From Pseudohongiella sp. O18 (GTDB lineage: Bacteria; Pseudomonadota; Gammaproteobacteria; Pseudomonadales; Pseudohongiellaceae), in contig NZ_JAJSAR010000002.1 of NCBI RefSeq assembly GCF_021729085.1, positions 992,001 to 1,056,000 on the forward strand: a DNA stretch of 64,000 bases, written 5' to 3'. A model generated the notes under the pieces. That model had not been told where the DNA came from. It made no database searches and saw only the letters and a program-made list of their open reading frames with translations. Positions 1-64,000 of this stretch are shown here, in pieces. How positions within the stretch are numbered: the first letter of the stretch is position 1; every line of letters begins with the position of its first letter. Both the position numbers and the translations under genes were made by a program.

Positions 1-67
1 GAATACAGGCGGATTACTGTCACTTTGACGGGAAATTGACGCGCCAACCGCCATGGACGGCGGGAAT

Positions 68-94
68 GCAGGTTTTGCAGGAGCAAAAACCTGC
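68..94. repeat. Short palindromic (REP-like) hairpin
   Basis: The arms GCAGGTTTTGC (68-78) and GCAAAAACCTGC (83-94) are complementary apart from one extra A and are separated by AGGA. A CCATGG-containing stretch precedes the hairpin. It lies outside any supported gene. It looks like a dispersed REP-type palindrome, but only one copy is in the window. Confidence 0.5.
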
Positions 95-125
95 GGCGCG
101 TATGTGTACATTTAGACAACGGTCC

Positions 126-300
126 GGGAGGTGGGTATCAGGGCTCGCCCGGAGCGCATCCTTTCACCTGTCACCCGGCGGGGGGGAACTCGACCTCGCG
201 GCAACGCCGCTCGGGACTCGGACAGTCCCGCCCGCTGATCGGGTGACAGGCAAAAGGATAAGCGCGCTCTTTATTGGGCGAGCCCTGATACCCACCTCCC
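126..300. repeat. 175-bp snap-back inverted-repeat element
   Basis: The outer arms 126-150 and 276-300 are perfect 25-bp inverted repeats. Inside them the complementarity continues imperfectly: GAGCGC, ATCCTTT and CCTGTCACCCG on the left match their complements on the right between about 240 and 268. The whole element can therefore fold into one long hairpin. It encodes no recognisable protein, and the open frame running through 36-365 looks like chance. The structure resembles a MITE or another non-autonomous mobile repeat. No target-site duplication was established. The rest of 1-368 holds nothing else I can support. Confidence 0.7.
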
Positions 301-368
301 TACCCTTGTGCCGAATTCAAACACGGTCGCCGGATGCGTTACAAAGAGGAGCGATGATGCGCTGAAGC

Positions 369-1811
369 TCAGCACTCGCTCAAACTGATCGGGATATTGA
401 CTGCGAGGCCGGCTTCGGATGTTTCCTTGTATTTGTCACTCATGTCGGCGGCTGTCTGCCACATGGTGCTGATGACCGCATCGAGTGACACTTTGGCCTT
501 GGCGGGGTCGCCGAATAGCGCGAGCTGTGAGGCGGTGACGGCCTTTACGGCGCCCATGGCGTTGCGCTCGATGCAGGGAATCTGTACCAGTCCGCCGACG
601 GGGTCACAGGTCAGGCCCAGGTGGTGCTCCATGGCTATCTCGGCGGCCATGGTGACCTGGTCGACACTGCCGCCACGGCAGGCGGTCAGTCCCGCAGCCG
701 CCATGGCAGACGACACGCCAATCTCGGCCTGGCAGCCACCCATGGCTGCAGAAATTGTTGCGCGCTTTTTGAACAGGCAGCCGATCTCTGAGGCGGTCAA
801 CAGGAATTGCATGATGACATCGTCGTCAGGCTGCTCCTGTTCAAACACCAGCAGGTACCAGAGGACGGCGGGAATCACACCTGCCGCGCCATTGGTTGGT
901 GCCGTGACCACGCGGCCAAAAGCCGCGTTTTCTTCGTTGACGGCCAGCGCGAAGCAGCTCAGCCAGTCAAGCGCATGAGAGAAACCCGTGCCCGAATTGC
1001 GGATAGCATCGCGCCAGGTCTCGATGGTGTAATCAAGGTCATTATCGAGCAGTCGGCGGTTGAAGGCTGGCGCGCGGCGAGTCACCTGCAAATCCCCCGG
1101 CAGCTCGCCATCAGTATGGCAGCCCCGATACAGACACTCATACATGGTCTGCCAGATTTTCAGCACCGCCCGACGCGTTTCGCTGGCGTCGCGCCAGGCC
1201 AGCTCGTTTTTCTCGACCACGCCAGCGATCGACAGACCGGTCTCCCTGCACCAGCGTGTCAGATCAGCTGCGGTGTTAATCGGGTACGGCAGCTCAACAA
1301 AATCCACAGCACTGACGCCCAGCTCATCCTGACGACTGACAAAACCGCCACCTATCGAGAAATACACCGCCTGATATTCATCACCATCCTTATACTGCAC
1401 CTCAAAACGCATGCCATTGGGGTGTTCAGGCAAAGACTCAGCGGGACAAAAAAGCAGGCACGATTCCGGATCAAAGGACAGCAACACCTCATCATTCAGC
1501 CGGATCTCTTTCTGCTGGCGAATCGCCTTGACGGTCTCAGCCAGCCGATCGGTCGGAAAGCTCACAGGGTCAGCACCCGTCAAACCCATCATGATGGCCA
1601 GATCTGTGCCATGGCCCTTCCCGGTCTTCGCCAGCGAGCCATACAGACAGACACGTAGCGACTTCAACTCACGTTCAAGATCTAGCCCCGCCACAAACCG
1701 CTGCGCCGCCCGCCACGGCCCCAGCGTATGAGAACTACTCGGCCCAACGCCGATCTTGAACATATCAAGAACCGACAAAGACTCCCGACCCGATTCCGAC
1801 CGACGAGACAT
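369..1811 (-). CDS. sdaA: L-serine ammonia-lyase (L-serine dehydratase), single-chain iron-sulfur type
   Basis: Deaminates L-serine to pyruvate and ammonia in the cytoplasm using a [4Fe-4S] cluster. The protein has about 480 residues against roughly 455 for E. coli SdaA. The family motif GPSSSHT is at residues 23-29. A serine-dehydratase beta domain occupies the N-terminal part and the alpha domain the C-terminal part. Cysteines in EIGCLF, GGCQAE and IPCIER are the expected cluster ligands. The reading frame is open further upstream, but the ATG at 1811 has a strong AAGGAGG site just before it and starts close to the family N-terminus. The leader upstream contains the covarying hairpins described separately. 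No operon partner is seen. Confidence 0.93.
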
Positions 1812-1951
1812 AACCCCTCCTTCCAAACCAGAACCAACCGCGCCCTGAACTCGGCACAAAGCCCAATGGAGGCGCCCCGCTGACCCAAATCAACACCGCC
1901 GCGAGCTGGAAGCTTCAGTAGTAGCAGCGACGCCGCACTTAGCTCAATCGA

Positions 1952-2019
1952 GGCCTCGGGGATCGGGTGGCAAGGAGCGAGGAAAACCTGACGAGGACTG
2001 CCACCCGAGTTCCGAGGCC
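1952..2019 (+). other. Structured hairpin, copy A (candidate RNA or folded-DNA element)
   Basis: The outer helix pairs 1952-1959 (GGCCTCGG) with 2012-2019. A 4x4 internal loop follows, then an inner helix pairing 1964-1972 (CGGGTGGCA) with 1999-2007. The 26-nt apical region 1973-1998 contains CGAG (1978-1981) facing CGAG (1992-1995). These can form C-G, tandem G.A/A.G and G-C pairs around a ten-base loop. Copy B at 2184-2251 has the same size and architecture with different helix bases. The plus-strand assignment rests on a T.G pair in copy B that would be A.C on the other strand. Confidence 0.65.
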
Positions 2020-2183
2020 GGAAGCGAACAGTTTAGGGCCCGACCAGACGCGGCACAACGCTCAATCGAGTCGCCCCGCTGACCTCCCCCAACACCGCCG
2101 CACGCTGGAAGTAGCAGTTATAGCAGCGACGCCGCACGCAGATCAATCGAGGCCTCGGGAACAGAAGTACAAGATTAAATCGA

Positions 2184-2251
2184 GGCGTCGGGAGTAGCGG
2201 GAAAAGGAGCGACGAAAACCTGAGGAGGACTTTCCCGCTGATTCCGGCGCC
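2184..2251 (+). other. Structured hairpin, copy B (candidate RNA or folded-DNA element)
   Basis: The outer helix pairs 2184-2191 (GGCGTCGG) with 2244-2251. The 4x4 internal loop and the inner helix 2196-2204 (AGCGGGAAA) with 2231-2239 match copy A in length. The 26-nt apical region 2205-2230 differs from copy A at only two bases, C2213 and G2224, which replace G1981 and C1992 and keep a pair. Five of the nine inner base pairs differ between copies and every one remains complementary. Confidence 0.65.
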
Positions 2252-2338
2252 GGACGCGCTGAAGCTTTGCACTACCACTGAAGTCCCGAGGCCGGAAGCG
2301 CTGAGGTAAAACGCGTCGCGACAATCAATTAACAGGTC

Positions 2339-2908
2339 TCAAGCGCGCGGCGGAGTTACCCCCGTTTGACCCATGTATTTTCCACCACGCTGCTTATAAG
2401 TCACCTCACACTGCTCATCCGACTGATAGAACAGCATCTGCGCGACGCCTTCGTTAGCGTAGATCTTGGCGGGCAGCGGCGTGGTGTTGGAGAATTCCAG
2501 CGTGACGTGGCCTTCCCACTCCGGTTCCAGCGGCGTCACGTTGACTATGATGCCGCAGCGCGCGTAGGTGGATTTGCCCAGGCAGACGGTCAGCACGTCC
2601 GATGGAATACGGAAGTACTCCACAGTGCGGGCCAGCGCAAAGGAGTTGGGCGGGATGATGCAGTATGGCTCGTCGATGGAGACAAAACTGGTTTCATCGA
2701 AGTTTTTCGGATCGACCACGCTGGTGGTGTGCACGTTGGTAAATATCTTGAACTCGGAGGCGCAGCGCACATCGTAGCCGTAACTGGAGGTACCGTAGGA
2801 GATCACCTTGCCGCCATCGACATAACGCACCTGCCCCGGCTCGAACGGTTCGATCATGCCGTGTTCCTGAGCCATTTTACGAATCCATTTGTCTGACTTG
2901 ATGCTCAT
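2339..2908 (-). CDS. dcd: dCTP deaminase
   Basis: Deaminates dCTP to dUTP, feeding dTMP synthesis in the cytoplasm. The 189-residue length matches the gammaproteobacterial family (188-193). Diagnostic segments are [17 protein letters not shown] and [14 protein letters not shown]. The glutamate in the last segment is the catalytic one of the family. The ATG at 2908 begins [13 protein letters not shown], the typical Dcd start. It lies 27 bp downstream of the stop of the HtrA-like protease gene on the same strand, so the two may be co-transcribed. Nothing unusual is seen. Confidence 0.95.
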
Positions 2909-2935
2909 ACTGCGGGTAAACTCCTGCGGTTGGTG

Positions 2936-4483
2936 TCATTCTTCATGTTGGGCCAGCGCGGACTGATCAAACAGCCCTTCGGAATAGCTGGCGGGAATAC
3001 GATAGCGTTCCAGTATTTCGGCTTCCGAGTCACGCGCCTGCTGGTGGTCAACCACCATCTGGAAACCCGACTCTGCCTCAAAGACCACATAAGGTTCCTC
3101 GTTGTTGCGCAGCAGGCGGGCAAACTCGGCAAAATCGCGGATTGGCTCGCCATTGACAGACTCTACGATCACATTTCGCACATCGTGATAGCCCAGATTG
3201 ACGTCGGCAGCCAGCACCTGCAAAGCCACGATCACCTCCCGTTTCTCAGGCGAGGACCACTGGCTGCGCGCATGCAGCAGATTGACCGGCGCTGTGCGCG
3301 TCCAGTCGCTGCCCCAGCGCTTGATCAGATTCATATTCAGTGGCACAAACACAATGCCGCCATAGATATAGTAGTCTGGAATCGCATCGAATTCTTCGGA
3401 GCGCACCAGGCTGTAGCTCTGCTGGCGGCGCTGCGCGGTCAGGTCAACATCCATGGCCACACCCTGACGCGCAATGCGCAGCGGCACGGTATCGCCAATC
3501 TGTTTAACGTCGATCGCATGTTTATAGTTGGTTTGCAGGTCGCGATTCAGACGGATGCTGCTGTCGCCAGCCACTTCGTAACCATCAATCGACAGCAGCA
3601 CATCATTGGCCTTCAGCAGACCGTCAGCGGGTGAATCCTCAAAGACCTTGATCACCAGTACACCGGTCTCATCCTCCTCCAGTCCGTATCGGGCCTTGGC
3701 AGCCGGGCTTTCCAGATCCTGGGTGCGGAAACCCAGATCGGGGAAACCGTCAAACTGACCATCACTGGCATCAGTCAGCATATGACGCACGATGTCGGTG
3801 GGTACAAAATAACCCAGCGCCTCTGTGCGTCCGCCACCGGCCGACTGCATTACCACACCGACAATCTCACCGTCGGCGATCACGGGACCACCGCTATTGC
3901 CAGGATTGATGGCTGCATCGATCTGCCCGGCCAGCAGAAACTCACCGGAATGCGCGTAAACCTGCTGCTCCACGCGGGACAGCACGCCTTTGGTCACACT
4001 GAGGGTGCGACCACCTATGGGGTAGCCGAATACCAGCACTTCGGTATTGGGGTCAGGCAGGTCGCCAATTTCCAGTGGCGGCGCATCGTCAAAGAAGCCG
4101 GGCTCTTCGACCTGAATCAGGGCCAGGTCTGAGGAATGGGAGACAAATTCAACGCGCGCCAGGTAACGGCGGGGATCACTGTTCTTCTGCACCTGCACGT
4201 AACTGGCGTTAGCCACTACATGCGCATTGGTCAGAATGCGGTTGCCTTCAATGACCGCACCCGAGCCGCTGCTCTGGTTGGGGTTCATCAAACGCCAGGG
4301 GGTGAAATAGTCGGGATCGGCCGTCGTCGTGTAGATTTTGACAATCGAGTCTTCAATTTCGCGTATTTCGTCACTGGTCTGTGCGTTGGCAGCACCGCCG
4401 GTCAGGATCAACAGGCAACTGGCGACCAACACTGCAGAGAGCAACAACCATCGCCGGGTGGCGACCAGGCCTGCTGCAGTCAT
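2936..4483 (-). CDS. Secreted HtrA/DegP-like serine protease with C-terminal PDZ-like regions
   Basis: A periplasmic trypsin-fold protease of 515 residues. An N-terminal hydrophobic signal sequence (about residues 12-34, ending AANA) is followed by the S1C protease domain. The catalytic triad is visible as H88 in TNAHVV, D119 in SSDLAL and S197 in PGNSGGP. A PDZ-like region follows (about 255-345, with DSPADGLLKANDVLLSIDGY). A long C-terminal part of about 170 residues probably contains a second degenerate PDZ. It is longer than DegP or DegS and has the layout of the less studied 'trypsin-like peptidase with PDZ' group. The substrate is unknown. It sits between metG and dcd on the same strand. 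Confidence 0.85.
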   Translation of the reverse strand: MTAAGLVATRRWLLLSAVLVASCLLILTGGAANAQTSDEIREIEDSIVKIYTTTADPDYFTPWRLMNPNQSSGSGAVIEGNRILTNAHVVANASYVQVQKNSDPRRYLARVEFVSHSSDLALIQVEEPGFFDDAPPLEIGDLPDPNTEVLVFGYPIGGRTLSVTKGVLSRVEQQVYAHSGEFLLAGQIDAAINPGNSGGPVIADGEIVGVVMQSAGGGRTEALGYFVPTDIVRHMLTDASDGQFDGFPDLGFRTQDLESPAAKARYGLEEDETGVLVIKVFEDSPADGLLKANDVLLSIDGYEVAGDSSIRLNRDLQTNYKHAIDVKQIGDTVPLRIARQGVAMDVDLTAQRRQQSYSLVRSEEFDAIPDYYIYGGIVFVPLNMNLIKRWGSDWTRTAPVNLLHARSQWSSPEKREVIVALQVLAADVNLGYHDVRNVIVESVNGEPIRDFAEFARLLRNNEEPYVVFEAESGFQMVVDHQQARDSEAEILERYRIPASYSEGLFDQSALAQHEE

Positions 4484-4630
4484 TGGGTGTCCTCTTGTTT
4501 TGCTTCTTTTATTATTCGGGTGGTACAGATGACCGAGTAAACCCGAAAAATTGTGCCGCCGTCAAATCCTGTTTGTGCCAGGCAGGCGTTATCCGTCCCC
4601 GGAGTCACCCTGCCTGAGCGCTCCGTCTGG

Positions 4631-6727
4631 TTAAACGATGCGCATCCCCGGCTGGGCGCCACTGTCCGGGCTAAGCAGGTAAATATCCTTGCCGCCCGGG
4701 CCTGCCGCCAGCACCATACCCTCCGACAGGCCGAACTTCATCTTGCGTGGTTTCAGGTTGGCCACCAGCACGGTCAGCCGGCCTTCCAGGTCCTCTGGTT
4801 TATAGGCTGAGCGGATACCCGAGAACACATTGCGTACCACCATCTCACCATTGGCATCAGGGCCCAGCTCCAGGGTCAACTGCAGCAGTTTGTCGGCACC
4901 TTCCACGTAAGCTGCCTTGCTGATGCGTGCCACGCGCAGATCTACCTTGATGAAATCGTTAAAGTCGATCTCATCGGCGATGGGCTCTTTTGCCAGCTGG
5001 CTGTCTTCAATCGCTTTCGCGGACGCTGCTGTGTCAGCGCCTGGCTGATCGACAGGCGCAGCCGTCAGCTTGCGGGTCTCAGCGGCCTCGGTACGAGACG
5101 CCTCCAGCAAGGCTTCAACCTGCGCCATCTCGGCACGTTTCATCAGCGGCTGGAAGGGATTAAGCTGATGACCATTCAGCAATTCTCTGGCATCAGCCCA
5201 GCTCAGCTCGCCAGCATTCAGAAAGGCCTCGGCGCGCTCAGCCATGGCCGGCAGCACGGGCTTCAGATAAATCATCAGCAGACGGAACAGATTGATGCCG
5301 GTGGAGCAGATGGCCTGCACGGCCGGGTCCTGCGGGTTCTGTTTGGCCAGCACCCAGGGCTGCTTTTCGGCGATGTACTGGTTGGCCTTGTCAGCCAGCT
5401 CCATGATTCGGCGCACCGCCCGACTGTACTCGCGCTGCTCGTAAAAAGCGGCAATCTCTTCTGCGGCGCCCTGCGCTTCCGCCACCAGTTCCGGATTGGA
5501 AACGGCCTGCGCCAGATTTCCGTCAAACCCCTTGGTGATGAAACCAGCACAGCGGCTGGCAATATTGACCAGCTTGCCCACCAGGTCGCTGTTCACCTTG
5601 CTGACAAAGTCCTCCAGGTTCAGGTCCAGGTCGTCCACACCGCTGCCCAGCCGCGAGGCCAGGAAATAGCGCAGATACTCCGGATCCAGGTGCTGAAGAT
5701 AGGTATCGGCATTGATGAAGGTCCCGCGCGACTTGGACATTTTTTTGCCGTTTACGGTGACAAAACCATGCGCGAAGACCGCAGTAGGCGTGCGATAGCC
5801 GGCATCGGACAGCATGGCTGGCCAGAACAGCGCGTGGAAGTTGATGATGTCCTTGCCGATAAAATGATACAGCTCGGCGTCGCTGCCCGGCTTCCAGTAC
5901 GCGTCAAAGTCCACGCCGGTGCGCTCACAATAGTTCTTGAAGCTGGCCATGTAACCAATCGGCGCATCCAGCCAGACGTAAAAATACTTGCCGGGTGCAT
6001 CCGGAATCTCAAATCCAAAATACGGCGCATCGCGGCTGATATCCCACTCCTGCAACCCGCCTTCCAGCCACTCGGCCAGCTTGTTGGCCACCTGCTCCTG
6101 CAGCGTGCCACTACGGGTCCAGCTCTTCAGGAACTCGGTGAACTCAGGCAGTTTAAAGAAATAGTGCTCTGAGTCCTTTTCAACAGGCGTTGCGCCAGAC
6201 AGTGTCGAGCGCGGGTTGATCAGCTCTGCCGGGCTGTAGGTTGCACCACAGGCCTCGCAGTTGTCGCCGTACTGATCGTCGGCCTTGCACTTGGGACAGG
6301 TGCCTTTAACAAAGCGATCAGCCAGAAACAGGCCTTTCTCAGGATCATAAAGCTGACGGATGGATCGTGTGGCAATGCGCCCGTTGTCACGCAGGGCTCG
6401 ATAAATCACCTCGGAATAGTGACGATTTTCCGGCGAATGGGTGGAGTGATAATTATCAAAGCCGATGCGGAAGCCATCGTAGGAGGCTTTGTGCTCAGCA
6501 CGCACCCGGTCAATCAGCTGTTCTGCGGTGATGCCCTCATTCTCGGCCCGCAACATGATGGCGGTGCCATGTGCATCGTCAGCACAGACATAGACGCAAT
6601 CGTGACCACGCATCTTCTGAAACCGTACCCAGATATCAGTCTGAACGGCTTCCAGCATATGCCCCAGATGAATTGGTCCATTGGCATAGGGCAAGGCGCT
6701 GGTAACAAGAATTTTGCGTTTGGTCAC
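4631..6727 (-). CDS. metG: Methionyl-tRNA synthetase
   Basis: Charges tRNA-Met with methionine. The 698-residue protein has the class I signature PIHLGHM (residues 18-24) and the KMSKS loop GKKMSKSRG (about 333). A zinc knuckle is visible as CPKC..CEAC near 145-160. A C-terminal tRNA-binding (EMAP/Trbp111-like) domain starts around residue 598 ([12 protein letters not shown]), giving the long dimeric form as in E. coli. The start is GTG at 6727, preceded by AAGGA. The rubredoxin gene ends 36 bp upstream on the same strand. Confidence 0.96.
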
Positions 6728-6763
6728 GGGTGGGGTCCTTGGAATCTGGTATCAGGGGTAAAT

Positions 6764-6928
6764 TTAAATCTCGATCATCTCAAAGTCTTCTTTGCCGACG
6801 CCGCACTCAGGGCACATCCAGTCATCCGGGACGTCCTCCCAGGCAGTGCCCGGCTCAATGCCGTCATCCGGCCAGCCTTCGGCTTCGTCATAAATAAGGC
6901 CACAAACAATACATTGCCACTTCTTCAC
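6764..6928 (-). CDS. Rubredoxin
   Basis: A 54-residue electron-transfer protein with one mononuclear iron bound by four cysteines. The two knuckles are visible as CIVCG near the N-terminus and CPECG near the C-terminus. Between them is the rubredoxin core [12 protein letters not shown], with [16 protein letters not shown] leading into the second knuckle. The start is GTG at 6928 with a GAGGA site about seven bases upstream. In the family it passes electrons to alkane hydroxylases or reductive detoxification enzymes. No such partner is adjacent here. It lies just upstream of metG and is divergent from the rnfB-like gene. Confidence 0.93.
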
Positions 6929-7012
6929 AGCGTTTCCTCAGTGTCATTCCGGGGTGCAGATGATACTGGATCGCAGCGCTGGCGGCAAAAGGGTGTGGTA
7001 AACTTCGCGCCC

Positions 7013-7684
7013 ATGGAACAGACCTCACTGACAGACCGGATCAACGCCGCCCTCCCCCAGACCCAGTGCACAAAATGCGGGTACCAGGGCTGTCGTCCTT
7101 ATGCCGAAGCCATCGCGGCAGGCGAGGCGATCAATCGATGCCCGCCGGGAGGCCCACAGACCATCACCGTCCTGGCTGAAATAACCGGACAGCCAGCTCA
7201 GCCCCTGAATCCGGAAGTCGGCCAGCACGTGCCGCTGCAGCGCGCTGTGATCCGCGAAGACGAATGTATTGGCTGTACCAAATGCATTACGGCCTGCCCG
7301 GTGGACGCCATCGTCGGCGCGGCCAAACTGATGCACACCGTGATCGCCAGCGATTGCACCGGCTGCGATCTGTGTGTCGAGCCCTGTCCGGTCGACTGTA
7401 TCGACATGATTACCGTCGGCACCGAAATCGAACCACCGAGTCGTGCGCAGGCGCAGGAATGGCAACTACGCTACGAGCAGCGCAAGGCGCGACTGATACG
7501 CGAAGCCGATGCACACGAGGCACGTCGTCAACTGCGTCTGCAGGAAAAACTGGCGACGCTGGACCGCGGTGAACAGCTGCAGAAAGACAGCATCGTCAAT
7601 TCGCCCTGGGCCAAGTCTCCCGAACAGCTGCGCGCCGAGATCATGGCGGCCGTGGCACGCAAAAAAGGAGGTAAAGGGGACTGA
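7013..7684 (+). CDS. Solitary RnfB-like ferredoxin protein
   Basis: A 223-residue iron-sulfur protein related to subunit B of the Rnf/Rsx electron-transport complex. A 4Fe-4S domain (C19, C22, C27, C43 in CTKCGYQGC and RCPPGG) is followed by two ferredoxin motifs, [16 protein letters not shown] and [16 protein letters not shown]. The C-terminal tail of about 80 residues is charged and helical. It lacks the N-terminal membrane helix of true RnfB, and no rnfA, C, D, G or E gene is nearby. I chose the ATG at 7013 because the protein from there starts directly with the iron-sulfur domain, although the frame is open far upstream. The gene order metG, rnfB-like, nth recurs in related bacteria. Confidence 0.85.
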
Positions 7685-7720
7685 GGGATTTAATAAGCTA
7701 AATCCCTCCGTCCCCTTTTA
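7683..7720. repeat. Hairpin plus shared AAAGGGGACGGAGGGA motif after rnfB-like gene
   Basis: A perfect 10-bp stem pairs GAGGGATTTA (7683-7692) with 7699-7708, starting inside the rnfB-like stop codon. On the plus strand a T-run follows (7716-7719). On the minus strand 7703-7720 reads TAAAAGGGGACGGAGGGA, nearly identical to a sequence starting at the ugd stop codon (19669). It may act as a terminator, but the shared motif suggests a dispersed repeat of the kind associated with REP/RAYT transposases. Confidence 0.55.
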
Positions 7721-7723
7721 GCG

Positions 7724-8359
7724 ATGAACAAACAGAAACGCACAGAAATATTCCAGCGACTGCGTGCCGAAAACCCCAATCCGACGACAGAGCTGGAATA
7801 CAGCAGCACCTTTGAACTGCTGATTGCGGTAATCCTTTCCGCACAGGCCACAGACGTCGGCGTCAACAAGGCCACCCGCAAGCTCTATCCGGTAGCCAAT
7901 ACACCCGAGGCGATTCTGGCGCTAGGCGTTGACGGCCTGAAGTCCTACATCAAGACAATCGGCCTGTTTAACACCAAAGCCGAGAATGTCATCAAGACCT
8001 GCCGCGCGCTGGTTGAAAAGCATCAGGGCATTGTGCCATCCACCCGAGAGGAACTGGAGGCACTGCCCGGCGTGGGCCGCAAGACCGCCAATGTGGTTCT
8101 CAATACTGCTTTTAAACAGCCGGCCATGGCGGTCGACACACACATTTTCCGCGTCTCCAACCGGACTGGCATCGCGCCCGGCAAAAACGTGCTGGAGGTG
8201 GAAAAGCGCCTGATTCGTCTGGTGCCCGCCGAATTTCTGCTGGATGCCCATCACTGGCTTATCCTGCATGGTCGCTATGTGTGCGTGGCACGCAAACCCC
8301 GTTGCGGTGCCTGTGTCATTTATGATCTTTGTGAGTACAAAAAGAAAACCGAAGTCTGA
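7724..8359 (+). CDS. nth: Endonuclease III (DNA glycosylase/AP lyase)
   Basis: Removes oxidised pyrimidines from DNA and cleaves at the resulting abasic site. At 211 residues it has exactly the E. coli length. The helix-hairpin-helix LPGVGRKTANVV carries the catalytic lysine K120, and VDTHIFRVSNR carries D138, both at E. coli positions. The C-terminal C-X6-C-X2-C-X5-C motif (CVARKPRCGACVIYDLC) binds a [4Fe-4S] cluster. It follows the rnfB-like gene by 39 bp and is probably in the same transcription unit unless the hairpin between them terminates. Confidence 0.96.
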   Translation: MNKQKRTEIFQRLRAENPNPTTELEYSSTFELLIAVILSAQATDVGVNKATRKLYPVANTPEAILALGVDGLKSYIKTIGLFNTKAENVIKTCRALVEKHQGIVPSTREELEALPGVGRKTANVVLNTAFKQPAMAVDTHIFRVSNRTGIAPGKNVLEVEKRLIRLVPAEFLLDAHHWLILHGRYVCVARKPRCGACVIYDLCEYKKKTEV

Positions 8360-8406
8360 TATTCTGCAACTGATCGGCCAAATTCACCCAGGGACTGCCC
8401 GCCAGT

Positions 8407-9285
8407 ATGACCACCATGACAACTTCTGCAAAACCTGTCGCCAGCGTCATCATCTCCACCTACAACTCTCCTGCCTGGCTGGAGAAAGTGCTTTATGGCT
8501 ATTTTTATCAGGATCGTCATGACTTCGAGATCGTCATCGCTGATGACGGTTCAACTGAAGAGACCCGCACACTCATTGATGCCATGCGAACAAAGTCACC
8601 TGTCCCCATCATCCATGTCTGGCAGCGCGATGATGGCTTTCGCAAGTGTCGCATTCTCAACAAGTGTGTGTTGCACGCCAACGCCGAATATCTGATCTTC
8701 ACTGACGGTGACTGTATTCCACGCCGCGACTTTGTCAGCACACACCTTGGTTCTGCCGAACCAGGCCTGTTTGTTTCTGGCGGCAGCCTGTTATTGCCAA
8801 TGCCAACCAGCAAGCTGATCGATCGCGATGATATCGAACAGCAGCGCTGCTTCGACAAACGCTGGCTGTATCAACATGGCCTAAAACCCACCCGCAAAAT
8901 TCTGCGCATCAGCGCCGGCCCTACCCTGGCTGCGATACTGAATCGCTGCTCGCCCGCTGCGTGCAACTTCAAAGGCTCCAACGCAGCCGCCTGGAAAACC
9001 GACGTACTGGCGGTCAACGGCTTTGACGAGCGCATGGCCTATGGAGGCGAAGATCGGGAGTTTGGTGTGCGACTGCGCAACCGTGGAATCAGAGCACGCG
9101 ACGTCAAGTACAGTGCGGTGCTGGTTCACCTGGATCACGCCAAAGGTTATCGGGACCCTGCCCTGATGGCGCAGAACAAAAATCTGAGGAAACAGGTGGA
9201 ACGCGAGCGGATTACGCGCACGGATTTTGGTATCCAGCAACTGGTCGACGCGGGTTATACGGCAGACGCCGGCTCTACCCAATAG
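8407..9285 (+). CDS. Family 2 glycosyltransferase with GT7-like C-terminal part
   Basis: A 292-residue cytoplasmic GT-A-fold transferase. The N-terminus PVASVIISTYNSPAWL is the classic GT2 nucleotide-sugar binding strand, followed by IVIADDGSTEETR. The metal-binding acidic motif appears as FTDGDC (about 98-103). The C-terminal AVNGFDERMAYGGEDREFG resembles the galactosyltransferase-type domain seen in LPS core transferases. The start is ATG at 8407, with a second in-frame ATG three codons on. It ends by overlapping the convergent dioxygenase gene by 11 bp. Its acceptor is unknown. Confidence 0.85.
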   Translation: MTTMTTSAKPVASVIISTYNSPAWLEKVLYGYFYQDRHDFEIVIADDGSTEETRTLIDAMRTKSPVPIIHVWQRDDGFRKCRILNKCVLHANAEYLIFTDGDCIPRRDFVSTHLGSAEPGLFVSGGSLLLPMPTSKLIDRDDIEQQRCFDKRWLYQHGLKPTRKILRISAGPTLAAILNRCSPAACNFKGSNAAAWKTDVLAVNGFDERMAYGGEDREFGVRLRNRGIRARDVKYSAVLVHLDHAKGYRDPALMAQNKNLRKQVERERITRTDFGIQQLVDAGYTADAGSTQ

Positions 9286-10093
9286 ATCGACGCAGTTTGT
9301 TTACAACGCGGCGTAGCAGGCTCGGAGTCGGCGGCAAACCTGACTCTGCAGGCTCGACATAAGGTTCAAATGTCACCCACTCCGGCTCGCGAATATGCGG
9401 TTTGTCCGCCGTACTGCGCATCGGTATATAGTACTGACAATCCGCAAAATAATAGTGCGTCACCTGCGAATGCCGGCTCAATGTCGGATCCGTCTGAGGC
9501 GCACCGCCATGAATCAGATTGGCATGCCAGATCAGCGCCTCACCCTTGCGGATAGTGCCAAGCTGCGGCTTCAGACCATTCAGCTCAATGTGCTCGCGCA
9601 TCATCTCTTCGTATTCACGGTAATGCTCGTAACCCGGCTCCAGGCCAAAGTCCTGCATCGACATTTCTGGCAGCTTGTGACTGCCAGGATAATAAATCAG
9701 TGGTCCGTTGTCCGGCGTAATATCTTCCAGCGCCACCCACACTCCCGCCATGTAACCATGCGGCAGACTGTTAAAGTGGATGGTGTCAGAGTGTGCGGCC
9801 TGGCGCGTGCCAGTGGGAAAGTTCAGGGTCTGAAATGGCCGCGCGCGGCGGCCCAGCAGTTGCTCCAGCGCCTGCAGCACATTGTCATGCACTGCCAGCT
9901 GCCGGACCTCATCCACGCGCTTCCAGAGATCCTGCAAGCGCGTGGGAAAAGTAGGATTGGCCTGAAAAGCAGGATCGTAGTGCACAAACACCTTCTCCTT
10001 CAGATCGTCAACAAACGCCTCATCCAGCCCCGGGTCAAACACCAGAAACCCCTGCTCATGAAACTGCGCAATCTGTTCCTGTGCCAGAACCAT
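9275..10093 (-). CDS. Phytanoyl-CoA dioxygenase (PhyH) family protein
   Basis: A 272-residue Fe(II)/2-oxoglutarate-dependent oxygenase-like protein. The metal-binding triad is visible as H101 and D103 in AAHSDTIHF and H195 in LIHGGAP. The downstream arginine needed for 2-oxoglutarate is probably the one in LSRHSQVTHYY. Members hydroxylate small molecules or lipids; the substrate here cannot be read from sequence. The ATG at 10093 has a GGAGG site close upstream. The gene lies 17 bp after argG on the same strand and may be read from the argG promoter. Confidence 0.85.
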   Translation of the reverse strand: MVLAQEQIAQFHEQGFLVFDPGLDEAFVDDLKEKVFVHYDPAFQANPTFPTRLQDLWKRVDEVRQLAVHDNVLQALEQLLGRRARPFQTLNFPTGTRQAAHSDTIHFNSLPHGYMAGVWVALEDITPDNGPLIYYPGSHKLPEMSMQDFGLEPGYEHYREYEEMMREHIELNGLKPQLGTIRKGEALIWHANLIHGGAPQTDPTLSRHSQVTHYYFADCQYYIPMRSTADKPHIREPEWVTFEPYVEPAESGLPPTPSLLRRVVNKLRRSIG

Positions 10094-10110
10094 CCTGGGC
10101 CTCCGTACAC

Positions 10111-11325
10111 TTATACTTTTCTGCCTTTATTCGCCGCGATTCTTAATCTCAGCGCATTGAGCTTGATGAAGCCGCCTGCATCTGCCTGATTATAGGCGCC
10201 AGCATCATCCTCAAAGGTAGCGATATTCACATCGAACAGCGAATCTGCCGACTCACGACCTACCACGATGACGTTACCTTTGTAGAGCTTCAGACGCACG
10301 GTACCGTTGACGTACTGCTGAGAGTAGTCGATCAGCTGCTGCAGTGCTTTACGCTCGGGGGCAAACCAGTAGCCGTTGTAGACCAGTGATGCATATTTTG
10401 GCATCAGCTCGTCTTTCAGGTGGGCCAGTTCGCGGTCCAGTGTCACTGATTCAATGGCGCGGTGTGCTTTCAGCATTACGGTGCCACCGGGTGTTTCGTA
10501 GCAGCCGCGTGACTTCATGCCAACGTAGCGGTTCTCGACCAGGTCGGCACGACCGATGCCATTGGCGCCAGCAACCTTGTTCAGGTGCGCCAGCACGGTA
10601 GCAGGTGACATTTTTTCTCCGTCGATAGCTACAATGTCGCCCTTCTCGTAGCTCAGTTCGATATAGGTCGGTGTATCCGGAGCGTTTTCGGGAGATACCG
10701 ACCACAGCCACATGTCTTCTTCCGGCTCGGCACCCGGATTCTCCAGGATGTCACCTTCGTAGGAGATGTGCAGCAGGTTGGCATCCATGGAGTATGGAGA
10801 CTTCGTGCCGCGCTTTTTCTCAACCGGGATGTTGTGCTCTTCACAATAGGCCAGCAGCTTGTCACGAGAAGTCAGATCCCATTCACGCCAGGGGGCAATC
10901 ACCTGAATGCCGGGTTTCAGCGCGTAGGCACCCAGCTCGAAGCGCACCTGATCGTTACCCTTACCTGTGGCACCGTGGGCGATCGCATCGGCGCCGGTTT
11001 CGTTGGCGATTTCAACCAGACGTTTGGCAATCAGAGGACGGGCGATTGAGGTACCCAGCAGGTATTCGCCTTCATACAGGGCGTTGGCACGGAACATCGG
11101 GTTCACGAAATCGCGCACAAACTCTTCGCGCAGATCTTCGATATAGATTTCCTTGATGCCCATGGCCTTGGCTTTTGCGCGCGCCGGCTCCAGCTCTTCA
11201 CCCTGACCCAGGTCAGCGGTAAAGGTGACAACCTCACACTGGTAGGTTTCCATCAACCACTTGGCGATGACCGAGGTATCCAGGCCGCCGGAATAGGCCA
11301 ATACCACTTTTTTGATGCCAGACAT
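10111..11325 (-). CDS. argG: Argininosuccinate synthase
   Basis: Joins citrulline and aspartate using ATP in arginine biosynthesis. The 404-residue protein begins [20 protein letters not shown], where SGGLDTS is the PP-loop ATP pyrophosphatase motif. The frame is open upstream of this point, but the ATG at 11325 has a GGAG site and matches the family N-terminus. Conserved segments such as [16 protein letters not shown] and [15 protein letters not shown] are intact. It lies close to motY, pyrC and rnt, as in Pseudomonas. Confidence 0.96.
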
Positions 11326-11425
11326 GCTGTGCTGCTCCAATTGAAAGGGATGAAAAAACAGGGCGGCAATTGTAGCAGATAAAAAGGCGGCGCTTAAGTC
11401 AGGGCTGGTCCGGGCCTGATCAGGC

Positions 11426-11452
11426 AAAAAAAGGCCAGCCTGACGGCTGGCC
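11426..11452 (-). terminator. Rho-independent terminator for the TonB receptor gene
   Basis: The stem GGCCAGCC (11433-11440) pairs with GGCTGGCC (11445-11452) around TGAC. On the minus strand the stem is followed by seven T residues (11432 down to 11426). It lies about 95 bp past the stop of the upstream TonB receptor gene and before argG. Confidence 0.8.
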
Positions 11453-11504
11453 TGAAATTCCCGAGGGAACACTCCGCTCACGGAAGGATGGCACAAAGCG
11501 TTTG

Positions 11505-11531
11505 AAGGACCCACAGGGCCTGCGGGTCCTT
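11505..11531 (-). terminator. Second hairpin downstream of the TonB receptor gene
   Basis: AAGGACCC (11505-11512) pairs with GGGTCCTT (11524-11531), 15 bp past the receptor stop codon. There is no good T-run on the minus strand. It may help the stronger terminator further on or protect the 3' end of the transcript. Confidence 0.4.
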
Positions 11532-11545
11532 TTCGACAGCGGTCG

Positions 11546-13693
11546 TCAGAAGTCCATCTTGAAGCCGGCGCTGACGTTGCGGCCCGGCATCGGGATCACA
11601 TCTGCCAGGAAGGAAGACGCATTGCGTACTTCCTCGTCCAGCAGGTTGCTGGCACGCAGGAACAGGTTGTAGCGGCCATTCTCGTCAAAGCTGTGGCTGA
11701 CGCTCAGATTAACCATCTTGTAGTCATCAACACCGGCTTCAAACGCGGCCGTGCGCTGCTGTTTGCCGCTGCGGTAGAACTCCAGCTCTGCGCTGGTCCG
11801 CGAAGCCACCTGGGCGTCCAGACGCACACCAACGCGACGCGGCGGGATTCGTGGCAGACGATCTGCAGTGTCTTCCAGCCCGACGCGTACGTAGTCACTG
11901 AACACCTCAGCTGCAAAATGGTCATTGAAGCGGTAGGCAAGCTCTGCCTCGTAGCCGGTGAACTTCGCATCACGCTGGGTGTACTTCACCAGACGAAATT
12001 CTTCGTACTGATCCAGCGTCCTCGCATAGATATAGTTGTCTACATTGTTGCGGAACAGGTTAAAACTGTAGGTCACCGGACCGGTCACCTTGCGCAGACC
12101 CAGTTCGATGTTGTCGGCCGACTCCTTGCGCAGCGGCTGATTATTCTCGAGACCACCACAGGTCAGCGGATCGGGAATCAGACCACACTCGAAGGTATTG
12201 GTCGCCACGTGAATGCCACGTGAGTACAGCTCCTGTGCGTGCGGCAGGCGCTGGGCACTGGCGTAGGTAGCAGACAGAATGATGCCGTCGCCCGCTTCCC
12301 AGATCGCCGAACCCGACCATGAACTGGCAGAGTCACTGAATGCCGGGCGACCACGCGGGTCATTGACCGGACGGTGTTTCTGACGGTCATAACGCGCGCC
12401 AGCTTCCAGATGCCAGGCATCGCTCAGCTGGAAGTGCTCAACAACAAAGACACCCGTTGCTTCAGATTCGATGGTCGGCAGGAATGGCGACTCGCCCTGC
12501 GAGCTGAACTCGGTATCAGAAACCTGCACACCGAACAGACCCTGCCACCCCATCAGTGAGGCATGATCAAACTCGATCCGCGCTTCGTAACCTTTATTGA
12601 AAAAGGCCGAACCTACTTCCTCTTCTTCAATTTCGTAGTGCTCGTAATCTGTGTTGCTGGCACGGAAGCGGACCTTGTTGATGCCCGGCAGTGGCGCCAG
12701 CAGCTCGCCACGAAGATCGACACGCTTGCTGGTCAGATCAATGAACGGGACACCATGCTCGTGGTCGTGTTCATAGCCATGATCATCGTGATCGTCGTCG
12801 TGTTCTTCATGATCGTCATCGTGAACATCTTCGTCATGATCGTCGTGCCCTTCACAGTGAAGATGGTCACCGTGCGGATGACAGTCCCCGAATTCCTCGC
12901 TGTGCCCGGGAATACCGTAATCATCTTTGCGGTAGGAATAGGAAAGGCCAATAAAGCCACGCTCCCCTATCCACGATGCGCCCACACTGGAATTATTGCT
13001 GTCGGCAAAGGTGCCTTCGACACGGGCCTCATCCCAGTTGGGCGCCTCGTAATCATCTTTTTTGACCATAGAAGTTTCAAAATGCACGGCAATGTTGTCA
13101 GTCGCACGACTGGTCAGGCTGATCGCACCCGCACGTTCATTGGCCACAGTATTGCCACGCAGCGCCACAAATCCATCATAGGTCTGGCCACCGTCTGCTC
13201 CCGGCATGGTGGATGGGATCTTGTCATCCAGCACGTTCACTACACCACCAATCGCGCCGCCGCCGTAGAGCAGCGTTGCCGGGCCACGCAGCACTTCAAC
13301 ACGCTGCGCAAGAATCGGGTCGACGGCAACCGCATGGTCTGGCGAAACATCAGAGGCATCGAGCACATTGCTGCCATCCGACAGCACTTTGGTGCGCGGC
13401 GTGGTCTGCCCGCGGACGACCGGTCGGCTGGAGCCTCCGCCAAAACTGTCAGCATGCACACCGGTCAGACCATTCAGCAGATCTCCCAGGGTGCCACCAC
13501 GACTCAACAACTCATCTGAATCCAGCACACTGAATGGCGCCACAATCAGATCGGCGCTCTCGGTCACACCCAGCGCCGTGACCCGGATCTCGGTCACATC
13601 TTCGGTTTGTGCCTGGGCGGCGCTTCCTGCGGCCGCAGTAATTCCGGCAACGGCCATGGCTATTGCAACGCTCAGCGGTGTTTTATTGTTCAT
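11546..13693 (-). CDS. TonB-dependent outer-membrane receptor with His/Asp-rich loop, ZnuD-like
   Basis: A 715-residue outer-membrane receptor. It has a signal peptide (cleavage near AQAQ, residue 29), a plug domain with [20 protein letters not shown], and a beta-barrel ending in a terminal phenylalanine (GFKMDF). Residues about 269-315 form one extracellular loop packed with histidine and aspartate and two cysteines. This is the hallmark of zinc-binding TonB receptors such as Neisseria ZnuD. I therefore infer zinc uptake, though nickel or copper cannot be excluded. It is a single gene with its own terminator. A palindrome upstream could be its operator. Confidence 0.85.
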
Positions 13694-13796
13694 TCTCAGT
13701 GATCCCTGTCATTTCAGTTTCAATATCAGCGCACCCAGGGGCGCGAGTATGAGTATCGCCTGGCTGGACATGGTGTAATCAGGCAACTGACGCAGG

Positions 13797-13813
13797 ATGA
13801 TACAGCATATCAT
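13797..13813. promoter_or_regulatory. ATGATA-N5-TATCAT palindrome upstream of the ZnuD-like receptor
   Basis: A perfect 6-bp inverted repeat with a 5-bp spacer lies about 104 bp upstream of the receptor start. Further upstream at about 13830 is a GTTATAT half-site. Its size and A/T-rich dyad are compatible with a Fur-family (Zur) operator, but it does not match the usual Zur consensus closely. Confidence 0.35.
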
Positions 13814-13983
13814 TTGATAGTGACAAGACGTTATATCATCACAAGACAAATGAATGGCAACAGGCAAGATAAGATCGCCAGATGATGTGGCATCAGGTAC
13901 CGGCGAGGTTTCTGGACTTATTATCAGTGTTCGGCGTAGGAAGAAAGGGCCGAACAATCGCACCTGTTCAGGTCAGTCCCAGG

Positions 13984-14910
13984 TCAGTCGTCGTCGGCAT
14001 GGCGATGCAGGCGCAGCGTGACACGCCGGTTGCGGTCGCGGTCTTCGGCTGACTGCTCATTGCGCACAATGCGGAACTGGGGGGTGGAACCAAAATAACG
14101 GGTGGTGAGCATGTTCTCGTCAATGCCCTGCTCGATCAGATAGGTCTGCACGGCAAAGGCACGGATGCGTGACAGCTCAAGGTTGTCGCGGGCGTTACCG
14201 GCGCTGTCAGTGAAACCATTGATATCAACAGCATGAACACCGGGATCAGCTTTCATGTAGGTGACAATGTCATCCAGCTGCGCGCGCTGCTCGTCACTCA
14301 ACTCGCGCTGACCCGTGGCCCAGAACACTGTGGATCGCTCAATCTGACCAAAATTGACCGGCAGCAGGTTGCCCTGACACTGATGGTACTCAGCATAGGC
14401 CTCACCGAATCGAACCGGCGAAATACCCACGTGCACTGATTCGGTATCACTGAACCACGCTCTGCGCATCAGGGTGGGCACCATGCCGCGACCCAGTTCC
14501 GCGATCAGCAGCTGGCTTTGCGCAGCATCCATGACCACCGGCTGTCTGGAGCGCTGCACGTCCACGTATGCCAGATCACGCACTTGAAGGTCCTGGCGCC
14601 AGCGCGGTGGCTGCGAGGTCAACAGCGCCCTGCCTTCCTGCATGGGGCTGTTCGGAGACCGCAGATAAAAACGCATGGACTCACCGGCCTGATGATAGAA
14701 CACGGCGGTACCAAAATTGGGAATCTGCTGAATCAGAGAACATTCGAAGATAGAGGTATCAACACTCCAGCCATCTTCGCCCAGATCAGGATAAAAAGAA
14801 GACACTGACCCGGCGTGCACCGATGTCGACAGCACTTGTGATGCCAACGACACCGCTGCCGCAGTGAGCATTACAGGCCAAGATAGGATAAACTTGCGCA
14901 TTCGAGTCAT
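13984..14910 (-). CDS. motY: Sodium-type flagellar stator-ring protein MotY (OmpA family)
   Basis: In the family this periplasmic protein forms the T-ring that holds stators around the polar flagellar motor. The 308-residue protein has a signal peptide (about 1-33). Its N-terminal MotY domain contains [20 protein letters not shown], a close match to the family. The C-terminal OmpA peptidoglycan-binding domain spans about 185-305 ([20 protein letters not shown]). It is divergent from pyrC, the arrangement found in Pseudomonas. Either the ATG at 14910 or the one at 14901 could be the start. No other flagellar gene is in the window. Confidence 0.88.
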
Positions 14911-14974
14911 TCGCCCGCCGAGTCAATGTCTTTCTACATCCCCTGACATCGGCCACAGTCACAGAAACTTTACT

Positions 14975-16036
14975 ATGCAGACACTGACAATCACCCGCCC
15001 CGACGACTGGCACCTGCACCTGCGCGACGGCGACGTGTTACAAGACCTGGTCGGCCACACTGCCAGCCAGTTCGCCCGGGCCATCGTCATGCCCAATCTG
15101 AAACCACCTGTCACCACCACCGAAGCGGCCCTGGCCTATCGCCAGCGCATTCTCGCGGCGCGGCCGGCAGGCAACAGCTTTGAACCGCAGATGACACTTT
15201 ACCTCACCGATCAGCTCGGCCCTGAGGAAGTGCGCAAGGCGCACGAGAGCGGCTACGTGCGCGCCGTTAAATACTACCCGGCCGGCGCCACCACCAACTC
15301 TGAAAGCGGCGTCACTGCGATAGAAAAAGTCTACCCGGTGCTGGAAACCATGGCCGAGATTGGCATGCCGCTGCTGGTGCATGGCGAAGTTACCAACAAT
15401 GAAGTCGATATCTTCGACCGTGAGAAAATGTTCATCGATAACATACTGGCGCCGCTGCGCCAGCGCTTCCCCGAGCTGCGCGTGGTGCTCGAACATATTA
15501 CCACCGCCGATGCGGCGCAGTTTGTCCGCGGCAGCGAAGGTGAGCTGGCGGCCACCATCACACCGCAACACCTGATGTACAACCGCAACCACCTGCTGGT
15601 CGGGGGTGTGCGCCCACATCTGTACTGCCTGCCAATCCTGAAGCGCAATGTGCACCAGCGCGCCTTGCTGGAAGTGGCCATCAGTGGCGACTCACGTTTC
15701 TTCCTGGGTACCGATTCCGCGCCGCACGCTCGGCCCACCAAGGAGACCGCCTGCGGCTGTGCCGGCTGCTACAGTGCCCACGCTGCCATTGAGCTTTATG
15801 CCGAGATCTTTGAGGACGCCGGCGCGCTGGACAAGCTCGAGGCCTTTGCATCTTTCCACGGGCCGGACTTCTACAAACTGCCACGTAACAGCGACACCAT
15901 TACCCTCGAACGCAAGGAGTGGCAGGTGCCAGCCACTTACCCCTTCGGCGATGGCACGCTGGTACCGCTGCGTGCTGGTGAAACCATGCGCTGGCGTCTT
16001 GTCGGTTCCGTCACAGGGAGCAGTGCCAATGCATGA
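14975..16036 (+). CDS. pyrC: Dihydroorotase, class II
   Basis: Cyclises carbamoyl-aspartate to dihydroorotate in pyrimidine synthesis. The 353-residue protein has the metal-binding DWHLHLRDG (H13 and H15). The lysine in [15 protein letters not shown] is the one carbamylated to bridge the zinc ions. [14 protein letters not shown] and GTDSAPHAR supply the remaining ligands. The frame is open upstream, but the ATG at 14975 matches the family start. Its 3' end overlaps the RNase T gene by 8 bp, so the two are likely translationally coupled. Confidence 0.95.
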
Positions 16037-16673
16037 TCACGACGATAACGACTCAACAGAAAGCCCACTGGGTAATCGCTTTCGAGGCTACCTGCCGGTA
16101 GTCGTGGATATCGAATGTGGCGGCTTCAATGCCAAAACCGATGCCATTCTGGAAATTGCTGCGGTCATTCTGGGCATGGACGAAAAAGGCAAACTGCTGC
16201 CTGAGCAGACGCACTTTCATCGTGTCATCCCCTTCCCCGGCGCCAATATTGAAGAGGCCGCGCTCAAGTTTACGGGTATCAATCCCTACCATCCCTTGCG
16301 CATAGCCCGTAACGAAAAAGATGTGTTTGGTGACCTTTTCAAAGTCATCCGCACAGCCATGAAAACACATGGCTGCAAACGCGCGATTCTGGTGGCGCAC
16401 AACGCCCACTTCGATCACGGTTTTATCAATGCCGCCACTGCGCGTCATGACCTCAAGCGCAACCCTTTCCACCCCTTCTCAAGCTTTGACACTGCCACGC
16501 TCAGCGGCCTGGCCTACGGACAGACCGTGCTGGCCCGCGCCTGCGAAGCGGCCGGCATTGAGTTTGATACCAAGTCGGCACATTCGGCGAAGTATGATGC
16601 GGAACGCACCGCTGAACTTTTTTGCGGCATCGTCAACAAATGGCAGTCATTAGGCGGCTGGCCTTTGAAGTAG
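16029..16673 (+). CDS. rnt: Ribonuclease T
   Basis: A 3'-to-5' exoribonuclease of the DEDD family that trims tRNA and other stable RNA ends. The 214-residue protein shows the Exo I motif DIECGGF (D27, E29), the Exo II region [11 protein letters not shown] and the Exo III region [14 protein letters not shown]. The ATG at 16029 lies within the end of pyrC and has an AGGGAG site upstream. The pyrC-rnt order is conserved in Pseudomonas. Its stop codon lies 2 bp before the left arm of an inverted-repeat element. Confidence 0.94.
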
Positions 16674-16675
16674 TC

Positions 16676-16898
16676 GAACGTCCCAGGACGCTGACATGCA
16701 GCAAGGTTCTGCTCGATAGATGTTACTCAGAGATACGAACGTTTCGAGGGAAATGACAATAATTGGCACTACATCAAGAACGTTTCAGGGCGTTGTCAGG
16801 CAAGGCAAAATTGCGGCGCGAAAGGGGAGTTTACAAACCCGTAAATGAGTATTTCGCGCCGCGATTTTAACGCCGCATGTCAGCGTCCTGGGACGTTC
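16676..16898. repeat. 223-bp element with perfect 24-bp terminal inverted repeats
   Basis: The arms 16676-16699 and 16875-16898 (GAACGTCCCAGGACGCTGAC..) are exact inverted repeats. Inside, AAAATTGCGGCGCGAAA (16807-16823) pairs with 16852-16868 with one mismatch. A smaller dyad TTTAC/GTAAA lies at its centre (16830-16845). No protein is encoded. It looks like a MITE-type element inserted between rnt and the convergent DUF2235 gene. The right arm supplies the last codons and stop codon of that gene. Confidence 0.7.
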
Positions 16899-17959
16899 AC
16901 CAAATTGACAGGAGGCTCTTCCGGCCTGCTGGGAGCCTCCCATCTTTTTGACACGCTCGGGTGTATGGCTTCGCCCGGCGCGCCGGTGAGGATCTCGCGG
17001 GGGCCGGCGCGGCCCAGCAGTGGTGCCCGGTACATGGGCGACAGCGAACAGCGCAGCTCGCCAAACACATTGGGGTCTATGCGCTGCTGCACGTAGTCGT
17101 GATTAATCAGCAGGCCGTGCTGTTCGGCTTTTTCCAGCATCCACTTCAGAGCGATATCTGACAGGCCGGCATCCACGTATCCGCCACCCACATTCGAGTG
17201 CACGCCAGCAAACCAGACCTGTTCAATATTCTGAATCTGCTGCGGCAGTGGCCATTGCCACAGCGTCGGCTGAAATGGCGCGCGTTTTTCGTTGATGGCC
17301 AGCGCGTGATAGGCATTCAGGATATTGGTTCCCAGCCGTGCGTTATGAAAGCCATGCCGACGCCGCGTGAGCCAGCCGACAGGTCCGCGCGTGGGCAGAC
17401 CCAGGGCGCCAACCGTATCCCAGACACCGATAAAATGCACCGTGCCATCATTACTGTAATGGCGGGCACGAAAGTTCCGTGTGGCGATGTTCCGCGCAGG
17501 TCCGGCTGACATCCTATAGATGCGCGTCGCCTGCCGGCTTATCTGGGCAGCCTGTTGAGCGTTGGGAGGCGTAAATCGAGGTGTGTCAGGCGATACCTGT
17601 CTGGGTATGCCGCACACATCCAGAAGACCAGCCAGGCTGCGCGCGGCAAAGGCGCCCCTGCTGAAGCCGATCAGAAACAGGCGATCGCCGTCCCGATAGT
17701 GCTGCATCAACCAGGCGTAGGCCTGACGCATATTGCCGAACAGGCCTCGTCCGGCCACCCCGCCCCAGATCTTGTCAATACGCCCAGCGGTACCGACTCC
17801 GGCATCGTAGTAACGCAGCTGTTTATCGTCGCCGCCGGCAGAGTCATCAATCGCCGCCGCACGCACCATTTTCACAACATTGCTGGGCACCACCCTGTCC
17901 TGGTCACGCTGACCGGGCTGATTCCAGGTGCCATCCAGGGCTATCAGTATGTTTCGCAT
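16880..17959 (-). CDS. DUF2235 family alpha/beta-hydrolase-like protein
   Basis: A 359-residue protein of the DUF2235 family, which includes Tle1-type phospholipase effectors of type VI secretion. The N-terminus RNILIALDGTWNQPGQ and the nucleophile elbow GFSRGAFAARSLAG (serine in G-x-S-x-G context) are typical. FAGVHSNVGGGY supplies the family's histidine region. There is no signal peptide and no type VI secretion gene nearby, so an effector role is not supported by context. The ATG at 17959 has an AGGAGG site. The C-terminal codons lie inside an inverted-repeat element, so the original C-terminus may have been replaced. Confidence 0.8.
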   Translation of the reverse strand: MRNILIALDGTWNQPGQRDQDRVVPSNVVKMVRAAAIDDSAGGDDKQLRYYDAGVGTAGRIDKIWGGVAGRGLFGNMRQAYAWLMQHYRDGDRLFLIGFSRGAFAARSLAGLLDVCGIPRQVSPDTPRFTPPNAQQAAQISRQATRIYRMSAGPARNIATRNFRARHYSNDGTVHFIGVWDTVGALGLPTRGPVGWLTRRRHGFHNARLGTNILNAYHALAINEKRAPFQPTLWQWPLPQQIQNIEQVWFAGVHSNVGGGYVDAGLSDIALKWMLEKAEQHGLLINHDYVQQRIDPNVFGELRCSLSPMYRAPLLGRAGPREILTGAPGEAIHPSVSKRWEAPSRPEEPPVNLVNVPGR

Positions 17960-17994
17960 GGTCTCGCCTCCTATTGGAGGTTATAGACCACCGA

Positions 17995-18399
17995 TCAATG
18001 TGCTGCGTAATTTTTTTCGTCGATGTCTGCCGGACCGGCGAGGAAGTTAATCTGACGTTTCACCGAGGCCCTTTCGTCTCTGGTGATATAGGCACTGCGG
18101 GCCAGGCGAATAAAGTATTCCGAGAAGTCATGAACCTGCTCACACGCACGCAGGGCGTCCTCAATCTCCCACAGGGCTTCATTCATACCCTGCAGCTCCT
18201 CAAGCAGCGGCTGCAGTGCCGGATTGGTCAACAACGCGGAGCCCGTCAGCTCCAGCGCCGCCAGTTCCTGCTCCACATTGAGCAAATTGTCCGTGTCGTC
18301 CATGCGTTGCTGCTTGATGCGCAAAATACTGATCCTGTCGACTAGCTCGCCGGCCAAGACCGGTGCGCGATAGAAATTGCCTGGCTCAGCCATGCTCAT
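17995..18399 (-). CDS. DUF6165 family protein
   Basis: A small 134-residue protein of unknown function. The stretch PVLAGELVDRISILRIKQQR is the family hallmark, followed by a helical, acidic body. Such genes are often found with LPS or capsule genes, which fits the adjacent UDP-glucose dehydrogenase gene on the other strand. The frame is open far upstream, but the ATG at 18399 has an AAGGGGA site and gives the family length. It is divergent from ugd (gap about 105 bp). Confidence 0.75.
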   Translation of the reverse strand: MSMAEPGNFYRAPVLAGELVDRISILRIKQQRMDDTDNLLNVEQELAALELTGSALLTNPALQPLLEELQGMNEALWEIEDALRACEQVHDFSEYFIRLARSAYITRDERASVKRQINFLAGPADIDEKNYAAH

Positions 18400-18504
18400 A
18401 TCCCCTTGCTTCCGTCCTGTCCCAAGCGTAGCACAATCGCCACAAGCTCGTGCTAAACTCAGCGAATTACCAATAACACGCGTCAGGCAGGAGAAACATT
18501 CAGG

Positions 18505-19671
18505 ATGAAAATTACGATTGCGGGCACCGGTTACGTGGGACTGTCCAACGCGGTGCTGCTGGCACAGCACCACCAGGTAACAGCGCTGGATATCATGCCC
18601 GAAAAAGTCGCCATGATTAACGCCGGCCAAAGCCCGATCGTAGACGCTGAAATTGAAGATTTTCTGGCAAACCGCACCCTGCACCTCACCGCCACACTGG
18701 ACAAGCAGCAGGCCTACGAAGACGCCGACTTTGTCATCATCGCCACGCCCACCGATTACGACCCTGACACCAACTACTTCAACACCACATCGGTCGAGTC
18801 GGTCATCCAGGACGTCATGCGCATCAACCCTAATGCCGTGATGGTCATCAAATCGACCGTGCCAGTTGGCTATACCGCGGACGCGCGTGAGCGTTTTGGT
18901 ACGGATAATCTGATTTTCTCGCCAGAGTTTCTGCGCGAAGGCCGCGCCCTGTATGACAACCTGCACCCCAGCCGCATTATCGTCGGTGAACGATCAGAAC
19001 GTGCGCAGCAGTTTGCGGATCTGCTCAGAAGCAGCTCCTTAAAACCCGATGCAGCCGTGCTGCTGATTGACTCCACCGAAGCGGAAGCCGTCAAACTGTT
19101 CAGCAACACCTACCTGGCCATGCGCGTTGCCTACTTCAACGAACTGGACAGCTACGCAGCCACGCACGGGCTCAACACGCGCCATATCATCGATGGCGTC
19201 TGCCTGGACCCGCGCATCGGCAATCACTACAACAACCCCTCCTTTGGTTATGGCGGTTACTGTCTGCCCAAAGACACCAAACAACTGCTGGCCAACTACG
19301 AAGACGTACCGCAAAACCTGATTCGTGCCATCGTCGATTCCAACACCTCTCGCAAAGACTATATCGCCAACGCCATCATCGCCAGACAACCTAAAACCGT
19401 GGGGGTTTACCGGCTGATTATGAAGGCCGGCTCCGACAATTTCCGCGCCTCCAGCATCCAGGGCATCATGAAGCGCATCAAGGCCAAAGGCATCCCGGTG
19501 GTGGTTTATGAACCGGAGCTGGATCAGCCAGAATTCTTCAAGTCCCGGGTCACCCACGACCTGGAATCCTTCAAGGCTGAGTGCGACATCATCATCGCCA
19601 ACCGTATGACAGAGCTGTTGGCGGATGTGGCAGACAAGGTCTATACGCGTGATCTGTTTGGTAGCGACTAA
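18505..19671 (+). CDS. ugd: UDP-glucose 6-dehydrogenase
   Basis: Oxidises UDP-glucose to UDP-glucuronate with two NAD+. The 388-residue protein starts with the Rossmann motif [10 protein letters not shown] (residues 7-16). The catalytic cysteine is C253 in [12 protein letters not shown]. The length matches the shorter bacterial form. The start at 18505 has a CAGGAG site upstream. Its product is the substrate of the 4-epimerase encoded at 21036-22088. Its stop codon is the first triplet of a repeat motif shared with two other places in the window. Confidence 0.93.
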
Positions 19672-19721
19672 AGGGGACGGAGGGAAATCATTTGCCTGAA
19701 TGAGGTGAACCCGGTCAGGCA
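19669..19721. repeat. TAAAGGGGACGGAGGGA motif and hairpin between convergent genes
   Basis: The motif 19669-19688 begins with the ugd stop codon and matches the minus strand at 7703-7720. It is followed by a stem TGCCTGA (19692-19698) paired with TCAGGCA (19715-19721), which overlaps the stop of the convergent cysC-cysQ gene. It may serve as a bidirectional terminator, though no long T-run is present. Confidence 0.5.
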
Positions 19722-21055
19722 CAAGCCAGAAAATTCGGATTTTCAAATCCAGGTTTGCCGTAGCCTAGTTCACGCCCGGCCCGCAGCGTATCAGCAACGG
19801 AACCGTTCAGCACCATCAGGCGGCCTCCAGCCGCGCGCAGGACCGCGTGGCCGGCGGCGGTATCCCACTCCATGGTGCGGCCCAGGCGTGGATACAGGTC
19901 GCCCTCGCCCGCTGCAATCAGGCAGATTTTCAAGGAGGAACCTACCAGTCGCCAGTCCGCCACAGCCTGGCCCTCCAGACGCTTGTGCAGGGCATCATAG
20001 TCGCCATGGGAGCGGCTGGTAAGCACTACAGCACCAGCGTCAGGTATATCTCTTACAGAAATTTCGCGTTTTGCATCGGCATCCACAATAAATGCGCCAT
20101 CTTTTTCACTGCCAGCAAACACGGTGTCTGTTACCGGCGCATACACCACGCCCAGAATGGGAGCCCCATCCTGTATCAGCGCAATATTGACCGTAAATTC
20201 TCCATTGCGGCTGACAAACTCCTTGGTGCCATCGAGTGGATCAACCAGCCAGAACTGTCGGCCTGGCGACACCTGTTTGCCCGCGGCCATGGCCTCTTCT
20301 GCAACAATGGGAATATCCGGTGTCATCTGTCGCAGCGCCGCGGCGATGACCGCCTCTGCGCGCTCATCAGCGGCCGTCACCGGAGAGTCATCGCGCTTTT
20401 CATGAACGGCAAAATCAGTGGCGTAGATTTTCATGATCACGTCACCGGCATGACGGGCGACCGCGATCAGTTCTTCAAGTAACCAGGTCTGATTCATCGC
20501 TTTATCTCCCGCTTCAGTTGAAGCCAGCAGAATCTCCATCACACGCGAAGCTGACTGCTCCGGTGACTCTGCGTCAGTGCGTATGGCAAGTGCCGGATCG
20601 ACCGGCACCTCGTAGGGGGCATCAATGCCGGTAAAGTGTGTGAGTTCGCCGCGTCGCGCCCGCTTATACAAGCCCTTGGGGTCACGAGCCTCTGCCACCG
20701 ATAAAGGTGCATCCACGAATATCTCGATAAAGTCGGCACCACTGGCCTCGATTATCTTACGGGCTCTGTCCCTGTCAGCCTGCAGCGGCGAGATCAGCGC
20801 CACCAATACAAGTTGACCGAATTGACTCTGTTCGCTGGCCAGCACTGCGACCCGGCGCACATTTTCGGCACGGTCTTCCGGAGTAAACCCCAGATCACGA
20901 CAAGGACCTGCGCGCAGTTCATCGCCATCCAGCGTCACGACCGGCAGCGACTGTTCCCGCATCAATGCCGCAACCCGTTGCGACACTGTGGTCTTGCCCG
21001 CACCGGACAGACCCGTAAACCAGACAACAGTGGGCTTAAACTTTAAAGAACTCAC
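19715..21055 (-). CDS. Fused adenylyl-sulfate kinase and 3'(2'),5'-bisphosphate nucleotidase
   Basis: One frame of about 446 residues joins two enzymes. Residues 1-180 are APS kinase (CysC): Walker A GLSGAGKTT, and DPKGLYKRARRGELTHFTGI. This half makes PAPS from APS. Residues from 187 on are CysQ: DPLDGTKEF and WDTAAGH bind the magnesium ions that remove a phosphate from PAP. The junction holds an in-frame ATG at 20497 with a GGGAG site eight bases before it, so a separate CysQ may also be made. I chose GTG at 21055, which overlaps the epimerase gene by 20 bp; no strong ribosome site is seen there. No sulfotransferase or cysDN is in the window. Confidence 0.85.
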   Translation of the reverse strand: MSSLKFKPTVVWFTGLSGAGKTTVSQRVAALMREQSLPVVTLDGDELRAGPCRDLGFTPEDRAENVRRVAVLASEQSQFGQLVLVALISPLQADRDRARKIIEASGADFIEIFVDAPLSVAEARDPKGLYKRARRGELTHFTGIDAPYEVPVDPALAIRTDAESPEQSASRVMEILLASTEAGDKAMNQTWLLEELIAVARHAGDVIMKIYATDFAVHEKRDDSPVTAADERAEAVIAAALRQMTPDIPIVAEEAMAAGKQVSPGRQFWLVDPLDGTKEFVSRNGEFTVNIALIQDGAPILGVVYAPVTDTVFAGSEKDGAFIVDADAKREISVRDIPDAGAVVLTSRSHGDYDALHKRLEGQAVADWRLVGSSLKICLIAAGEGDLYPRLGRTMEWDTAAGHAVLRAAGGRLMVLNGSVADTLRAGRELGYGKPGFENPNFLACA

Positions 21056-22088
21056 GATACCAGGCCACAAAATTATCGATGCCCTGCTGCACAGGCGTTG
21101 ATGGTTTGTAGTCCATATCCTCAACCAGATCATCGACGTTTGCAAAGGTCGCTGGTACATCACCGGCCTGCAGCGGCAGATATTCTTTCTCTATCGTGAC
21201 GCCAAGTGCTTTCTCAATCGCCTCAATAAAATCCAGCAGCTTTACGGTGTTGTTGTTGCCGATGTTGTAGATCTTGTAAGGCGCAGACGAGCTGCCGGGA
21301 TTGGGGTCGGCGCCCGACCAACTGGGATCGGCAGAGGCCGGATTGTCGATGACGCGGACCACACCTTCAATGATGTCATCGATATAGGTAAAGTCCCGGC
21401 GCATATTGCCGTGGTTAAACACTTTGATGGGCTCGCCTGCCAGCGCCGCCTTCGTGAAAAGGAACAGCGCCATATCCGGTCGTCCCCACGGCCCATAAAC
21501 GGTAAAGAATCGCAGCCCGGTGGTGCGGATTCCAAAAAGATGCGAGTAGGTATGTGCCATCAGCTCATTGGACTTTTTACTGGCCGCGTACAGACTGATG
21601 GGGTGGTCTACATTATGTGTGGTGGCAAATGGCAGTGCCTCGTTCAGGCCATACACAGACGAGCTAGACGCGTAAGAGAGGTTCTTCACACCAAAATGAC
21701 GGCAGGCTTCCAGCAGATTAATAAAACCAACGATATTGGAGTCAATGTAGGCCTGCGGGTTGGTTAGCGAGTAACGCACACCGGCCTGAGCCGCAAGATT
21801 ACATACGGCATCAAACTGCTCGGCGGCAAACAGGGTATCAATCGCCTCTTTGTCTTCCAGCTGTAGCTGAATAAACCGGTAGTTGGCAGACGTGGACGAT
21901 TGGACCAGTTTGCCGTAGGCCAGCGACTCCCGGGCGATGCCCGCCTCGGCCAGTCGGCCATACTTCACATTAACATCGTAGTAGTCGTTGATGTTGTCCA
22001 GACCTACGACTTCGTCGCCGCGGGCCACAAGGCGCTGTGCCAGGTGAAATCCGATAAAGCCGGCGGTCCCGGTAACCAGGATCTTCAT
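21036..22088 (-). CDS. UDP-glucuronate 4-epimerase-like NAD-dependent epimerase
   Basis: A 350-residue extended SDR that probably converts UDP-glucuronate to UDP-galacturonate. The Rossmann motif GTAGFIGFHLA is at residues 6-16 and the catalytic pair is YAASKKSNE. The segment GLDNINDYYDVNVKYGRL is characteristic of the CapI/WbnF/LpsL group. The ATG at 22088 is preceded by AAGGAAAGG. It overlaps the cysC-cysQ gene and is close to ugd, which supplies its substrate. Confidence 0.88.
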   Translation of the reverse strand: MKILVTGTAGFIGFHLAQRLVARGDEVVGLDNINDYYDVNVKYGRLAEAGIARESLAYGKLVQSSTSANYRFIQLQLEDKEAIDTLFAAEQFDAVCNLAAQAGVRYSLTNPQAYIDSNIVGFINLLEACRHFGVKNLSYASSSSVYGLNEALPFATTHNVDHPISLYAASKKSNELMAHTYSHLFGIRTTGLRFFTVYGPWGRPDMALFLFTKAALAGEPIKVFNHGNMRRDFTYIDDIIEGVVRVIDNPASADPSWSGADPNPGSSSAPYKIYNIGNNNTVKLLDFIEAIEKALGVTIEKEYLPLQAGDVPATFANVDDLVEDMDYKPSTPVQQGIDNFVAWYREFFKV

Positions 22089-22171
22089 GATCAACCTTTC
22101 CTTGAGTTTGATGGCGGGATTATAAAGCCTGACAGTTTAGCGCGGATTCGTGACAGTTTGCACTTTAAGCC

Positions 22172-22678
22172 TTATGGCACCGCCGTCTCATCAACCCGAT
22201 CGTCACGTAATTCATCAGGCACCGGATATTCGGCAACAATCTCATCCACCACCGCCCGGAATGCCGGGGCATAGTTTTGCCGAGTCGCCAGCCAGTTCAC
22301 CCGCGCAAGGTCGGTTCGCATACTGGCACGCCAGCGCTGCAACCGCGGCTCAAACTCATCACGATCAAACAGCTCACGCTGAAACTGGTAATAGGAATTC
22401 TCCCACTCGCGCCATACCCCGGCCAGAAAATAGGCGTACATCACCCCCTCGTCCGGTGCCAAGGGCTCACCGGCATTGGCCTTGGCAATCGCCGCCGCCA
22501 GATCAATTTCGGTAGCCACCCATTCGGAGAACATCATCTGTTTTTCGGAGATGGAATCGCGCGTCTGTGAGCGCATCATCTCGGTGTTCTGACGGATCTC
22601 AAAGGCCAGGAAGACCATACCCAGAATCACCGCCAGACTGGTGGACAGGTTAAGCCAGTGATGGATTTTGTTGCTCAT
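22172..22678 (-). CDS. Hypothetical protein with one N-terminal membrane helix
   Basis: About 168 residues, with a single hydrophobic helix near residues 10-30 (LSTSLAVILGMVFLAFEIRQ) and a soluble alpha-helical remainder rich in tryptophan and acidic residues. Similar single-helix proteins of unknown function are common in marine gammaproteobacteria. The ATG at 22678 comes just after the stop of the acid phosphatase gene, so the two are probably co-transcribed and coupled. I cannot assign a function. Confidence 0.6.
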   Translation of the reverse strand: MSNKIHHWLNLSTSLAVILGMVFLAFEIRQNTEMMRSQTRDSISEKQMMFSEWVATEIDLAAAIAKANAGEPLAPDEGVMYAYFLAGVWREWENSYYQFQRELFDRDEFEPRLQRWRASMRTDLARVNWLATRQNYAPAFRAVVDEIVAEYPVPDELRDDRVDETAVP

Positions 22679-22679
22679 C

Positions 22680-23510
22680 TCAGCGTTTAACCTCAATCTG
22701 CAGCGCCGCTGCCTCTACCGCACAGTCACGGTTGGTGCCCAGGCCATTACCGCTGAACTGCTCGATTTCACGCGCCGCTCCGGCCATGTCCTCGCGGAAG
22801 CTTGCATTGGCATGCAGACGGGCTACTGTGGCTGCACCAACTATCTGCCCCTGGATCACATCCATGGGCCAGTGCACATTACACACCATGCGGCTCTCAC
22901 CAAAGGCCAGGCCACGCTGCAGAATGGCATCTCCTCGCTCCGGGGCAAGCTCGCTCAGGATGAGTGCCCAGGCCCAGCCGATGGCGGTATGGCCTGAGGG
23001 ATAGGACCCATCACTGGCCAGGCGTTCCTCCTGTCCTTCTGCACAAATAGGCTGACCGTTAACGACAAATGGACGGGTGCGCTGATAGTGATCCTTGGCG
23101 CTGTAGGTTGCCAGTCCGGCATCGGGCAAGGTCCGTCTCAGCAACTGGTAGAGATACGGGGTATCCTGCTCATTGACGGGCATATCCAGAGCGCAGGAGA
23201 AGGTGCCGGCTGCGTTGGGGAAACTCAGATCGTTATCCAGGGTGGCCAGATCCCAGCGAGGAGAGCCCCGCAATACCAGCATGTTCTGATTAACAGCCTG
23301 TTCCCAGGCAGACGCAGCAGACTCCGACTCGGGCGCCGGTGGAATGATACTCAGGGCATGCGGCAATTCTTCTGGCGCCAGATAACCCACCAGCATACCG
23401 GGCCGCCTTTCTGCCACCGGAGCCGGCTGGGCCACTGCCTGGCTGCCAACAACGAGCGAGAGGACGCACGACATCAGCGCGGTGCTCAAGAAACGATTAT
23501 TATTCTTCAT
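22680..23510 (-). CDS. Secreted class A acid phosphatase (PAP2 superfamily)
   Basis: A 276-residue periplasmic or exported phosphatase. A signal peptide (about 1-28, ending AVAQ) precedes the PAP2 fold. The diagnostic class A signature GSYPSGHTAIGWAW and the second histidine region NVHWPMDVIQG are both intact. KDHYQRTRPF supplies the first conserved lysine/arginine motif. Members remove phosphate from many organic phosphates. The ATG at 23510 gives the signal peptide directly. A one-helix protein gene follows with no gap. Confidence 0.88.
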   Translation of the reverse strand: MKNNNRFLSTALMSCVLSLVVGSQAVAQPAPVAERRPGMLVGYLAPEELPHALSIIPPAPESESAASAWEQAVNQNMLVLRGSPRWDLATLDNDLSFPNAAGTFSCALDMPVNEQDTPYLYQLLRRTLPDAGLATYSAKDHYQRTRPFVVNGQPICAEGQEERLASDGSYPSGHTAIGWAWALILSELAPERGDAILQRGLAFGESRMVCNVHWPMDVIQGQIVGAATVARLHANASFREDMAGAAREIEQFSGNGLGTNRDCAVEAAALQIEVKR

Positions 23511-23636
23511 ATTGATATCCCCGTGCCATTGATCGCCTCTTTGTCTATTCTGCAGAGGCGCCACAATGGCACGAGTCTATCACGGAGCAGTCCCTGCTCC
23601 ACAGGCCAGAACGTGTAGTGTCCAGACTCGCAAAGA

Positions 23637-25805
23637 TCAGAACTCGACTGTCAGTCCCGCCTTGATCGTGCGGCCGACCCCCATGGTGTTGTAGCCAGAG
23701 TAGGTAAAGGCCTGGGCACGTGCGGGGAAGTAGGCTTCGTTGAACAGGTTCTCGATACCCAGCGAGGCACGCCAGCTATCGCGCCCGTAGCGTGCGCTAA
23801 GATTAAAGACGTCATAACCCTCTACTGGTGCTTCGGCACCGGTGTAACGGCCCGTGGCCATGTCAACCGGCACAAAACGGTCGCGGTTCATCACCTTCAT
23901 CCATTGCGCGCTGGCAGACAGTCCATTACCCAGATCATAATCGGCCCAGGCCGTGAACTTGGGTGGAGAAATCTTGCGCGCGTCCAAATAGACACCGGTA
24001 TCGGGATCCTGACCTTCGACATATGTGTAAGTGGTGCCCAGATCCAGGTGTTCATTCACCATCAGTCCCAGTGCAACCTCCCAGCCCTCGATTTCCTGAG
24101 GCGCACGCACCGGAACATACAGACCGCTTCCGGGCGGATTTTCGACGGTCGCGGTGCCGAGCTCAGATTCACTTTCGTAAATTGCAAACTCGTAGTTGAA
24201 GGCGCCAACACGTCCGGAGACACCCAGTTCATAGTGGTCGATAACCGAGGCTTCAGTCTGCACCTGATCCAGGTCAGGCACTGAGGCGGCGCGCAGCAAC
24301 AGGCCCAGATCGGAAACGTCAAAACCCTGCGAGTAACTGACAAACGGACTGAATGCAGGGCTCACGTTATAGCGCAAACCGGCGTTGTAAGTGGTGTCGC
24401 TGTACGACAACTTGCCGCCTTCGACAGGGTTGCCACCGCGGCAGACGTTATTGGCCCCACACATACGCAAGGTGGTGTAATCAGGCACATCAATATCGAC
24501 ACTTTCATCTCGCACGCCGGCTTTCAGCACCCAGTCGCCGATGACAAATTTTGACTGCAGATACAATGCCTCATTACTCATGTCCATTTCCGGCACCCAG
24601 CTGCGCCCGTCGGCCAGCGGCTGTGAGGTCACATCATTCAGAATATCGGCGCCATAAATAAAAGTCGTCTCGACCCCATTCAGATCAAACACACTTTCCA
24701 GATTCAGGCGCAGCCCTTCTTTCTCGGACAAGATGACTGAATTGCCACCACTAAAACCAGCAGCCGGGTCCGCAAAGGTGGCCGAGTAAAAGAAGACGTT
24801 CTCGATTTCCTGAGTATAGGCATCTACTGTCAGACTGGTATTGGCAAACAACTCAGCATCACGGTACTGCAACATCAGGTTGGTATTACCATCCACTCCC
24901 TGTGGCTCACCAGGAATGGCCTGACCAGGTGCAGGTTTAACGGCGTAGGTTTTGGTCCCGTCGTTGATGCTGCTGGTCACATCAATCAGCCGCTCCACCT
25001 GTTCGGCATCGTAATAATTGGCGGTCAGGCTGAGGGATTTTTCGGCATCAATCTGAAAGCCAAGTTTGCCAAACAGACTTTGTGTGCGCACACCGGACAG
25101 TCCGTAAATCGCCTGGCCAATAATGTCGCCCTCGGCATCGCGCTGCAGACCGTTGTCATCCACCGTGGCGTTGAATACATAACTGAACCGACCCAGTGTG
25201 CCATCGACGGTAGCGCTGCTGCGGAAGCTGGTACTGTCATCCGATTCCACCTGATTCACGCTCATCTGCTGAGTCAGCTCAACATTAAACGCTTCGCCCC
25301 CCGCTTCGCGTGTAATGTAATTGATGATGCCACCGGCCGCACCATTGCCATAAATAGACGTGGCGCCTTTAACCACCTCAACACGCTGCAGCGCAGCCGG
25401 GTCAATGGTGCGGACATCCAGGGCGCCGTTTCGCAGCGGCGTTGACTGCGGCACGCCATCAATCATCACCAGCGTGGTCCGGCCACGCAGCGTCTGACCA
25501 AAATTACTGGTGCTGTTGGTGGTTGGCGCCAGACCCGGCACCCGAAAACTCAGAATATTCTGCAGCTCGGCCGTCAATTGCAGATCCTGTCGCAAGGCTT
25601 CGCTGTCGACCACCGTCACCGACGCTGTCACTTCATCCAGTCGCTCCGGGGTGCGGCTGCCGGTGACAATCAGCTCCACCACCTCATTCTGGTCAACGGC
25701 AGATCCGGCTGTCTGTGCCAGCGCGGCACCAGACCATGAGGCACCGATGATGGTCGCGATGGCCGAAGCCAGGCTTAATTGTTTGCTAATGGTTGATGTG
25801 TTCAT
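23637..25805 (-). CDS. TonB-dependent siderophore-type receptor
   Basis: A 722-residue outer-membrane receptor. The signal peptide ends near AQTAG (about residue 31). The plug domain contains VEVVKGATSIYGNGAAGGIINYI, and the barrel ends in the terminal phenylalanine of LTVEF. The siderophore-like plug, the upstream Fur box and the divergent PepSY-type membrane protein together argue for ferric-siderophore import. The ligand cannot be read from sequence. It lacks an N-terminal signalling extension, so it is not a FecA-type transducer. Confidence 0.9.
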   Translation of the reverse strand: MNTSTISKQLSLASAIATIIGASWSGAALAQTAGSAVDQNEVVELIVTGSRTPERLDEVTASVTVVDSEALRQDLQLTAELQNILSFRVPGLAPTTNSTSNFGQTLRGRTTLVMIDGVPQSTPLRNGALDVRTIDPAALQRVEVVKGATSIYGNGAAGGIINYITREAGGEAFNVELTQQMSVNQVESDDSTSFRSSATVDGTLGRFSYVFNATVDDNGLQRDAEGDIIGQAIYGLSGVRTQSLFGKLGFQIDAEKSLSLTANYYDAEQVERLIDVTSSINDGTKTYAVKPAPGQAIPGEPQGVDGNTNLMLQYRDAELFANTSLTVDAYTQEIENVFFYSATFADPAAGFSGGNSVILSEKEGLRLNLESVFDLNGVETTFIYGADILNDVTSQPLADGRSWVPEMDMSNEALYLQSKFVIGDWVLKAGVRDESVDIDVPDYTTLRMCGANNVCRGGNPVEGGKLSYSDTTYNAGLRYNVSPAFSPFVSYSQGFDVSDLGLLLRAASVPDLDQVQTEASVIDHYELGVSGRVGAFNYEFAIYESESELGTATVENPPGSGLYVPVRAPQEIEGWEVALGLMVNEHLDLGTTYTYVEGQDPDTGVYLDARKISPPKFTAWADYDLGNGLSASAQWMKVMNRDRFVPVDMATGRYTGAEAPVEGYDVFNLSARYGRDSWRASLGIENLFNEAYFPARAQAFTYSGYNTMGVGRTIKAGLTVEF

Positions 25806-25876
25806 GGTGTCTACTCAGCTCCCTGGTCCACGACATAAAAAGTGGCCGGTATTCTAGAGCGACATTTAAGTGCAAT

Positions 25877-25895
25877 GCAAATCATTATCATTTAT
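25877..25895. promoter_or_regulatory. Fur box between divergent iron-uptake genes
   Basis: GCAAATCATTATCATTTAT lies in the gap between the TonB receptor (minus) and the PepSY protein gene (plus). Its complement contains ATGATAATGAT, matching the repeated NATWAT units of the Fur consensus. Occupancy by Fe-Fur would be expected to shut off both genes when iron is plentiful. Confidence 0.75.
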
Positions 25896-25934
25896 ACTTG
25901 CGATCGCACTTACAACAAGATCAGAACAAAGACC

Positions 25935-27047
25935 ATGACACTGCTTCGAAAACTTCACCTTTACAGCGGACTGGTCCTGTCCCTGGCGCTGTTTCTGATT
26001 GCCTTGAGCGGCGCAGCCTTAATCTACAAGAATGATTACTGGGCACTGCGTTACACGCAGGTCAGCAGCCAGGATCTAGTGCCTGCGCCAGAGCAACAGG
26101 CGGCCGCTATCGCCAAAGCCTACGCCCTTTTCGGCGACAGGCTGGGCAGCCTGAAAATGCCGGAACCGGATTTAGCCGCCTACCACGTTTATTTGCCAGA
26201 CCATGAAGAAGCGCTGATCAACCCCGAGACACTGACCGTTATAGATCAGTGGCGGCCACGGCAACGCCTGATGGGTTTTCTGTTTGATATTCATGCCCAC
26301 CTTATGGCAGGCGATCGCGGTGAGATAGTCGCAGGCATCATCGGTCTTGTCGGCGGACTGATGGCCATCACCGGCCTGATCCTGTGGTGGCCAACTCGCC
26401 GGGCGTTTCGCTGGAAACGCCTGTGGCCACGTGACACCTCGCGTGCCAGCCTGCTGGCCTGGCATCGTGACGCCGGCACGCTGCTCAGCCCCCTGCTGTT
26501 ACTGTTTGTCCTCAGCGGCAGCGCCATGGTGTTCTACACCAGCGTGCAAAAAGGCATGAATGCTCTGTTCGGCGACCCGGTTCCCCAGATTGTGCTCCCC
26601 CCCGGTACACTGGTGGACATTACCGACCCGGCACGTCCATTGCCAAGCGCCGATACAATCGCCCGCGTGCAGCAGGCTCTGCCTGATGCCCGATTGATGT
26701 TCTACTACGCCGACGCCCTGCCACAGGGTTTTCACCGGTTCCGCCTGAAGCGCGAATGCGAACTGCACCCCAACGGCCTGAGTTTTGTTTACACAGATGC
26801 ACGCAGCGGTGAGATTGTTGCGGTTAAAGACGCCTGCGCCATGCCGCCCGGCGAACGGTTGACCAATATGATCTACCCGCTGCATGCGGCCAAGACTGGC
26901 AGTGAGTTATATCGCGTGCTGGGGCTGGTGACGGCGCTGGTGCTGGCAGGGCTTTCGGTGACGGGAGTGGTGACGTATGGGCAGCGGTTAGTTAGAAGCC
27001 GGCAGCGGCGTCTGGCGTTGTCCTATAGAGAAAATGGCGTGTCATAA
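25935..27047 (+). CDS. PepSY-associated membrane protein, probable iron-siderophore reductase type
   Basis: A 370-residue inner-membrane protein. The first helix is within KLHLYSGLVLSLALFLIALSGAAL (about 6-30). A periplasmic stretch is followed by helices near 135-155 (IIGLVGGLMAITGLILWW) and 185-205, and a last one near 335-355. Histidines in the helices (HLYSG, HAHLMAG, WHRDAG, LHAAKTG) are typical of this family. Some members are heme-containing and are thought to reduce ferric siderophores. The ATG at 25935 was chosen because it places the first helix at the N-terminus. It is divergent from the receptor across a Fur box. Confidence 0.82.
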   Translation: MTLLRKLHLYSGLVLSLALFLIALSGAALIYKNDYWALRYTQVSSQDLVPAPEQQAAAIAKAYALFGDRLGSLKMPEPDLAAYHVYLPDHEEALINPETLTVIDQWRPRQRLMGFLFDIHAHLMAGDRGEIVAGIIGLVGGLMAITGLILWWPTRRAFRWKRLWPRDTSRASLLAWHRDAGTLLSPLLLLFVLSGSAMVFYTSVQKGMNALFGDPVPQIVLPPGTLVDITDPARPLPSADTIARVQQALPDARLMFYYADALPQGFHRFRLKRECELHPNGLSFVYTDARSGEIVAVKDACAMPPGERLTNMIYPLHAAKTGSELYRVLGLVTALVLAGLSVTGVVTYGQRLVRSRQRRLALSYRENGVS

Positions 27048-27115
27048 AAACAGATTCGCCCGTCTGCACTCGTCAAAGCCTTGCTCAATGCGCAATCAAG
27101 CCTCATGATGCAGCC

Positions 27116-28024
27116 ATGATTGCCAACGCTCTGGGCCCCGTATTCCTGCTGATACTATTCGGCGCGCTGCTGCGCCGGATCAACTTTCCTGGCGCCGAGT
27201 TCTGGCCGGGCATAGAACGCCTGACCTACTACATTGCCTTCCCCGCCCTGCTGGTTCACCGCCTGGCTTTGGCGGATTTTAGCGATGCCGACTTCGGGCG
27301 TTTTGCGCTGGTGATTTGCACCGCTCTGCTGCTGACCAGCGCGCTCACCTGGTTGATAAAACCCTGGGCCAGTGACAATGCTGCCGATTTCACGTCCTTG
27401 TTCCAGGGTGCCATCCGATTCAACACCTACATCGGCCTGGCCGTTGCCAGTGCGCTGTTTGGCGATGCCGGACTGGTAATTGCCGCAATCGCTGTCAGCA
27501 TCATGATCCCCCTGGTCAACGTATTAAGCGTCATCTGTTTTTCGCTGGCCACCGACGGCCCGGGCAAATCGCCAGCACAAGTGCTTAGCGGAATACTGAG
27601 CAACCCCCTGATTGTAGCCTGCCTGCTGGGCGTGGCACTTAACCTGAGTGGACTGGGCCTGATGGGTAGCTGGATCGAAACCCTGCTGGCAACACTGGGC
27701 AGCACTGCCCTGCCCCTCGGCTTGTTGGCAGTAGGCGTTGCCCTTAGCCTGACCACGGTCAAACAGGACTGGCCTATTATTGCCTGCTCCAGTATGTTCA
27801 AGTTTGTGGTAATGCCAGGACTGATGCTGGGCCTGGCGACCTGGTGGCAATTGGATCTGCTGAGCCAGCAGGTTCTGCTCCTGCTGGCCTGCCTGCCCAC
27901 CGCCACCTCCGCTTACATTTTGGCCCGACAGCTGGGCGGCAATGCGCCCATGATGGCCAATATCATCAGCGCGCAGACACTGCTGGCGTTTGTGGTTATT
28001 CCAGTGTGGCTGGCGATGGTTTGA
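27116..28024 (+). CDS. AEC (auxin efflux carrier) family transporter
   Basis: A 302-residue inner-membrane protein with about ten hydrophobic segments in two inverted halves. The N-terminus ALGPVFLLILFGALLRR and the segment LTYYIAFPALLVHRLA match the bacterial AEC/malonate-transporter family. The C-terminal half has PTATSAYILARQLGG, a conserved family region. Substrates in bacteria are small organic acids or amino acids; nothing here points to one. It stands alone, 68 bp after the PepSY protein gene. Confidence 0.85.
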   Translation: MIANALGPVFLLILFGALLRRINFPGAEFWPGIERLTYYIAFPALLVHRLALADFSDADFGRFALVICTALLLTSALTWLIKPWASDNAADFTSLFQGAIRFNTYIGLAVASALFGDAGLVIAAIAVSIMIPLVNVLSVICFSLATDGPGKSPAQVLSGILSNPLIVACLLGVALNLSGLGLMGSWIETLLATLGSTALPLGLLAVGVALSLTTVKQDWPIIACSSMFKFVVMPGLMLGLATWWQLDLLSQQVLLLLACLPTATSAYILARQLGGNAPMMANIISAQTLLAFVVIPVWLAMV

Positions 28025-28122
28025 GGTATCGGGTCGGGGATAACACGACTAATGCACAATCGACCGCCGCTTGCTAAACTGACTCTCAGTCCAGATGACA
28101 AAGCGGAACATCCTACATTGCC

Positions 28123-29907
28123 ATGCCCCAGCCCATTCTCGTTACAGCCTTACTGGACATCGGACGCAATAAATCTCACCCACAATTTCGGCGGCGCTGG
28201 TCAGACTACGAGAACAGCCTGAAACGTCTATGCCAACTTGATCTGCCATTTCGCATATACGCAGAGACGCCGCTGCACGCAAAAATCCTCAAGTGGCGCC
28301 AGGGTAAACCGACGACACTGATTGCAATTGATCAGGAATACCTCCGTCAGTCTGCCGGGGCAGACCAGATTCAGCGTATCCGCCAGTCAAAGCGCTGGCT
28401 GTGCCAGGCTGACTGGCTTCGATATTCACCCATGGCAGAGCTGGATACGTACATCCCTCTCGTTAACTCAAAGATAAAATGGCTGGCCGACGCCGCGAAT
28501 GAGGGCGGCGCCAACGACCAATTCATCTGGATCGACGCTGGTATTCATATGCACCTTTATACCGGTGAACGGGGCATGGTGTGCGAGGACTTCTTCCGGC
28601 AATTCATCCGTGATCCGGCCAAACTGCGAATGCTCGCAAAACCCTACGAAAAAAACACCGAAGTGCACGGCTTCGAACGACATGCGCTGGCAAACTACTG
28701 TGGCACCGATTTTGTCGACCGCTGCTGCAGAGGAGGCATTTTCGGTGGCGGAGCGGACACAATTAAGAAGATGGCGCGTCACTTTGATGAACTCCTCGCC
28801 GAATCTCTAAACGAAGGCTATCTTGGCACGGAGGAGTGTATTCTTACGGTGCTCTCCTATCGTTACCCTGAGCAATGCGATACGACCCTGATTCAGCAGA
28901 CTCACGTTGCCGCCCTGTTCAGCGCGCGGACACCGCGATTCAACACCAGACACCTGAGACACCCCTGGCCTGTCTTCAAAGCATTAACGCGGCGCGGTCT
29001 AACACAATGGACTCGATGGCGGCGTAATGCCCAGGTTAACAAAATCATGCAACTGCCACCAATAACCGGGCTGGACAAAGACAGTTTCGACCTGCATATC
29101 CTGCTTTGTGCCAAAGACGTGATTAATGGGCTCTGGACACTGCGCAGTTTTTTTTATTACAGTGGTCTGCGCCCCTGGCTCGTCATTCACGACGACGGTA
29201 CATTAACTGACAAAGATCGGCAGCACCTGCTGCAACACTTTCCCGAAGCACGCATCATTGGTTTTCAGCAGGCTCACGATGACATGTCGAGGGCGCTATC
29301 CTCACACCCAGCCGCCTTTCGATATCGCATTACGGACTACTCCTGGCCCGCAATTAAACTCCTTGATTTTGCACACTACTCTGGTGGGCGACCATTCATG
29401 GTCCTGGATGCTGATGTACTTTTCTTCCGACAACCGATTGAAATGATGCAGGCCATGCAAGAGGGAAAGGGTTTTTTTATGAGTGACTGGCAGGACGCCT
29501 ACACCTGGCCCGTCGATCGATGGCCGGCCGTGCTGGACACAGAAGGCATCGCGCGCGTCAATGTCGGCCTGTTCTACCTGCCCGATGGGCAACTGTACAA
29601 TCTGGACTATGTGGATCAGTGCCTGAACGCGTACTACCAACGAGAGCCCTGCCCACGTTCCATCTGGCTCGAGCAGACGGTTTGGGGGGCACTCTTTGCC
29701 AGGCTGGGCGCAACCATGCGACGTCTGCCCGACACCTATCAGATTTCCAGGCAACAGCCCCTGACCGCAAACACTCGCAGTCATCACTACGTCAACGATA
29801 GTCGCCTGTCGCGTTTGGACTTTGCCAACAAGGGCATACCCTATTTGATACAAAACGATTTTCTGAAACAGGACTCCCTAAACCAGCCTGTCACAGGTGC
29901 TGCATGA
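28123..29907 (+). CDS. Two-domain putative glycosyltransferase (HtrL/WlaTC-like plus GT-A-like)
   Basis: A 594-residue cytoplasmic protein in two parts. Residues about 1-270 resemble the HtrL/YibB (WlaTC) family: ILVTALLDIGR at the start, and FIWIDAGIHM as the acidic sugar-nucleotide site. Residues about 315-590 look like a second nucleotide-sugar transferase, with the metal motif FMVLDADVLFF and a conserved SIWLEQTVWG region. Neither substrate can be inferred. The next gene's ATG overlaps its stop codon (ATGA), so this gene starts a coupled cluster that includes an ABC exporter. Confidence 0.65.
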   Translation: MPQPILVTALLDIGRNKSHPQFRRRWSDYENSLKRLCQLDLPFRIYAETPLHAKILKWRQGKPTTLIAIDQEYLRQSAGADQIQRIRQSKRWLCQADWLRYSPMAELDTYIPLVNSKIKWLADAANEGGANDQFIWIDAGIHMHLYTGERGMVCEDFFRQFIRDPAKLRMLAKPYEKNTEVHGFERHALANYCGTDFVDRCCRGGIFGGGADTIKKMARHFDELLAESLNEGYLGTEECILTVLSYRYPEQCDTTLIQQTHVAALFSARTPRFNTRHLRHPWPVFKALTRRGLTQWTRWRRNAQVNKIMQLPPITGLDKDSFDLHILLCAKDVINGLWTLRSFFYYSGLRPWLVIHDDGTLTDKDRQHLLQHFPEARIIGFQQAHDDMSRALSSHPAAFRYRITDYSWPAIKLLDFAHYSGGRPFMVLDADVLFFRQPIEMMQAMQEGKGFFMSDWQDAYTWPVDRWPAVLDTEGIARVNVGLFYLPDGQLYNLDYVDQCLNAYYQREPCPRSIWLEQTVWGALFARLGATMRRLPDTYQISRQQPLTANTRSHHYVNDSRLSRLDFANKGIPYLIQNDFLKQDSLNQPVTGAA

Positions 29908-30749
29908 TTCCGATATCTCTCCTATTACTAAGCTGGCAATCTCACCAAACGCTGAAAGCCACGTTGGAAAGCTACCGGAGAAACGGCTTGCTGAATATCA
30001 CAGATGACAAGTTGATCTACTTTCAGCAGATATCAAAAAAAGATATCAAAATTGCAGAGCAATACGGACTGCAATACTACGGATCAGGCAAAAACATTGG
30101 CATCGGTGCCGCCTATCGATTCCTGGCGGAGAGAGCACGCCATCCCTATATCCTTTACCTGCAGAATGACTTTCAACTGATTCACGACGTAAACAATAAT
30201 CCATCAGAACTGACCGATGGCATTGAACTGCTCAGCCAGCACGAGATTGATGTTGTGCTCTATCGAAGCCGCAGCCGTCCTGGTGAGCCCAACTGGGCGA
30301 CCGACAATGTGCGAGGCAATGAGGAACGCTGGCAGAGTCATCTGTTCAACTCACTCTATTGGATGGAGAACCCCGAACAAGCCTATCCAGACAAGATTCT
30401 GCGCAATGCGGCCAAACCAAACTTTCTGCAGACTACCGCGCGTTATATGAACTACACCGATAATCCGGCGCTGTATCGACGCGACTGGTTACTGGAGACA
30501 TTGGGCGATTATTTTACGGCCAATGACCCTCATGACATCACTTGGCCAGAGCGTGTCATTCAACCCTGGTGGGAAACTCAGGGCTTTCGTATTGCCCAGG
30601 CAGAGGGTCTGTTCGAACACATTCGGTTGGATCGCGGTGGCTGGCAGCGCAGACTGATCATGTGGCCGGTGCCACTGTTAAAAGCCACTGGTCTGTACGA
30701 TCGTGTACGCACAATGCCGCTTGTTCAATCGCTCAAGGCCAAACTGTGA
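29904..30749 (+). CDS. Glycosyltransferase, family 2-like
   Basis: A 281-residue protein. The N-terminus ISLLLLSWQSHQTLKATLES is GT2-like. SGKNIGIGAAYRFLAERA and YILYLQNDFQLI form the nucleotide-sugar and acidic metal sites (QND in place of the usual DxD). The C-terminal half is rich in tryptophan and probably binds the acceptor. Its start overlaps the preceding gene by 4 bp and its stop meets the ABC exporter gene. The acceptor and donor are unknown. Confidence 0.7.
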   Translation: MIPISLLLLSWQSHQTLKATLESYRRNGLLNITDDKLIYFQQISKKDIKIAEQYGLQYYGSGKNIGIGAAYRFLAERARHPYILYLQNDFQLIHDVNNNPSELTDGIELLSQHEIDVVLYRSRSRPGEPNWATDNVRGNEERWQSHLFNSLYWMENPEQAYPDKILRNAAKPNFLQTTARYMNYTDNPALYRRDWLLETLGDYFTANDPHDITWPERVIQPWWETQGFRIAQAEGLFEHIRLDRGGWQRRLIMWPVPLLKATGLYDRVRTMPLVQSLKAKL

Positions 30750-30751
30750 GC

Positions 30752-32560
30752 ATGTCGCAGGACATCCGGCACCTTTGGTCTCTGCTAAGCGCTGACCAGC
30801 GCCGACAGATCATCAAACTGCAGTGGCTAATTCTACTCATGGCACTCATGGAAGTGATCGGTGTTGCCTCAATACTGCCCTTTATGAGCATGGTCAGCAA
30901 TCCGAATGCGCTCAGTAGCGACTCATTGCTGGCTCAGATTTACCAGGCCAGCGGCGCCGCTTCAGTGGAAACATTCCTGTTCTGGTCTGGCATGGGTGTG
31001 TTTGGGCTGTTGGCACTTAGCAGCGTGACCAGCATCGTTACCACCTGGCATATAATCCATACTGGCCAGCGGCTGGGCGCTGACCTCAGCATCAGGCTGT
31101 ATCAACATTACCTGTTGCAACCCTGGCTGTTTCATTCCACGCATCACAGCGCAGCATTGACCAATAACATTGCCGGTGAGTGTCATCGTGTGATGTCGCA
31201 GGTCATCAACCCATTGTTACAGATGAATGCCCGATTGGTCACTGCCAGCCTGCTTCTGCTCACAGTCTTTCTTATCAATCCTGTCGCAGCCAGCATCGGT
31301 GCAGTCGCCTTCTTGCTGATTTACGCAATGCTTTTCATGACCGTACGTCGGCGGCTAACACGACTCGGCGAGCAGGCCAGCGCCTCGGGCAGGCGACGTT
31401 ATCGTTTGATGACAGAGGGATTCGGCGCCATCAAAGAATTGATGCTGCTGGGGCGGCAACCACGCTTTATCAACGACTACAAAAAAAGCGCTCATAACCT
31501 GGCGCGTCATCAGGGACACATGAACGCGCTGGCGCAAATCCCGCGTTATCTGGTTGAACTGACCGCCTTTGGCGCCGTCATCATGCTGGTGCTGTATTTG
31601 CTGCGTGTCGAAAACGGTGACAGCAGCACCCTGCTGCCACTGCTATCTCTCTATGCGCTGGCAGGCTTTAAACTACTACCTGCTTTTCAGCAGATCTATG
31701 CCAGCATGGCGCAGATCCGCAGCAACCTGCCGGCGTTTCATGCCATCAGAAAAGATCTGGAGATTTCGCAGCAATCAACGATATCCATTTCTTGTAAGGG
31801 CGAAGCACTGACGCCAAAAAGTGAGATCACTCTGGAACAGGTCAGCCTGACCTACCCAGGCAAAACACAAGCTGCGTTGCAGGGCGTTTCATTAACCATA
31901 CCGGTTAATCATTCCGTGGCATTTGTCGGTTCGTCAGGCGCTGGGAAAACCACCTGTGTCGACATGATCCTGGGATTGCTGCCGCCCGATAGCGGAACAT
32001 TAAAAATAGATGGCCAGACGATCACCGACCTCAATCGCCGCAATTGGCAAAACAGTATCGGCTACGTGCCCCAATTCATCTACCTGGCCGATGCCAGCAT
32101 CCGCGACAATGTTACATTAGGGCTGGATGCAGACGACATTGACGAGCAGCGACTGCGACACGCAGTCAGTCTGGCCCAAATTCAAGACTTTGTTAATCAG
32201 CTACCAGACGGGCTCGACACCTTGGTCGGTGAGCGGGGTGTACAACTATCCGGCGGGCAGCGCCAACGGATCGGCATCGCTCGAGCGCTGTATCACGACC
32301 CTGCTGTGATAGTGCTCGACGAAGCCACCAGTGCGCTGGACAACATCAGTGAGCGCCATATTATGGACGCCATCGCTGACCTGAAGCAGCAAAAAACTGT
32401 CATCATAATCGCTCACCGGTTAAGCACCGTGCAGCACTGCGATACGATTTATGTGATGGATCATGGGCGGCTTGTGGGTGAAGGTACGTATGAAGAACTA
32501 AGCCACAATAACTGTGTTTTTAAGGCGCTATTGCAGCGACTCACAGCAACAGCGCAATGA
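30752..32560 (+). CDS. ABC exporter, fused permease and ATPase, PglK/MsbA-like glycan flippase
   Basis: About 602 residues. The N-terminal half (to about 320) has six membrane helices. The C-terminal ATPase carries Walker A GSSGAGKTT (about 393), the signature LSGGQRQRIGIARAL (about 500) and Walker B VIVLDEATSAL. Surrounded by glycosyltransferases, it most likely flips a lipid-linked glycan across the inner membrane, as PglK does. The ATG at 30752 was chosen. A GTG six bases earlier would overlap the previous stop codon and is also possible. Confidence 0.83.
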   Translation: MSQDIRHLWSLLSADQRRQIIKLQWLILLMALMEVIGVASILPFMSMVSNPNALSSDSLLAQIYQASGAASVETFLFWSGMGVFGLLALSSVTSIVTTWHIIHTGQRLGADLSIRLYQHYLLQPWLFHSTHHSAALTNNIAGECHRVMSQVINPLLQMNARLVTASLLLLTVFLINPVAASIGAVAFLLIYAMLFMTVRRRLTRLGEQASASGRRRYRLMTEGFGAIKELMLLGRQPRFINDYKKSAHNLARHQGHMNALAQIPRYLVELTAFGAVIMLVLYLLRVENGDSSTLLPLLSLYALAGFKLLPAFQQIYASMAQIRSNLPAFHAIRKDLEISQQSTISISCKGEALTPKSEITLEQVSLTYPGKTQAALQGVSLTIPVNHSVAFVGSSGAGKTTCVDMILGLLPPDSGTLKIDGQTITDLNRRNWQNSIGYVPQFIYLADASIRDNVTLGLDADDIDEQRLRHAVSLAQIQDFVNQLPDGLDTLVGERGVQLSGGQRQRIGIARALYHDPAVIVLDEATSALDNISERHIMDAIADLKQQKTVIIIAHRLSTVQHCDTIYVMDHGRLVGEGTYEELSHNNCVFKALLQRLTATAQ

Positions 32561-32658
32561 GTCAGCATTCAATTATCCAAATGAATGCGGACGTGTTGGA
32601 GCAATTTCGTCATTAATTTTTGGCAGACACTGAATAGGCAGAGTGTAAATGGCCTGCT

Positions 32659-34314
32659 ATGAATAAGTCTCAGCTGGTGGCTCCAGCATTGGTTTTCTTA
32701 ATCTACATTGCTTGTGCAGTCTGGCTGATGCTGACTGGGCACCCGCACGAGGATGCCTACATCCTCAATATCTATGCCCGTAATCTCGCTGACGGCCACG
32801 GCATCAGCTACTTCATCGGGGGACCCGCCGCTGAGGGTGCGACCGACTTTTTGTGGATGCTCTTGCTGGCACTTGGCGAATTTATCGGAGTTGACGCCGC
32901 CTCATTCGCTCATCTTCTCAATGGTATCGGCCTAATAGCAATTACCTGCGTTGCGACACGGCTATTGAGCCAGGACAGCGCTCATTGGCATTACCATGTG
33001 AGCGCAACATTACTGATTGCGCTGATCGTAACATCACAAATAGCTCAGTCATCATTGTCCGGCTTCAGTGCCGGTTTTTATTGTGGCGCAATCGCTCTGC
33101 TGTTCTGGCTGCTTTACATTCAAGACAGCAGACACCTTGTCTGGATACCGGTGATCAGTATTGTAGTTGCGCTCACCAGGCCCGATGGAGCCATCATCGG
33201 TGTGACAGCCACTCTCATTGGCTTTTTCATTGCCTGCCGCCATAAGCAGATAGAACCCTTCCTGAAAGTATCCGCCATCTGCTTGTGTATTGGCGCATTC
33301 TATTTTGCCTGGAGAGTCATTTATTTTGATCAGTGGTTACCCCTTCCCCTAATCGTCAAAAGCGCAGACGCACAATCATTGCCGGGCTTGCGCGGGCACA
33401 TAGGCTGGGCTCGTCACAACTTTTATATCGGCGTCATTGCCTTAATAGCTTTCGTGGTCATGCGGCAGCGATGGCGATTGTTACTCGCCTCGTTGCCCAT
33501 CGGTGCCCTTCTGTTCGCATTGCTGTTCGCTACTCAGTCCCAGAACATTGCAGATCGTTTCCAGGCACCTGCAACTACTGTATTGATTCTGTGGTGTGCC
33601 ATATTCCTGGATTCGCTAATCCGGCGGGACTTTGCGCCTGGGCTTTCTCGCTTTCCAATAGCAATCCTGATGTCAACCGCACTTGTTCTGTTACTGTTAA
33701 TTCTAGCCACCAATCAATCCTTCAAGGCGACTGTCAGCAGAGCGGCAAATCTGCGAGCGTTTCAATACATCAACACGTTTCCTTACTATCTAGCACGCCA
33801 CACCCCTCCCAATTCCAGGCTGGCGTTAACGGAGGCCGGTAGATTCGCCTATTGGCTACCGGGCCAGAAATACGATTTGATAGGACTCAATACTGCAGAG
33901 TTTGCCCATGAGTTGGCGACACCTGACGCTATTGCAGCTCTTCGCGCAGACCTGATATTTGTGCACATCGCTGGTAACGCTGATTTTGGTCCTTATTGCC
34001 AACAGGACTTTTGTGAACTTAGCGCTCAGCAGGTCAGGCAGAGCATGACTAAAGAAGATCCTGCATGGTCTGAAATCCGTGACTCGGTTGTTCGCTCGCC
34101 ACTTGCCGCAATTTCATATTATCTGAATCACCCTGAAGACTTTTTTGCATACGCAGTGCAGTACAGCGGTGGCTACCATCATTTCTTTCTGTTGAGCAAG
34201 AGCGGATTGATTACCAAGGAAAGCTTTGAGTCAGCCCTAACGTTTAGCTTTGAGGACGAGTGCAATCGTTCGTACTGGCAATTACGCTACAGCCATCCGC
34301 CCCATATCTGCTAG
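32659..34314 (+). CDS. Polytopic membrane protein, GT-C glycosyltransferase-like
   Basis: A 551-residue membrane protein with about nine to eleven helices. After the first helix comes HPHEDAYILNIYARNLADG and then PAAEGATDFLWMLLLA, the acidic first loop seen in GT-C transferases that use polyprenyl-phosphate sugars. The C-terminal 150 residues are soluble. Members are often annotated only as membrane proteins. It follows the ABC exporter on the same strand, so a role in adding a sugar on the periplasmic side is a reasonable inference. Confidence 0.6.
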   Translation: MNKSQLVAPALVFLIYIACAVWLMLTGHPHEDAYILNIYARNLADGHGISYFIGGPAAEGATDFLWMLLLALGEFIGVDAASFAHLLNGIGLIAITCVATRLLSQDSAHWHYHVSATLLIALIVTSQIAQSSLSGFSAGFYCGAIALLFWLLYIQDSRHLVWIPVISIVVALTRPDGAIIGVTATLIGFFIACRHKQIEPFLKVSAICLCIGAFYFAWRVIYFDQWLPLPLIVKSADAQSLPGLRGHIGWARHNFYIGVIALIAFVVMRQRWRLLLASLPIGALLFALLFATQSQNIADRFQAPATTVLILWCAIFLDSLIRRDFAPGLSRFPIAILMSTALVLLLLILATNQSFKATVSRAANLRAFQYINTFPYYLARHTPPNSRLALTEAGRFAYWLPGQKYDLIGLNTAEFAHELATPDAIAALRADLIFVHIAGNADFGPYCQQDFCELSAQQVRQSMTKEDPAWSEIRDSVVRSPLAAISYYLNHPEDFFAYAVQYSGGYHHFFLLSKSGLITKESFESALTFSFEDECNRSYWQLRYSHPPHIC

Positions 34315-34341
34315 CGATTGGTGCATAACAGTCGTATTGCA

Positions 34342-35283
34342 TCACTTAGCAATACCCTCGCTGGTCTTTTTATACTCAACACGCGGCGATCCATAATGAG
34401 CCAGCATTCTCTTAACCGCCAGGTCGTTACCCCCATCCAGAGGATTGTTTCGGTCCGACAGTGCAACTCCGTTGGCATCGGCGCCGGGCCAGCTGAAACG
34501 TTTTGTTGATCTCTGCGTGCGACGAATAGAATAGCCACGCATCAGTGCATGCCAGGTAAACCACACATCGTCCTGCAACGGGCAAAGCTCACGTGCCAGC
34601 TCATAATCACAGGCCTCCGGCCCCAGGCTTCCCGGCGGGAACCAGACGCCGCCATGGCCAATGAGAAAACCACGGTCGGAAACAGCGCCTGGCTCCATTG
34701 CAGGCCATTGTCGGTACGTTACTACCCTACCCTCTGTGTCACACCACAAGCGACCAAAGTGGCAGACCACTTCATTGTCAGACCGGTCATGGAGCAGGGA
34801 TTTAAGCCAGTCCGGCGCCTGGTACATGTCGTCATCAACAATCACATGATTCACGTCATAGCCAAATGCCTGCAGTGCAGGTATTAACTTCTTGTATGAC
34901 CCTAGATCGTCCACATAACGAATATCCAGACCATAAGCCTGAAGTTTGAACACAGCGGCTGGCAATTGTGGCTTGTCACCCCTGGCGACCCAAAGAATCA
35001 GATGATCTGGTTTAACTGTCTGCCGCAACAGGCACCGCAGGGTCAAAGCCAGGCACCAGAATCTGGGCGGATGGCTGGTTAATGAAACAACAACTTTCGT
35101 TGGGAGTTGATGCGGCCTGGAACTGAAGCTCGAAAAAAAGGGGAAACGCATCACGAAAGGGAGCCATAGACGCAACCACATATATAAAACATGAATGCGC
35201 ACACGACCAAGCAAGAGCCAGAACGCGCGCAAACCCGGCACGCGCTTTAACTTTTTTCGCGAATTGGTATCTACCAGGGCCAT
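34342..35283 (-). CDS. Putative glycosyltransferase
   Basis: A 313-residue protein. After a basic, hydrophobic N-terminal stretch that may associate with the membrane, it has VVVSLTSHPPRF and a GT-A-like body with HVIVDDDMYQAPDWL as the acidic metal motif. GVWFPPGSL and DDVWFTWHALMRG resemble acceptor-site regions of GT families with a DDD motif. It overlaps the TupA-like gene upstream by 13 bp. Substrates cannot be inferred. Confidence 0.68.
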   Translation of the reverse strand: MALVDTNSRKKLKRVPGLRAFWLLLGRVRIHVLYMWLRLWLPFVMRFPFFSSFSSRPHQLPTKVVVSLTSHPPRFWCLALTLRCLLRQTVKPDHLILWVARGDKPQLPAAVFKLQAYGLDIRYVDDLGSYKKLIPALQAFGYDVNHVIVDDDMYQAPDWLKSLLHDRSDNEVVCHFGRLWCDTEGRVVTYRQWPAMEPGAVSDRGFLIGHGGVWFPPGSLGPEACDYELARELCPLQDDVWFTWHALMRGYSIRRTQRSTKRFSWPGADANGVALSDRNNPLDGGNDLAVKRMLAHYGSPRVEYKKTSEGIAK

Positions 35284-36272
35284 CGGCGGGCCGGTCCCGG
35301 GAATTCAGAGCAGACCAGCTCCCTGATTTTTGTACGATCCAGAGGAATTAGTTTGCCCAACTCAATATTTCCTTCCGATTGGTACATGCCGTTAAGAGGC
35401 GAGAAGGTCATTTCCCCGACGACAATGCGGCCCGGGAGGTTATACAGGTCGACACGGACATACTGAAACCCGCGCGACATGGTCTCTGCCACTTCCAGCA
35501 GGGCTTGCCAATTTTGGGGGCGTTTAAACTCGAAGACACTGATCATGTGCTGATCGAAATTTAGTCCCATCACTTTGCCATCACGGTCGGTAATGATTTC
35601 CTTCGTATTCCGCCCCCTGTCATAAATATACTGCAACCAAAGCACCTGACCGTTTGAGCAATGAAATTTGAAGTCTGGCGGCGGCGTACCATCGACAAAA
35701 GGCAGCATCTCCTCTGCGAAGACGTTTTTAGGAATTGGCCAGTATTGCCATTCTCCTCCGCTTATGCCGAAGGTGCGGCCAATTGCTCGATCCAGACAGT
35801 ACTTATAACGTTTCGCTGGAAAATCATTTTTGTTGTGGACAAAATAGACCGACCCGGAATCATGGTTAGCCTTCAGAACAAACTGTTCAGGCATGTTCGT
35901 GACGTCGAGATCGTGGTAACTCGAGCCCTGTGACAGCGTGGTCGCCACATATCCTGGACCAAGGTACTGATGTACAAGCTGCTTAAGTGCCAATTTATCA
36001 GTCAGCCCAACCATGCGGATATCCTGTCCAAAGAGTTTGAGCCAATGGATTTTGTCGTTGAAGGATTCGCCGGAAACTATATTGGGAAAGCTTCTCTGAC
36101 TTATCCAGCAGGCCTTATGGATGGCATGGAAAAGGGGCAAGTGACGGTCAGTAAGCGGCAAGTATAGAGAATCACTTTGCCATTTGTCGTTTAGCTGGTG
36201 TCTGATCGCGAACTGAAACTGGGTTTTACGTGTAACGGTTCGAACTTTTCTAAGGATTTTTCTATACAGCAC
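35271..36272 (-). CDS. TupA-like ATP-grasp protein
   Basis: A 333-residue cytoplasmic protein of the TupA-like ATP-grasp family. Typical segments are SFNDKIHWLKLFG, LTDKLALKQLV, FVLKANHDSGS and VRVDLYNLPGRIVVGEMTFSPLNGM, the last carrying the metal-binding acids. TupA itself makes an amide-linked teichuronopeptide. Other members occur in glycan clusters with unproven ligase roles. The start is GTG at 36272, with no clear ribosome site. It is followed by an overlapping glycosyltransferase gene. Confidence 0.78.
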   Translation of the reverse strand: MLYRKILRKVRTVTRKTQFQFAIRHQLNDKWQSDSLYLPLTDRHLPLFHAIHKACWISQRSFPNIVSGESFNDKIHWLKLFGQDIRMVGLTDKLALKQLVHQYLGPGYVATTLSQGSSYHDLDVTNMPEQFVLKANHDSGSVYFVHNKNDFPAKRYKYCLDRAIGRTFGISGGEWQYWPIPKNVFAEEMLPFVDGTPPPDFKFHCSNGQVLWLQYIYDRGRNTKEIITDRDGKVMGLNFDQHMISVFEFKRPQNWQALLEVAETMSRGFQYVRVDLYNLPGRIVVGEMTFSPLNGMYQSEGNIELGKLIPLDRTKIRELVCSEFPGPARRWPW

Positions 36273-36762
36273 TTAGTCATCTACATCTTGTTCAGGGAAT
36301 ACACCTTATACCGTCACACCCTTAAGTAGGTCAAACAGATTCATCTGCTCTATCAGGGCATCCTACGCAGGCTGTGATTTCAACAAACTAGCTCAGGCAG
36401 AAAAGCGAGGTGCAGACCTTCCGCAGTGGCACTGTCAGTGCATCACCCATGTCATACACCTCCTGAGAATCTTTCTATCGTCCTGCCGGACAATGCGCCG
36501 CGGCAGGCGCGTGGTGCAGAAATTGCGATAGCTGAATTCAGGCCAGGACCTGGACTGCTGGAACAAGCAGGTTCATACACGAGGTAATGCCCAGAGTCGG
36601 TTAAAATAGGGATCGCAAAGCGACAGCCGGAAAGCTCGTTTACCAATAGGGTTTCACGTTCAAAAGAACTCATTCTGAGCAAGTGGATCCCGTCAGCATA
36701 GAAACCGACAACCCCAACTGAGACAAACCTTTCGGGTGGGCTATAGTGCTACGCTTGCCTAC
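36273..36762. other. Non-coding stretch between the two glycan clusters
   Basis: No gene is supported here. A plus-strand frame of about 41 codons from 36461 (PENLSIVLPDNAPRQ..) is stop-free and ends in TAA. It could be the remnant of a decayed gene but matches no family I recognise. The same place has a minus-strand open frame of similar quality. The gap continues into a GGDEF pseudogene. Confidence 0.4.
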
Positions 36763-37257
36763 TTCAGCTCATTGATGAGCGTACCCGTACCCTGTGGGTA
36801 ATCGGCGTCACACTACTCTGTATTGTCGCCTTTCAGCTGATCACCTACGCCGTCCTAGCCATCAGCCAGTCGCCGATGCTGCCAGTCATTTTTTGTCATA
36901 GAAACCTTGGCACCCGGCATCATTGCACCAATCACCACCTGGATCATCATTGGCTCCATCATCAAGATGAAGCGGATGGAGGAGCTGCACAGGCAGCGTA
37001 CCGTGTGACGATCTCAGCATACTACTGACGCCCTGGGCCTTTCTGGAGCGGTGCCAGACAGGTCTTGAAAAGACTTCGGCAGGATGTCGAAAACAATACC
37101 GTCGATTTCCAAGGCAAGAAAATCAGGGTGACCATCAGTGTTGGGATTGCGAGCACGGGGACTGAAACTAATCGACGCTAGAGTAGCTACTGCGGCGTCC
37201 GATGGGGGCGTATCAGACGAAGGAATTGGGTGGAACCGGATTGAGTTGGTGGAGTGA
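36763..37257 (+). pseudogene. Degraded GGDEF diguanylate cyclase gene
   Basis: Three pieces in different frames belong to one decayed gene. The first is a membrane helix, RTLWVIGVTLLCIVAFQLIT. After a frameshift in a run of six T (36889-36894) comes APGIIAPITTWIIIGSIIK and a linker ending at a TGA (37005-37007). Further on, LKRLRQDVENNTVDFQGKK and IRVTISVGIAS are the middle of a GGDEF domain, and NRIELVE followed by TGA is a typical GGDEF C-terminus. The part that should carry the GG(D/E)EF active site is missing. No intact start codon is seen. It marks a gene-decay zone beside the acquired polysaccharide locus. Confidence 0.7.
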
Positions 37258-37347
37258 TGAGCCCATTCAGGCTATAGACCGCCCTATTTGCCCTTGCTAG
37301 ACTGACGCGGATAAAAGCAAAATCAGCAACAGGAGCTCTCCCAATTC

Positions 37348-38775
37348 ATGCAGGTCATTCCGGTTATCCTCTCTGGTGGTTCAGGTACTCGCCTTTGGCC
37401 ACTCTCGCGTAAGCACTACCCGAAACAGTTTCATCGACTTACTGGCGGAAAAAATAGCTTGCTACAGGAGACTGCGCTGCGAGTGCAACACTTGTTGCCA
37501 CCTATTATAGTTTGCAACGAAGACCACCGTTTTATGCTAGCAGAGCAGCTGCAAAGCATCGGTATCAAACCGGCTGCAATAATTTTGGAACCTGAGCCTA
37601 AGAATACTGCTCCTGCCATCGCACTAGCTGCACTCAAAGCCCAGAACATAAACCCAGATGCGACATTGGCAGTCTTTCCAGCAGATCATGTCATCCGCGA
37701 TCAAGACGCTTTCCAACTGGCTTTGGATATCGCCGCCTCCGCTGCTGAGAGCGCCGAGACGCTTATCACATTTGGGATCGTGCCAACTCATGCAGAAACC
37801 GGTTACGGCTATATCGAAATGGCTGAAAACAATCAGCCAACTTCAGTCGACAGGATTGCCAAGGTCAAACAATTTATCGAAAAGCCAAAACAGCCAGCCG
37901 CTGAAAAGTACTTGCAAAGCGGCAGGTATCTCTGGAACAGCGGCATGTTTGTATTCAAGGCATCGACTTATTTGAATGCACTGAATGAACATAGGCCAGA
38001 AATACTGAACAGCTGTAAATCTGCTTACGAGAAATCAAAAGAGGATCTGGATTTTATTCGCGTTGATGCGGACGCTTTTGCGCAATCACCAGCAGACTCC
38101 ATCGACTATGCAGTCATGGAAAAAAGCAGAAATGTCAGCGTGGTCCCACTTGCGGCAGGCTGGAGTGACATAGGCAGCTGGCGTGCAATATGGGAGATAC
38201 TGGAAAAAGATCAAGCCTCGACAGCGTCGGTAGGAGATGTGATCAGTATTAAATCGAGCAATACACTTCTGCACAACGACAATAAGGATAAGCTGTTGGT
38301 GGCCATTGGAGTAGATGATCTTATTGTAGTAGACACCCCAAATTCATTATTGGTCGCTCACAAAGATCACGTTCAGCAGGTAAAACAAGCAGTCGACCAG
38401 ATAGCTAACGGTGATCGAAATGAGCACCTATTCCATCGTGAAGTTCATCGCCCTTGGGGTAGCTATGACTGCATTGACTGCGGAGACCGCTATCAGGTCA
38501 AGAGAATTAAAGTTAAACCCGGAGCTTCTCTCTCATTACAGATGCATCATCACCGGGCTGAACATTGGGTGGTTGTATCGGGAACAGCGCAAGTTCGGGT
38601 CGGGGAGAAAGATTCGATTCTTAGTGAAAACGAATCTATCTACATTCCACTTGGAGAAGTGCATCGACTGACCAACCCAGGAAAAGTCCTGCTCGAACTA
38701 ATTGAAGTGCAAAGTGGAAGCTATCTTGGAGAAGATGACATTGTGAGACTAGATGACGCATTTGGGCGCTGCTGA
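37348..38775 (+). CDS. manC: Mannose-1-phosphate guanylyltransferase / mannose-6-phosphate isomerase
   Basis: A 475-residue bifunctional enzyme supplying GDP-mannose. The N-terminal nucleotidyltransferase has GGSGTRLWPLSRKHYPKQF and FPADHVI, with FIEKPK further on. The C-terminal cupin isomerase (about 350-475) has HRPWGSYD and the metal site QMHHHRAEHW. GDP-mannose feeds the gmd and fcl products encoded on the other strand at 46.5-48.7 kb. It has an AGGAG site 12 bases before the ATG. No phosphomannomutase gene is in the window. Confidence 0.95.
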   Translation: MQVIPVILSGGSGTRLWPLSRKHYPKQFHRLTGGKNSLLQETALRVQHLLPPIIVCNEDHRFMLAEQLQSIGIKPAAIILEPEPKNTAPAIALAALKAQNINPDATLAVFPADHVIRDQDAFQLALDIAASAAESAETLITFGIVPTHAETGYGYIEMAENNQPTSVDRIAKVKQFIEKPKQPAAEKYLQSGRYLWNSGMFVFKASTYLNALNEHRPEILNSCKSAYEKSKEDLDFIRVDADAFAQSPADSIDYAVMEKSRNVSVVPLAAGWSDIGSWRAIWEILEKDQASTASVGDVISIKSSNTLLHNDNKDKLLVAIGVDDLIVVDTPNSLLVAHKDHVQQVKQAVDQIANGDRNEHLFHREVHRPWGSYDCIDCGDRYQVKRIKVKPGASLSLQMHHHRAEHWVVVSGTAQVRVGEKDSILSENESIYIPLGEVHRLTNPGKVLLELIEVQSGSYLGEDDIVRLDDAFGRC

Positions 38776-38868
38776 GTAATCAAATCTCATACAATCTTTG
38801 ATACGAAGAATTAATCAGTCTTGCCTACTTGATGTAGATACTAGTTTGAAACAGAGTTAATTCAATAA

Positions 38869-39708
38869 ATGCGCCAAATCAACTTATCGTATTTCAACAA
38901 ACCAGACTTGCCCAACTTTGGTGACGATCTGTCACCCAAAATCGTACAGCAACTAACTGGATTAAAAGTGACTCACACAAATCCCTCCGCCGCAGATTTG
39001 ATTGCTATCGGTAGTATTCTAGACTTTTGGAACTCAAGTACGAAATTTTATCTCAGGAAGATCAAAGATAGATTGCCTGGCGGGCAGCGATTGGCGATAT
39101 GGGGCTCCGGCCTGATGAAACCAAAAAATTTAAAGCTACCTCCATGCAACGTTTTGGCTCTTCGCGGACCACTGAGCAAGAAATATGCAGGCATCATAGA
39201 CGCAGAAGTCGTGCTAGCAGACCCTGGCATACTCGCGCACCAACTAGTTGATAAGGTAACTAAGAGTGAAAACGTCGGCATCGTGCCACATTACGTGGAC
39301 AAAAACGATCGAGTAATCAAAGCTTTAAGAAAACTGCCAGGCTATAAAGTCATAGATGTAGAGCGGACATGCGAATTAGTTTGTAAAGAGATAGCAAGTT
39401 GCAATCTCATCCTTTCTTCCAGTCTCCATGGTCTAGTAGTGGCCGATGCATTCGGTATCCCAAACGCCAGACTCGCACTGTCGCAGAAAATCATAGGTGG
39501 CGATTTTAAGTTTCATGACTATGCTTTAGGAGTAGAACGAAATGAGATTCCAACATTCGCACCTGCGTCTATAGCAGATATAAGATCAATTGTTAGAAGA
39601 ATAAAAGACCAACCATCCATGGCTGGACACGAAGTCATCGAAGCAAAATCCTACGAGCTACGGACCAAACTGCAGCAATGGGTAGAACTGATACATAGAA
39701 CTGGCTAA
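38869..39708 (+). CDS. Polysaccharide pyruvyl transferase family protein
   Basis: A 279-residue CsaB-type pyruvyltransferase that would transfer pyruvate from phosphoenolpyruvate to a sugar as a ketal. The N-terminus has NFGDDLSPKIVQQLTG, and the conserved C-terminal region is LILSSSLHGLVVADAFGIPN with IGGDFKFHDYA. It is one of two such genes in the locus; the other is at 52530-53633. Its last 4 bp overlap the convergent deacetylase gene. Confidence 0.82.
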   Translation: MRQINLSYFNKPDLPNFGDDLSPKIVQQLTGLKVTHTNPSAADLIAIGSILDFWNSSTKFYLRKIKDRLPGGQRLAIWGSGLMKPKNLKLPPCNVLALRGPLSKKYAGIIDAEVVLADPGILAHQLVDKVTKSENVGIVPHYVDKNDRVIKALRKLPGYKVIDVERTCELVCKEIASCNLILSSSLHGLVVADAFGIPNARLALSQKIIGGDFKFHDYALGVERNEIPTFAPASIADIRSIVRRIKDQPSMAGHEVIEAKSYELRTKLQQWVELIHRTG

Positions 39709-40571
39709 TTAGACAAAGCAGCCAATTCGATTGTTTTTGCTGATCGCCAATCCACAGAGCGAATCGCATCAGCGGCACTTACGAACTCAAACTTATCTAG
39801 CAATGTGACTAGTTTCTTCGTCGAACCAGAGAGTCCAACATAGCTTTTGAAATGTCTAAATCGAGACAAATTAGGTACAATTGGCTGATCCGGATCGAAA
39901 TCTCTCGGATGAAAATATGTCATAATATATTGCTGTCTTGAAAACAGCGAGTTGAGCAATATGGAGGGAAGGATCCGGAAGTAACCCCCCCCAGAAAAAA
40001 CAAAATTACTCCCCAGAACATTCACTACCGACATAGGCAATTCGAAGATTTTATAGCCATTCAATGTATTAAGAATACATGGCTCCGATAACGTAAGGTC
40101 AGACAAACCACCATGAGCCCTACTAGCCGGGAACACTGACGAGTCATATCTTATCCCCTCCTCATACAAAATATCATAAACCCAGAGATTGTCCTTCGTA
40201 ACTGAAAAACCTGGCGCCCTATAGGATTCCACATTTAAGCCAGTAGCATCTGAAATAGCATCTATAGCCCGTTTTAAGTCCGCACGAAATTCCAGAGGAG
40301 ATTGCGTATAAGCCAACTGATGCTCATATGAATGACATCCGATTTCATGACCGCTTTCCGCCAAGTTTCGAATTAACTTTGGGTACTTTTCAGCTATCCA
40401 ACCCAGGCAGTAGAATGTAGCCTTTATTTGCCTTTCATCTAGTACTTCAACAATTCGCCGAAGATTTCGTTCAAAGCGAGGAGAGAATTCTGACCACGTA
40501 TCTGGACCGGAAATGCCGGGAACCTCCAATAAGTGGAACCAATCTTCCAGGTCAAAGGTAAGGATTTTCAT
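39705..40571 (-). CDS. Polysaccharide deacetylase family protein
   Basis: A 288-residue NodB-type carbohydrate esterase. TFDLEDWFH carries the first catalytic aspartates, CHSYEHQLAYT the metal histidines, and YRAPGFSVT the conserved arginine motif. The C-terminal part resembles the DUF3473 extension found in exopolysaccharide loci (FHPRDFDPDQP). There is no signal peptide, so it would act on a cytoplasmic or lipid-linked intermediate. It lies 36 bp after the ATP-grasp gene and is the last minus-strand gene of the locus. Confidence 0.85.
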   Translation of the reverse strand: MKILTFDLEDWFHLLEVPGISGPDTWSEFSPRFERNLRRIVEVLDERQIKATFYCLGWIAEKYPKLIRNLAESGHEIGCHSYEHQLAYTQSPLEFRADLKRAIDAISDATGLNVESYRAPGFSVTKDNLWVYDILYEEGIRYDSSVFPASRAHGGLSDLTLSEPCILNTLNGYKIFELPMSVVNVLGSNFVFSGGGYFRILPSILLNSLFSRQQYIMTYFHPRDFDPDQPIVPNLSRFRHFKSYVGLSGSTKKLVTLLDKFEFVSAADAIRSVDWRSAKTIELAALSN

Positions 40572-40607
40572 CAGAGTCTCACGCTAATCTAGTGACGGGA
40601 ACATTAG

Positions 40608-41771
40608 CTATCCCTTGTTAAAAAATTTGTTCTTTAGAAATTTAGGACTTGTAAATTTTGAAATCTGAACCAGAAGAGAAGAGACAATTGAAAACTTAAA
40701 CGCCCGATAGCAGTCAACTCTCATGGCGCCGTTTCGTAATGTACCAAAAAGATCTATAAGCCCGGAGAGTCTAAGTCTAAACAACAGTACTATCGCTCTA
40801 GCGAGGTCCAACGTAATAAAGTGAACATATTTACTAGGCCTCCACTCATGACTCGTCGGCCTCGGCCCCAAATAGCTTTCAAAAACGTCGTCAACGAAGT
40901 CAACAGAAGCACAGTAGGAGTATTTCACACAAGCTGGAAGGCGGGGATTTACTTCAATGGGATAATACTCATCTGGACCTGGGGACAAAATATCAAAATC
41001 AATTACCCCATCCCAGCTGAGCTCTTTAATTATTTTAGAACAAATATCGTGAATCTCATTTATTTCCACAATTTCGCCGAAAGTGCAACTTCCGCCTGAC
41101 ACAGGGAAGTACCGCATTTTATGCAAGCAGACCCCATTCAAAAGCCTCCCGTCTTTGCAGCTAGCTGTAAACTTATATTGCTTTGCACTCTCTACGAACT
41201 GCTGAACATGGTAGCCTTCAAACTTCGAAACGTTAAGTGATTGTAGTTGCGACCGATCAGAGACAACTAGAAAACCTCTAGCACCACTTCCTCTATTGGG
41301 CTTAAGAATCCACGGTAAAGGAATATCACACGAGTCTAGAGTCTGTCTGCCTACTTCTATTTCCAGTCGGCGATAAGGCAATACCGGCACATTCAAGTTC
41401 GTACAAAGATCAAGAAACTCCGCCTTATCGGACACCAAAAGAACGCCATTCACATCTGGCATTACAGTTCTAACATTTTGGGGGAATGCTGCTGATTGAT
41501 CAATCAGCAGTTGTTGGTAGGTCTCATTGAGCGCATAAAGGAATACCTCTTGATATACGTCGAATACGTCTCTAATTCTGTAGTCACATGAAAATTTAGC
41601 CAATTCATCTAGGTGAATATTCTTCTCGACATATCGATTAAATGAGCTGTAGAACACAGTCCCGTTTCCAACACATATTATGTGAACATCACGAACCCTG
41701 AATGAGTCAATACAGTACAGGACTTGAGGTGTTTCAGCGCCAAGTAGAATAATAGCGCGTTTCAGTTTCAT
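40608..41771 (-). CDS. ATP-grasp domain protein
   Basis: A 387-residue carboxylate-amine ligase-like protein. A pre-ATP-grasp fold (about 1-110) precedes the ATP-grasp core: LPWILKPNRGSGARGFLVV binds ATP, and VIDFDILSPGPDEYYPIEVNPRLP carries the metal-binding acids (E and N of EVNPR). Such enzymes join an amino acid or other amine to a carboxyl group. Its start overlaps the acyltransferase stop (ATGA), placing it in the coupled module with the WecG-type, CapA-like and acyltransferase genes. I infer it decorates a uronic acid or similar residue; the substrate is unknown. Confidence 0.78.
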   Translation of the reverse strand: MKLKRAIILLGAETPQVLYCIDSFRVRDVHIICVGNGTVFYSSFNRYVEKNIHLDELAKFSCDYRIRDVFDVYQEVFLYALNETYQQLLIDQSAAFPQNVRTVMPDVNGVLLVSDKAEFLDLCTNLNVPVLPYRRLEIEVGRQTLDSCDIPLPWILKPNRGSGARGFLVVSDRSQLQSLNVSKFEGYHVQQFVESAKQYKFTASCKDGRLLNGVCLHKMRYFPVSGGSCTFGEIVEINEIHDICSKIIKELSWDGVIDFDILSPGPDEYYPIEVNPRLPACVKYSYCASVDFVDDVFESYLGPRPTSHEWRPSKYVHFITLDLARAIVLLFRLRLSGLIDLFGTLRNGAMRVDCYRAFKFSIVSSLLVQISKFTSPKFLKNKFFNKG

Positions 41772-42322
41772 CTTCGGTGACCAGTCAGCTTGGCTGGTAC
41801 TCCAACATATATGCCATTCGCTTCCAGTTTGCCTCTGACGACTGAACCAGCGGCTATTACACAGCCGTCCTCAATTACAGTACCTGCAAGAATTATAGAA
41901 CCTGCGCCTATCCATACATCATTGCCGACGACGATATCCGCTTCGTCATAGTTCTGAGTCTTAGAAGGAGTTCCTTTCTCAAACCGATGGTTATAGGCAA
42001 ACATCATTACATTTGGACCTGTATGTACATAGTTCCCAAGTAGTATTTTAGCTTTTGCCTTGCCTGCTTGTAATACGTTTCCGTGGTTTATTAAAACATT
42101 GTCACCGACAAAAATGCGCTCTGCATGCCTGAGCAATGCAGTAGGATGAATATCCGACCTATGTCCCACTGAAACAGAACTTCTAGGGACAACGAAATTT
42201 ACAAACCAGTAAGCTAGACTATAGGCGAAGTATTTCCATGTCCTAAACCGGAGCAAAGACAACGACACCCGCGCCAGGTATGCGCCCTTCGATGGCTTTA
42301 TATACTCTACATCTCGCTCCAC
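41768..42322 (-). CDS. Left-handed beta-helix (hexapeptide) acyltransferase
   Basis: A 184-residue O- or N-acyltransferase. The C-terminal two thirds show hexapeptide repeats: IFVGDNVLINHGNVLQAG, then IVVGNDVWIGAGSIILAGTV, ending YVGVPAKLTG. A histidine in FAYNHRFEKGT is the likely catalytic one. The start is GTG at 42322, sharing one base with the CapA-like stop (TAGTG). The next gene overlaps its stop by 4 bp. It most likely acetylates a sugar of this polysaccharide. Confidence 0.83.
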   Translation of the reverse strand: MERDVEYIKPSKGAYLARVSLSLLRFRTWKYFAYSLAYWFVNFVVPRSSVSVGHRSDIHPTALLRHAERIFVGDNVLINHGNVLQAGKAKAKILLGNYVHTGPNVMMFAYNHRFEKGTPSKTQNYDEADIVVGNDVWIGAGSIILAGTVIEDGCVIAAGSVVRGKLEANGIYVGVPAKLTGHRR

Positions 42323-43434
42323 TATGAAATGTCCTTCGTGGTGATCTTCTTTCGGTTATTCTCTATCGCATCATAATCGGTTGATGTGTCACGTCTGTCT
42401 TTCTTAACCCATGAGAAATACCTGAGAACCTCGTCTTTTCTTTTTACAAGTTGACGATACGTGCCTTTGACCCCTCGCGATCTCACAAGGAAAGACAGAG
42501 TAGATACCACATGGGAAGCCAAGTTAACCCTATAAATGAAATTAAAAACTGCCTTGTAGAATCCACTTGGGAGCTTCAAAAGAAGAGAATTCCACTTGAA
42601 TACCAGCAAGCAAATAATTTTATTCAAGCCCTTTGTTTCAGATACATGGTAGTCATCATTCCGACAGAACTTGACAGCATAGTCTATTATCTTAGACTGA
42701 CAATCTCTGCTTTCCGATAAACTGAAGTCGAAAATCATAGATGTTCTTCTTCTCATAGACTGACCGTCCATCAAAAAGTCACCCAGATTGTAGCAGATGA
42801 CCTTCTCTTTATATCGCTCTATGGCGCCGAAGCAGTGACTGTGGGCAGTAATCACCAGATCAACACCAAGATCGATCAATTGGTACACCCTCTCCCTAAT
42901 CATCGGACTTGGCAATCTACAGAAAAGCAAACCCGTGTGCAGGTAAAGTACAACGAACCTTCCCTTCTCACGCGCACTATCTATGGACTCCAGGAGCTCA
43001 TCTGAGTACATGTAGAGATATTTGAATCTTGACTCACTTGGAAACGGGATATTCATCATGTCTGACGCAAATATGAAATCCACAGCCCCTGCATTAAGCG
43101 GTTCAAACCTGTCCGAGAACAATCCACCGTGCAAAAACTTGTATCCGTCAAGGTAGTCAACAGTTGACTGCATTCCTGCATCACCGAGGTCATTTATGTG
43201 ATTATTAGACAGAGAAAACGCAGAAACAAACTGTAGATGTTCCATAAATTCTGGACGTCCTTGGAATACCAAGTGATCCAGACTATCGTCCACTTCCCGT
43301 GCTATTGGCGCTTCCAGGTTCGCAACCACAAATCTCCCAGCAAGATGCGATTTCAGGTCATGTGAAACAACCCCCCGATCTGAAAGTTCGACCAATCTAG
43401 CCGGACAGATGTCACCCAAGATTGAATACTGCAT
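42322..43434 (-). CDS. CapA/PgsA-like metallophosphatase-fold protein
   Basis: A 370-residue CapA-family protein. ILGDICPAR and FVVANLEAPIA form the first metal motif, SLSNNHINDLGDAGM the second, and VITAHSHCFGAIERY with YNLGDFLMDG the last. In Bacillus, CapA/PgsA belongs to the poly-gamma-glutamate machinery. There is no signal peptide or membrane anchor here, so a cytoplasmic role is likely. It overlaps the WecG-type gene by ATGA and the acyltransferase gene by one base. Its partnership with an ATP-grasp enzyme is suggestive of amino-acid chemistry on the glycan. Confidence 0.8.
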   Translation of the reverse strand: MQYSILGDICPARLVELSDRGVVSHDLKSHLAGRFVVANLEAPIAREVDDSLDHLVFQGRPEFMEHLQFVSAFSLSNNHINDLGDAGMQSTVDYLDGYKFLHGGLFSDRFEPLNAGAVDFIFASDMMNIPFPSESRFKYLYMYSDELLESIDSAREKGRFVVLYLHTGLLFCRLPSPMIRERVYQLIDLGVDLVITAHSHCFGAIERYKEKVICYNLGDFLMDGQSMRRRTSMIFDFSLSESRDCQSKIIDYAVKFCRNDDYHVSETKGLNKIICLLVFKWNSLLLKLPSGFYKAVFNFIYRVNLASHVVSTLSFLVRSRGVKGTYRQLVKRKDEVLRYFSWVKKDRRDTSTDYDAIENNRKKITTKDIS

Positions 43435-44222
43435 CAGTTGTGAGCCCTTCCGAACAGCTTCGTGAATGCCTCATAGATCATTTCACGGAGGATAAAGAAA
43501 AATGGCTTTATAAAATACTTGGCTCGTTTGGTTTGTGTAAATATCCTAAACAACCACTCAAAGCCATATCGCGCGACAAACTCTGGAGGCTTTCTCACAT
43601 TCCCCGCAACGTAGTCAAAGACCAAACCCACACCTACAACTGTACTCAAGGCAAGTTCGGACGACAAAAAGGCTCCAATATTGTCTTGTTTTGGCGCACC
43701 CAAACTAACCCATACGACTTCTGGATCGAAATTCTTCAATCTCTGTAGGTTCATAGTTCGTTTAATTTCATCTTCGCTACCATATGGCAATGGTTCAAAC
43801 ATAGACAGTGCTGGCAACCTACCTGCCTCTTGAAGCGCATTACGAAGTTTGTCTAAAGTTGATGCATTCGTACCCAAAAAAAGATGCCGCTTCTTTGAAA
43901 CTTCCGAGTCAGTAAGCAGATGATTGAAAATATCAATGCCACGAATTCTGACCATGTTTGTAAAGCCACGCCATTTCAATATTCTGAAGATTGGCATTCC
44001 ATCTGGAACAACAATATCTGCTGAGTTGACCAAATCACGATAGTGCACGTTTTGGGTCGCGTGATAAAGAGCACGTGCATTTAGCACACACACTCTCTGG
44101 CCAGATACACCAACGCTTCTTTTGAACAACGTGAGCCGCTCACTATCAATAACAGTGAAGTTCACTCCGGCCACAATACTTCGGGCCGTACAGCTCGATG
44201 CTTCAAGACGATGTTCCTTCAT
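43434..44222 (-). CDS. WecG/TagA/CpsF family glycosyltransferase
   Basis: A 262-residue GT26 transferase. VLNARALYHATQN and SADIVVPDGMPIFRIL are the family core, with VWVSLGAPKQDN further on. Relatives add ManNAc or its uronate as the second sugar onto undecaprenyl-PP-GlcNAc. This suggests repeat-unit assembly begins on a WecA-type primer whose gene is not in the window. It overlaps the downstream CapA-like gene by 4 bp (ATGA). The ATG at 44222 was chosen. Confidence 0.87.
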   Translation of the reverse strand: MKEHRLEASSCTARSIVAGVNFTVIDSERLTLFKRSVGVSGQRVCVLNARALYHATQNVHYRDLVNSADIVVPDGMPIFRILKWRGFTNMVRIRGIDIFNHLLTDSEVSKKRHLFLGTNASTLDKLRNALQEAGRLPALSMFEPLPYGSEDEIKRTMNLQRLKNFDPEVVWVSLGAPKQDNIGAFLSSELALSTVVGVGLVFDYVAGNVRKPPEFVARYGFEWLFRIFTQTKRAKYFIKPFFFILREMIYEAFTKLFGRAHN

Positions 44223-44306
44223 TCTACAATGCCCACTTTTATACTATTCATTTTAATATTGCACAATATCACGGATTCGCCAATGTGGATTCTGCCTTGT
44301 GTGCTG

Positions 44307-45506
44307 CTACTTACGACTCAACTGACTGACTTCACGCGCACGTTCGTATATACCAATAAGCTGCTTGTAATTTGTTTTCTCGGTGTAGAGCGACTCAAAG
44401 GACTGACGAGCCGAGGCAGACATTCGACATAGCTTCTCAGTATCGAAAAATGTCTCACGAATTGATGTTAATAAAGAGTAGCTGTTTCCCGCCTGAAATA
44501 CGACGCCATTGACTCCGTTTTGTACAATACTTGGAAGCGGCCCAAGGTCTGACACGACAGAGGGCGTTCCAAATGCGAATGCCTCGCGAAGAACCATTGG
44601 GAAGCCTTCAAACCATTCTGAGGGCAAAACAAGCAGCCGAGATCTTGCTATGTACTGCTGCGCAATATCGGCCTGCACTTGTCCCTTAAACTCTATATTT
44701 AGACCCTGCGATTCAGACTCCATATACTGCCTCAAAGGGCCATCTCCTATAACACGTAGCAACGGAGCACTGTCCCCCCATCGCCGCCAAGCCTCCAACA
44801 ATGTCTTGACGCCCTTTTCAGCACCTAGCCTACCGACGAAAACAACACAATTCTCTCTCGCTGATATCGGGACCCATTCAGGGTCACCAGCATAAAAATT
44901 TGGCTTAACGTGTATTTTCTCCTTTGGAAAGCCGCCCATCACCATTTGATCTTTCTGGAATTGAGACAATGCTATAAAGGCGTCTACTTTGCTATTCCAC
45001 GTTCCAATCTTTCTATGTAAAGCGACATTAGCGGCAAGCGGAACAGTCGACAGCCTGCTTCCTCGATAACAACCATGCAATAGCGATGGCAGCACAGATC
45101 TCTTATAAATGCATTCGGTACACACATTCCCGTTTCTCATTGGGATCGCAGCAGGACATAAAAGCCTATAATTGTGTAATGTAATCACCTTAGCAATACC
45201 GCTACCAATCGAATGAAAAATAGAAGGTGATATCATTGGGAATGTATTGTGTACGTGAACAATATCTGGCCGAATCTCATTCACTTGTTCGCTCAAACGA
45301 CGTGCAGAAAAAGGATTCCATGGCGTAGACAAAGACGCCCTAATCAACCCAAAAGTACCTTGCCTACGAACATCATCGCTGTATCGGGAATATCTTATAA
45401 CCTCATTGCCACCGTCTATCAGCAGCTTTTCTTCCGCATCCACAACAATGTTCTCACCGGATGGCGCTCCAGAACCGTAGTAATTGTGGACTAGTAATAT
45501 ACGCAT
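44307..45506 (-). CDS. Family 4 glycosyltransferase
   Basis: A 399-residue GT-B transferase. The N-terminal domain starts MRILLVHNYYGSGAPSGEN, and VHVHNTFPMISPS is the acceptor-side region. The C-terminal donor domain has VGRLGAEKGVKTLLEAW and the retaining motif EGFPMVLREAFAFGTPSV. ICTEC-like cysteines (VCTECIYK) in the N-terminal half are common in this subgroup. The ATG at 45506 is preceded by GGAAGG; the frame is open slightly upstream. Confidence 0.87.
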   Translation of the reverse strand: MRILLVHNYYGSGAPSGENIVVDAEEKLLIDGGNEVIRYSRYSDDVRRQGTFGLIRASLSTPWNPFSARRLSEQVNEIRPDIVHVHNTFPMISPSIFHSIGSGIAKVITLHNYRLLCPAAIPMRNGNVCTECIYKRSVLPSLLHGCYRGSRLSTVPLAANVALHRKIGTWNSKVDAFIALSQFQKDQMVMGGFPKEKIHVKPNFYAGDPEWVPISARENCVVFVGRLGAEKGVKTLLEAWRRWGDSAPLLRVIGDGPLRQYMESESQGLNIEFKGQVQADIAQQYIARSRLLVLPSEWFEGFPMVLREAFAFGTPSVVSDLGPLPSIVQNGVNGVVFQAGNSYSLLTSIRETFFDTEKLCRMSASARQSFESLYTEKTNYKQLIGIYERAREVSQLSRK

Positions 45507-45556
45507 CCAGTAAGCCTTCCATTTCCGAATTATCAAATTTAAACGGTTCTAGCCAC

Positions 45557-46492
45557 TTATGGCCCAAATTTTTTGCTATACGCTCTTAAAGCTTTGTCAA
45601 TTATTCGTACTGGAATAGAGAATTTACCTCTAAACTCCCTTGCAAGCTTATCTTCCACTTGATCTGCAGTATGGAAAGAGAAGTCCCTTTGCCCCCCAGC
45701 ATCTAAACTAGTACGAAACCGCCACCCGTTAGTTGTATGTGTAGCATTAGCATCGAACCCTATGGAAACGACCTTAGATCGAGTGGGGAACACAGTTGTC
45801 TGATTTCTCTTTGCTTGATGGTAGCAGAAGCGAACAGCCCAAGAATCTATACGCCCTGTCAATTGATTAGAAAGCATTTTGACCAGATCCGAACCACCTA
45901 ACTCCAGCCTTCTTCGCAGACCCGGGCTCAATGGGAATTCTGAATTGTATGTTATGTCCCAATCTACATCTCGCCAGCGGTCTGCCCAAGTCCCCCACCC
46001 CCACGAAGATGCACGATACCCTAAGTAAGCGTCAATCCCTTCCTCATATCTCTTAGATAATCCAGGAAGACTTAGAGAAAAACCGGAAACCGAAAGCACA
46101 TTTGTATTATCCTGGTAGGCATTTAAAGCCTGATTCATAAAGTCTAGAAAATTTGGAGATGTAATCAGATCATCTTCTAAAACGATTACCTTGTTATACT
46201 TGACAAGTACCTTATCGACCCCTTGGATAACTGATGCCGCTAAACCTTTATTGGACTCAGCCTCTTCTACAAGGACGTTCTTGAAGCCTGATATTTGCCT
46301 TATATACTTTCTGACCTGAACTACTTTGTCCTCATCTGACGATGATTTTGGGCCGTCAGAGAAAATATATATAGATGTTTGCTTTGCGAGGTAATTTGCA
46401 GCGAGACTCTCAATTGCCCTCTGAGTTTCGTCCAATCTTTTGTAACAAAAGAATACTACAGGCGCGAGATCAGTAGCACTTTTACAGATCAT
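45557..46492 (-). CDS. Putative glycosyltransferase, GT-A fold (GNT-I-like)
   Basis: A 311-residue protein. PVVFFCYKRLDETQRAIESL and SIYIFSDGPK form the nucleotide-binding part. ESNKGLAASVIQGVDKVL is followed by the metal motif VIVLEDDLITSPNFLDFMN (EDD). YRASSWGWGTWADRW is a signature of bacterial transferases annotated as sugar transferases in O-antigen clusters. Donor and acceptor are unknown. It lies 50 bp downstream of gmd and 50 bp upstream of the GT4 gene. Confidence 0.77.
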   Translation of the reverse strand: MICKSATDLAPVVFFCYKRLDETQRAIESLAANYLAKQTSIYIFSDGPKSSSDEDKVVQVRKYIRQISGFKNVLVEEAESNKGLAASVIQGVDKVLVKYNKVIVLEDDLITSPNFLDFMNQALNAYQDNTNVLSVSGFSLSLPGLSKRYEEGIDAYLGYRASSWGWGTWADRWRDVDWDITYNSEFPLSPGLRRRLELGGSDLVKMLSNQLTGRIDSWAVRFCYHQAKRNQTTVFPTRSKVVSIGFDANATHTTNGWRFRTSLDAGGQRDFSFHTADQVEDKLAREFRGKFSIPVRIIDKALRAYSKKFGP

Positions 46493-46542
46493 TTATGAAC
46501 AACCTCGAATAAACGTGGAGCGTTGTCAGGCATGCGACTGCT

Positions 46543-47679
46543 TCAGGACTCAACACTAATCGGTATACTGAATCCATTCCTCTTCAAAAGGGCATACCTT
46601 TTGGCAAGCTCCAAGTCGTGCTGAACCATCTCACGACACATCTCTTGTACCGTAATTTCTGGCATCCAGTCCAAACAACTCCGAGCCTTGGAGGGGTCGC
46701 CGAGCAAAGATTCAACTTCTGCGGGCCTAAAGTAACGCGGGTCCACCCTTATAATCTCTTGTCCCGCATTCAAATTTGGAGCATTGCATCCAGAGATTGA
46801 ATGCACAATACCCACCTCATTCTCACCCTCACCTTCGAACCGCAACTGAATACCGAGTTCCAATGCGCTCCACTCCACGAATTGCCTTACGCTAAACTGC
46901 ACACCGGTCGCGATTACAAAGTCCTCAGGAACCTCTTTTTGGAGCATCAACCACTGCATGCGGACATAGTCACGCGCATGCCCCCAGTCTCGCAATGCGT
47001 CTAAGTTACCCAGATATAAGCAGGTCTCTAATCCTTGAGCAATGTTCGCAAGCCCTCTGGTGATTTTGCGAGTTACGAATGTCTCTCCCCGTCGGGGAGA
47101 CTCATGATTGAAGAGTATTCCATTGCATGCAAACATCCCATACGCCTCACGGTAATTAACCGTTATCCAATATGCGTACAATTTTGCCACGGCATAAGGA
47201 CTTCTAGGGTAAAAAGGAGTAGATTCTCTCTGTGGAACTTCTTGCACCAATCCAAACAACTCAGAGGTCGACGCTTGGTAAAACTTCGTTTTCTTCTCGA
47301 GACCCAACAAGCGTATAGCTTCAAGTATCCGCAGAGTACCTAACGCATCAACGTCTGCAGTGTATTCTGGAGAATCGAAACTTACTGCGACGTGACTCTG
47401 CGCACCCAAATTGTAAACTTCATCCGGTTGCACCTCTTTAATAATTCGGACCAAGTTTGAAGTATCAGTGAGATCACCATAATGTAACTTGAAATTCTGG
47501 TCAGTATGATGCGGATCCTGATAAATATGGTCTACTCGCTGAGTATTGAAAGATGAGGCTCTTCGCTTAATGCCATGTACGATGTATCCCTTTTCCAAGA
47601 GGAACTCAGCCAAATAAGAGCCATCCTGGCCAGTCACGCCTGTTATTAGCGCCCTTCGGCCTTCGTAATTACTGTTCAT
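46543..47679 (-). CDS. gmd: GDP-mannose 4,6-dehydratase
   Basis: Converts GDP-mannose to GDP-4-keto-6-deoxymannose. The 378-residue SDR begins with [19 protein letters not shown] and has the catalytic [15 protein letters not shown] with [16 protein letters not shown] in the substrate-binding part. Its product is the substrate of the fcl-encoded synthase just upstream, giving GDP-L-fucose. GDP-mannose would come from ManC. Confidence 0.96.
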
Positions 47680-47718
47680 TTTAACCTTCTATAGAATAAT
47701 CATGAATACTGTAGCAAA

Positions 47719-48696
47719 TCATTTAGAGCGCACGGCTTTCTCACTATTCCTAAACTCAGAATAGGTTATATTTAGACCCGCCTTTAGAGATACCTTTGCT
47801 TTCCATCCCAATCTATTAAGTAGCTTAACATCCAACAATTTACGCTTAGTCCCATCAGGTTTTGACAGATCATATTCAATATCACCTTCATACCCAACCA
47901 CCTCCTTAATTAGATTTGCCAACTCCGATATTGAGATGTCCTCAGCAGAACCAACGTTTACATGACTAAGCATTGGGGACACAAAAGAATCGTATTCATC
48001 TTTGCTTACATTCATTACGTGAATGCACGCAAGAGCCATGTCGTCAACATATAAAAACTCGCGCCTCGGACTGCCAGACCCCCAAATCGTTACAACAGGA
48101 TCACCGCGCAACTTTGCTTCGTGAAAGCGCCTAATCAGAGCAGGAATCACGTGTGAATTCTCAGGATGATAGTTGTCGCCCACCCCATATAAATTTGTCG
48201 GCATAACTGCCCGATAGTCAATTCCATGGCTTTCCCCGAATTGACGATTGTAACTTTCACATAGCTTTATTCCTGCGATCTTAGCAATCGCATATGGCTC
48301 ATTCGTTGGTTCAAGCTTACCTGTTAACAGCGCCGATTCGCTTATAGGTTGATCCGCGTCCTTGGGATATATACAACTCGAGCCTAGGAATAACAACCTC
48401 TTAACCCCATGACGAAAGGCTGAATGTATTACATTCGACTGGATCATGAGGTTCTGATAAATGAAATCCGCTGGATATGTGTTATTGGCATGAATACCCC
48501 CAACTTTTGCAGCTGCAAGGTATACAATATCTGGCCTTTCAGATACAAAGAACTTATCAACAGCAGCCTGGTTGGTAAGATCCAATTGAGAATGATCTCT
48601 GTAGATGAGGTCCGAATCTCTTTGACCAGATGAAAGCAACGCTCGTCTAATAGCAGAACCGACCATTCCATTGTGACCAGCAATATATATTCTCAA
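47719..48696 (-). CDS. fcl: GDP-L-fucose synthase
   Basis: Epimerises and reduces GDP-4-keto-6-deoxymannose to GDP-L-fucose. The 325-residue SDR has the Rossmann motif [10 protein letters not shown] near the N-terminus. The catalytic region is [11 protein letters not shown] and [37 protein letters not shown] is typical of the family. The start is TTG at 48696 with a GAGGTG site, which is unusual but gives the family N-terminus. It is followed by gmd after 39 bp. Confidence 0.94.
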
Positions 48697-48847
48697 TACT
48701 TCAACACCTCAATTTCTAAAAGTTTCGTTACATGCATAGTCTGACCGCTGGAGTAGCTTGTACCTCAACATCGAAGCAAGTCAAACAGACTAAGTGACAG
48801 ATTCAATCGTTGAAAGAAAACAATAAAGTAGTAACTCCCGATATCTA

Positions 48848-50056
48848 TCAAATTCCCAACAATCCAATTGGAAACACTAGTGACAACCATAAGCCATCGT
48901 ACTGCCAAACACCATCAATGACAGATATATAAAAGCTTGCTAGTGATAATAATAAGACTGTGAGTGCAACAATCCTCTTATTCTTGAAACCCACAAGTGC
49001 CAAGGGTAACAATGCAAGCATTAGCATATAGACAAAAAAGAAGTATCTGCTCGATATCTCATTACCGCCCAAGAGGTAGGTTATCAGTACGAACGATATT
49101 AAGTACAAGCTGAGGGTCGAGCCTATAGTCGGCAGCGGGCCTGTCAACTTGCCTTTCATTTTTAATAACACTATGAAGACAGAGATCATGAATGTCGCAA
49201 ATATAATGAGCAACGACAAAAGCGACAGAGCCTGAATATCGGCGCCATCTAATGACGACGATCTAGCAACCAAAACGCCAATGAATGCAGCATCCGAGAG
49301 AACAGTTCTTCCTGCCGAGCTGAACAAGAACACAGAAAAAGAGACAAAGAGTAGCAGCGCACCTGCGTTGAAATACTTTGAGTACTTGGAGCCCTGATAG
49401 ATTCTGGCGACTAATATGGGAAAGAAAAGAAAGACCGATATGTGAGTTAAGACAGAAAGCAACAAGTATACCCAATTAAACTTTGAAGGCTGCGTGTTAT
49501 CAAGAGTAGAGATAAAGTAGCACACTAAAGAACCAGCCAACATTTGCCTAAGCAAATGGCCTGACAATGACACACTGGGCCCAAAAAATGCGGCAGCAAT
49601 CACCAGAATTAGGACGATAGAGGCTGACAATCCACTTGAACGCCCAATATTTTCAACAGCCTTGAGGAAAAATAAAAAGACAACAAAAGTTATGACAAAC
49701 ACATATATTAAATGGTTCGCATTTGACACTCGTGCAATTATAAAAGATAACCAATGAAAAAATGGGTCTCTGTAATCCCTGGCCGACAGATACTCATCCA
49801 TACTGACCGAGGTCGCCTGCTCATAGAACAGCAGATAATTATACAAGTCGCTTTCGGGTACCTTCGTAGTATTCAATAGTGCAATCGCCACCGAAGCTAT
49901 CAGGACAGTCAAGTCGACTGTCCGATAGCCTACAGTCTTTACTGTAGCAACAGTTGCAAGCGAAAAAAGAGATAACAAAGGAGAAAAGAAACCCAAAACG
50001 GAATGCGAAACCAGATTCGCAGTACTAATTCCATTCGTTGATGATCTGGAAGGCAT
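48848..50056 (-). CDS. EpsG-like oligosaccharide repeat-unit polymerase (Wzy role)
   Basis: A 402-residue inner-membrane protein with about ten helices. After the first helices comes a periplasmic loop rich in charged and aromatic residues (ESDLYNYLLFYEQA, DYRDPFFHWLSFII), as in EpsG-family proteins. It is the only candidate for the polymerase in this Wzx/Wzy-type locus. Polymerases vary greatly in sequence, so the role is inferred from topology and context. Gaps of about 150 bp upstream of fcl and 80 bp after the next transferase flank it. Confidence 0.75.
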   Translation of the reverse strand: MPSRSSTNGISTANLVSHSVLGFFSPLLSLFSLATVATVKTVGYRTVDLTVLIASVAIALLNTTKVPESDLYNYLLFYEQATSVSMDEYLSARDYRDPFFHWLSFIIARVSNANHLIYVFVITFVVFLFFLKAVENIGRSSGLSASIVLILVIAAAFFGPSVSLSGHLLRQMLAGSLVCYFISTLDNTQPSKFNWVYLLLSVLTHISVFLFFPILVARIYQGSKYSKYFNAGALLLFVSFSVFLFSSAGRTVLSDAAFIGVLVARSSSLDGADIQALSLLSLLIIFATFMISVFIVLLKMKGKLTGPLPTIGSTLSLYLISFVLITYLLGGNEISSRYFFFVYMLMLALLPLALVGFKNKRIVALTVLLLSLASFYISVIDGVWQYDGLWLSLVFPIGLLGI

Positions 50057-50136
50057 TTTATTGTCTTTTCGTCACTTCTGTGGGTGTAGTATTCACGATA
50101 ATGGCAATAGGTCAATTATGGCAGTTTAACCGTCGT

Positions 50137-51285
50137 TCAATCATTATTCAGCATTCTTACAAATTGATCCCGACTAGATTCACTTAGAAATTCCCCAATA
50201 TAGTGATGAGCAGATCTACGTATCGCAATACAATCATATGGGTTATTTACTATGGCGACACAAATACTAACAAACGATTGAATTCTTTGATGATCGTAAA
50301 TAAAGTAGCAATCTGCAGGCAACCAAGAATTTACAATATATTCTTTATCCGGTAGAACCAGTAGGCATCCCGAGACCATAGCTTCATAGATCACGCGGGG
50401 AAACCCCTCTGAATGAGACGACACACACAAAACGTCAATGTCCTCATAAAACCGGCGCACGTCTGCTGGATCATTGCTACCACCAACAAAAATAACAAAA
50501 TCCGAGGCGCCCGAATCAGAAATAATAGTTTTTAGTTCGCTATAATAATCTGTCTCATTTACAAATCCGAAGATACGTAGCTCTACGTCGACGTGTGATT
50601 TGAGCGCAATCGTAGCCCTCACAAGAAATTCAACATTTTTTCTTGGAATTACGTAACCTGAGAATCCCAGTATCAAAGTTTTGTCAGAGATGAAGCCGCT
50701 CCTTAATTCGGGCGGTTCATAAAAAACACGAGGGATTATGGGTTTTGGGGGCTCTACCTTTCGCCCGCTTATTGACAGCGACTGGTACAGATTCGTGCTT
50801 GAGGTTATCGTTTTTCTAGACAACCATTCAACTGATTTCGAGACAGACTTTAGAAAGCCGAGCTTCAATTTGCTTTCAGTTTTCAAGCTTTCCTCAATGT
50901 CCGTGCCGGTATAAACAATAATATTCTTCCTCATGAGCGTCCCCAGAATTAAAAGCAATGTAGCAGGTAACGGCGGAATGAAGAGAATACAGTCATCAGA
51001 TCGAAGAAAATCAACAACTGAAACCAGGACGAGCTTAATGTATTCGAGGCTGCGGAAATTTTTTCGCCGGTCTATCAGGTACAAAACGTGATTTCGCGAC
51101 ACATCATATTGATATGTGTAGCTACTGAGAAACTCGTGCTTTGTAAGGCAACCAAGTGATCCAACCAGTGAACAATAAGTGTAATCGGAAGAAAGGTCTT
51201 TAAGTAATGCACCCTCCACATCTTTTGTGACAAATGAATTTTCGCTCTGCAAGAACCAAAGGCGTGTGTAAATAAAGACTTTCAT
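50137..51285 (-). CDS. Family 4-like glycosyltransferase
   Basis: About 382 residues, GT-B fold. The C-terminal donor domain has ILGFSGYVIPRKNVEFLVRA, FVGGSNDPADVRRFYEDIDV and SSHSEGFPRVIYEAMVSGC, the retaining EX7E-type motif. The N-terminal acceptor domain is divergent. The ATG at 51285 begins MKVFIYTRLWF. A GTG five codons upstream is also open. Its donor and acceptor cannot be inferred. It lies between the polymerase and a GT2 gene on the same strand. Confidence 0.82.
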   Translation of the reverse strand: MKVFIYTRLWFLQSENSFVTKDVEGALLKDLSSDYTYCSLVGSLGCLTKHEFLSSYTYQYDVSRNHVLYLIDRRKNFRSLEYIKLVLVSVVDFLRSDDCILFIPPLPATLLLILGTLMRKNIIVYTGTDIEESLKTESKLKLGFLKSVSKSVEWLSRKTITSSTNLYQSLSISGRKVEPPKPIIPRVFYEPPELRSGFISDKTLILGFSGYVIPRKNVEFLVRATIALKSHVDVELRIFGFVNETDYYSELKTIISDSGASDFVIFVGGSNDPADVRRFYEDIDVLCVSSHSEGFPRVIYEAMVSGCLLVLPDKEYIVNSWLPADCYFIYDHQRIQSFVSICVAIVNNPYDCIAIRRSAHHYIGEFLSESSRDQFVRMLNND

Positions 51286-51380
51286 TTCCAATAAAAACAC
51301 TTCATTAAGTTATGTAGGTCAAAGATAAATTTGTTCACAATCAGCACAAAGCTTCAGGGGGTGAATCTTATTACCCTAAT

Positions 51381-52373
51381 TTACACTGCTCTTATGCTTC
51401 GGACTTTAGACACCAAAGCCGCCAGCCTTTTATACAAGTGAAATACGACAGAATACTCCGCAAGTCTATAAAAAGGGCCAATTGGACATGACGACAGAAC
51501 ATACTTGTATTCCTGAAAATTTGATTGACGAATCGCAATCCTAGCTATGTAGCTAGCTCGACTGGTAATTGTACGCGATATATAACTAGGAACTGTTTCG
51601 TCGATACGAGAGTAAAATCCTTTCAGGTTGCTCTGAAGTTGTAATAGTGAATCGACGGCAACCTTTACAGTCCATGAACTATGACTACGATTTTCAGCAT
51701 TTTTATAAATTTTCACTAACACTTTTGGCCCATAAACTAGCCCACCCAAGGATACCAGACTGTACCAAACGTAGTGATCCTCATAGTACTTCTGCCCAAC
51801 AGGAAAGCGAACCTCATATTTGCATATGAAATTCCTGTCTACTACCGTAGTAGATGAGTTGTTGATTGAGTAACCCATACCAATCAATTTCTGAAAATAA
51901 TCGGGAGCTTCCAAAACAATTTGACTTGTCGCTTGCAGATCAATCTCCCCGAGACCTGGGATCTGTCTTTCTTTGCACTCTAATTCGAAAACCTCAGCAT
52001 ATGCCGAAGAAAATATTATGCGATTGGGGTTTTGTTCAATCAGTTGGTGCATATAGGCAAGAAAACCGTTATCCCACTCGTCATCAGCATCGATAAACGC
52101 GATAAACTTGCCAATTGCCATATCAATACCAGAATTCCTTGCGGAGGCTGCACCAAAATTTTCAGTTTGTAATATCCTAACTCTTCCGTCACTTGTAAAA
52201 TACCCGATCTCCTCCAAAGAGCCGTCAGTGGAGCCGTCATCAATTATAATCAATTCAAAATTACTAAATGACTGCTCGACTACTGAGAATATGGCACGTC
52301 GCACTACAGACCGCTTGTTGTATAGCGGCATAACAACCGAAAAAAAAGGGTTTACAATATCTCGAGAGTTCAT
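51381..52373 (-). CDS. Family 2 glycosyltransferase
   Basis: A 330-residue inverting GT-A transferase. FSVVMPLYNKRSVVRRAI, FELIIIDDGSTDGS and FIAFIDADDEWDNGFL (DADD metal motif) are the classic GT2 segments. The C-terminal 130 residues are divergent and would hold the acceptor site. The start is ATG at 52373. A gap of about 156 bp separates it from the pyruvyltransferase gene upstream, with nothing recognisable in it. Confidence 0.88.
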   Translation of the reverse strand: MNSRDIVNPFFSVVMPLYNKRSVVRRAIFSVVEQSFSNFELIIIDDGSTDGSLEEIGYFTSDGRVRILQTENFGAASARNSGIDMAIGKFIAFIDADDEWDNGFLAYMHQLIEQNPNRIIFSSAYAEVFELECKERQIPGLGEIDLQATSQIVLEAPDYFQKLIGMGYSINNSSTTVVDRNFICKYEVRFPVGQKYYEDHYVWYSLVSLGGLVYGPKVLVKIYKNAENRSHSSWTVKVAVDSLLQLQSNLKGFYSRIDETVPSYISRTITSRASYIARIAIRQSNFQEYKYVLSSCPIGPFYRLAEYSVVFHLYKRLAALVSKVRSIRAV

Positions 52374-52529
52374 GTCAGATTATGTCAATTTGAGGAGATT
52401 CTTAATACCATAAGTGGAAACGACAAAGACTGAATCGAAGGCAGGCTATCTAAAGACCTTCTCGGCACATAGTCTTGTTTAATTGGACTCGGCACTCTCA
52501 ACTCTATAATGAGAAATTGAACACAAGCA

Positions 52530-53633
52530 CTAGATTGATAGATTAGCCATAAGGTAACCCTTAGACTCTGACACTCTCCTATCTAGGACTTCACGAATTT
52601 GTTCATACTCGATCACGTGTAAAACTTTTATCACGCCAAAATCGCAATCAATCTCGGATGTATGACTCTCGTCAATCTCCAATGTATCACAGAGATCTGT
52701 AATCCTATCCATTGAGCGTTGAGACGTAATCGGGAAATAAAGCTCCTTGTTCAAATTAACAGCTAGTGAGAATCCATGGAAGGACTTTGTTACGATTATT
52801 GCCGCACCATGCATCAACCGAATCCATTCAGAGGGTCCAACGTCATGTCGGTGCTCGACTCGATTACTCAAGAAAAATTCCCCCTCCATGCCTATAGCCA
52901 ATATCCGCCTACCAGGGTACTTCCTCGCAAGGTATTCAACCAGTTCGAAGATCTCCCGAGAGAATCCATAAACCAGAATATAATCACCACATTCCAGGTC
53001 TGGTTTCCCTTCGCTCAGAACATACAGATTCCAATCAATCAGAAATGATGGATCAAGCACCTTAGTAATAGACTCATTGCCAGTTAACTCTTGTATCAGC
53101 TTCTTTGAGAACTCGTCTCTAGTAGAAATCGCAGAAAATTCATCAAATGCAGCATTAGACTTTTGTAGCAAATACGTATTGACGGAAGACGAACCGACAC
53201 ATGCTGCGTAACTAATTCGTTTCGCGAGAATATTTGGATAGTTTAGAGTATAAGCGTCAACCGCTCCTTCACCATATTTCGGATTCCATACTTGATCACT
53301 TCCTACTATCAAGTGAGAGTACTTCCTAAGTTCAGAAACCAAACCTTCAGCCGAACTAACATAGGCACTACAATTCAGGGATTTAGCACGATAGTCATCA
53401 AATTTTGCTATTTTTCTAATCTGCGAGGGGATTGAAGTGAGAGCGTGTACTCGTTGTCTCCAATCTTTCAACCCTCTTATAGCGTACAGCTTTCTTCTGG
53501 TAAATGATTCGTAGTTTACTATTTCGCTATCAACCGACAACGAATCCAAATAAGTCTGCAACGACTTAGCTTGTAGCAAAGCTCCGTAATTGTTAACAAA
53601 GTGGAATGTCAATATTCCTACTTTAACTGTCAC
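52530..53633 (-). CDS. Polysaccharide pyruvyl transferase family protein
   Basis: A 367-residue second member of the pyruvyltransferase family. KVGILTFHFVNNYGALLQAKSL at the start and HLIVGSDQVWNPKYGEG are typical of the longer WcaK-like subgroup. IIVTKSFHGFSLAVNLNKEL is the conserved C-terminal region. The start is GTG at 53633 with a GGGGAG site. It differs in length and subgroup from the 279-residue member at 38869, so the two probably modify different positions or sugars. Confidence 0.83.
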   Translation of the reverse strand: MTVKVGILTFHFVNNYGALLQAKSLQTYLDSLSVDSEIVNYESFTRRKLYAIRGLKDWRQRVHALTSIPSQIRKIAKFDDYRAKSLNCSAYVSSAEGLVSELRKYSHLIVGSDQVWNPKYGEGAVDAYTLNYPNILAKRISYAACVGSSSVNTYLLQKSNAAFDEFSAISTRDEFSKKLIQELTGNESITKVLDPSFLIDWNLYVLSEGKPDLECGDYILVYGFSREIFELVEYLARKYPGRRILAIGMEGEFFLSNRVEHRHDVGPSEWIRLMHGAAIIVTKSFHGFSLAVNLNKELYFPITSQRSMDRITDLCDTLEIDESHTSEIDCDFGVIKVLHVIEYEQIREVLDRRVSESKGYLMANLSI

Positions 53634-53685
53634 TAACGACTCCCCTTTTTTCTATATAAGGTCACGAAATTATTAATACGCACTT

Positions 53686-55422
53686 CTACTTTTTCAATAT
53701 TCGCTTAACGATCCGTACAGACTTGTCACCCATAATCTTTTTTACATAAGTCTTTGCGGCCTTCTGAGGATCCCGCTTGATACTTCTTATCGCCTCAAGT
53801 GCATCACTCTCTTCTTCACTATCAGTAAATACCTCGAATAAAATGGGACGGTCTTGAATCAACGGGTCAATAAATTTACTGTAACTTGCATCAAATTCGA
53901 CCTTATTGGAGGCTGAAAGGTATTCGAACCCAAAGTCTTGCGAAATATTCTTGACTAAAGTCCTAGACATTGATCCAAAGTGTCCCGCCGCAGAAATATA
54001 TGCATCTGCTTCTTCACCAAAGTGAGCTGCCGCATGACTATAGTTGCGAAATTCTGTTCCTTTACCGTTATTTACTAATAAGATTCGCAAATTTCGGCCT
54101 ATATGGCGGTTACCCAGCGCATTGATATCGTAGAAAAACGCAAGATCCCCAAGAATGCAATAATAAATTTTCGAATCGTCAGCGAGCGAAGCACCTAAAA
54201 CAGACGACAGCGATCCATCTATACCGAACCCCCCAACATTTGACGCTGAGGTTACAGTTGGAGGTAAATCAAATAAGTTCCATGATCGCAAGCTATGCAA
54301 GATTCCAAAATGAATGACACAGTTCTCAGGCATTATTGCAGCTAGCCGCGAAGCTATCCAAATATTCGAGAATGGCAAGTCTGGTATGCAATTGCGAATT
54401 TCTTCCAACTGCACCAAACACTGGTTTAGGTAACTGCTAGATACATTAGTTTTATTCGAGTAATTGGCGAAGAAAGTGGATTCATCCATCTCAAATACAT
54501 AGCTAAGTTTTCTGAATGTGTCACGAATTTCACCATCCTCGCTAACTCGCCATACTTCTTTACCTGGCAAAGACAACAGTGGATAGTCTCCAGATATTTC
54601 TCCAATATGTATTGTTATATCTGGTTTGTCTGCACTTCTATCCATCATGCTCTGAGTAGCTACTAGTGAAAATTGCACTTTATAGGCGCCATTGTATGAA
54701 CTGGTGTGGTCACAGAAAACCACAGCGTCGTTTGAAGCACAAAACTGATCCAACTGCTCTTGCTCGCTAGCAGAAAATTTTCTATGCGAACCTACGACAA
54801 CAGCAACCTTTCCTCTAAGCGGAGGAAAAATGCCATTTGGCTTAATCCGTTCTATTTTTCGATACTTAGGAAGAGTACTAACGTTGTAAGATCTACTGTA
54901 AACTGTTGGTAAGTTGATGTGGACCGGCCCTCCGCCATGCCTCCAAAGCTCTAAAATGGCTTGATTGACTTTCACCTCACATTCCCAAATGTCTTCATCA
55001 TCTTTAACAATTGGCAACGACACACTGAACTTCGCGACATCCTTTGGCTTGGTGCTACGATCAATGACCTGGGCTACCAAGTGACCCACCTTGGAAGTGG
55101 CCAGAACTGAAGTTATGGCCAGAACTGGCAATTTACGGTAATACGCCTCAGTCATACCAGGCATGTAATTTCGGGACGCTGTAGCACCGGTACAACTAAT
55201 CACTACGGGCTCACCAGTTTCATGCGCAAGTCCGCACGCCATATATGCAGCTGATCGCTCATCGACTGCTGAATATAGAATAAAGAACGAATCTCTCTGC
55301 ATGCTACCTACTAGGGCCATATTAGTTCCACCAGGCGAAGCGATTACGCGCTTAATACCATGAGACTTTAACAGCGAGATAACAATCTGAGCATTCTTTT
55401 CGTCCGTATAAAATCCAGTCAT
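53686..55422 (-). CDS. Thiamine-diphosphate-dependent enzyme, MenD/acetolactate-synthase-like
   Basis: A 578-residue protein with the three-domain layout of decarboxylase-type ThDP enzymes. The N-terminal Pyr domain has VIASPGGTNMALV and the catalytic glutamate E55 in VDERSAAYMACGLA. A middle domain follows (about 195-330). The C-terminal PP domain has the ThDP site CILGDLAFFYDINAL..LLVNNGKG. MenD itself belongs in menaquinone synthesis, but the setting here is between sugar genes. In other surface-glycan loci ThDP enzymes add two-carbon branches to keto-sugars. The ATG at 55422 has a GAGGGG site and lies one base after the stop of the SDR gene. Confidence 0.78.
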   Translation of the reverse strand: MTGFYTDEKNAQIVISLLKSHGIKRVIASPGGTNMALVGSMQRDSFFILYSAVDERSAAYMACGLAHETGEPVVISCTGATASRNYMPGMTEAYYRKLPVLAITSVLATSKVGHLVAQVIDRSTKPKDVAKFSVSLPIVKDDEDIWECEVKVNQAILELWRHGGGPVHINLPTVYSRSYNVSTLPKYRKIERIKPNGIFPPLRGKVAVVVGSHRKFSASEQEQLDQFCASNDAVVFCDHTSSYNGAYKVQFSLVATQSMMDRSADKPDITIHIGEISGDYPLLSLPGKEVWRVSEDGEIRDTFRKLSYVFEMDESTFFANYSNKTNVSSSYLNQCLVQLEEIRNCIPDLPFSNIWIASRLAAIMPENCVIHFGILHSLRSWNLFDLPPTVTSASNVGGFGIDGSLSSVLGASLADDSKIYYCILGDLAFFYDINALGNRHIGRNLRILLVNNGKGTEFRNYSHAAAHFGEEADAYISAAGHFGSMSRTLVKNISQDFGFEYLSASNKVEFDASYSKFIDPLIQDRPILFEVFTDSEEESDALEAIRSIKRDPQKAAKTYVKKIMGDKSVRIVKRILKK

Positions 55423-55423
55423 T

Positions 55424-56506
55424 CTATCGCCCCTCAACTCTAGGCTTTAATATTGCGAATCTGTAAAAAATATACTGCAGCTTTCTTCGCAGCCCTGGTA
55501 TTTCTGAGAGTTCTGCCATTTCGCCACAGATTCGATCCTTGATAGCCTCCGACCGCCAATCTATTTGATTAAACTCTCTTCGCTCTAAGAATTTTTCGAC
55601 ACAGCTTGCTAGCGATTCTGAAACACTTCTAAAATTTAAATCGGGACAGAATTGTAAGACCTCAGAGCTATCAAATTTTCGATCATATATTCGATCGTAC
55701 TTGAACTGATATTTAACAGGTTTGCATTTCATTAATTCCTGCTCCCCAACCAATAGGACCTTTGGCCTTGACCCATTGAAATTCTCGATACAATCGAGAT
55801 AAATCTTTATAACCGAGTTCCACCGGATATGTTCAGATGTGGTTGTATTATAGATCCGACCCAATGCTTCTGGATTTCCTATAACTGATTTGATCATCAC
55901 TGCTATTTCAAGACCGTAAGAGAGAGTCGTGATCTTTTCGTTCATATCCTGGGAAAAAATGATAGTTCTTCCCCTAAGTGCTCTGTACAGCCAACCCTCT
56001 TTTTCGAAAATCCCAAGCTGTAATCGATTCTCGCTGAAAGTAATATAGGGTCTCACTATGGTCCAATTATTAAGGCCAGTGTTTAGTAGTACATCCTCCT
56101 GCTGCGCCTTTTCTATAGCATATTCATCAGATTCCAGGAAACTAGTGTCCCTCGATGTATCCAATAGTCGGGGATGATTTTCACCAATTGATGATGAGGA
56201 GTCCGCATAGACTCTCGCTGAGCTCAAGTAAACGTATTGTCGAGTTGAGTTCAAAAACCTTGTTACTCTGCACTCAAAAATTTGAGTGCTATAATGCATG
56301 AAGTCGACAATCACATCCCAGTTTGATCCGACGAGCGTGTCAATAAAGGCTGAATCCTTAGCGTCCCCCACAATATATTTTATAGAACCATGTGGTGTAC
56401 GATTTTTTCTAGTGGTCACATAAACTTGGTAGCCCTCATCCTCCAGCAGATCTACTAAGTGGGCTCCCATAGCGCCAGTTCCACCAAGCACTAGCGCCTT
56501 TGTCAT
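55424..56506 (-). CDS. NAD-dependent epimerase/dehydratase family protein
   Basis: A 360-residue SDR-type protein. It starts KALVLGGTGAMGAHLVDLLED (Rossmann motif GGTGAMG at residues 8-14), and YVYLSSARVYADSS corresponds to the catalytic serine region. The expected YxxxK is DEYAIEKAQQE. It is most similar in style to atypical SDRs with isoflavone-reductase or epimerase folds. Its start overlaps the wzx stop (ATGA), and the ThDP enzyme gene follows after one base. The pair probably makes or modifies one unusual nucleotide sugar. Confidence 0.75.
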   Translation of the reverse strand: MTKALVLGGTGAMGAHLVDLLEDEGYQVYVTTRKNRTPHGSIKYIVGDAKDSAFIDTLVGSNWDVIVDFMHYSTQIFECRVTRFLNSTRQYVYLSSARVYADSSSSIGENHPRLLDTSRDTSFLESDEYAIEKAQQEDVLLNTGLNNWTIVRPYITFSENRLQLGIFEKEGWLYRALRGRTIIFSQDMNEKITTLSYGLEIAVMIKSVIGNPEALGRIYNTTTSEHIRWNSVIKIYLDCIENFNGSRPKVLLVGEQELMKCKPVKYQFKYDRIYDRKFDSSEVLQFCPDLNFRSVSESLASCVEKFLERREFNQIDWRSEAIKDRICGEMAELSEIPGLRRKLQYIFYRFAILKPRVEGR

Positions 56507-58038
56507 GTCATCGTTCCAAGTGATAATTTTTTCTTAACCAAATTCAAAGCCATCGACCTATGATTCTTGTCGAGACCAATGTAGTACATCGAGGCAATAG
56601 ATAAGCACATGCTGCATATAAACAAAGCAATAACAAACAAAAAATCGCCAGGCCAAAAATACGACAAAGTCACTACCGGTAGTAATGTAGTTAATACAAT
56701 TCCAGCAACAGGAACCAGCACTGTTATTAAATACCTTCTCATACTCAGCCCCGTAATTCGCTCAACGATATATAACCTTACAACAAACATGAGGACATTA
56801 GCCGAGATTGCAACTAGAAATACTGAGTATGCTGGAGCTCCATATGTGAGAACGAGCCATGCTGTAAGAAAAAGACCAATTTGTATAGATCCAAGTGAAA
56901 CCTCATACAGTCTCATTTTTCCCGTTGCTCGCGCAGCGGTAGTTAAAGGCAAACTAAGAGACATAATGATCGATTCGATCAACGCCAGCTGCGTAAATAG
57001 AACTGCATGATCTGGGACCTCAGCCAACCAAATGCCCAAAATATAGTCCATCTCTACTATCATCGGTAAAGCGAACAACCAAAGCAAAAAGAATGTTATC
57101 TTTGAGCCGTTGCTCACCAAGGAAAACATATCCTGAATATTTCCCGCTGCATAACTCTTGACTATTGGGGGATACAACCCTGTATTAAAATTACTCGAGA
57201 ATAGATTTATCCTACTAGCGACATTTATGGCGATCGTCCTAGATGCGACTACTATAGGGTTGAAACTCTGATTTAGCAGTACCGTTACTGCATGAGTTCT
57301 AATTACAGAAGTAAATTGTCCGAACACTGTCCAGCTCGTAAAGCCCAATATCTCTTTTATGAGCTTACTGTCCCAGTGAAACTCCTTAATTTGGCATTCT
57401 TCGTACTTGTATAAGCAAATTAAGATATAAACGATAGCATTTGCGCAAGCCACGCATGCAAGTAGCAGCCCGTATAATGGCAGCTTGTCTCCTGGCAAAT
57501 ACTCAAGTAAAAAAACCACGCCTAGCTTTACGCACACATCAACTATAGATGTGTATGCATAAATCCTCATATCCTCGTGAGCAATTAATATTGCGATGAA
57601 TGGCGACGTAAAAATACTCGCAACAAACCCGATGATCGAATACTGATAGAGAGTCCTAACTTCATCTATTCTCTGTTGAGGTACTTCAAGTTGATTATTG
57701 ACAAACCATAACCCTGCTGTTTCTAACACAATGACAGCAACTATCGAGATCATGACGTACAGTAATATATTCGTAGTAAACGTTTTCTTCAGCGCATCCT
57801 TGTCTTTCTTCCCAAGCGCATACGAAAAAAATCGCTGGGTGGCAGATGCGAGTGATCCAGATAAAAATCCACTTAAAGCTATAAGTCCGGCAACTACGCT
57901 AAATAACCCATAGTTTTCGATTCCAAGAACATCTAGGACAACTCTTACAGTGTACAAACTGACAAAGAGTATAAGTAACTGCCTGAAATACAAAAGCAGC
58001 GTGTTCTTTGCTATCCGCTTGTTGCGACTAACGCTCAT
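56503..58038 (-). CDS. wzx: Oligosaccharide repeat-unit flippase (Wzx)
   Basis: A 511-residue inner-membrane protein with about twelve to fourteen helices. The N-terminus KRIAKNTLLLYFRQLLILFVSLYTVRVVLD is typical of the MATE/MOP-type flippases. It would carry undecaprenyl-linked repeat units across the membrane for the EpsG-like polymerase. It is the first gene downstream of the ops element, with about 140 nt of leader. The SDR gene overlaps its stop by 4 bp. Confidence 0.88.
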   Translation of the reverse strand: MSVSRNKRIAKNTLLLYFRQLLILFVSLYTVRVVLDVLGIENYGLFSVVAGLIALSGFLSGSLASATQRFFSYALGKKDKDALKKTFTTNILLYVMISIVAVIVLETAGLWFVNNQLEVPQQRIDEVRTLYQYSIIGFVASIFTSPFIAILIAHEDMRIYAYTSIVDVCVKLGVVFLLEYLPGDKLPLYGLLLACVACANAIVYILICLYKYEECQIKEFHWDSKLIKEILGFTSWTVFGQFTSVIRTHAVTVLLNQSFNPIVVASRTIAINVASRINLFSSNFNTGLYPPIVKSYAAGNIQDMFSLVSNGSKITFFLLWLFALPMIVEMDYILGIWLAEVPDHAVLFTQLALIESIIMSLSLPLTTAARATGKMRLYEVSLGSIQIGLFLTAWLVLTYGAPAYSVFLVAISANVLMFVVRLYIVERITGLSMRRYLITVLVPVAGIVLTTLLPVVTLSYFWPGDFLFVIALFICSMCLSIASMYYIGLDKNHRSMALNLVKKKLSLGTMT

Positions 58039-58176
58039 GGAAACTGGTCACTCATTAATATAGTTGTGTAATCGCAATAAACGTCAGAAACAAAATTCCG
58101 GGCAATCCGATTGTGAGAACCCCGATGGAGATAAGAATACGAACGATATTGTTAGAGCCAACTTCATAGATTTAGA

Positions 58177-58188
58177 TACGCTACCGCC
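58177..58188 (-). promoter_or_regulatory. ops element (RfaH recruitment site)
   Basis: The minus strand reads GGCGGTAGCGTA, the core ops sequence, preceded by the JUMPstart-like CAGGTAG. It lies between rfaH and wzx and points into wzx. RfaH binds this sequence in the non-template strand of paused RNA polymerase and keeps transcription and translation going through long polysaccharide operons. Confidence 0.88.
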
Positions 58189-58323
58189 CTACCTGTGCAA
58201 AAATGCGGCATCTCGCTGAGGCTTGTGTTGTTCAGAAACACTGCCAGTTCTGTTTATGCTTTTATGCTGCACTGTATCCGGTTTCAATTCGCAGCATCGT
58301 CGTGTGAACACTACTCATAACTA

Positions 58324-58809
58324 TTAAACGGCAAGCTGGGCTGGCGATAAGGTTAGGGAGTGTTCTCTGTGTAACAAACGCAATAAAATAACAACTCGAT
58401 CATCAGGGGTGACCGCTTTGACGATAGCGTTAATGTCGCAAAAGCAGCCTTCCGTGATTCGAACTATATCCCCTGCCTTATACAAGGGGAGTGGGTCATG
58501 AAGAAACTTGTACTTTTCGCGTAGAGATGCCATCAAGTCTTCTGGAACCGGTATTGGTGCGCCGTTAAGACTTAGCACTCGTGAAACTCCTCGGGTGCTA
58601 TTCAGGGCGCGCCAGTTGGTTCGATTTTCTTCTAATTCAATAAACAGATAACCGGGAAATACTGCTTCGCTGCATACTGTGTTTTGTCGACGAGCGATGC
58701 GATTGACCAAATGGGTTGGGTACCAAATGCAATAGTTTTGGTTCTCTAGATTCATCCGTGCCCGGAGCAATTGCCTTGGCTTACATTGCAGGATGTACCA
58801 TTTTTTCAT
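58324..58809 (-). CDS. rfaH: RfaH-type transcription antiterminator
   Basis: A 161-residue NusG paralogue. The NGN domain starts KKWYILQCKPRQLLRARMNL, and FPGYLFIELEEN is its conserved core. The C-terminal KOW domain includes YKAGDIVRITEGCF and residues VVILLRLLHRE. The length matches E. coli RfaH (162). It overlaps the MarR-type gene by 4 bp and is followed by an ops site leading into wzx. The operon thus appears to encode its own antiterminator just before the place where that protein acts. Confidence 0.9.
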   Translation of the reverse strand: MKKWYILQCKPRQLLRARMNLENQNYCIWYPTHLVNRIARRQNTVCSEAVFPGYLFIELEENRTNWRALNSTRGVSRVLSLNGAPIPVPEDLMASLREKYKFLHDPLPLYKAGDIVRITEGCFCDINAIVKAVTPDDRVVILLRLLHREHSLTLSPAQLAV

Positions 58810-59132
58810 CGAGTTGTCTCCAGATCCTTCTGGATTTCAGCAATCTCTGCTTTAAGCGCAGCGTACTCGGCCAATTTTCGTTTAAGAAATCGCTTTGTAA
58901 GCTTGGCCTTACTTTCCATGCCGGCGGGAGTCAGTACGTAGAGATAGCGTTTTTTGTTAGAACTCTTGCTAAAATTCTTTGCCTTTACTTGCCCCTTATC
59001 GATAAGGGCTTGCAGGCAATAGTTGATCTTTCCGAGGCTCACACCAACCTCCTCTGCCAACTGGCGCTGACTAAGGTCTGGATTAGCCTCCAATGCCTTG
59101 AAGATCTTGTAGCGAGCGTCGTCGGTTAACAT
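58806..59132 (-). CDS. MarR-type EPS-associated transcriptional regulator
   Basis: A 108-residue winged-helix protein. LSQRQLAEEVGVSLGKINYCLQALIDKG is the DNA-recognition helix region, followed by the wing (KRYLYVLTPAGM) and a C-terminal helix rich in lysine and glutamate. The family is found beside exopolysaccharide genes in many Proteobacteria. The ATG at 59132 gives the usual start MLTDDARYKIF. The open frame continues upstream but adds residues not seen in the family. It overlaps rfaH by 4 bp. Confidence 0.85.
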   Translation of the reverse strand: MLTDDARYKIFKALEANPDLSQRQLAEEVGVSLGKINYCLQALIDKGQVKAKNFSKSSNKKRYLYVLTPAGMESKAKLTKRFLKRKLAEYAALKAEIAEIQKDLETTR

Positions 59133-59228
59133 GCTATATGACCCATGTTCAATATATGAACATGCTAGACATGTCATTGATAGTTTGCAACACCTCTAAT
59201 TGAGCTAACCTAAAACAAGCCTAGAGCT

Positions 59229-61544
59229 TTACTCATCTTTTTCTGATTTATACTCATACTGATAGTACCCGTAGCCATATCCATAACCATAGTAGGCTGA
59301 GGCACTACGCTCGATGGCATTAAGTATACTTCCCTTGACCGGAACTCCCGCACTTTCCAGCTGCTGCAGCGCACGTTCAATTTCCTTAGGATTGTTTTCC
59401 CGGAACCGAGTAATCATCAATGTGGCACCTACCTGCTTGCCAACTACTGCGGCATCTGTTACCGCTAGGGCCGGAGGCGTATCGATGATTACAAGATCAT
59501 ACTCCTGACCAAGCGAGTCAAGAAATTCGCTGAAACGGCGTGTCATAAGCAGCTCAGAGGGATTGGGCGGTGCGGTTCCTCGGGCTATGTAATCCAATGT
59601 CTCCAACTCAGTACTTCTGATAACTTCATCTCGAGGTGTGTCGCCAACCAAGAAATCACTCAATCCGGACTCGCTATTTCCCTCAAATGAACGATGAATA
59701 TGTCCTTTGCGCATATCAGCATCTATAAGCAACACTCGCTGACCACCTTGTGCGCAAATGGCCGCCAGATTAGTAGAAATAAAACTCTTACCCACCGCTG
59801 GGCTTGGACCGGTCAACATCAGCCGGTTATTACTTGCTTCCAACATGGCAAAATGCAGACTTGTACGCAGGCTGCGCAATGCCTCGATCGCGAGATCACT
59901 CGGGTCCATTATGGCTAATACCCCTCCTTCGGAACGACCACGATGGCGCTTTGCCAGGGGCTTACTGACACGATCGCCGAGCTGCTTCCCTAACACCTTG
60001 CTGAAGCGACGGCGAGTTTTCTGCGCTGTAAATCGGTCGAACAGTCTTTGCTGCTTTTCGGACAGCGGAACAGTGGCGTATACCTGCAACCCCAGTGCCT
60101 GCAGCTCCTCCACGGAGGTTACTCCTCGGTGCAACATGTGGCGAACAAGTACCACCATCAGCCCCAGTGCTAAGCCAGCGATCAGAGCAATAGCAATTAT
60201 CAAATTGGTACGAGGAGAAATGGGATTGTTGCCTACCAGAGCATTATCTAGTATCCGCACATTGCCCACTGTGCCAGCGCGAGCGATTCGCAGTTCTTGG
60301 GTGGCATTGAGCATCTGCATGTAAATCTGCTGACTGACTTCCACATCCCTGTTCAAACGCAGTACCTGACGTTGTGTCTCTGGCAGCGTGTCCACCTGCT
60401 CTTCCAGGCGGTTGCGTTCTCCCACGAGCTGACGGCGTTTCTCTAGCAACGCCTGGTAGCTGGGATGACTGGGTGTAAAGCGTTGTGCCAGTTCCGACTC
60501 CTGAATCTGAAGGGTATTCAACTCGCTTTCAAGCTCAACCAGGCGTTCCAGCATGCTACGAGTTTCGAAGTCTAGATCCACGCTGTCCTGGGTGGCCCGG
60601 TAGTCGTTCAGACGACTTTCTGCCGAGTTCAGATTGTCCTGGATCAAAGGAGTCTGTTGCTCGAGAAACTCCAACCGGCTTTCAGCCTCGGCGGCTTGCC
60701 GGTTGATATTTTGCACCAGGTAAACATCGGCAATTGCATCCAGAGAACGCTGGATTTCTTGGGGATTCGGCCCGGTTAATGTCAGCTCCAGAATGCCGGT
60801 ATCACGGCCACGCTGGGCGACTTCAAAGCGGCCCTGCAGATAACGGATCATCTGCGTCTCGCTGCGTTTGATCAGGGTAAATTCGACATCAGCGGGTGCC
60901 GTGATGCGCTCCACAAGTAGCTCCACATACGGCTGGCCCTGTCGCAACCATTGGCCGACCTGTCCCGTACCCAGTACATCGCCATCAACATTACTAAGGG
61001 TGTAGCTGGTCGGGCCGGTGATCTTCAGTGTCAGAGGGCGCCCCTGCAGCGCCTGTTCGACCAGCAGCTCGCCCACATCGATGCTGTCACCAGCCCATGC
61101 GTGTGGGCTTCCCAGTGCCCAGCCGGGCCGTTCGGTCCCGCGACGTACCAGTGCTTCACCTATAACGGGAAAATAGTTAGGCTGAACCACCAGATCCAGA
61201 CCCGCCTGTTGTGCGGCTTGCCCCATGATCATGCGCGAGCGCAGTATTTCACTTTGAGTAGTAGATTGGGTGGTTTCCTGCCCCAAAAGTGCCATATCCA
61301 GCGCACCGAGATTGTTGGCACGTTGCTCAACCTGCAACAGGGCATCCGCACGGTATTCAGGCGTTGCCAGCCAGGCATAGGCCGCACCACAAAAAGTGGT
61401 CAGAACCGTGATAATAATGATCAGCCAACGGTTATCCAGACAGATTGCCAGCAAATAACCAAGATCGACCTCATCATCGGCGGGTCCGGACTGGCTGTTC
61501 CGGATGGAGCTGGCTGCACGGGATTGCTGAGCGGCTTCTGTCAT
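59229..61544 (-). CDS. wzc: Polysaccharide biosynthesis tyrosine autokinase (Wzc)
   Basis: A 771-residue inner-membrane co-polymerase. Helix 1 is about residues 35-58 and helix 2 about 445-470, with a periplasmic coiled-coil domain between them. The cytoplasmic BY-kinase has Walker A GPSPAVGKSF (about 575), Walker A' VLLIDADMRKG and Walker B LVIIDTPPA. The tail has a tyrosine cluster of alternating glycine and tyrosine followed by YYQYEY. Phosphorylation cycles of this tail with Wzb control chain length and export. It is followed by the regulator gene after 96 bp. Confidence 0.93.
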   Translation of the reverse strand: MTEAAQQSRAASSIRNSQSGPADDEVDLGYLLAICLDNRWLIIIITVLTTFCGAAYAWLATPEYRADALLQVEQRANNLGALDMALLGQETTQSTTQSEILRSRMIMGQAAQQAGLDLVVQPNYFPVIGEALVRRGTERPGWALGSPHAWAGDSIDVGELLVEQALQGRPLTLKITGPTSYTLSNVDGDVLGTGQVGQWLRQGQPYVELLVERITAPADVEFTLIKRSETQMIRYLQGRFEVAQRGRDTGILELTLTGPNPQEIQRSLDAIADVYLVQNINRQAAEAESRLEFLEQQTPLIQDNLNSAESRLNDYRATQDSVDLDFETRSMLERLVELESELNTLQIQESELAQRFTPSHPSYQALLEKRRQLVGERNRLEEQVDTLPETQRQVLRLNRDVEVSQQIYMQMLNATQELRIARAGTVGNVRILDNALVGNNPISPRTNLIIAIALIAGLALGLMVVLVRHMLHRGVTSVEELQALGLQVYATVPLSEKQQRLFDRFTAQKTRRRFSKVLGKQLGDRVSKPLAKRHRGRSEGGVLAIMDPSDLAIEALRSLRTSLHFAMLEASNNRLMLTGPSPAVGKSFISTNLAAICAQGGQRVLLIDADMRKGHIHRSFEGNSESGLSDFLVGDTPRDEVIRSTELETLDYIARGTAPPNPSELLMTRRFSEFLDSLGQEYDLVIIDTPPALAVTDAAVVGKQVGATLMITRFRENNPKEIERALQQLESAGVPVKGSILNAIERSASAYYGYGYGYGYYQYEYKSEKDE

Positions 61545-61587
61545 AACACCTGTTCTACTTCTGATGACTGATCGTGGGTAATGTTCG

Positions 61588-62046
61588 TTAGATCTTGGCA
61601 GCCCAAAGCTGGACGGCCTCTTCCATCAATTTATGTACGTGTTCAAACACATCCCGGCTCTTTTTGTAGGGATCGGGAATATCCTGACCATTGTTGGCTC
61701 TGGTCCCCGCCGCCCGTATCCAGTGCCCCAGCAGCAATGACTTGCCCATTGCTGACGGCGCAACCTGGCCAAGCATTCGGCGCTGATTCTGGCTCATCAC
61801 CAGGATCAGATCGGCCCACTGCGCATGTTCGGCGCTTAACTGACGCGCCTGATGTTCACTTACATCCAGACCGGCGGCTGTCGCTATTTCTGCCGCCGTA
61901 GCCTCAACGCCATGCCCAACCATGGCCCGCAGGCCCGCCGACTGAATCTGTTTGCCAGGCAGTGCCTGCTTAAGCAACGCCTCGGCTACCGGGCTGCGGC
62001 AGATATTGCCCTGGCAGACCACCAGTATGTTGCTATAAGGGCTCAT
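61588..62046 (-). CDS. wzb: Low-molecular-weight protein-tyrosine phosphatase (Wzb)
   Basis: A 152-residue cytoplasmic phosphatase that dephosphorylates Wzc. The P-loop CQGNICRSP has the catalytic C11 and R17 (C-X5-R), and the general acid is the aspartate of DIPDPYKKS. The start at 62046 lies 25 bp after the wza stop; wzc begins 43 bp after its own stop. All three form the standard export operon order. Confidence 0.94.
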   Translation of the reverse strand: MSPYSNILVVCQGNICRSPVAEALLKQALPGKQIQSAGLRAMVGHGVEATAAEIATAAGLDVSEHQARQLSAEHAQWADLILVMSQNQRRMLGQVAPSAMGKSLLLGHWIRAAGTRANNGQDIPDPYKKSRDVFEHVHKLMEEAVQLWAAKI

Positions 62047-62071
62047 GATGCGTTCCCTGCATCGATGTTCA

Positions 62072-63277
62072 TCACAATGTACCCACTCTGTCCGCAGTAA
62101 TCAGCGCGTTCAGACTGGGGATGATTTGACTGATTACGCGATTCCAGCGCGTCACTGGCGCGGTCGTCACATACACGATATCCGATGGTTCCAGCATAAA
62201 CTGCGCCCCGACAGCGAAGGAAACGGCGTTTTTGACATTCAGTTGATAGACAGTCGCCAGTTTGGGGTTCTCGGCCTCATTGGGGCGGATGACAAAAATA
62301 CCCTCCGCATTGGAGGTAACCTGATTAAGACCGCCACTGCGGGTCAGTGCCTCGGTCAGCGACATACTCATATTACCAACTGGTAACGTATTGACACGAT
62401 TGAGCTCACCCAGCACAAAGATCAGGCGTTGACCGACCACTGGCACATGCAGCACGTCACCATGCTGCAACAGCATATTCTGGCCGAGTCGGCCGTTGTT
62501 GAGCATCTCGTACAGGGACAGGCGGACTTCTTCACCATTGCGTGACAGCAATACATCATGCCAGTTGGCATTTTCTGCCAGGCCGCCAGCACGTGCGATG
62601 GCATCCAGCACGGTCATCGGCACATTTGTAATCGATAGTGGCCCTGGGTCTCCTACCTGCCCTGTGACATAAGCACGCTTGGAGTTGTAGTTGAGCACTC
62701 TGACTGCTACTTGCGGGGCGGTAATAAACTCGGCCAGTGGCGTGGCGATTGCCTCTCGAATCTCGTCTACAGTTTGGCCAGCGACCTGTACCTTGCCTAT
62801 ATACGGGTAATAAATGCTGCCATCGTTTTCAACGATGATGCCGGAAAACTCGGCGTTGTTATTGTTGGATCCACTGGGATTGGTCAGCTCGGGGTGGTCA
62901 TAAACGGTAATCTGTAGCACATCGCCGCTACCTACATGGTATTGATACTCTGCCAGCTCCTGTTGCAGGCGCGCCGGCATCGCGGCAGCAACCGCATTAT
63001 TGAGCATCTGCTGACGATTCTGATCGGCGATCAGATCGGAGGTAATGGCCACAACATCAACGGTGCGCTCAACAGCGGCGACATCTTCTTCGGTATCAGC
63101 CTGACCGATACCCCGCAGCCCGGGGAACCAGACACCCCGGTTGACTTCGAACCAGTTAGCCTGCGTTTCGGTACTGTATTGGTCGGGGTCGATGTTGCTA
63201 CCGGGAACCAGCACACAGCCAGTCAGGGCGGTCAGCATGACTAACAGCGAAGTAATACGGCATACGGTTCTAATCAT
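62072..63277 (-). CDS. wza: Outer-membrane polysaccharide export protein (Wza)
   Basis: A 401-residue lipoprotein forming the outer-membrane export channel. The lipobox is LTGC with the lipidated Cys21. A Poly_export domain contains YHVGSGDVLQITVYDHPEL, followed by SLBB-type repeats (AYVTGQVGDPGPL and IFVLGELNRVNTL). A C-terminal amphipathic helix (RWNRVISQIIPSLNALI) would form the outer-membrane barrel. It is the first gene of the minus-strand locus, so the main promoter should lie in 63278-63490. Confidence 0.93.
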   Translation of the reverse strand: MIRTVCRITSLLVMLTALTGCVLVPGSNIDPDQYSTETQANWFEVNRGVWFPGLRGIGQADTEEDVAAVERTVDVVAITSDLIADQNRQQMLNNAVAAAMPARLQQELAEYQYHVGSGDVLQITVYDHPELTNPSGSNNNNAEFSGIIVENDGSIYYPYIGKVQVAGQTVDEIREAIATPLAEFITAPQVAVRVLNYNSKRAYVTGQVGDPGPLSITNVPMTVLDAIARAGGLAENANWHDVLLSRNGEEVRLSLYEMLNNGRLGQNMLLQHGDVLHVPVVGQRLIFVLGELNRVNTLPVGNMSMSLTEALTRSGGLNQVTSNAEGIFVIRPNEAENPKLATVYQLNVKNAVSFAVGAQFMLEPSDIVYVTTAPVTRWNRVISQIIPSLNALITADRVGTL

Positions 63278-63400
63278 TCTGTGGCTCTAGCGTACTGATT
63301 TATTTTTAAAAGCTTTTTCCTGAAAAACCCCGGCATTGTAGCCCATTTTTTAAGCATATGCTGTAGTTTCTGGCTAGTCCATTTGGGTATGCTGGGGGAC

Positions 63401-63420
63401 TAAAAGGGGGACGAATTACG
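63401..63420. repeat. TAAAAGGGGGACGAATTACG motif
   Basis: This 20-bp sequence resembles the motifs at 7703-7720 and 19669-19688 (TAAA(A)GGGG..ACG). It lies in the divergent gap between wza and the transglycosylase gene. It may be another member of the same dispersed repeat family. No hairpin is obvious here. Confidence 0.35.
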
Positions 63421-63491
63421 TCTACAACAGGCGCGGCAACCAAAAGCGTTAAATTCCTGCACCGTCCTTTTCGAGTGTTACACTAAAGACC

Positions 63492-64000
63492 ATGAGATTC
63501 CTTATCTTGGTAACCGCACTCTGTCTGTCTGCCTGTGTCGCCACCAGACCCAGCAATGTGTCCAACGTCTGCGATATGTTTGAGGAGCGGCGTGACTGGT
63601 ATAAAGCCGCCGAGCGGACCGAACAACGTTGGGGTGTGCCTGTGCATGTAACGATGGCGTTCATCTATCAGGAGTCGTCGTTTCATGCCCGGGCACGCCC
63701 GCAGCGCACGCGTTTGCTGGGGTTTATCCCGTGGACTCGTCCCTCAACCGCGCGCGGTTATGCGCAGGCGCTGGATTCCACCTGGGCAGAATATCAGCGT
63801 GAGTCCGGCAACCGCTTTGCGCGCCGCAGCAATTTTGAGGACGCCGTGGATTTTATCGGCTGGTATAACCACTTTTCACCGCAACGCAGCGAGATCGCGC
63901 TGGATGACGCCCGCAATCTGTACCTGGCCTATCATGAGGGACACACAGGGTATAACCGCGGCACCTATTGGGATAAACGCTGGCTGCTGGGTACGGCCAA
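63492..64000 (+). CDS. Transglycosylase SLT-domain lipoprotein (partial, runs off the window)
   Basis: The first 169 codons are present. The lipobox LSAC gives a lipidated Cys15. The domain starts with WYKAAERTEQRWGVPVHVTM and has AFIYQESSFHARARP, where the glutamate is the lytic transglycosylase catalytic residue. TARGYAQALDSTWAEYQ and LAYHEGHTGYNRGTY match the SLT fold (G-Y-A-Q and the AYNxG region). It would cleave peptidoglycan glycan strands from the outer membrane. It is divergent from wza and continues beyond the right edge. Confidence 0.82.
   Translation, partial: MRFLILVTALCLSACVATRPSNVSNVCDMFEERRDWYKAAERTEQRWGVPVHVTMAFIYQESSFHARARPQRTRLLGFIPWTRPSTARGYAQALDSTWAEYQRESGNRFARRSNFEDAVDFIGWYNHFSPQRSEIALDDARNLYLAYHEGHTGYNRGTYWDKRWLLGTA

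What the first reader, a model, noticed from the sequence alone, without database searches (positions are those of the whole stretch)
1952..2251. Two 68-nt hairpins with covarying helices upstream of sdaA
Copies at 1952-2019 and 2184-2251 have identical architecture: 8-bp outer helix, 4x4 internal loop, 9-bp inner helix, 26-nt apical region. Five of nine inner pairs and one outer pair differ between copies, yet all stay complementary. In the apical region G1981-C1992 becomes C2213-G2224, the only two differences there. Next to that pair lie possible tandem G.A pairs (1979-1980 with 1993-1994). Base pairing is being preserved while sequence drifts, which implies a functional RNA or folded single-stranded DNA. 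A T.G pair in copy B (2188/2247) favours the plus strand. I do not recognise it as a known riboswitch or ncRNA.
Basis: partly seen in the sequence, partly recalled or inferred. Interest (0 to 1): 0.85.

Follow-up and report, generated by a model that had tools for sequence, protein, structure and literature searches.

The report
Genus-wide hairpin repeats with constant tip
The two hairpins are copies of a family of DNA repeats, scattered at the ends of genes in one bacterial genus, that keep a fixed tip and keep their stems paired while the stem sequence changes, so the folded shape itself appears to be what matters.

Summary
Both 68-nt hairpins are present and fold better than all 200 shuffles. 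The "4x4 loop" is paired through G.U and A-U, leaving one purine-purine mismatch. The pair is not specific to sdaA. It belongs to a dispersed family: 15 copies in this genome and copies in 12 of 15 genomes of the genus. None was found in about 384 other genomes of the order (strict filters), nor at gathering score in Rfam (window), nor in plasmid or phage records.

Copies share a tip, 5'-GAGCGA-[variable stem-loop]-GAGGA-3', modelled as tandem sheared G.A pairs. It sits on a 14-34 bp stem that varies yet stays mostly complementary, with double-sided changes at orthologous loci. Of 88 filtered hairpins, 35 lie between convergent genes, 25 codirectional, 0 divergent. GNA triloops, a stable DNA hairpin motif, cap 60 of 76.

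Best reading: REP/REPIN-like elements recognised as a folded single strand, DNA somewhat more likely than RNA, by an unidentified factor. Defining REP features (GTAG tag, flanking RAYT gene) were tested and not met.

The parts
1943..2026 (+). Element A (subfamily I): left end CTCAATCGAGG, hairpin 1952-2019, right end CCGGAAGCG
   Evidence: ends inferred from where two similar copies at different sites (L018/L043) stop matching; no clean empty site found
1952..2019 (+). Hairpin A: 10-bp outer helix, A1962.G2009 mismatch, inner helix with bulged A1973
1975..1997 (+). Tip module A: GAGCGA (1975-1980), N-N' pair G1981-C1992, loop, GAGGA (1993-1997); proposed sheared G.A pairs and bulged G1977
   Evidence: the exact 3D pairing is inferred
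2184..2251 (+). Hairpin B, same architecture, mismatch G2194.A2241
2207..2229 (+). Tip module B: GAGCGA (2207-2212), C2213-G2224, GAGGA (2225-2229)
2144..2300 (+). Decayed outer copy of the same element (arms 2151-2159 / 2285-2293) with element B lying in its loop; G003 has the same nested arrangement at the orthologous site
1849..2159 (+). Direct duplication (1849-1960 and 2048-2159, 82%) carrying degenerate element ends; only one unit at the G003 orthologous site

Best explanation
The hairpins are two members of a genus-specific family of dispersed, non-coding palindromic elements that work like REP/REPIN elements. The cap-bearing strand folds into a long hairpin whose GAGCGA/GAGGA internal loop, at the end of a stem of about two helical turns, is recognised by shape by a protein that acts on single-stranded nucleic acid. 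DNA exposed in replication or repair is more likely than RNA. Shown here: the family, the fixed tip, double-sided changes at orthologous loci, strand asymmetry, placement at gene ends, inverted pairs, nesting, dispersal. Inferred: sheared G.A geometry, ssDNA rather than RNA, recognition by a protein, and a past role of that protein in spreading copies.
For: Family and dispersal: 11 pattern copies in own genome with 0 in the reversed-pattern control. 105 CM matches in 10 of 13 further genus genomes, plus 14 in G000 and 20 in G003, some of the latter partial. No match in about 384 genomes outside the genus. Two similar copies with unrelated flanks (L018/L043, 95% over 83 bp); nested copies. Fixed tip: GAGCGA/GAGGA exact in 86 of 88 hairpins; the filter allowed one mismatch in GAGCGA and A or G at the last base of GAGGA, no more. 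In 100 stretches of 20 kb, 25 hits against a mean of 0.9 (max 5) for 60 shuffled motif pairs; the stretches were partly chosen near copies. Structure kept: A2 covariation (rows not chosen by stem). 18 hand-picked orthologous sets from 15 of the 18 groups; one pair per set gives 42 double changes that still pair and 3 that do not, 14 single changes to a standard pair and 27 unpaired. P2 shows 14 different 5-bp combinations, all complementary in 75 copies; the filter had required the first 3 pairs. Placement: 35 convergent, 25 codirectional, 0 divergent of 88, with 24 at locus edges and 4 overlapping a call; also 0 divergent among the 36 copies. Close pairs in the 13 genomes: 13 of 14 minus/plus. 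DNA hint: GNA triloops 60 of 76, GC-GNA-GC in 46 of 78 tips. In codirectional gaps 12 sense and 13 antisense (my tally).
Against: No transposase linked: none of 24 Y1_Tnp loci (about 1.5 kb flanks) carries the element by the detector, and the matches viewed there belong to a different REP. Y1_Tnp is also present in the 3 genomes without copies. No clean empty site or target duplication. Replication-strand bias in G000 and G003 but not in G014 or G006. In G000 and G003 close copies are as often in the same orientation (6) as minus/plus (6; my tally). Detection required a stem, and unalignable ortholog members were left out, so broken stems are under-counted. Maintenance at fixed loci is more than dead mobile copies would show. 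C(GNA)G loops can also form in RNA.
Confidence: 0.45

Rival explanations
1. RNA-level element: transcripts running past gene ends carry the hairpin, and the GA-rich tip is a protein or RNase (e.g. RNase III-like, since stems are mostly 21 bp or more) recognition site that sets 3' ends or stability.
For: Covariation with G.U tolerated on one strand; a stop codon within 60 bp of 50 of 88 copies; maintenance at orthologous loci.
Against: In codirectional gaps the cap strand is sense in 12 and antisense in 13 (tally). Where only one side has a stop within 60 bp it is more often the antisense side (32 to 12 copies, 22 to 10 groups, p 0.05). No promoter-like site in the window gap and no U-tract (1 of 88 per strand). 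Tip loops are GNA triloops. No CM match in 3 of 15 genomes.
Confidence: 0.3
2. No selection on folding: stems stay symmetric because replication template switching repeatedly corrects long quasi-palindromes, and the tip is homogenised by gene conversion.
For: Whole-arm symmetric change at orthologous loci; flips of the N-N' pair between G-C and C-G with no intermediate in A1 or A2.
Against: Correction would also erase the mismatched GAGCGA/GAGGA loop, yet it is exact in 86 of 88 (filter as stated). G.U exceeds A.C (63 to 27; 35 to 13 copies), which a strand-blind process does not predict. No match found outside one genus.
Confidence: 0.12
3. A cis-regulatory RNA (riboswitch-like) of sdaA or dcd.
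For: Location in the dcd-sdaA gap.
Against: The hairpin strand is antisense to both genes. Copies sit beside other genes such as acd and speD. Only G000 and G003 showed sdaA and dcd together; in 8 genomes the sdaA-like match lies on another contig or at least 18 kb away, and in 5 no sdaA match was seen. No Rfam family at gathering score.
Confidence: 0.02

Closest known systems
REPINs / REP doublets with RAYT (PMC3116915 and PMC8266576: passages; PMC3733652: abstract and section 15)
   Same: Dispersed extragenic palindromes, inverted pairs, compensatory changes in the hairpin, mostly convergent or codirectional placement, strand-specific folded form
   Different: The constant part found here is the tip; hairpin of 68 to about 115 nt; no GTAG tag; no Y1 transposase gene seen flanked by the element; at most about 20 CM matches per genome; GA-rich internal loop
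Other small palindromic families: NEMIS/Correia, ERIC, CIR (PMC2229807, first of three parts read) and stem-loop families (PMC2267715, abstract)
   Same: About 100-200 bp intergenic palindromes forming long stem-loops
   Different: No target duplication seen here; stem sequence varies between loci while the tip is fixed
Integron attC sites (recalled, not fetched)
   Same: Sites recognised as folded single strand with variable but complementary stems (recalled)
   Different: Conserved part is at the tip; R/L boxes and an integrase were not searched for
Skipping-rope RNA RF02924 (recalled; one mention each seen in PMC7779021 and PMC8501573)
   Same: Long bacterial hairpin (recalled)
   Different: RF02924 not among matches up to E 1 in 7 loci or E 10 in 10 loci

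Membership tests
REP/REPIN | GTAG (or CGTC) tag at the foot of the palindrome | tested here: not met
   0 of 78 copies with GTAG and 1 of 78 with CGTC in the 12 nt 5' of a 21-bp stem
REP/REPIN | RAYT gene flanked by the same palindrome | tested here: not met
   0 of 24 Y1_Tnp loci hold a hairpin by the detector; R1 gave 15 matches there, of which 12 were viewed and are a GGGGACGGAGG-type (or close variant) REP
REP/REPIN | Inverted doublets | tested here: met
   13 of 14 close pairs minus/plus in 13 genomes; in G000 and G003 6 of 12 minus/plus and 6 same orientation (tally)
REP/REPIN | Extragenic, convergent or codirectional rather than divergent | tested here: met
   35, 25, 0 of 88; 24 edge, 4 overlap; heuristic gene calls
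MITE | Target-site duplication / clean empty site | tested here: inconclusive
   Seven G000/G003 alignments show partial deletions and nested copies, no clean empty site
Known Rfam RNA family | Covariance-model match at gathering score | tested here: not met
   window: 0; 7 loci at E<=1: 0; 10 loci at E<=10: 15 matches, all below gathering, 10 of them microRNA precursors, best E 0.0085
Intrinsic terminator | U-tract after stem | tested here: not met
   1 of 88 on each strand; background 1.9%
Integron attC | R and L boxes, integrase recombination | not tested
   no integrase search or recombination assay run

The most novel reading that the evidence does not exclude
A previously undescribed single-strand recognition system: a genus-wide set of chromosomal sites, each with variable but complementary arms of about 21 bp or more, read by shape through a GA-rich tip. 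It would be a third structure-read ssDNA site class beside attC and REP, with an unknown enzyme acting at the ends of transcription units.
Probability: 0.25. Interest if true: 0.85.

Novelty: new variant of a known kind. Interest (0 to 1): 0.62.

Why it matters
Bacterial palindromic repeats are usually defined by sequence. Here stem sequence changes at fixed loci while pairing and a mismatched tip are kept, so copies can be used to ask what a folded single strand does at gene ends. The 139 CM matches in 12 genomes give a ready comparative set, and the tip is a compact bait for finding the partner protein.

Tried and rejected
sdaA-specific riboswitch: rejected, since copies sit beside many genes. 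RAYT as mobiliser: Y1_Tnp searched in own genome and genus, no linked element. Hammerhead-like CUGANGA/GAAA resemblance: noted by eye and recalled, no Rfam match in the window, apical part replaced by other stem-loops in relatives, so taken as coincidence. The viral hit L090 and L053/L054 lack N-N' complementarity and were dropped as chance. G136 (E 0.004; sequence) lacks GAGCGA/GAGGA and was dropped. One truncated copy at a contig end (L047, + strand) was left out of A1. Replication-strand hypothesis: a hand tally, with positions, gives 12 of 15 (G000), 14 of 16 assignable of 20 (G003) and 3 of 7 (G014, positions) on the strand opposite the G-rich one; some lie near a skew switch or in a flat stretch. 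G006 gives 10 of 19 by script, several at near-zero skew. Not general. Fully unique arms: tested and weakened; 78 arms fall into 28 clusters, 36 of them chaining into one. Alignments A3 (wrong L022 coordinates) and A5 (shifted motif) were not used. In one search the L022/L026 coordinates were about 65-80 bp off. Gene contexts use my own codon-bias ORF caller, not annotation. For one search I picked 18 sets by hand from 15 of the 18 groups, leaving out groups 10, 12 and 14 and members whose arms did not align; some groups rest on one flank only and may link non-orthologous copies.

Full report
WHAT IS THERE. The two hairpins exist as described and on the + strand are more stable than all 200 dinucleotide shuffles as RNA; as DNA, 0 and 1 of 200 shuffles do as well. 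The minus strand of copy A folds about as well for its composition (z -6.67). They lie between dcd (dCTP deaminase, 2339-2908, minus) and sdaA (serine dehydratase, from about 1814, minus), identified by Pfam, on the strand antisense to both. The reported 4x4 internal loop is better read as paired: with the structure used, column pair 13-64 is G.U in 17 of 19 distinct rows, and the only unpaired position in the middle is a purine-purine mismatch (A.G 11, G.A 7, one G-C). No promoter-like site was found at 1800-2360, and terminator-like sites were as many as in shuffles (1 against 1.1).

A DISPERSED FAMILY. The apical 26-mer pattern with up to 3 mismatches occurs 11 times in the genome, with none for the reversed control. 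The CM R1 gives 14 matches, and a looser pattern adds one degenerate copy, L078, making 15. Copies fall into subfamily I (21 rows, A2) and II (the other 6 of the 27 rows of A1). In the window, hairpin B sits inside a decayed outer copy (2144-2300), and G003 shows the same nesting at the orthologous site. R1 found 8 of 137 family genomes: 7 of the 15 genus members and one weak match outside the genus that lacks the tip. The divergent members kept GAGCGA and GAGGA but had different apical stem-loops. A broader CM (R2 from A4, 14 sequences) gave 5 of 390 order genomes, all five in the genus. About 384 of the 390 lie outside the genus as far as the kinship column shows; 365 rows were not listed, and the strict filters used for large searches lose weak matches (G006 went from 10 to 19 matches without them). 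In 13 genus genomes R2 gave 105 matches in 10. With 14 and 20 R1 matches in G000 and G003 that is 139 CM matches at E<=0.01 in 12 of 15 genomes; G002, G005 and G011 have none. Not every CM match was inspected for the tip. Plasmid and phage collections gave no match to window 1930-2300 at E 1e-3. Rfam: nothing at gathering score in the window, nothing at E<=1 in 7 loci, only sub-threshold matches in 10 loci.

ANATOMY. A detector requiring GAGCGA (1 mismatch allowed), GAGG[AG], a stem of at least 9 and an apical stem of at least 3 gave 88 distinct hairpins. It drops most subfamily I and II copies, whose apical part is not a plain stem, and by design it cannot see copies with broken stems or other tips. 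86 of 88 have the exact tip; stems are 14-34 bp with a mode at 21. In 78 the apical part is long: P2 (5 bp; 14 combinations, all complementary in the 75 counted), a bulge mostly AATCA or AATAAA, P3, and a triloop in 76 (GNA 60, ANA 14, other 2). GC-GNA-GC occurs in 46 of 78. GNA loops give extraordinarily stable DNA minihairpins according to the titles of Hirao 1994 and Yoshizawa 1997, seen in the reference list of PMC6479982 (passages). The tip can be drawn as G.A, A.G, bulged G, C-G, G.A, A.G; in subfamilies I and II a further tandem G.A may follow the N-N' pair. This geometry is inferred.

STRUCTURE UNDER CONSTRAINT. In subfamily I, whose rows were chosen by the apical pattern and not by their stems, 13 of 24 pairs show double-sided changes. 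The N-N' pair is G-C or C-G in every row of A1 and A2. In the orthologous copies L016/L046 the N-N' pair flipped and an outer T-A became C-G, while another outer pair went from T.G to C.A and so broke. For the other types, flank BLAST gave 18 groups of 2 to 6 genomes. From 15 of these I picked 18 sets with alignable arms. One pair per set over 21 positions (378 in all) gives 42 changed on both sides and pairing, 3 changed on both sides and not pairing, 14 changed on one side to a standard pair and 27 changed on one side and unpaired; 287 unchanged and paired, 5 unchanged and unpaired. A hand estimate from the per-side rate of change expects about 11 double changes, about 4 of them complementary, if sides changed independently. 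Strand: G.U 47 against A.C 4 cells in A2; 63 against 27 in the 88 under a rule that treats both alike. Against wholly unique arms: 28 clusters among 78, one of 36.

WHERE THEY SIT. Of 88: 35 convergent, 25 codirectional, 0 divergent, 24 at a locus edge, 4 overlapping a call (heuristic gene calls). A stop codon lies within 60 bp of 50 of 88; where only one side has one, it is the 3' side in 32 and the 5' side in 12 (22 to 10 by group, p 0.05). Close pairs are minus/plus in 13 of 14 in the 13 genomes; in G000 and G003 they are minus/plus in 6 of 12 and same-orientation in 6 (my tally). By R1, the acd-speD gap carries the element in G000, G003, G001 and G007 (opposite orientation in the last two) and not in the other 11 genomes. 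The same preference for gene ends is reported for REPs (PMC3733652, section 15), and inverted doublets with compensatory changes for REPINs (PMC3116915, passages).

WHAT IT IS NOT. Not a REP by definition: no GTAG tag (0 of 78), and no linkage to any of 24 Y1_Tnp loci, some of which have their own different REP. Not an intrinsic terminator. Not a specific sdaA regulator. Literature searches listed no paper that I could recognise as describing it; I saw listings and the papers named above, and most subscription papers are not held.

HOW IT MOST LIKELY WORKS. Something reads the folded + strand, contacting the mismatched tip. DNA is favoured by GNA triloops, indifference to transcription direction in codirectional gaps, nesting, inverted pairing and dispersal. 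RNA is favoured by maintenance at gene ends. Neither is proven. Template-switch correction may help to keep arms symmetric but does not explain the fixed mismatched tip or the G.U excess.

Noticed in passing
window 126-300: A second palindromic repeat (25-bp perfect arms, 125 nt apart, with further inner helices); by eye, related sequence lies beside many of the elements (flanks of L002, L003, L004, L005, L007, L008, L035, L037, L039).
   Followed up: partly
window 7673-7718; L163-L168: A short palindrome resembling the REP (GGGGACGGAGGGATC...GATCCCTCCGTCCCC, with variants) beside the roughly 240-aa Y1 transposase genes of the genus; likely the genuine REP/RAYT system here.
   Followed up: partly
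L009 1501-1827 (G000:C1:798186-798512): The genome's only Y1_Tnp match (337-aa open frame); similar long frames occur in most genus genomes with no copy of the element nearby. Partner or function unknown.
   Followed up: partly
G003 contigs C6 (end) and C13 (start): G003 contigs end inside or close to copies of the element, so its copy number may be an undercount.
   Followed up: no
L288, L292 (G014): Two tip-bearing hairpins sit inside a larger palindrome of the GGGGACGGAGG type, a nest of two repeat families.
   Followed up: no
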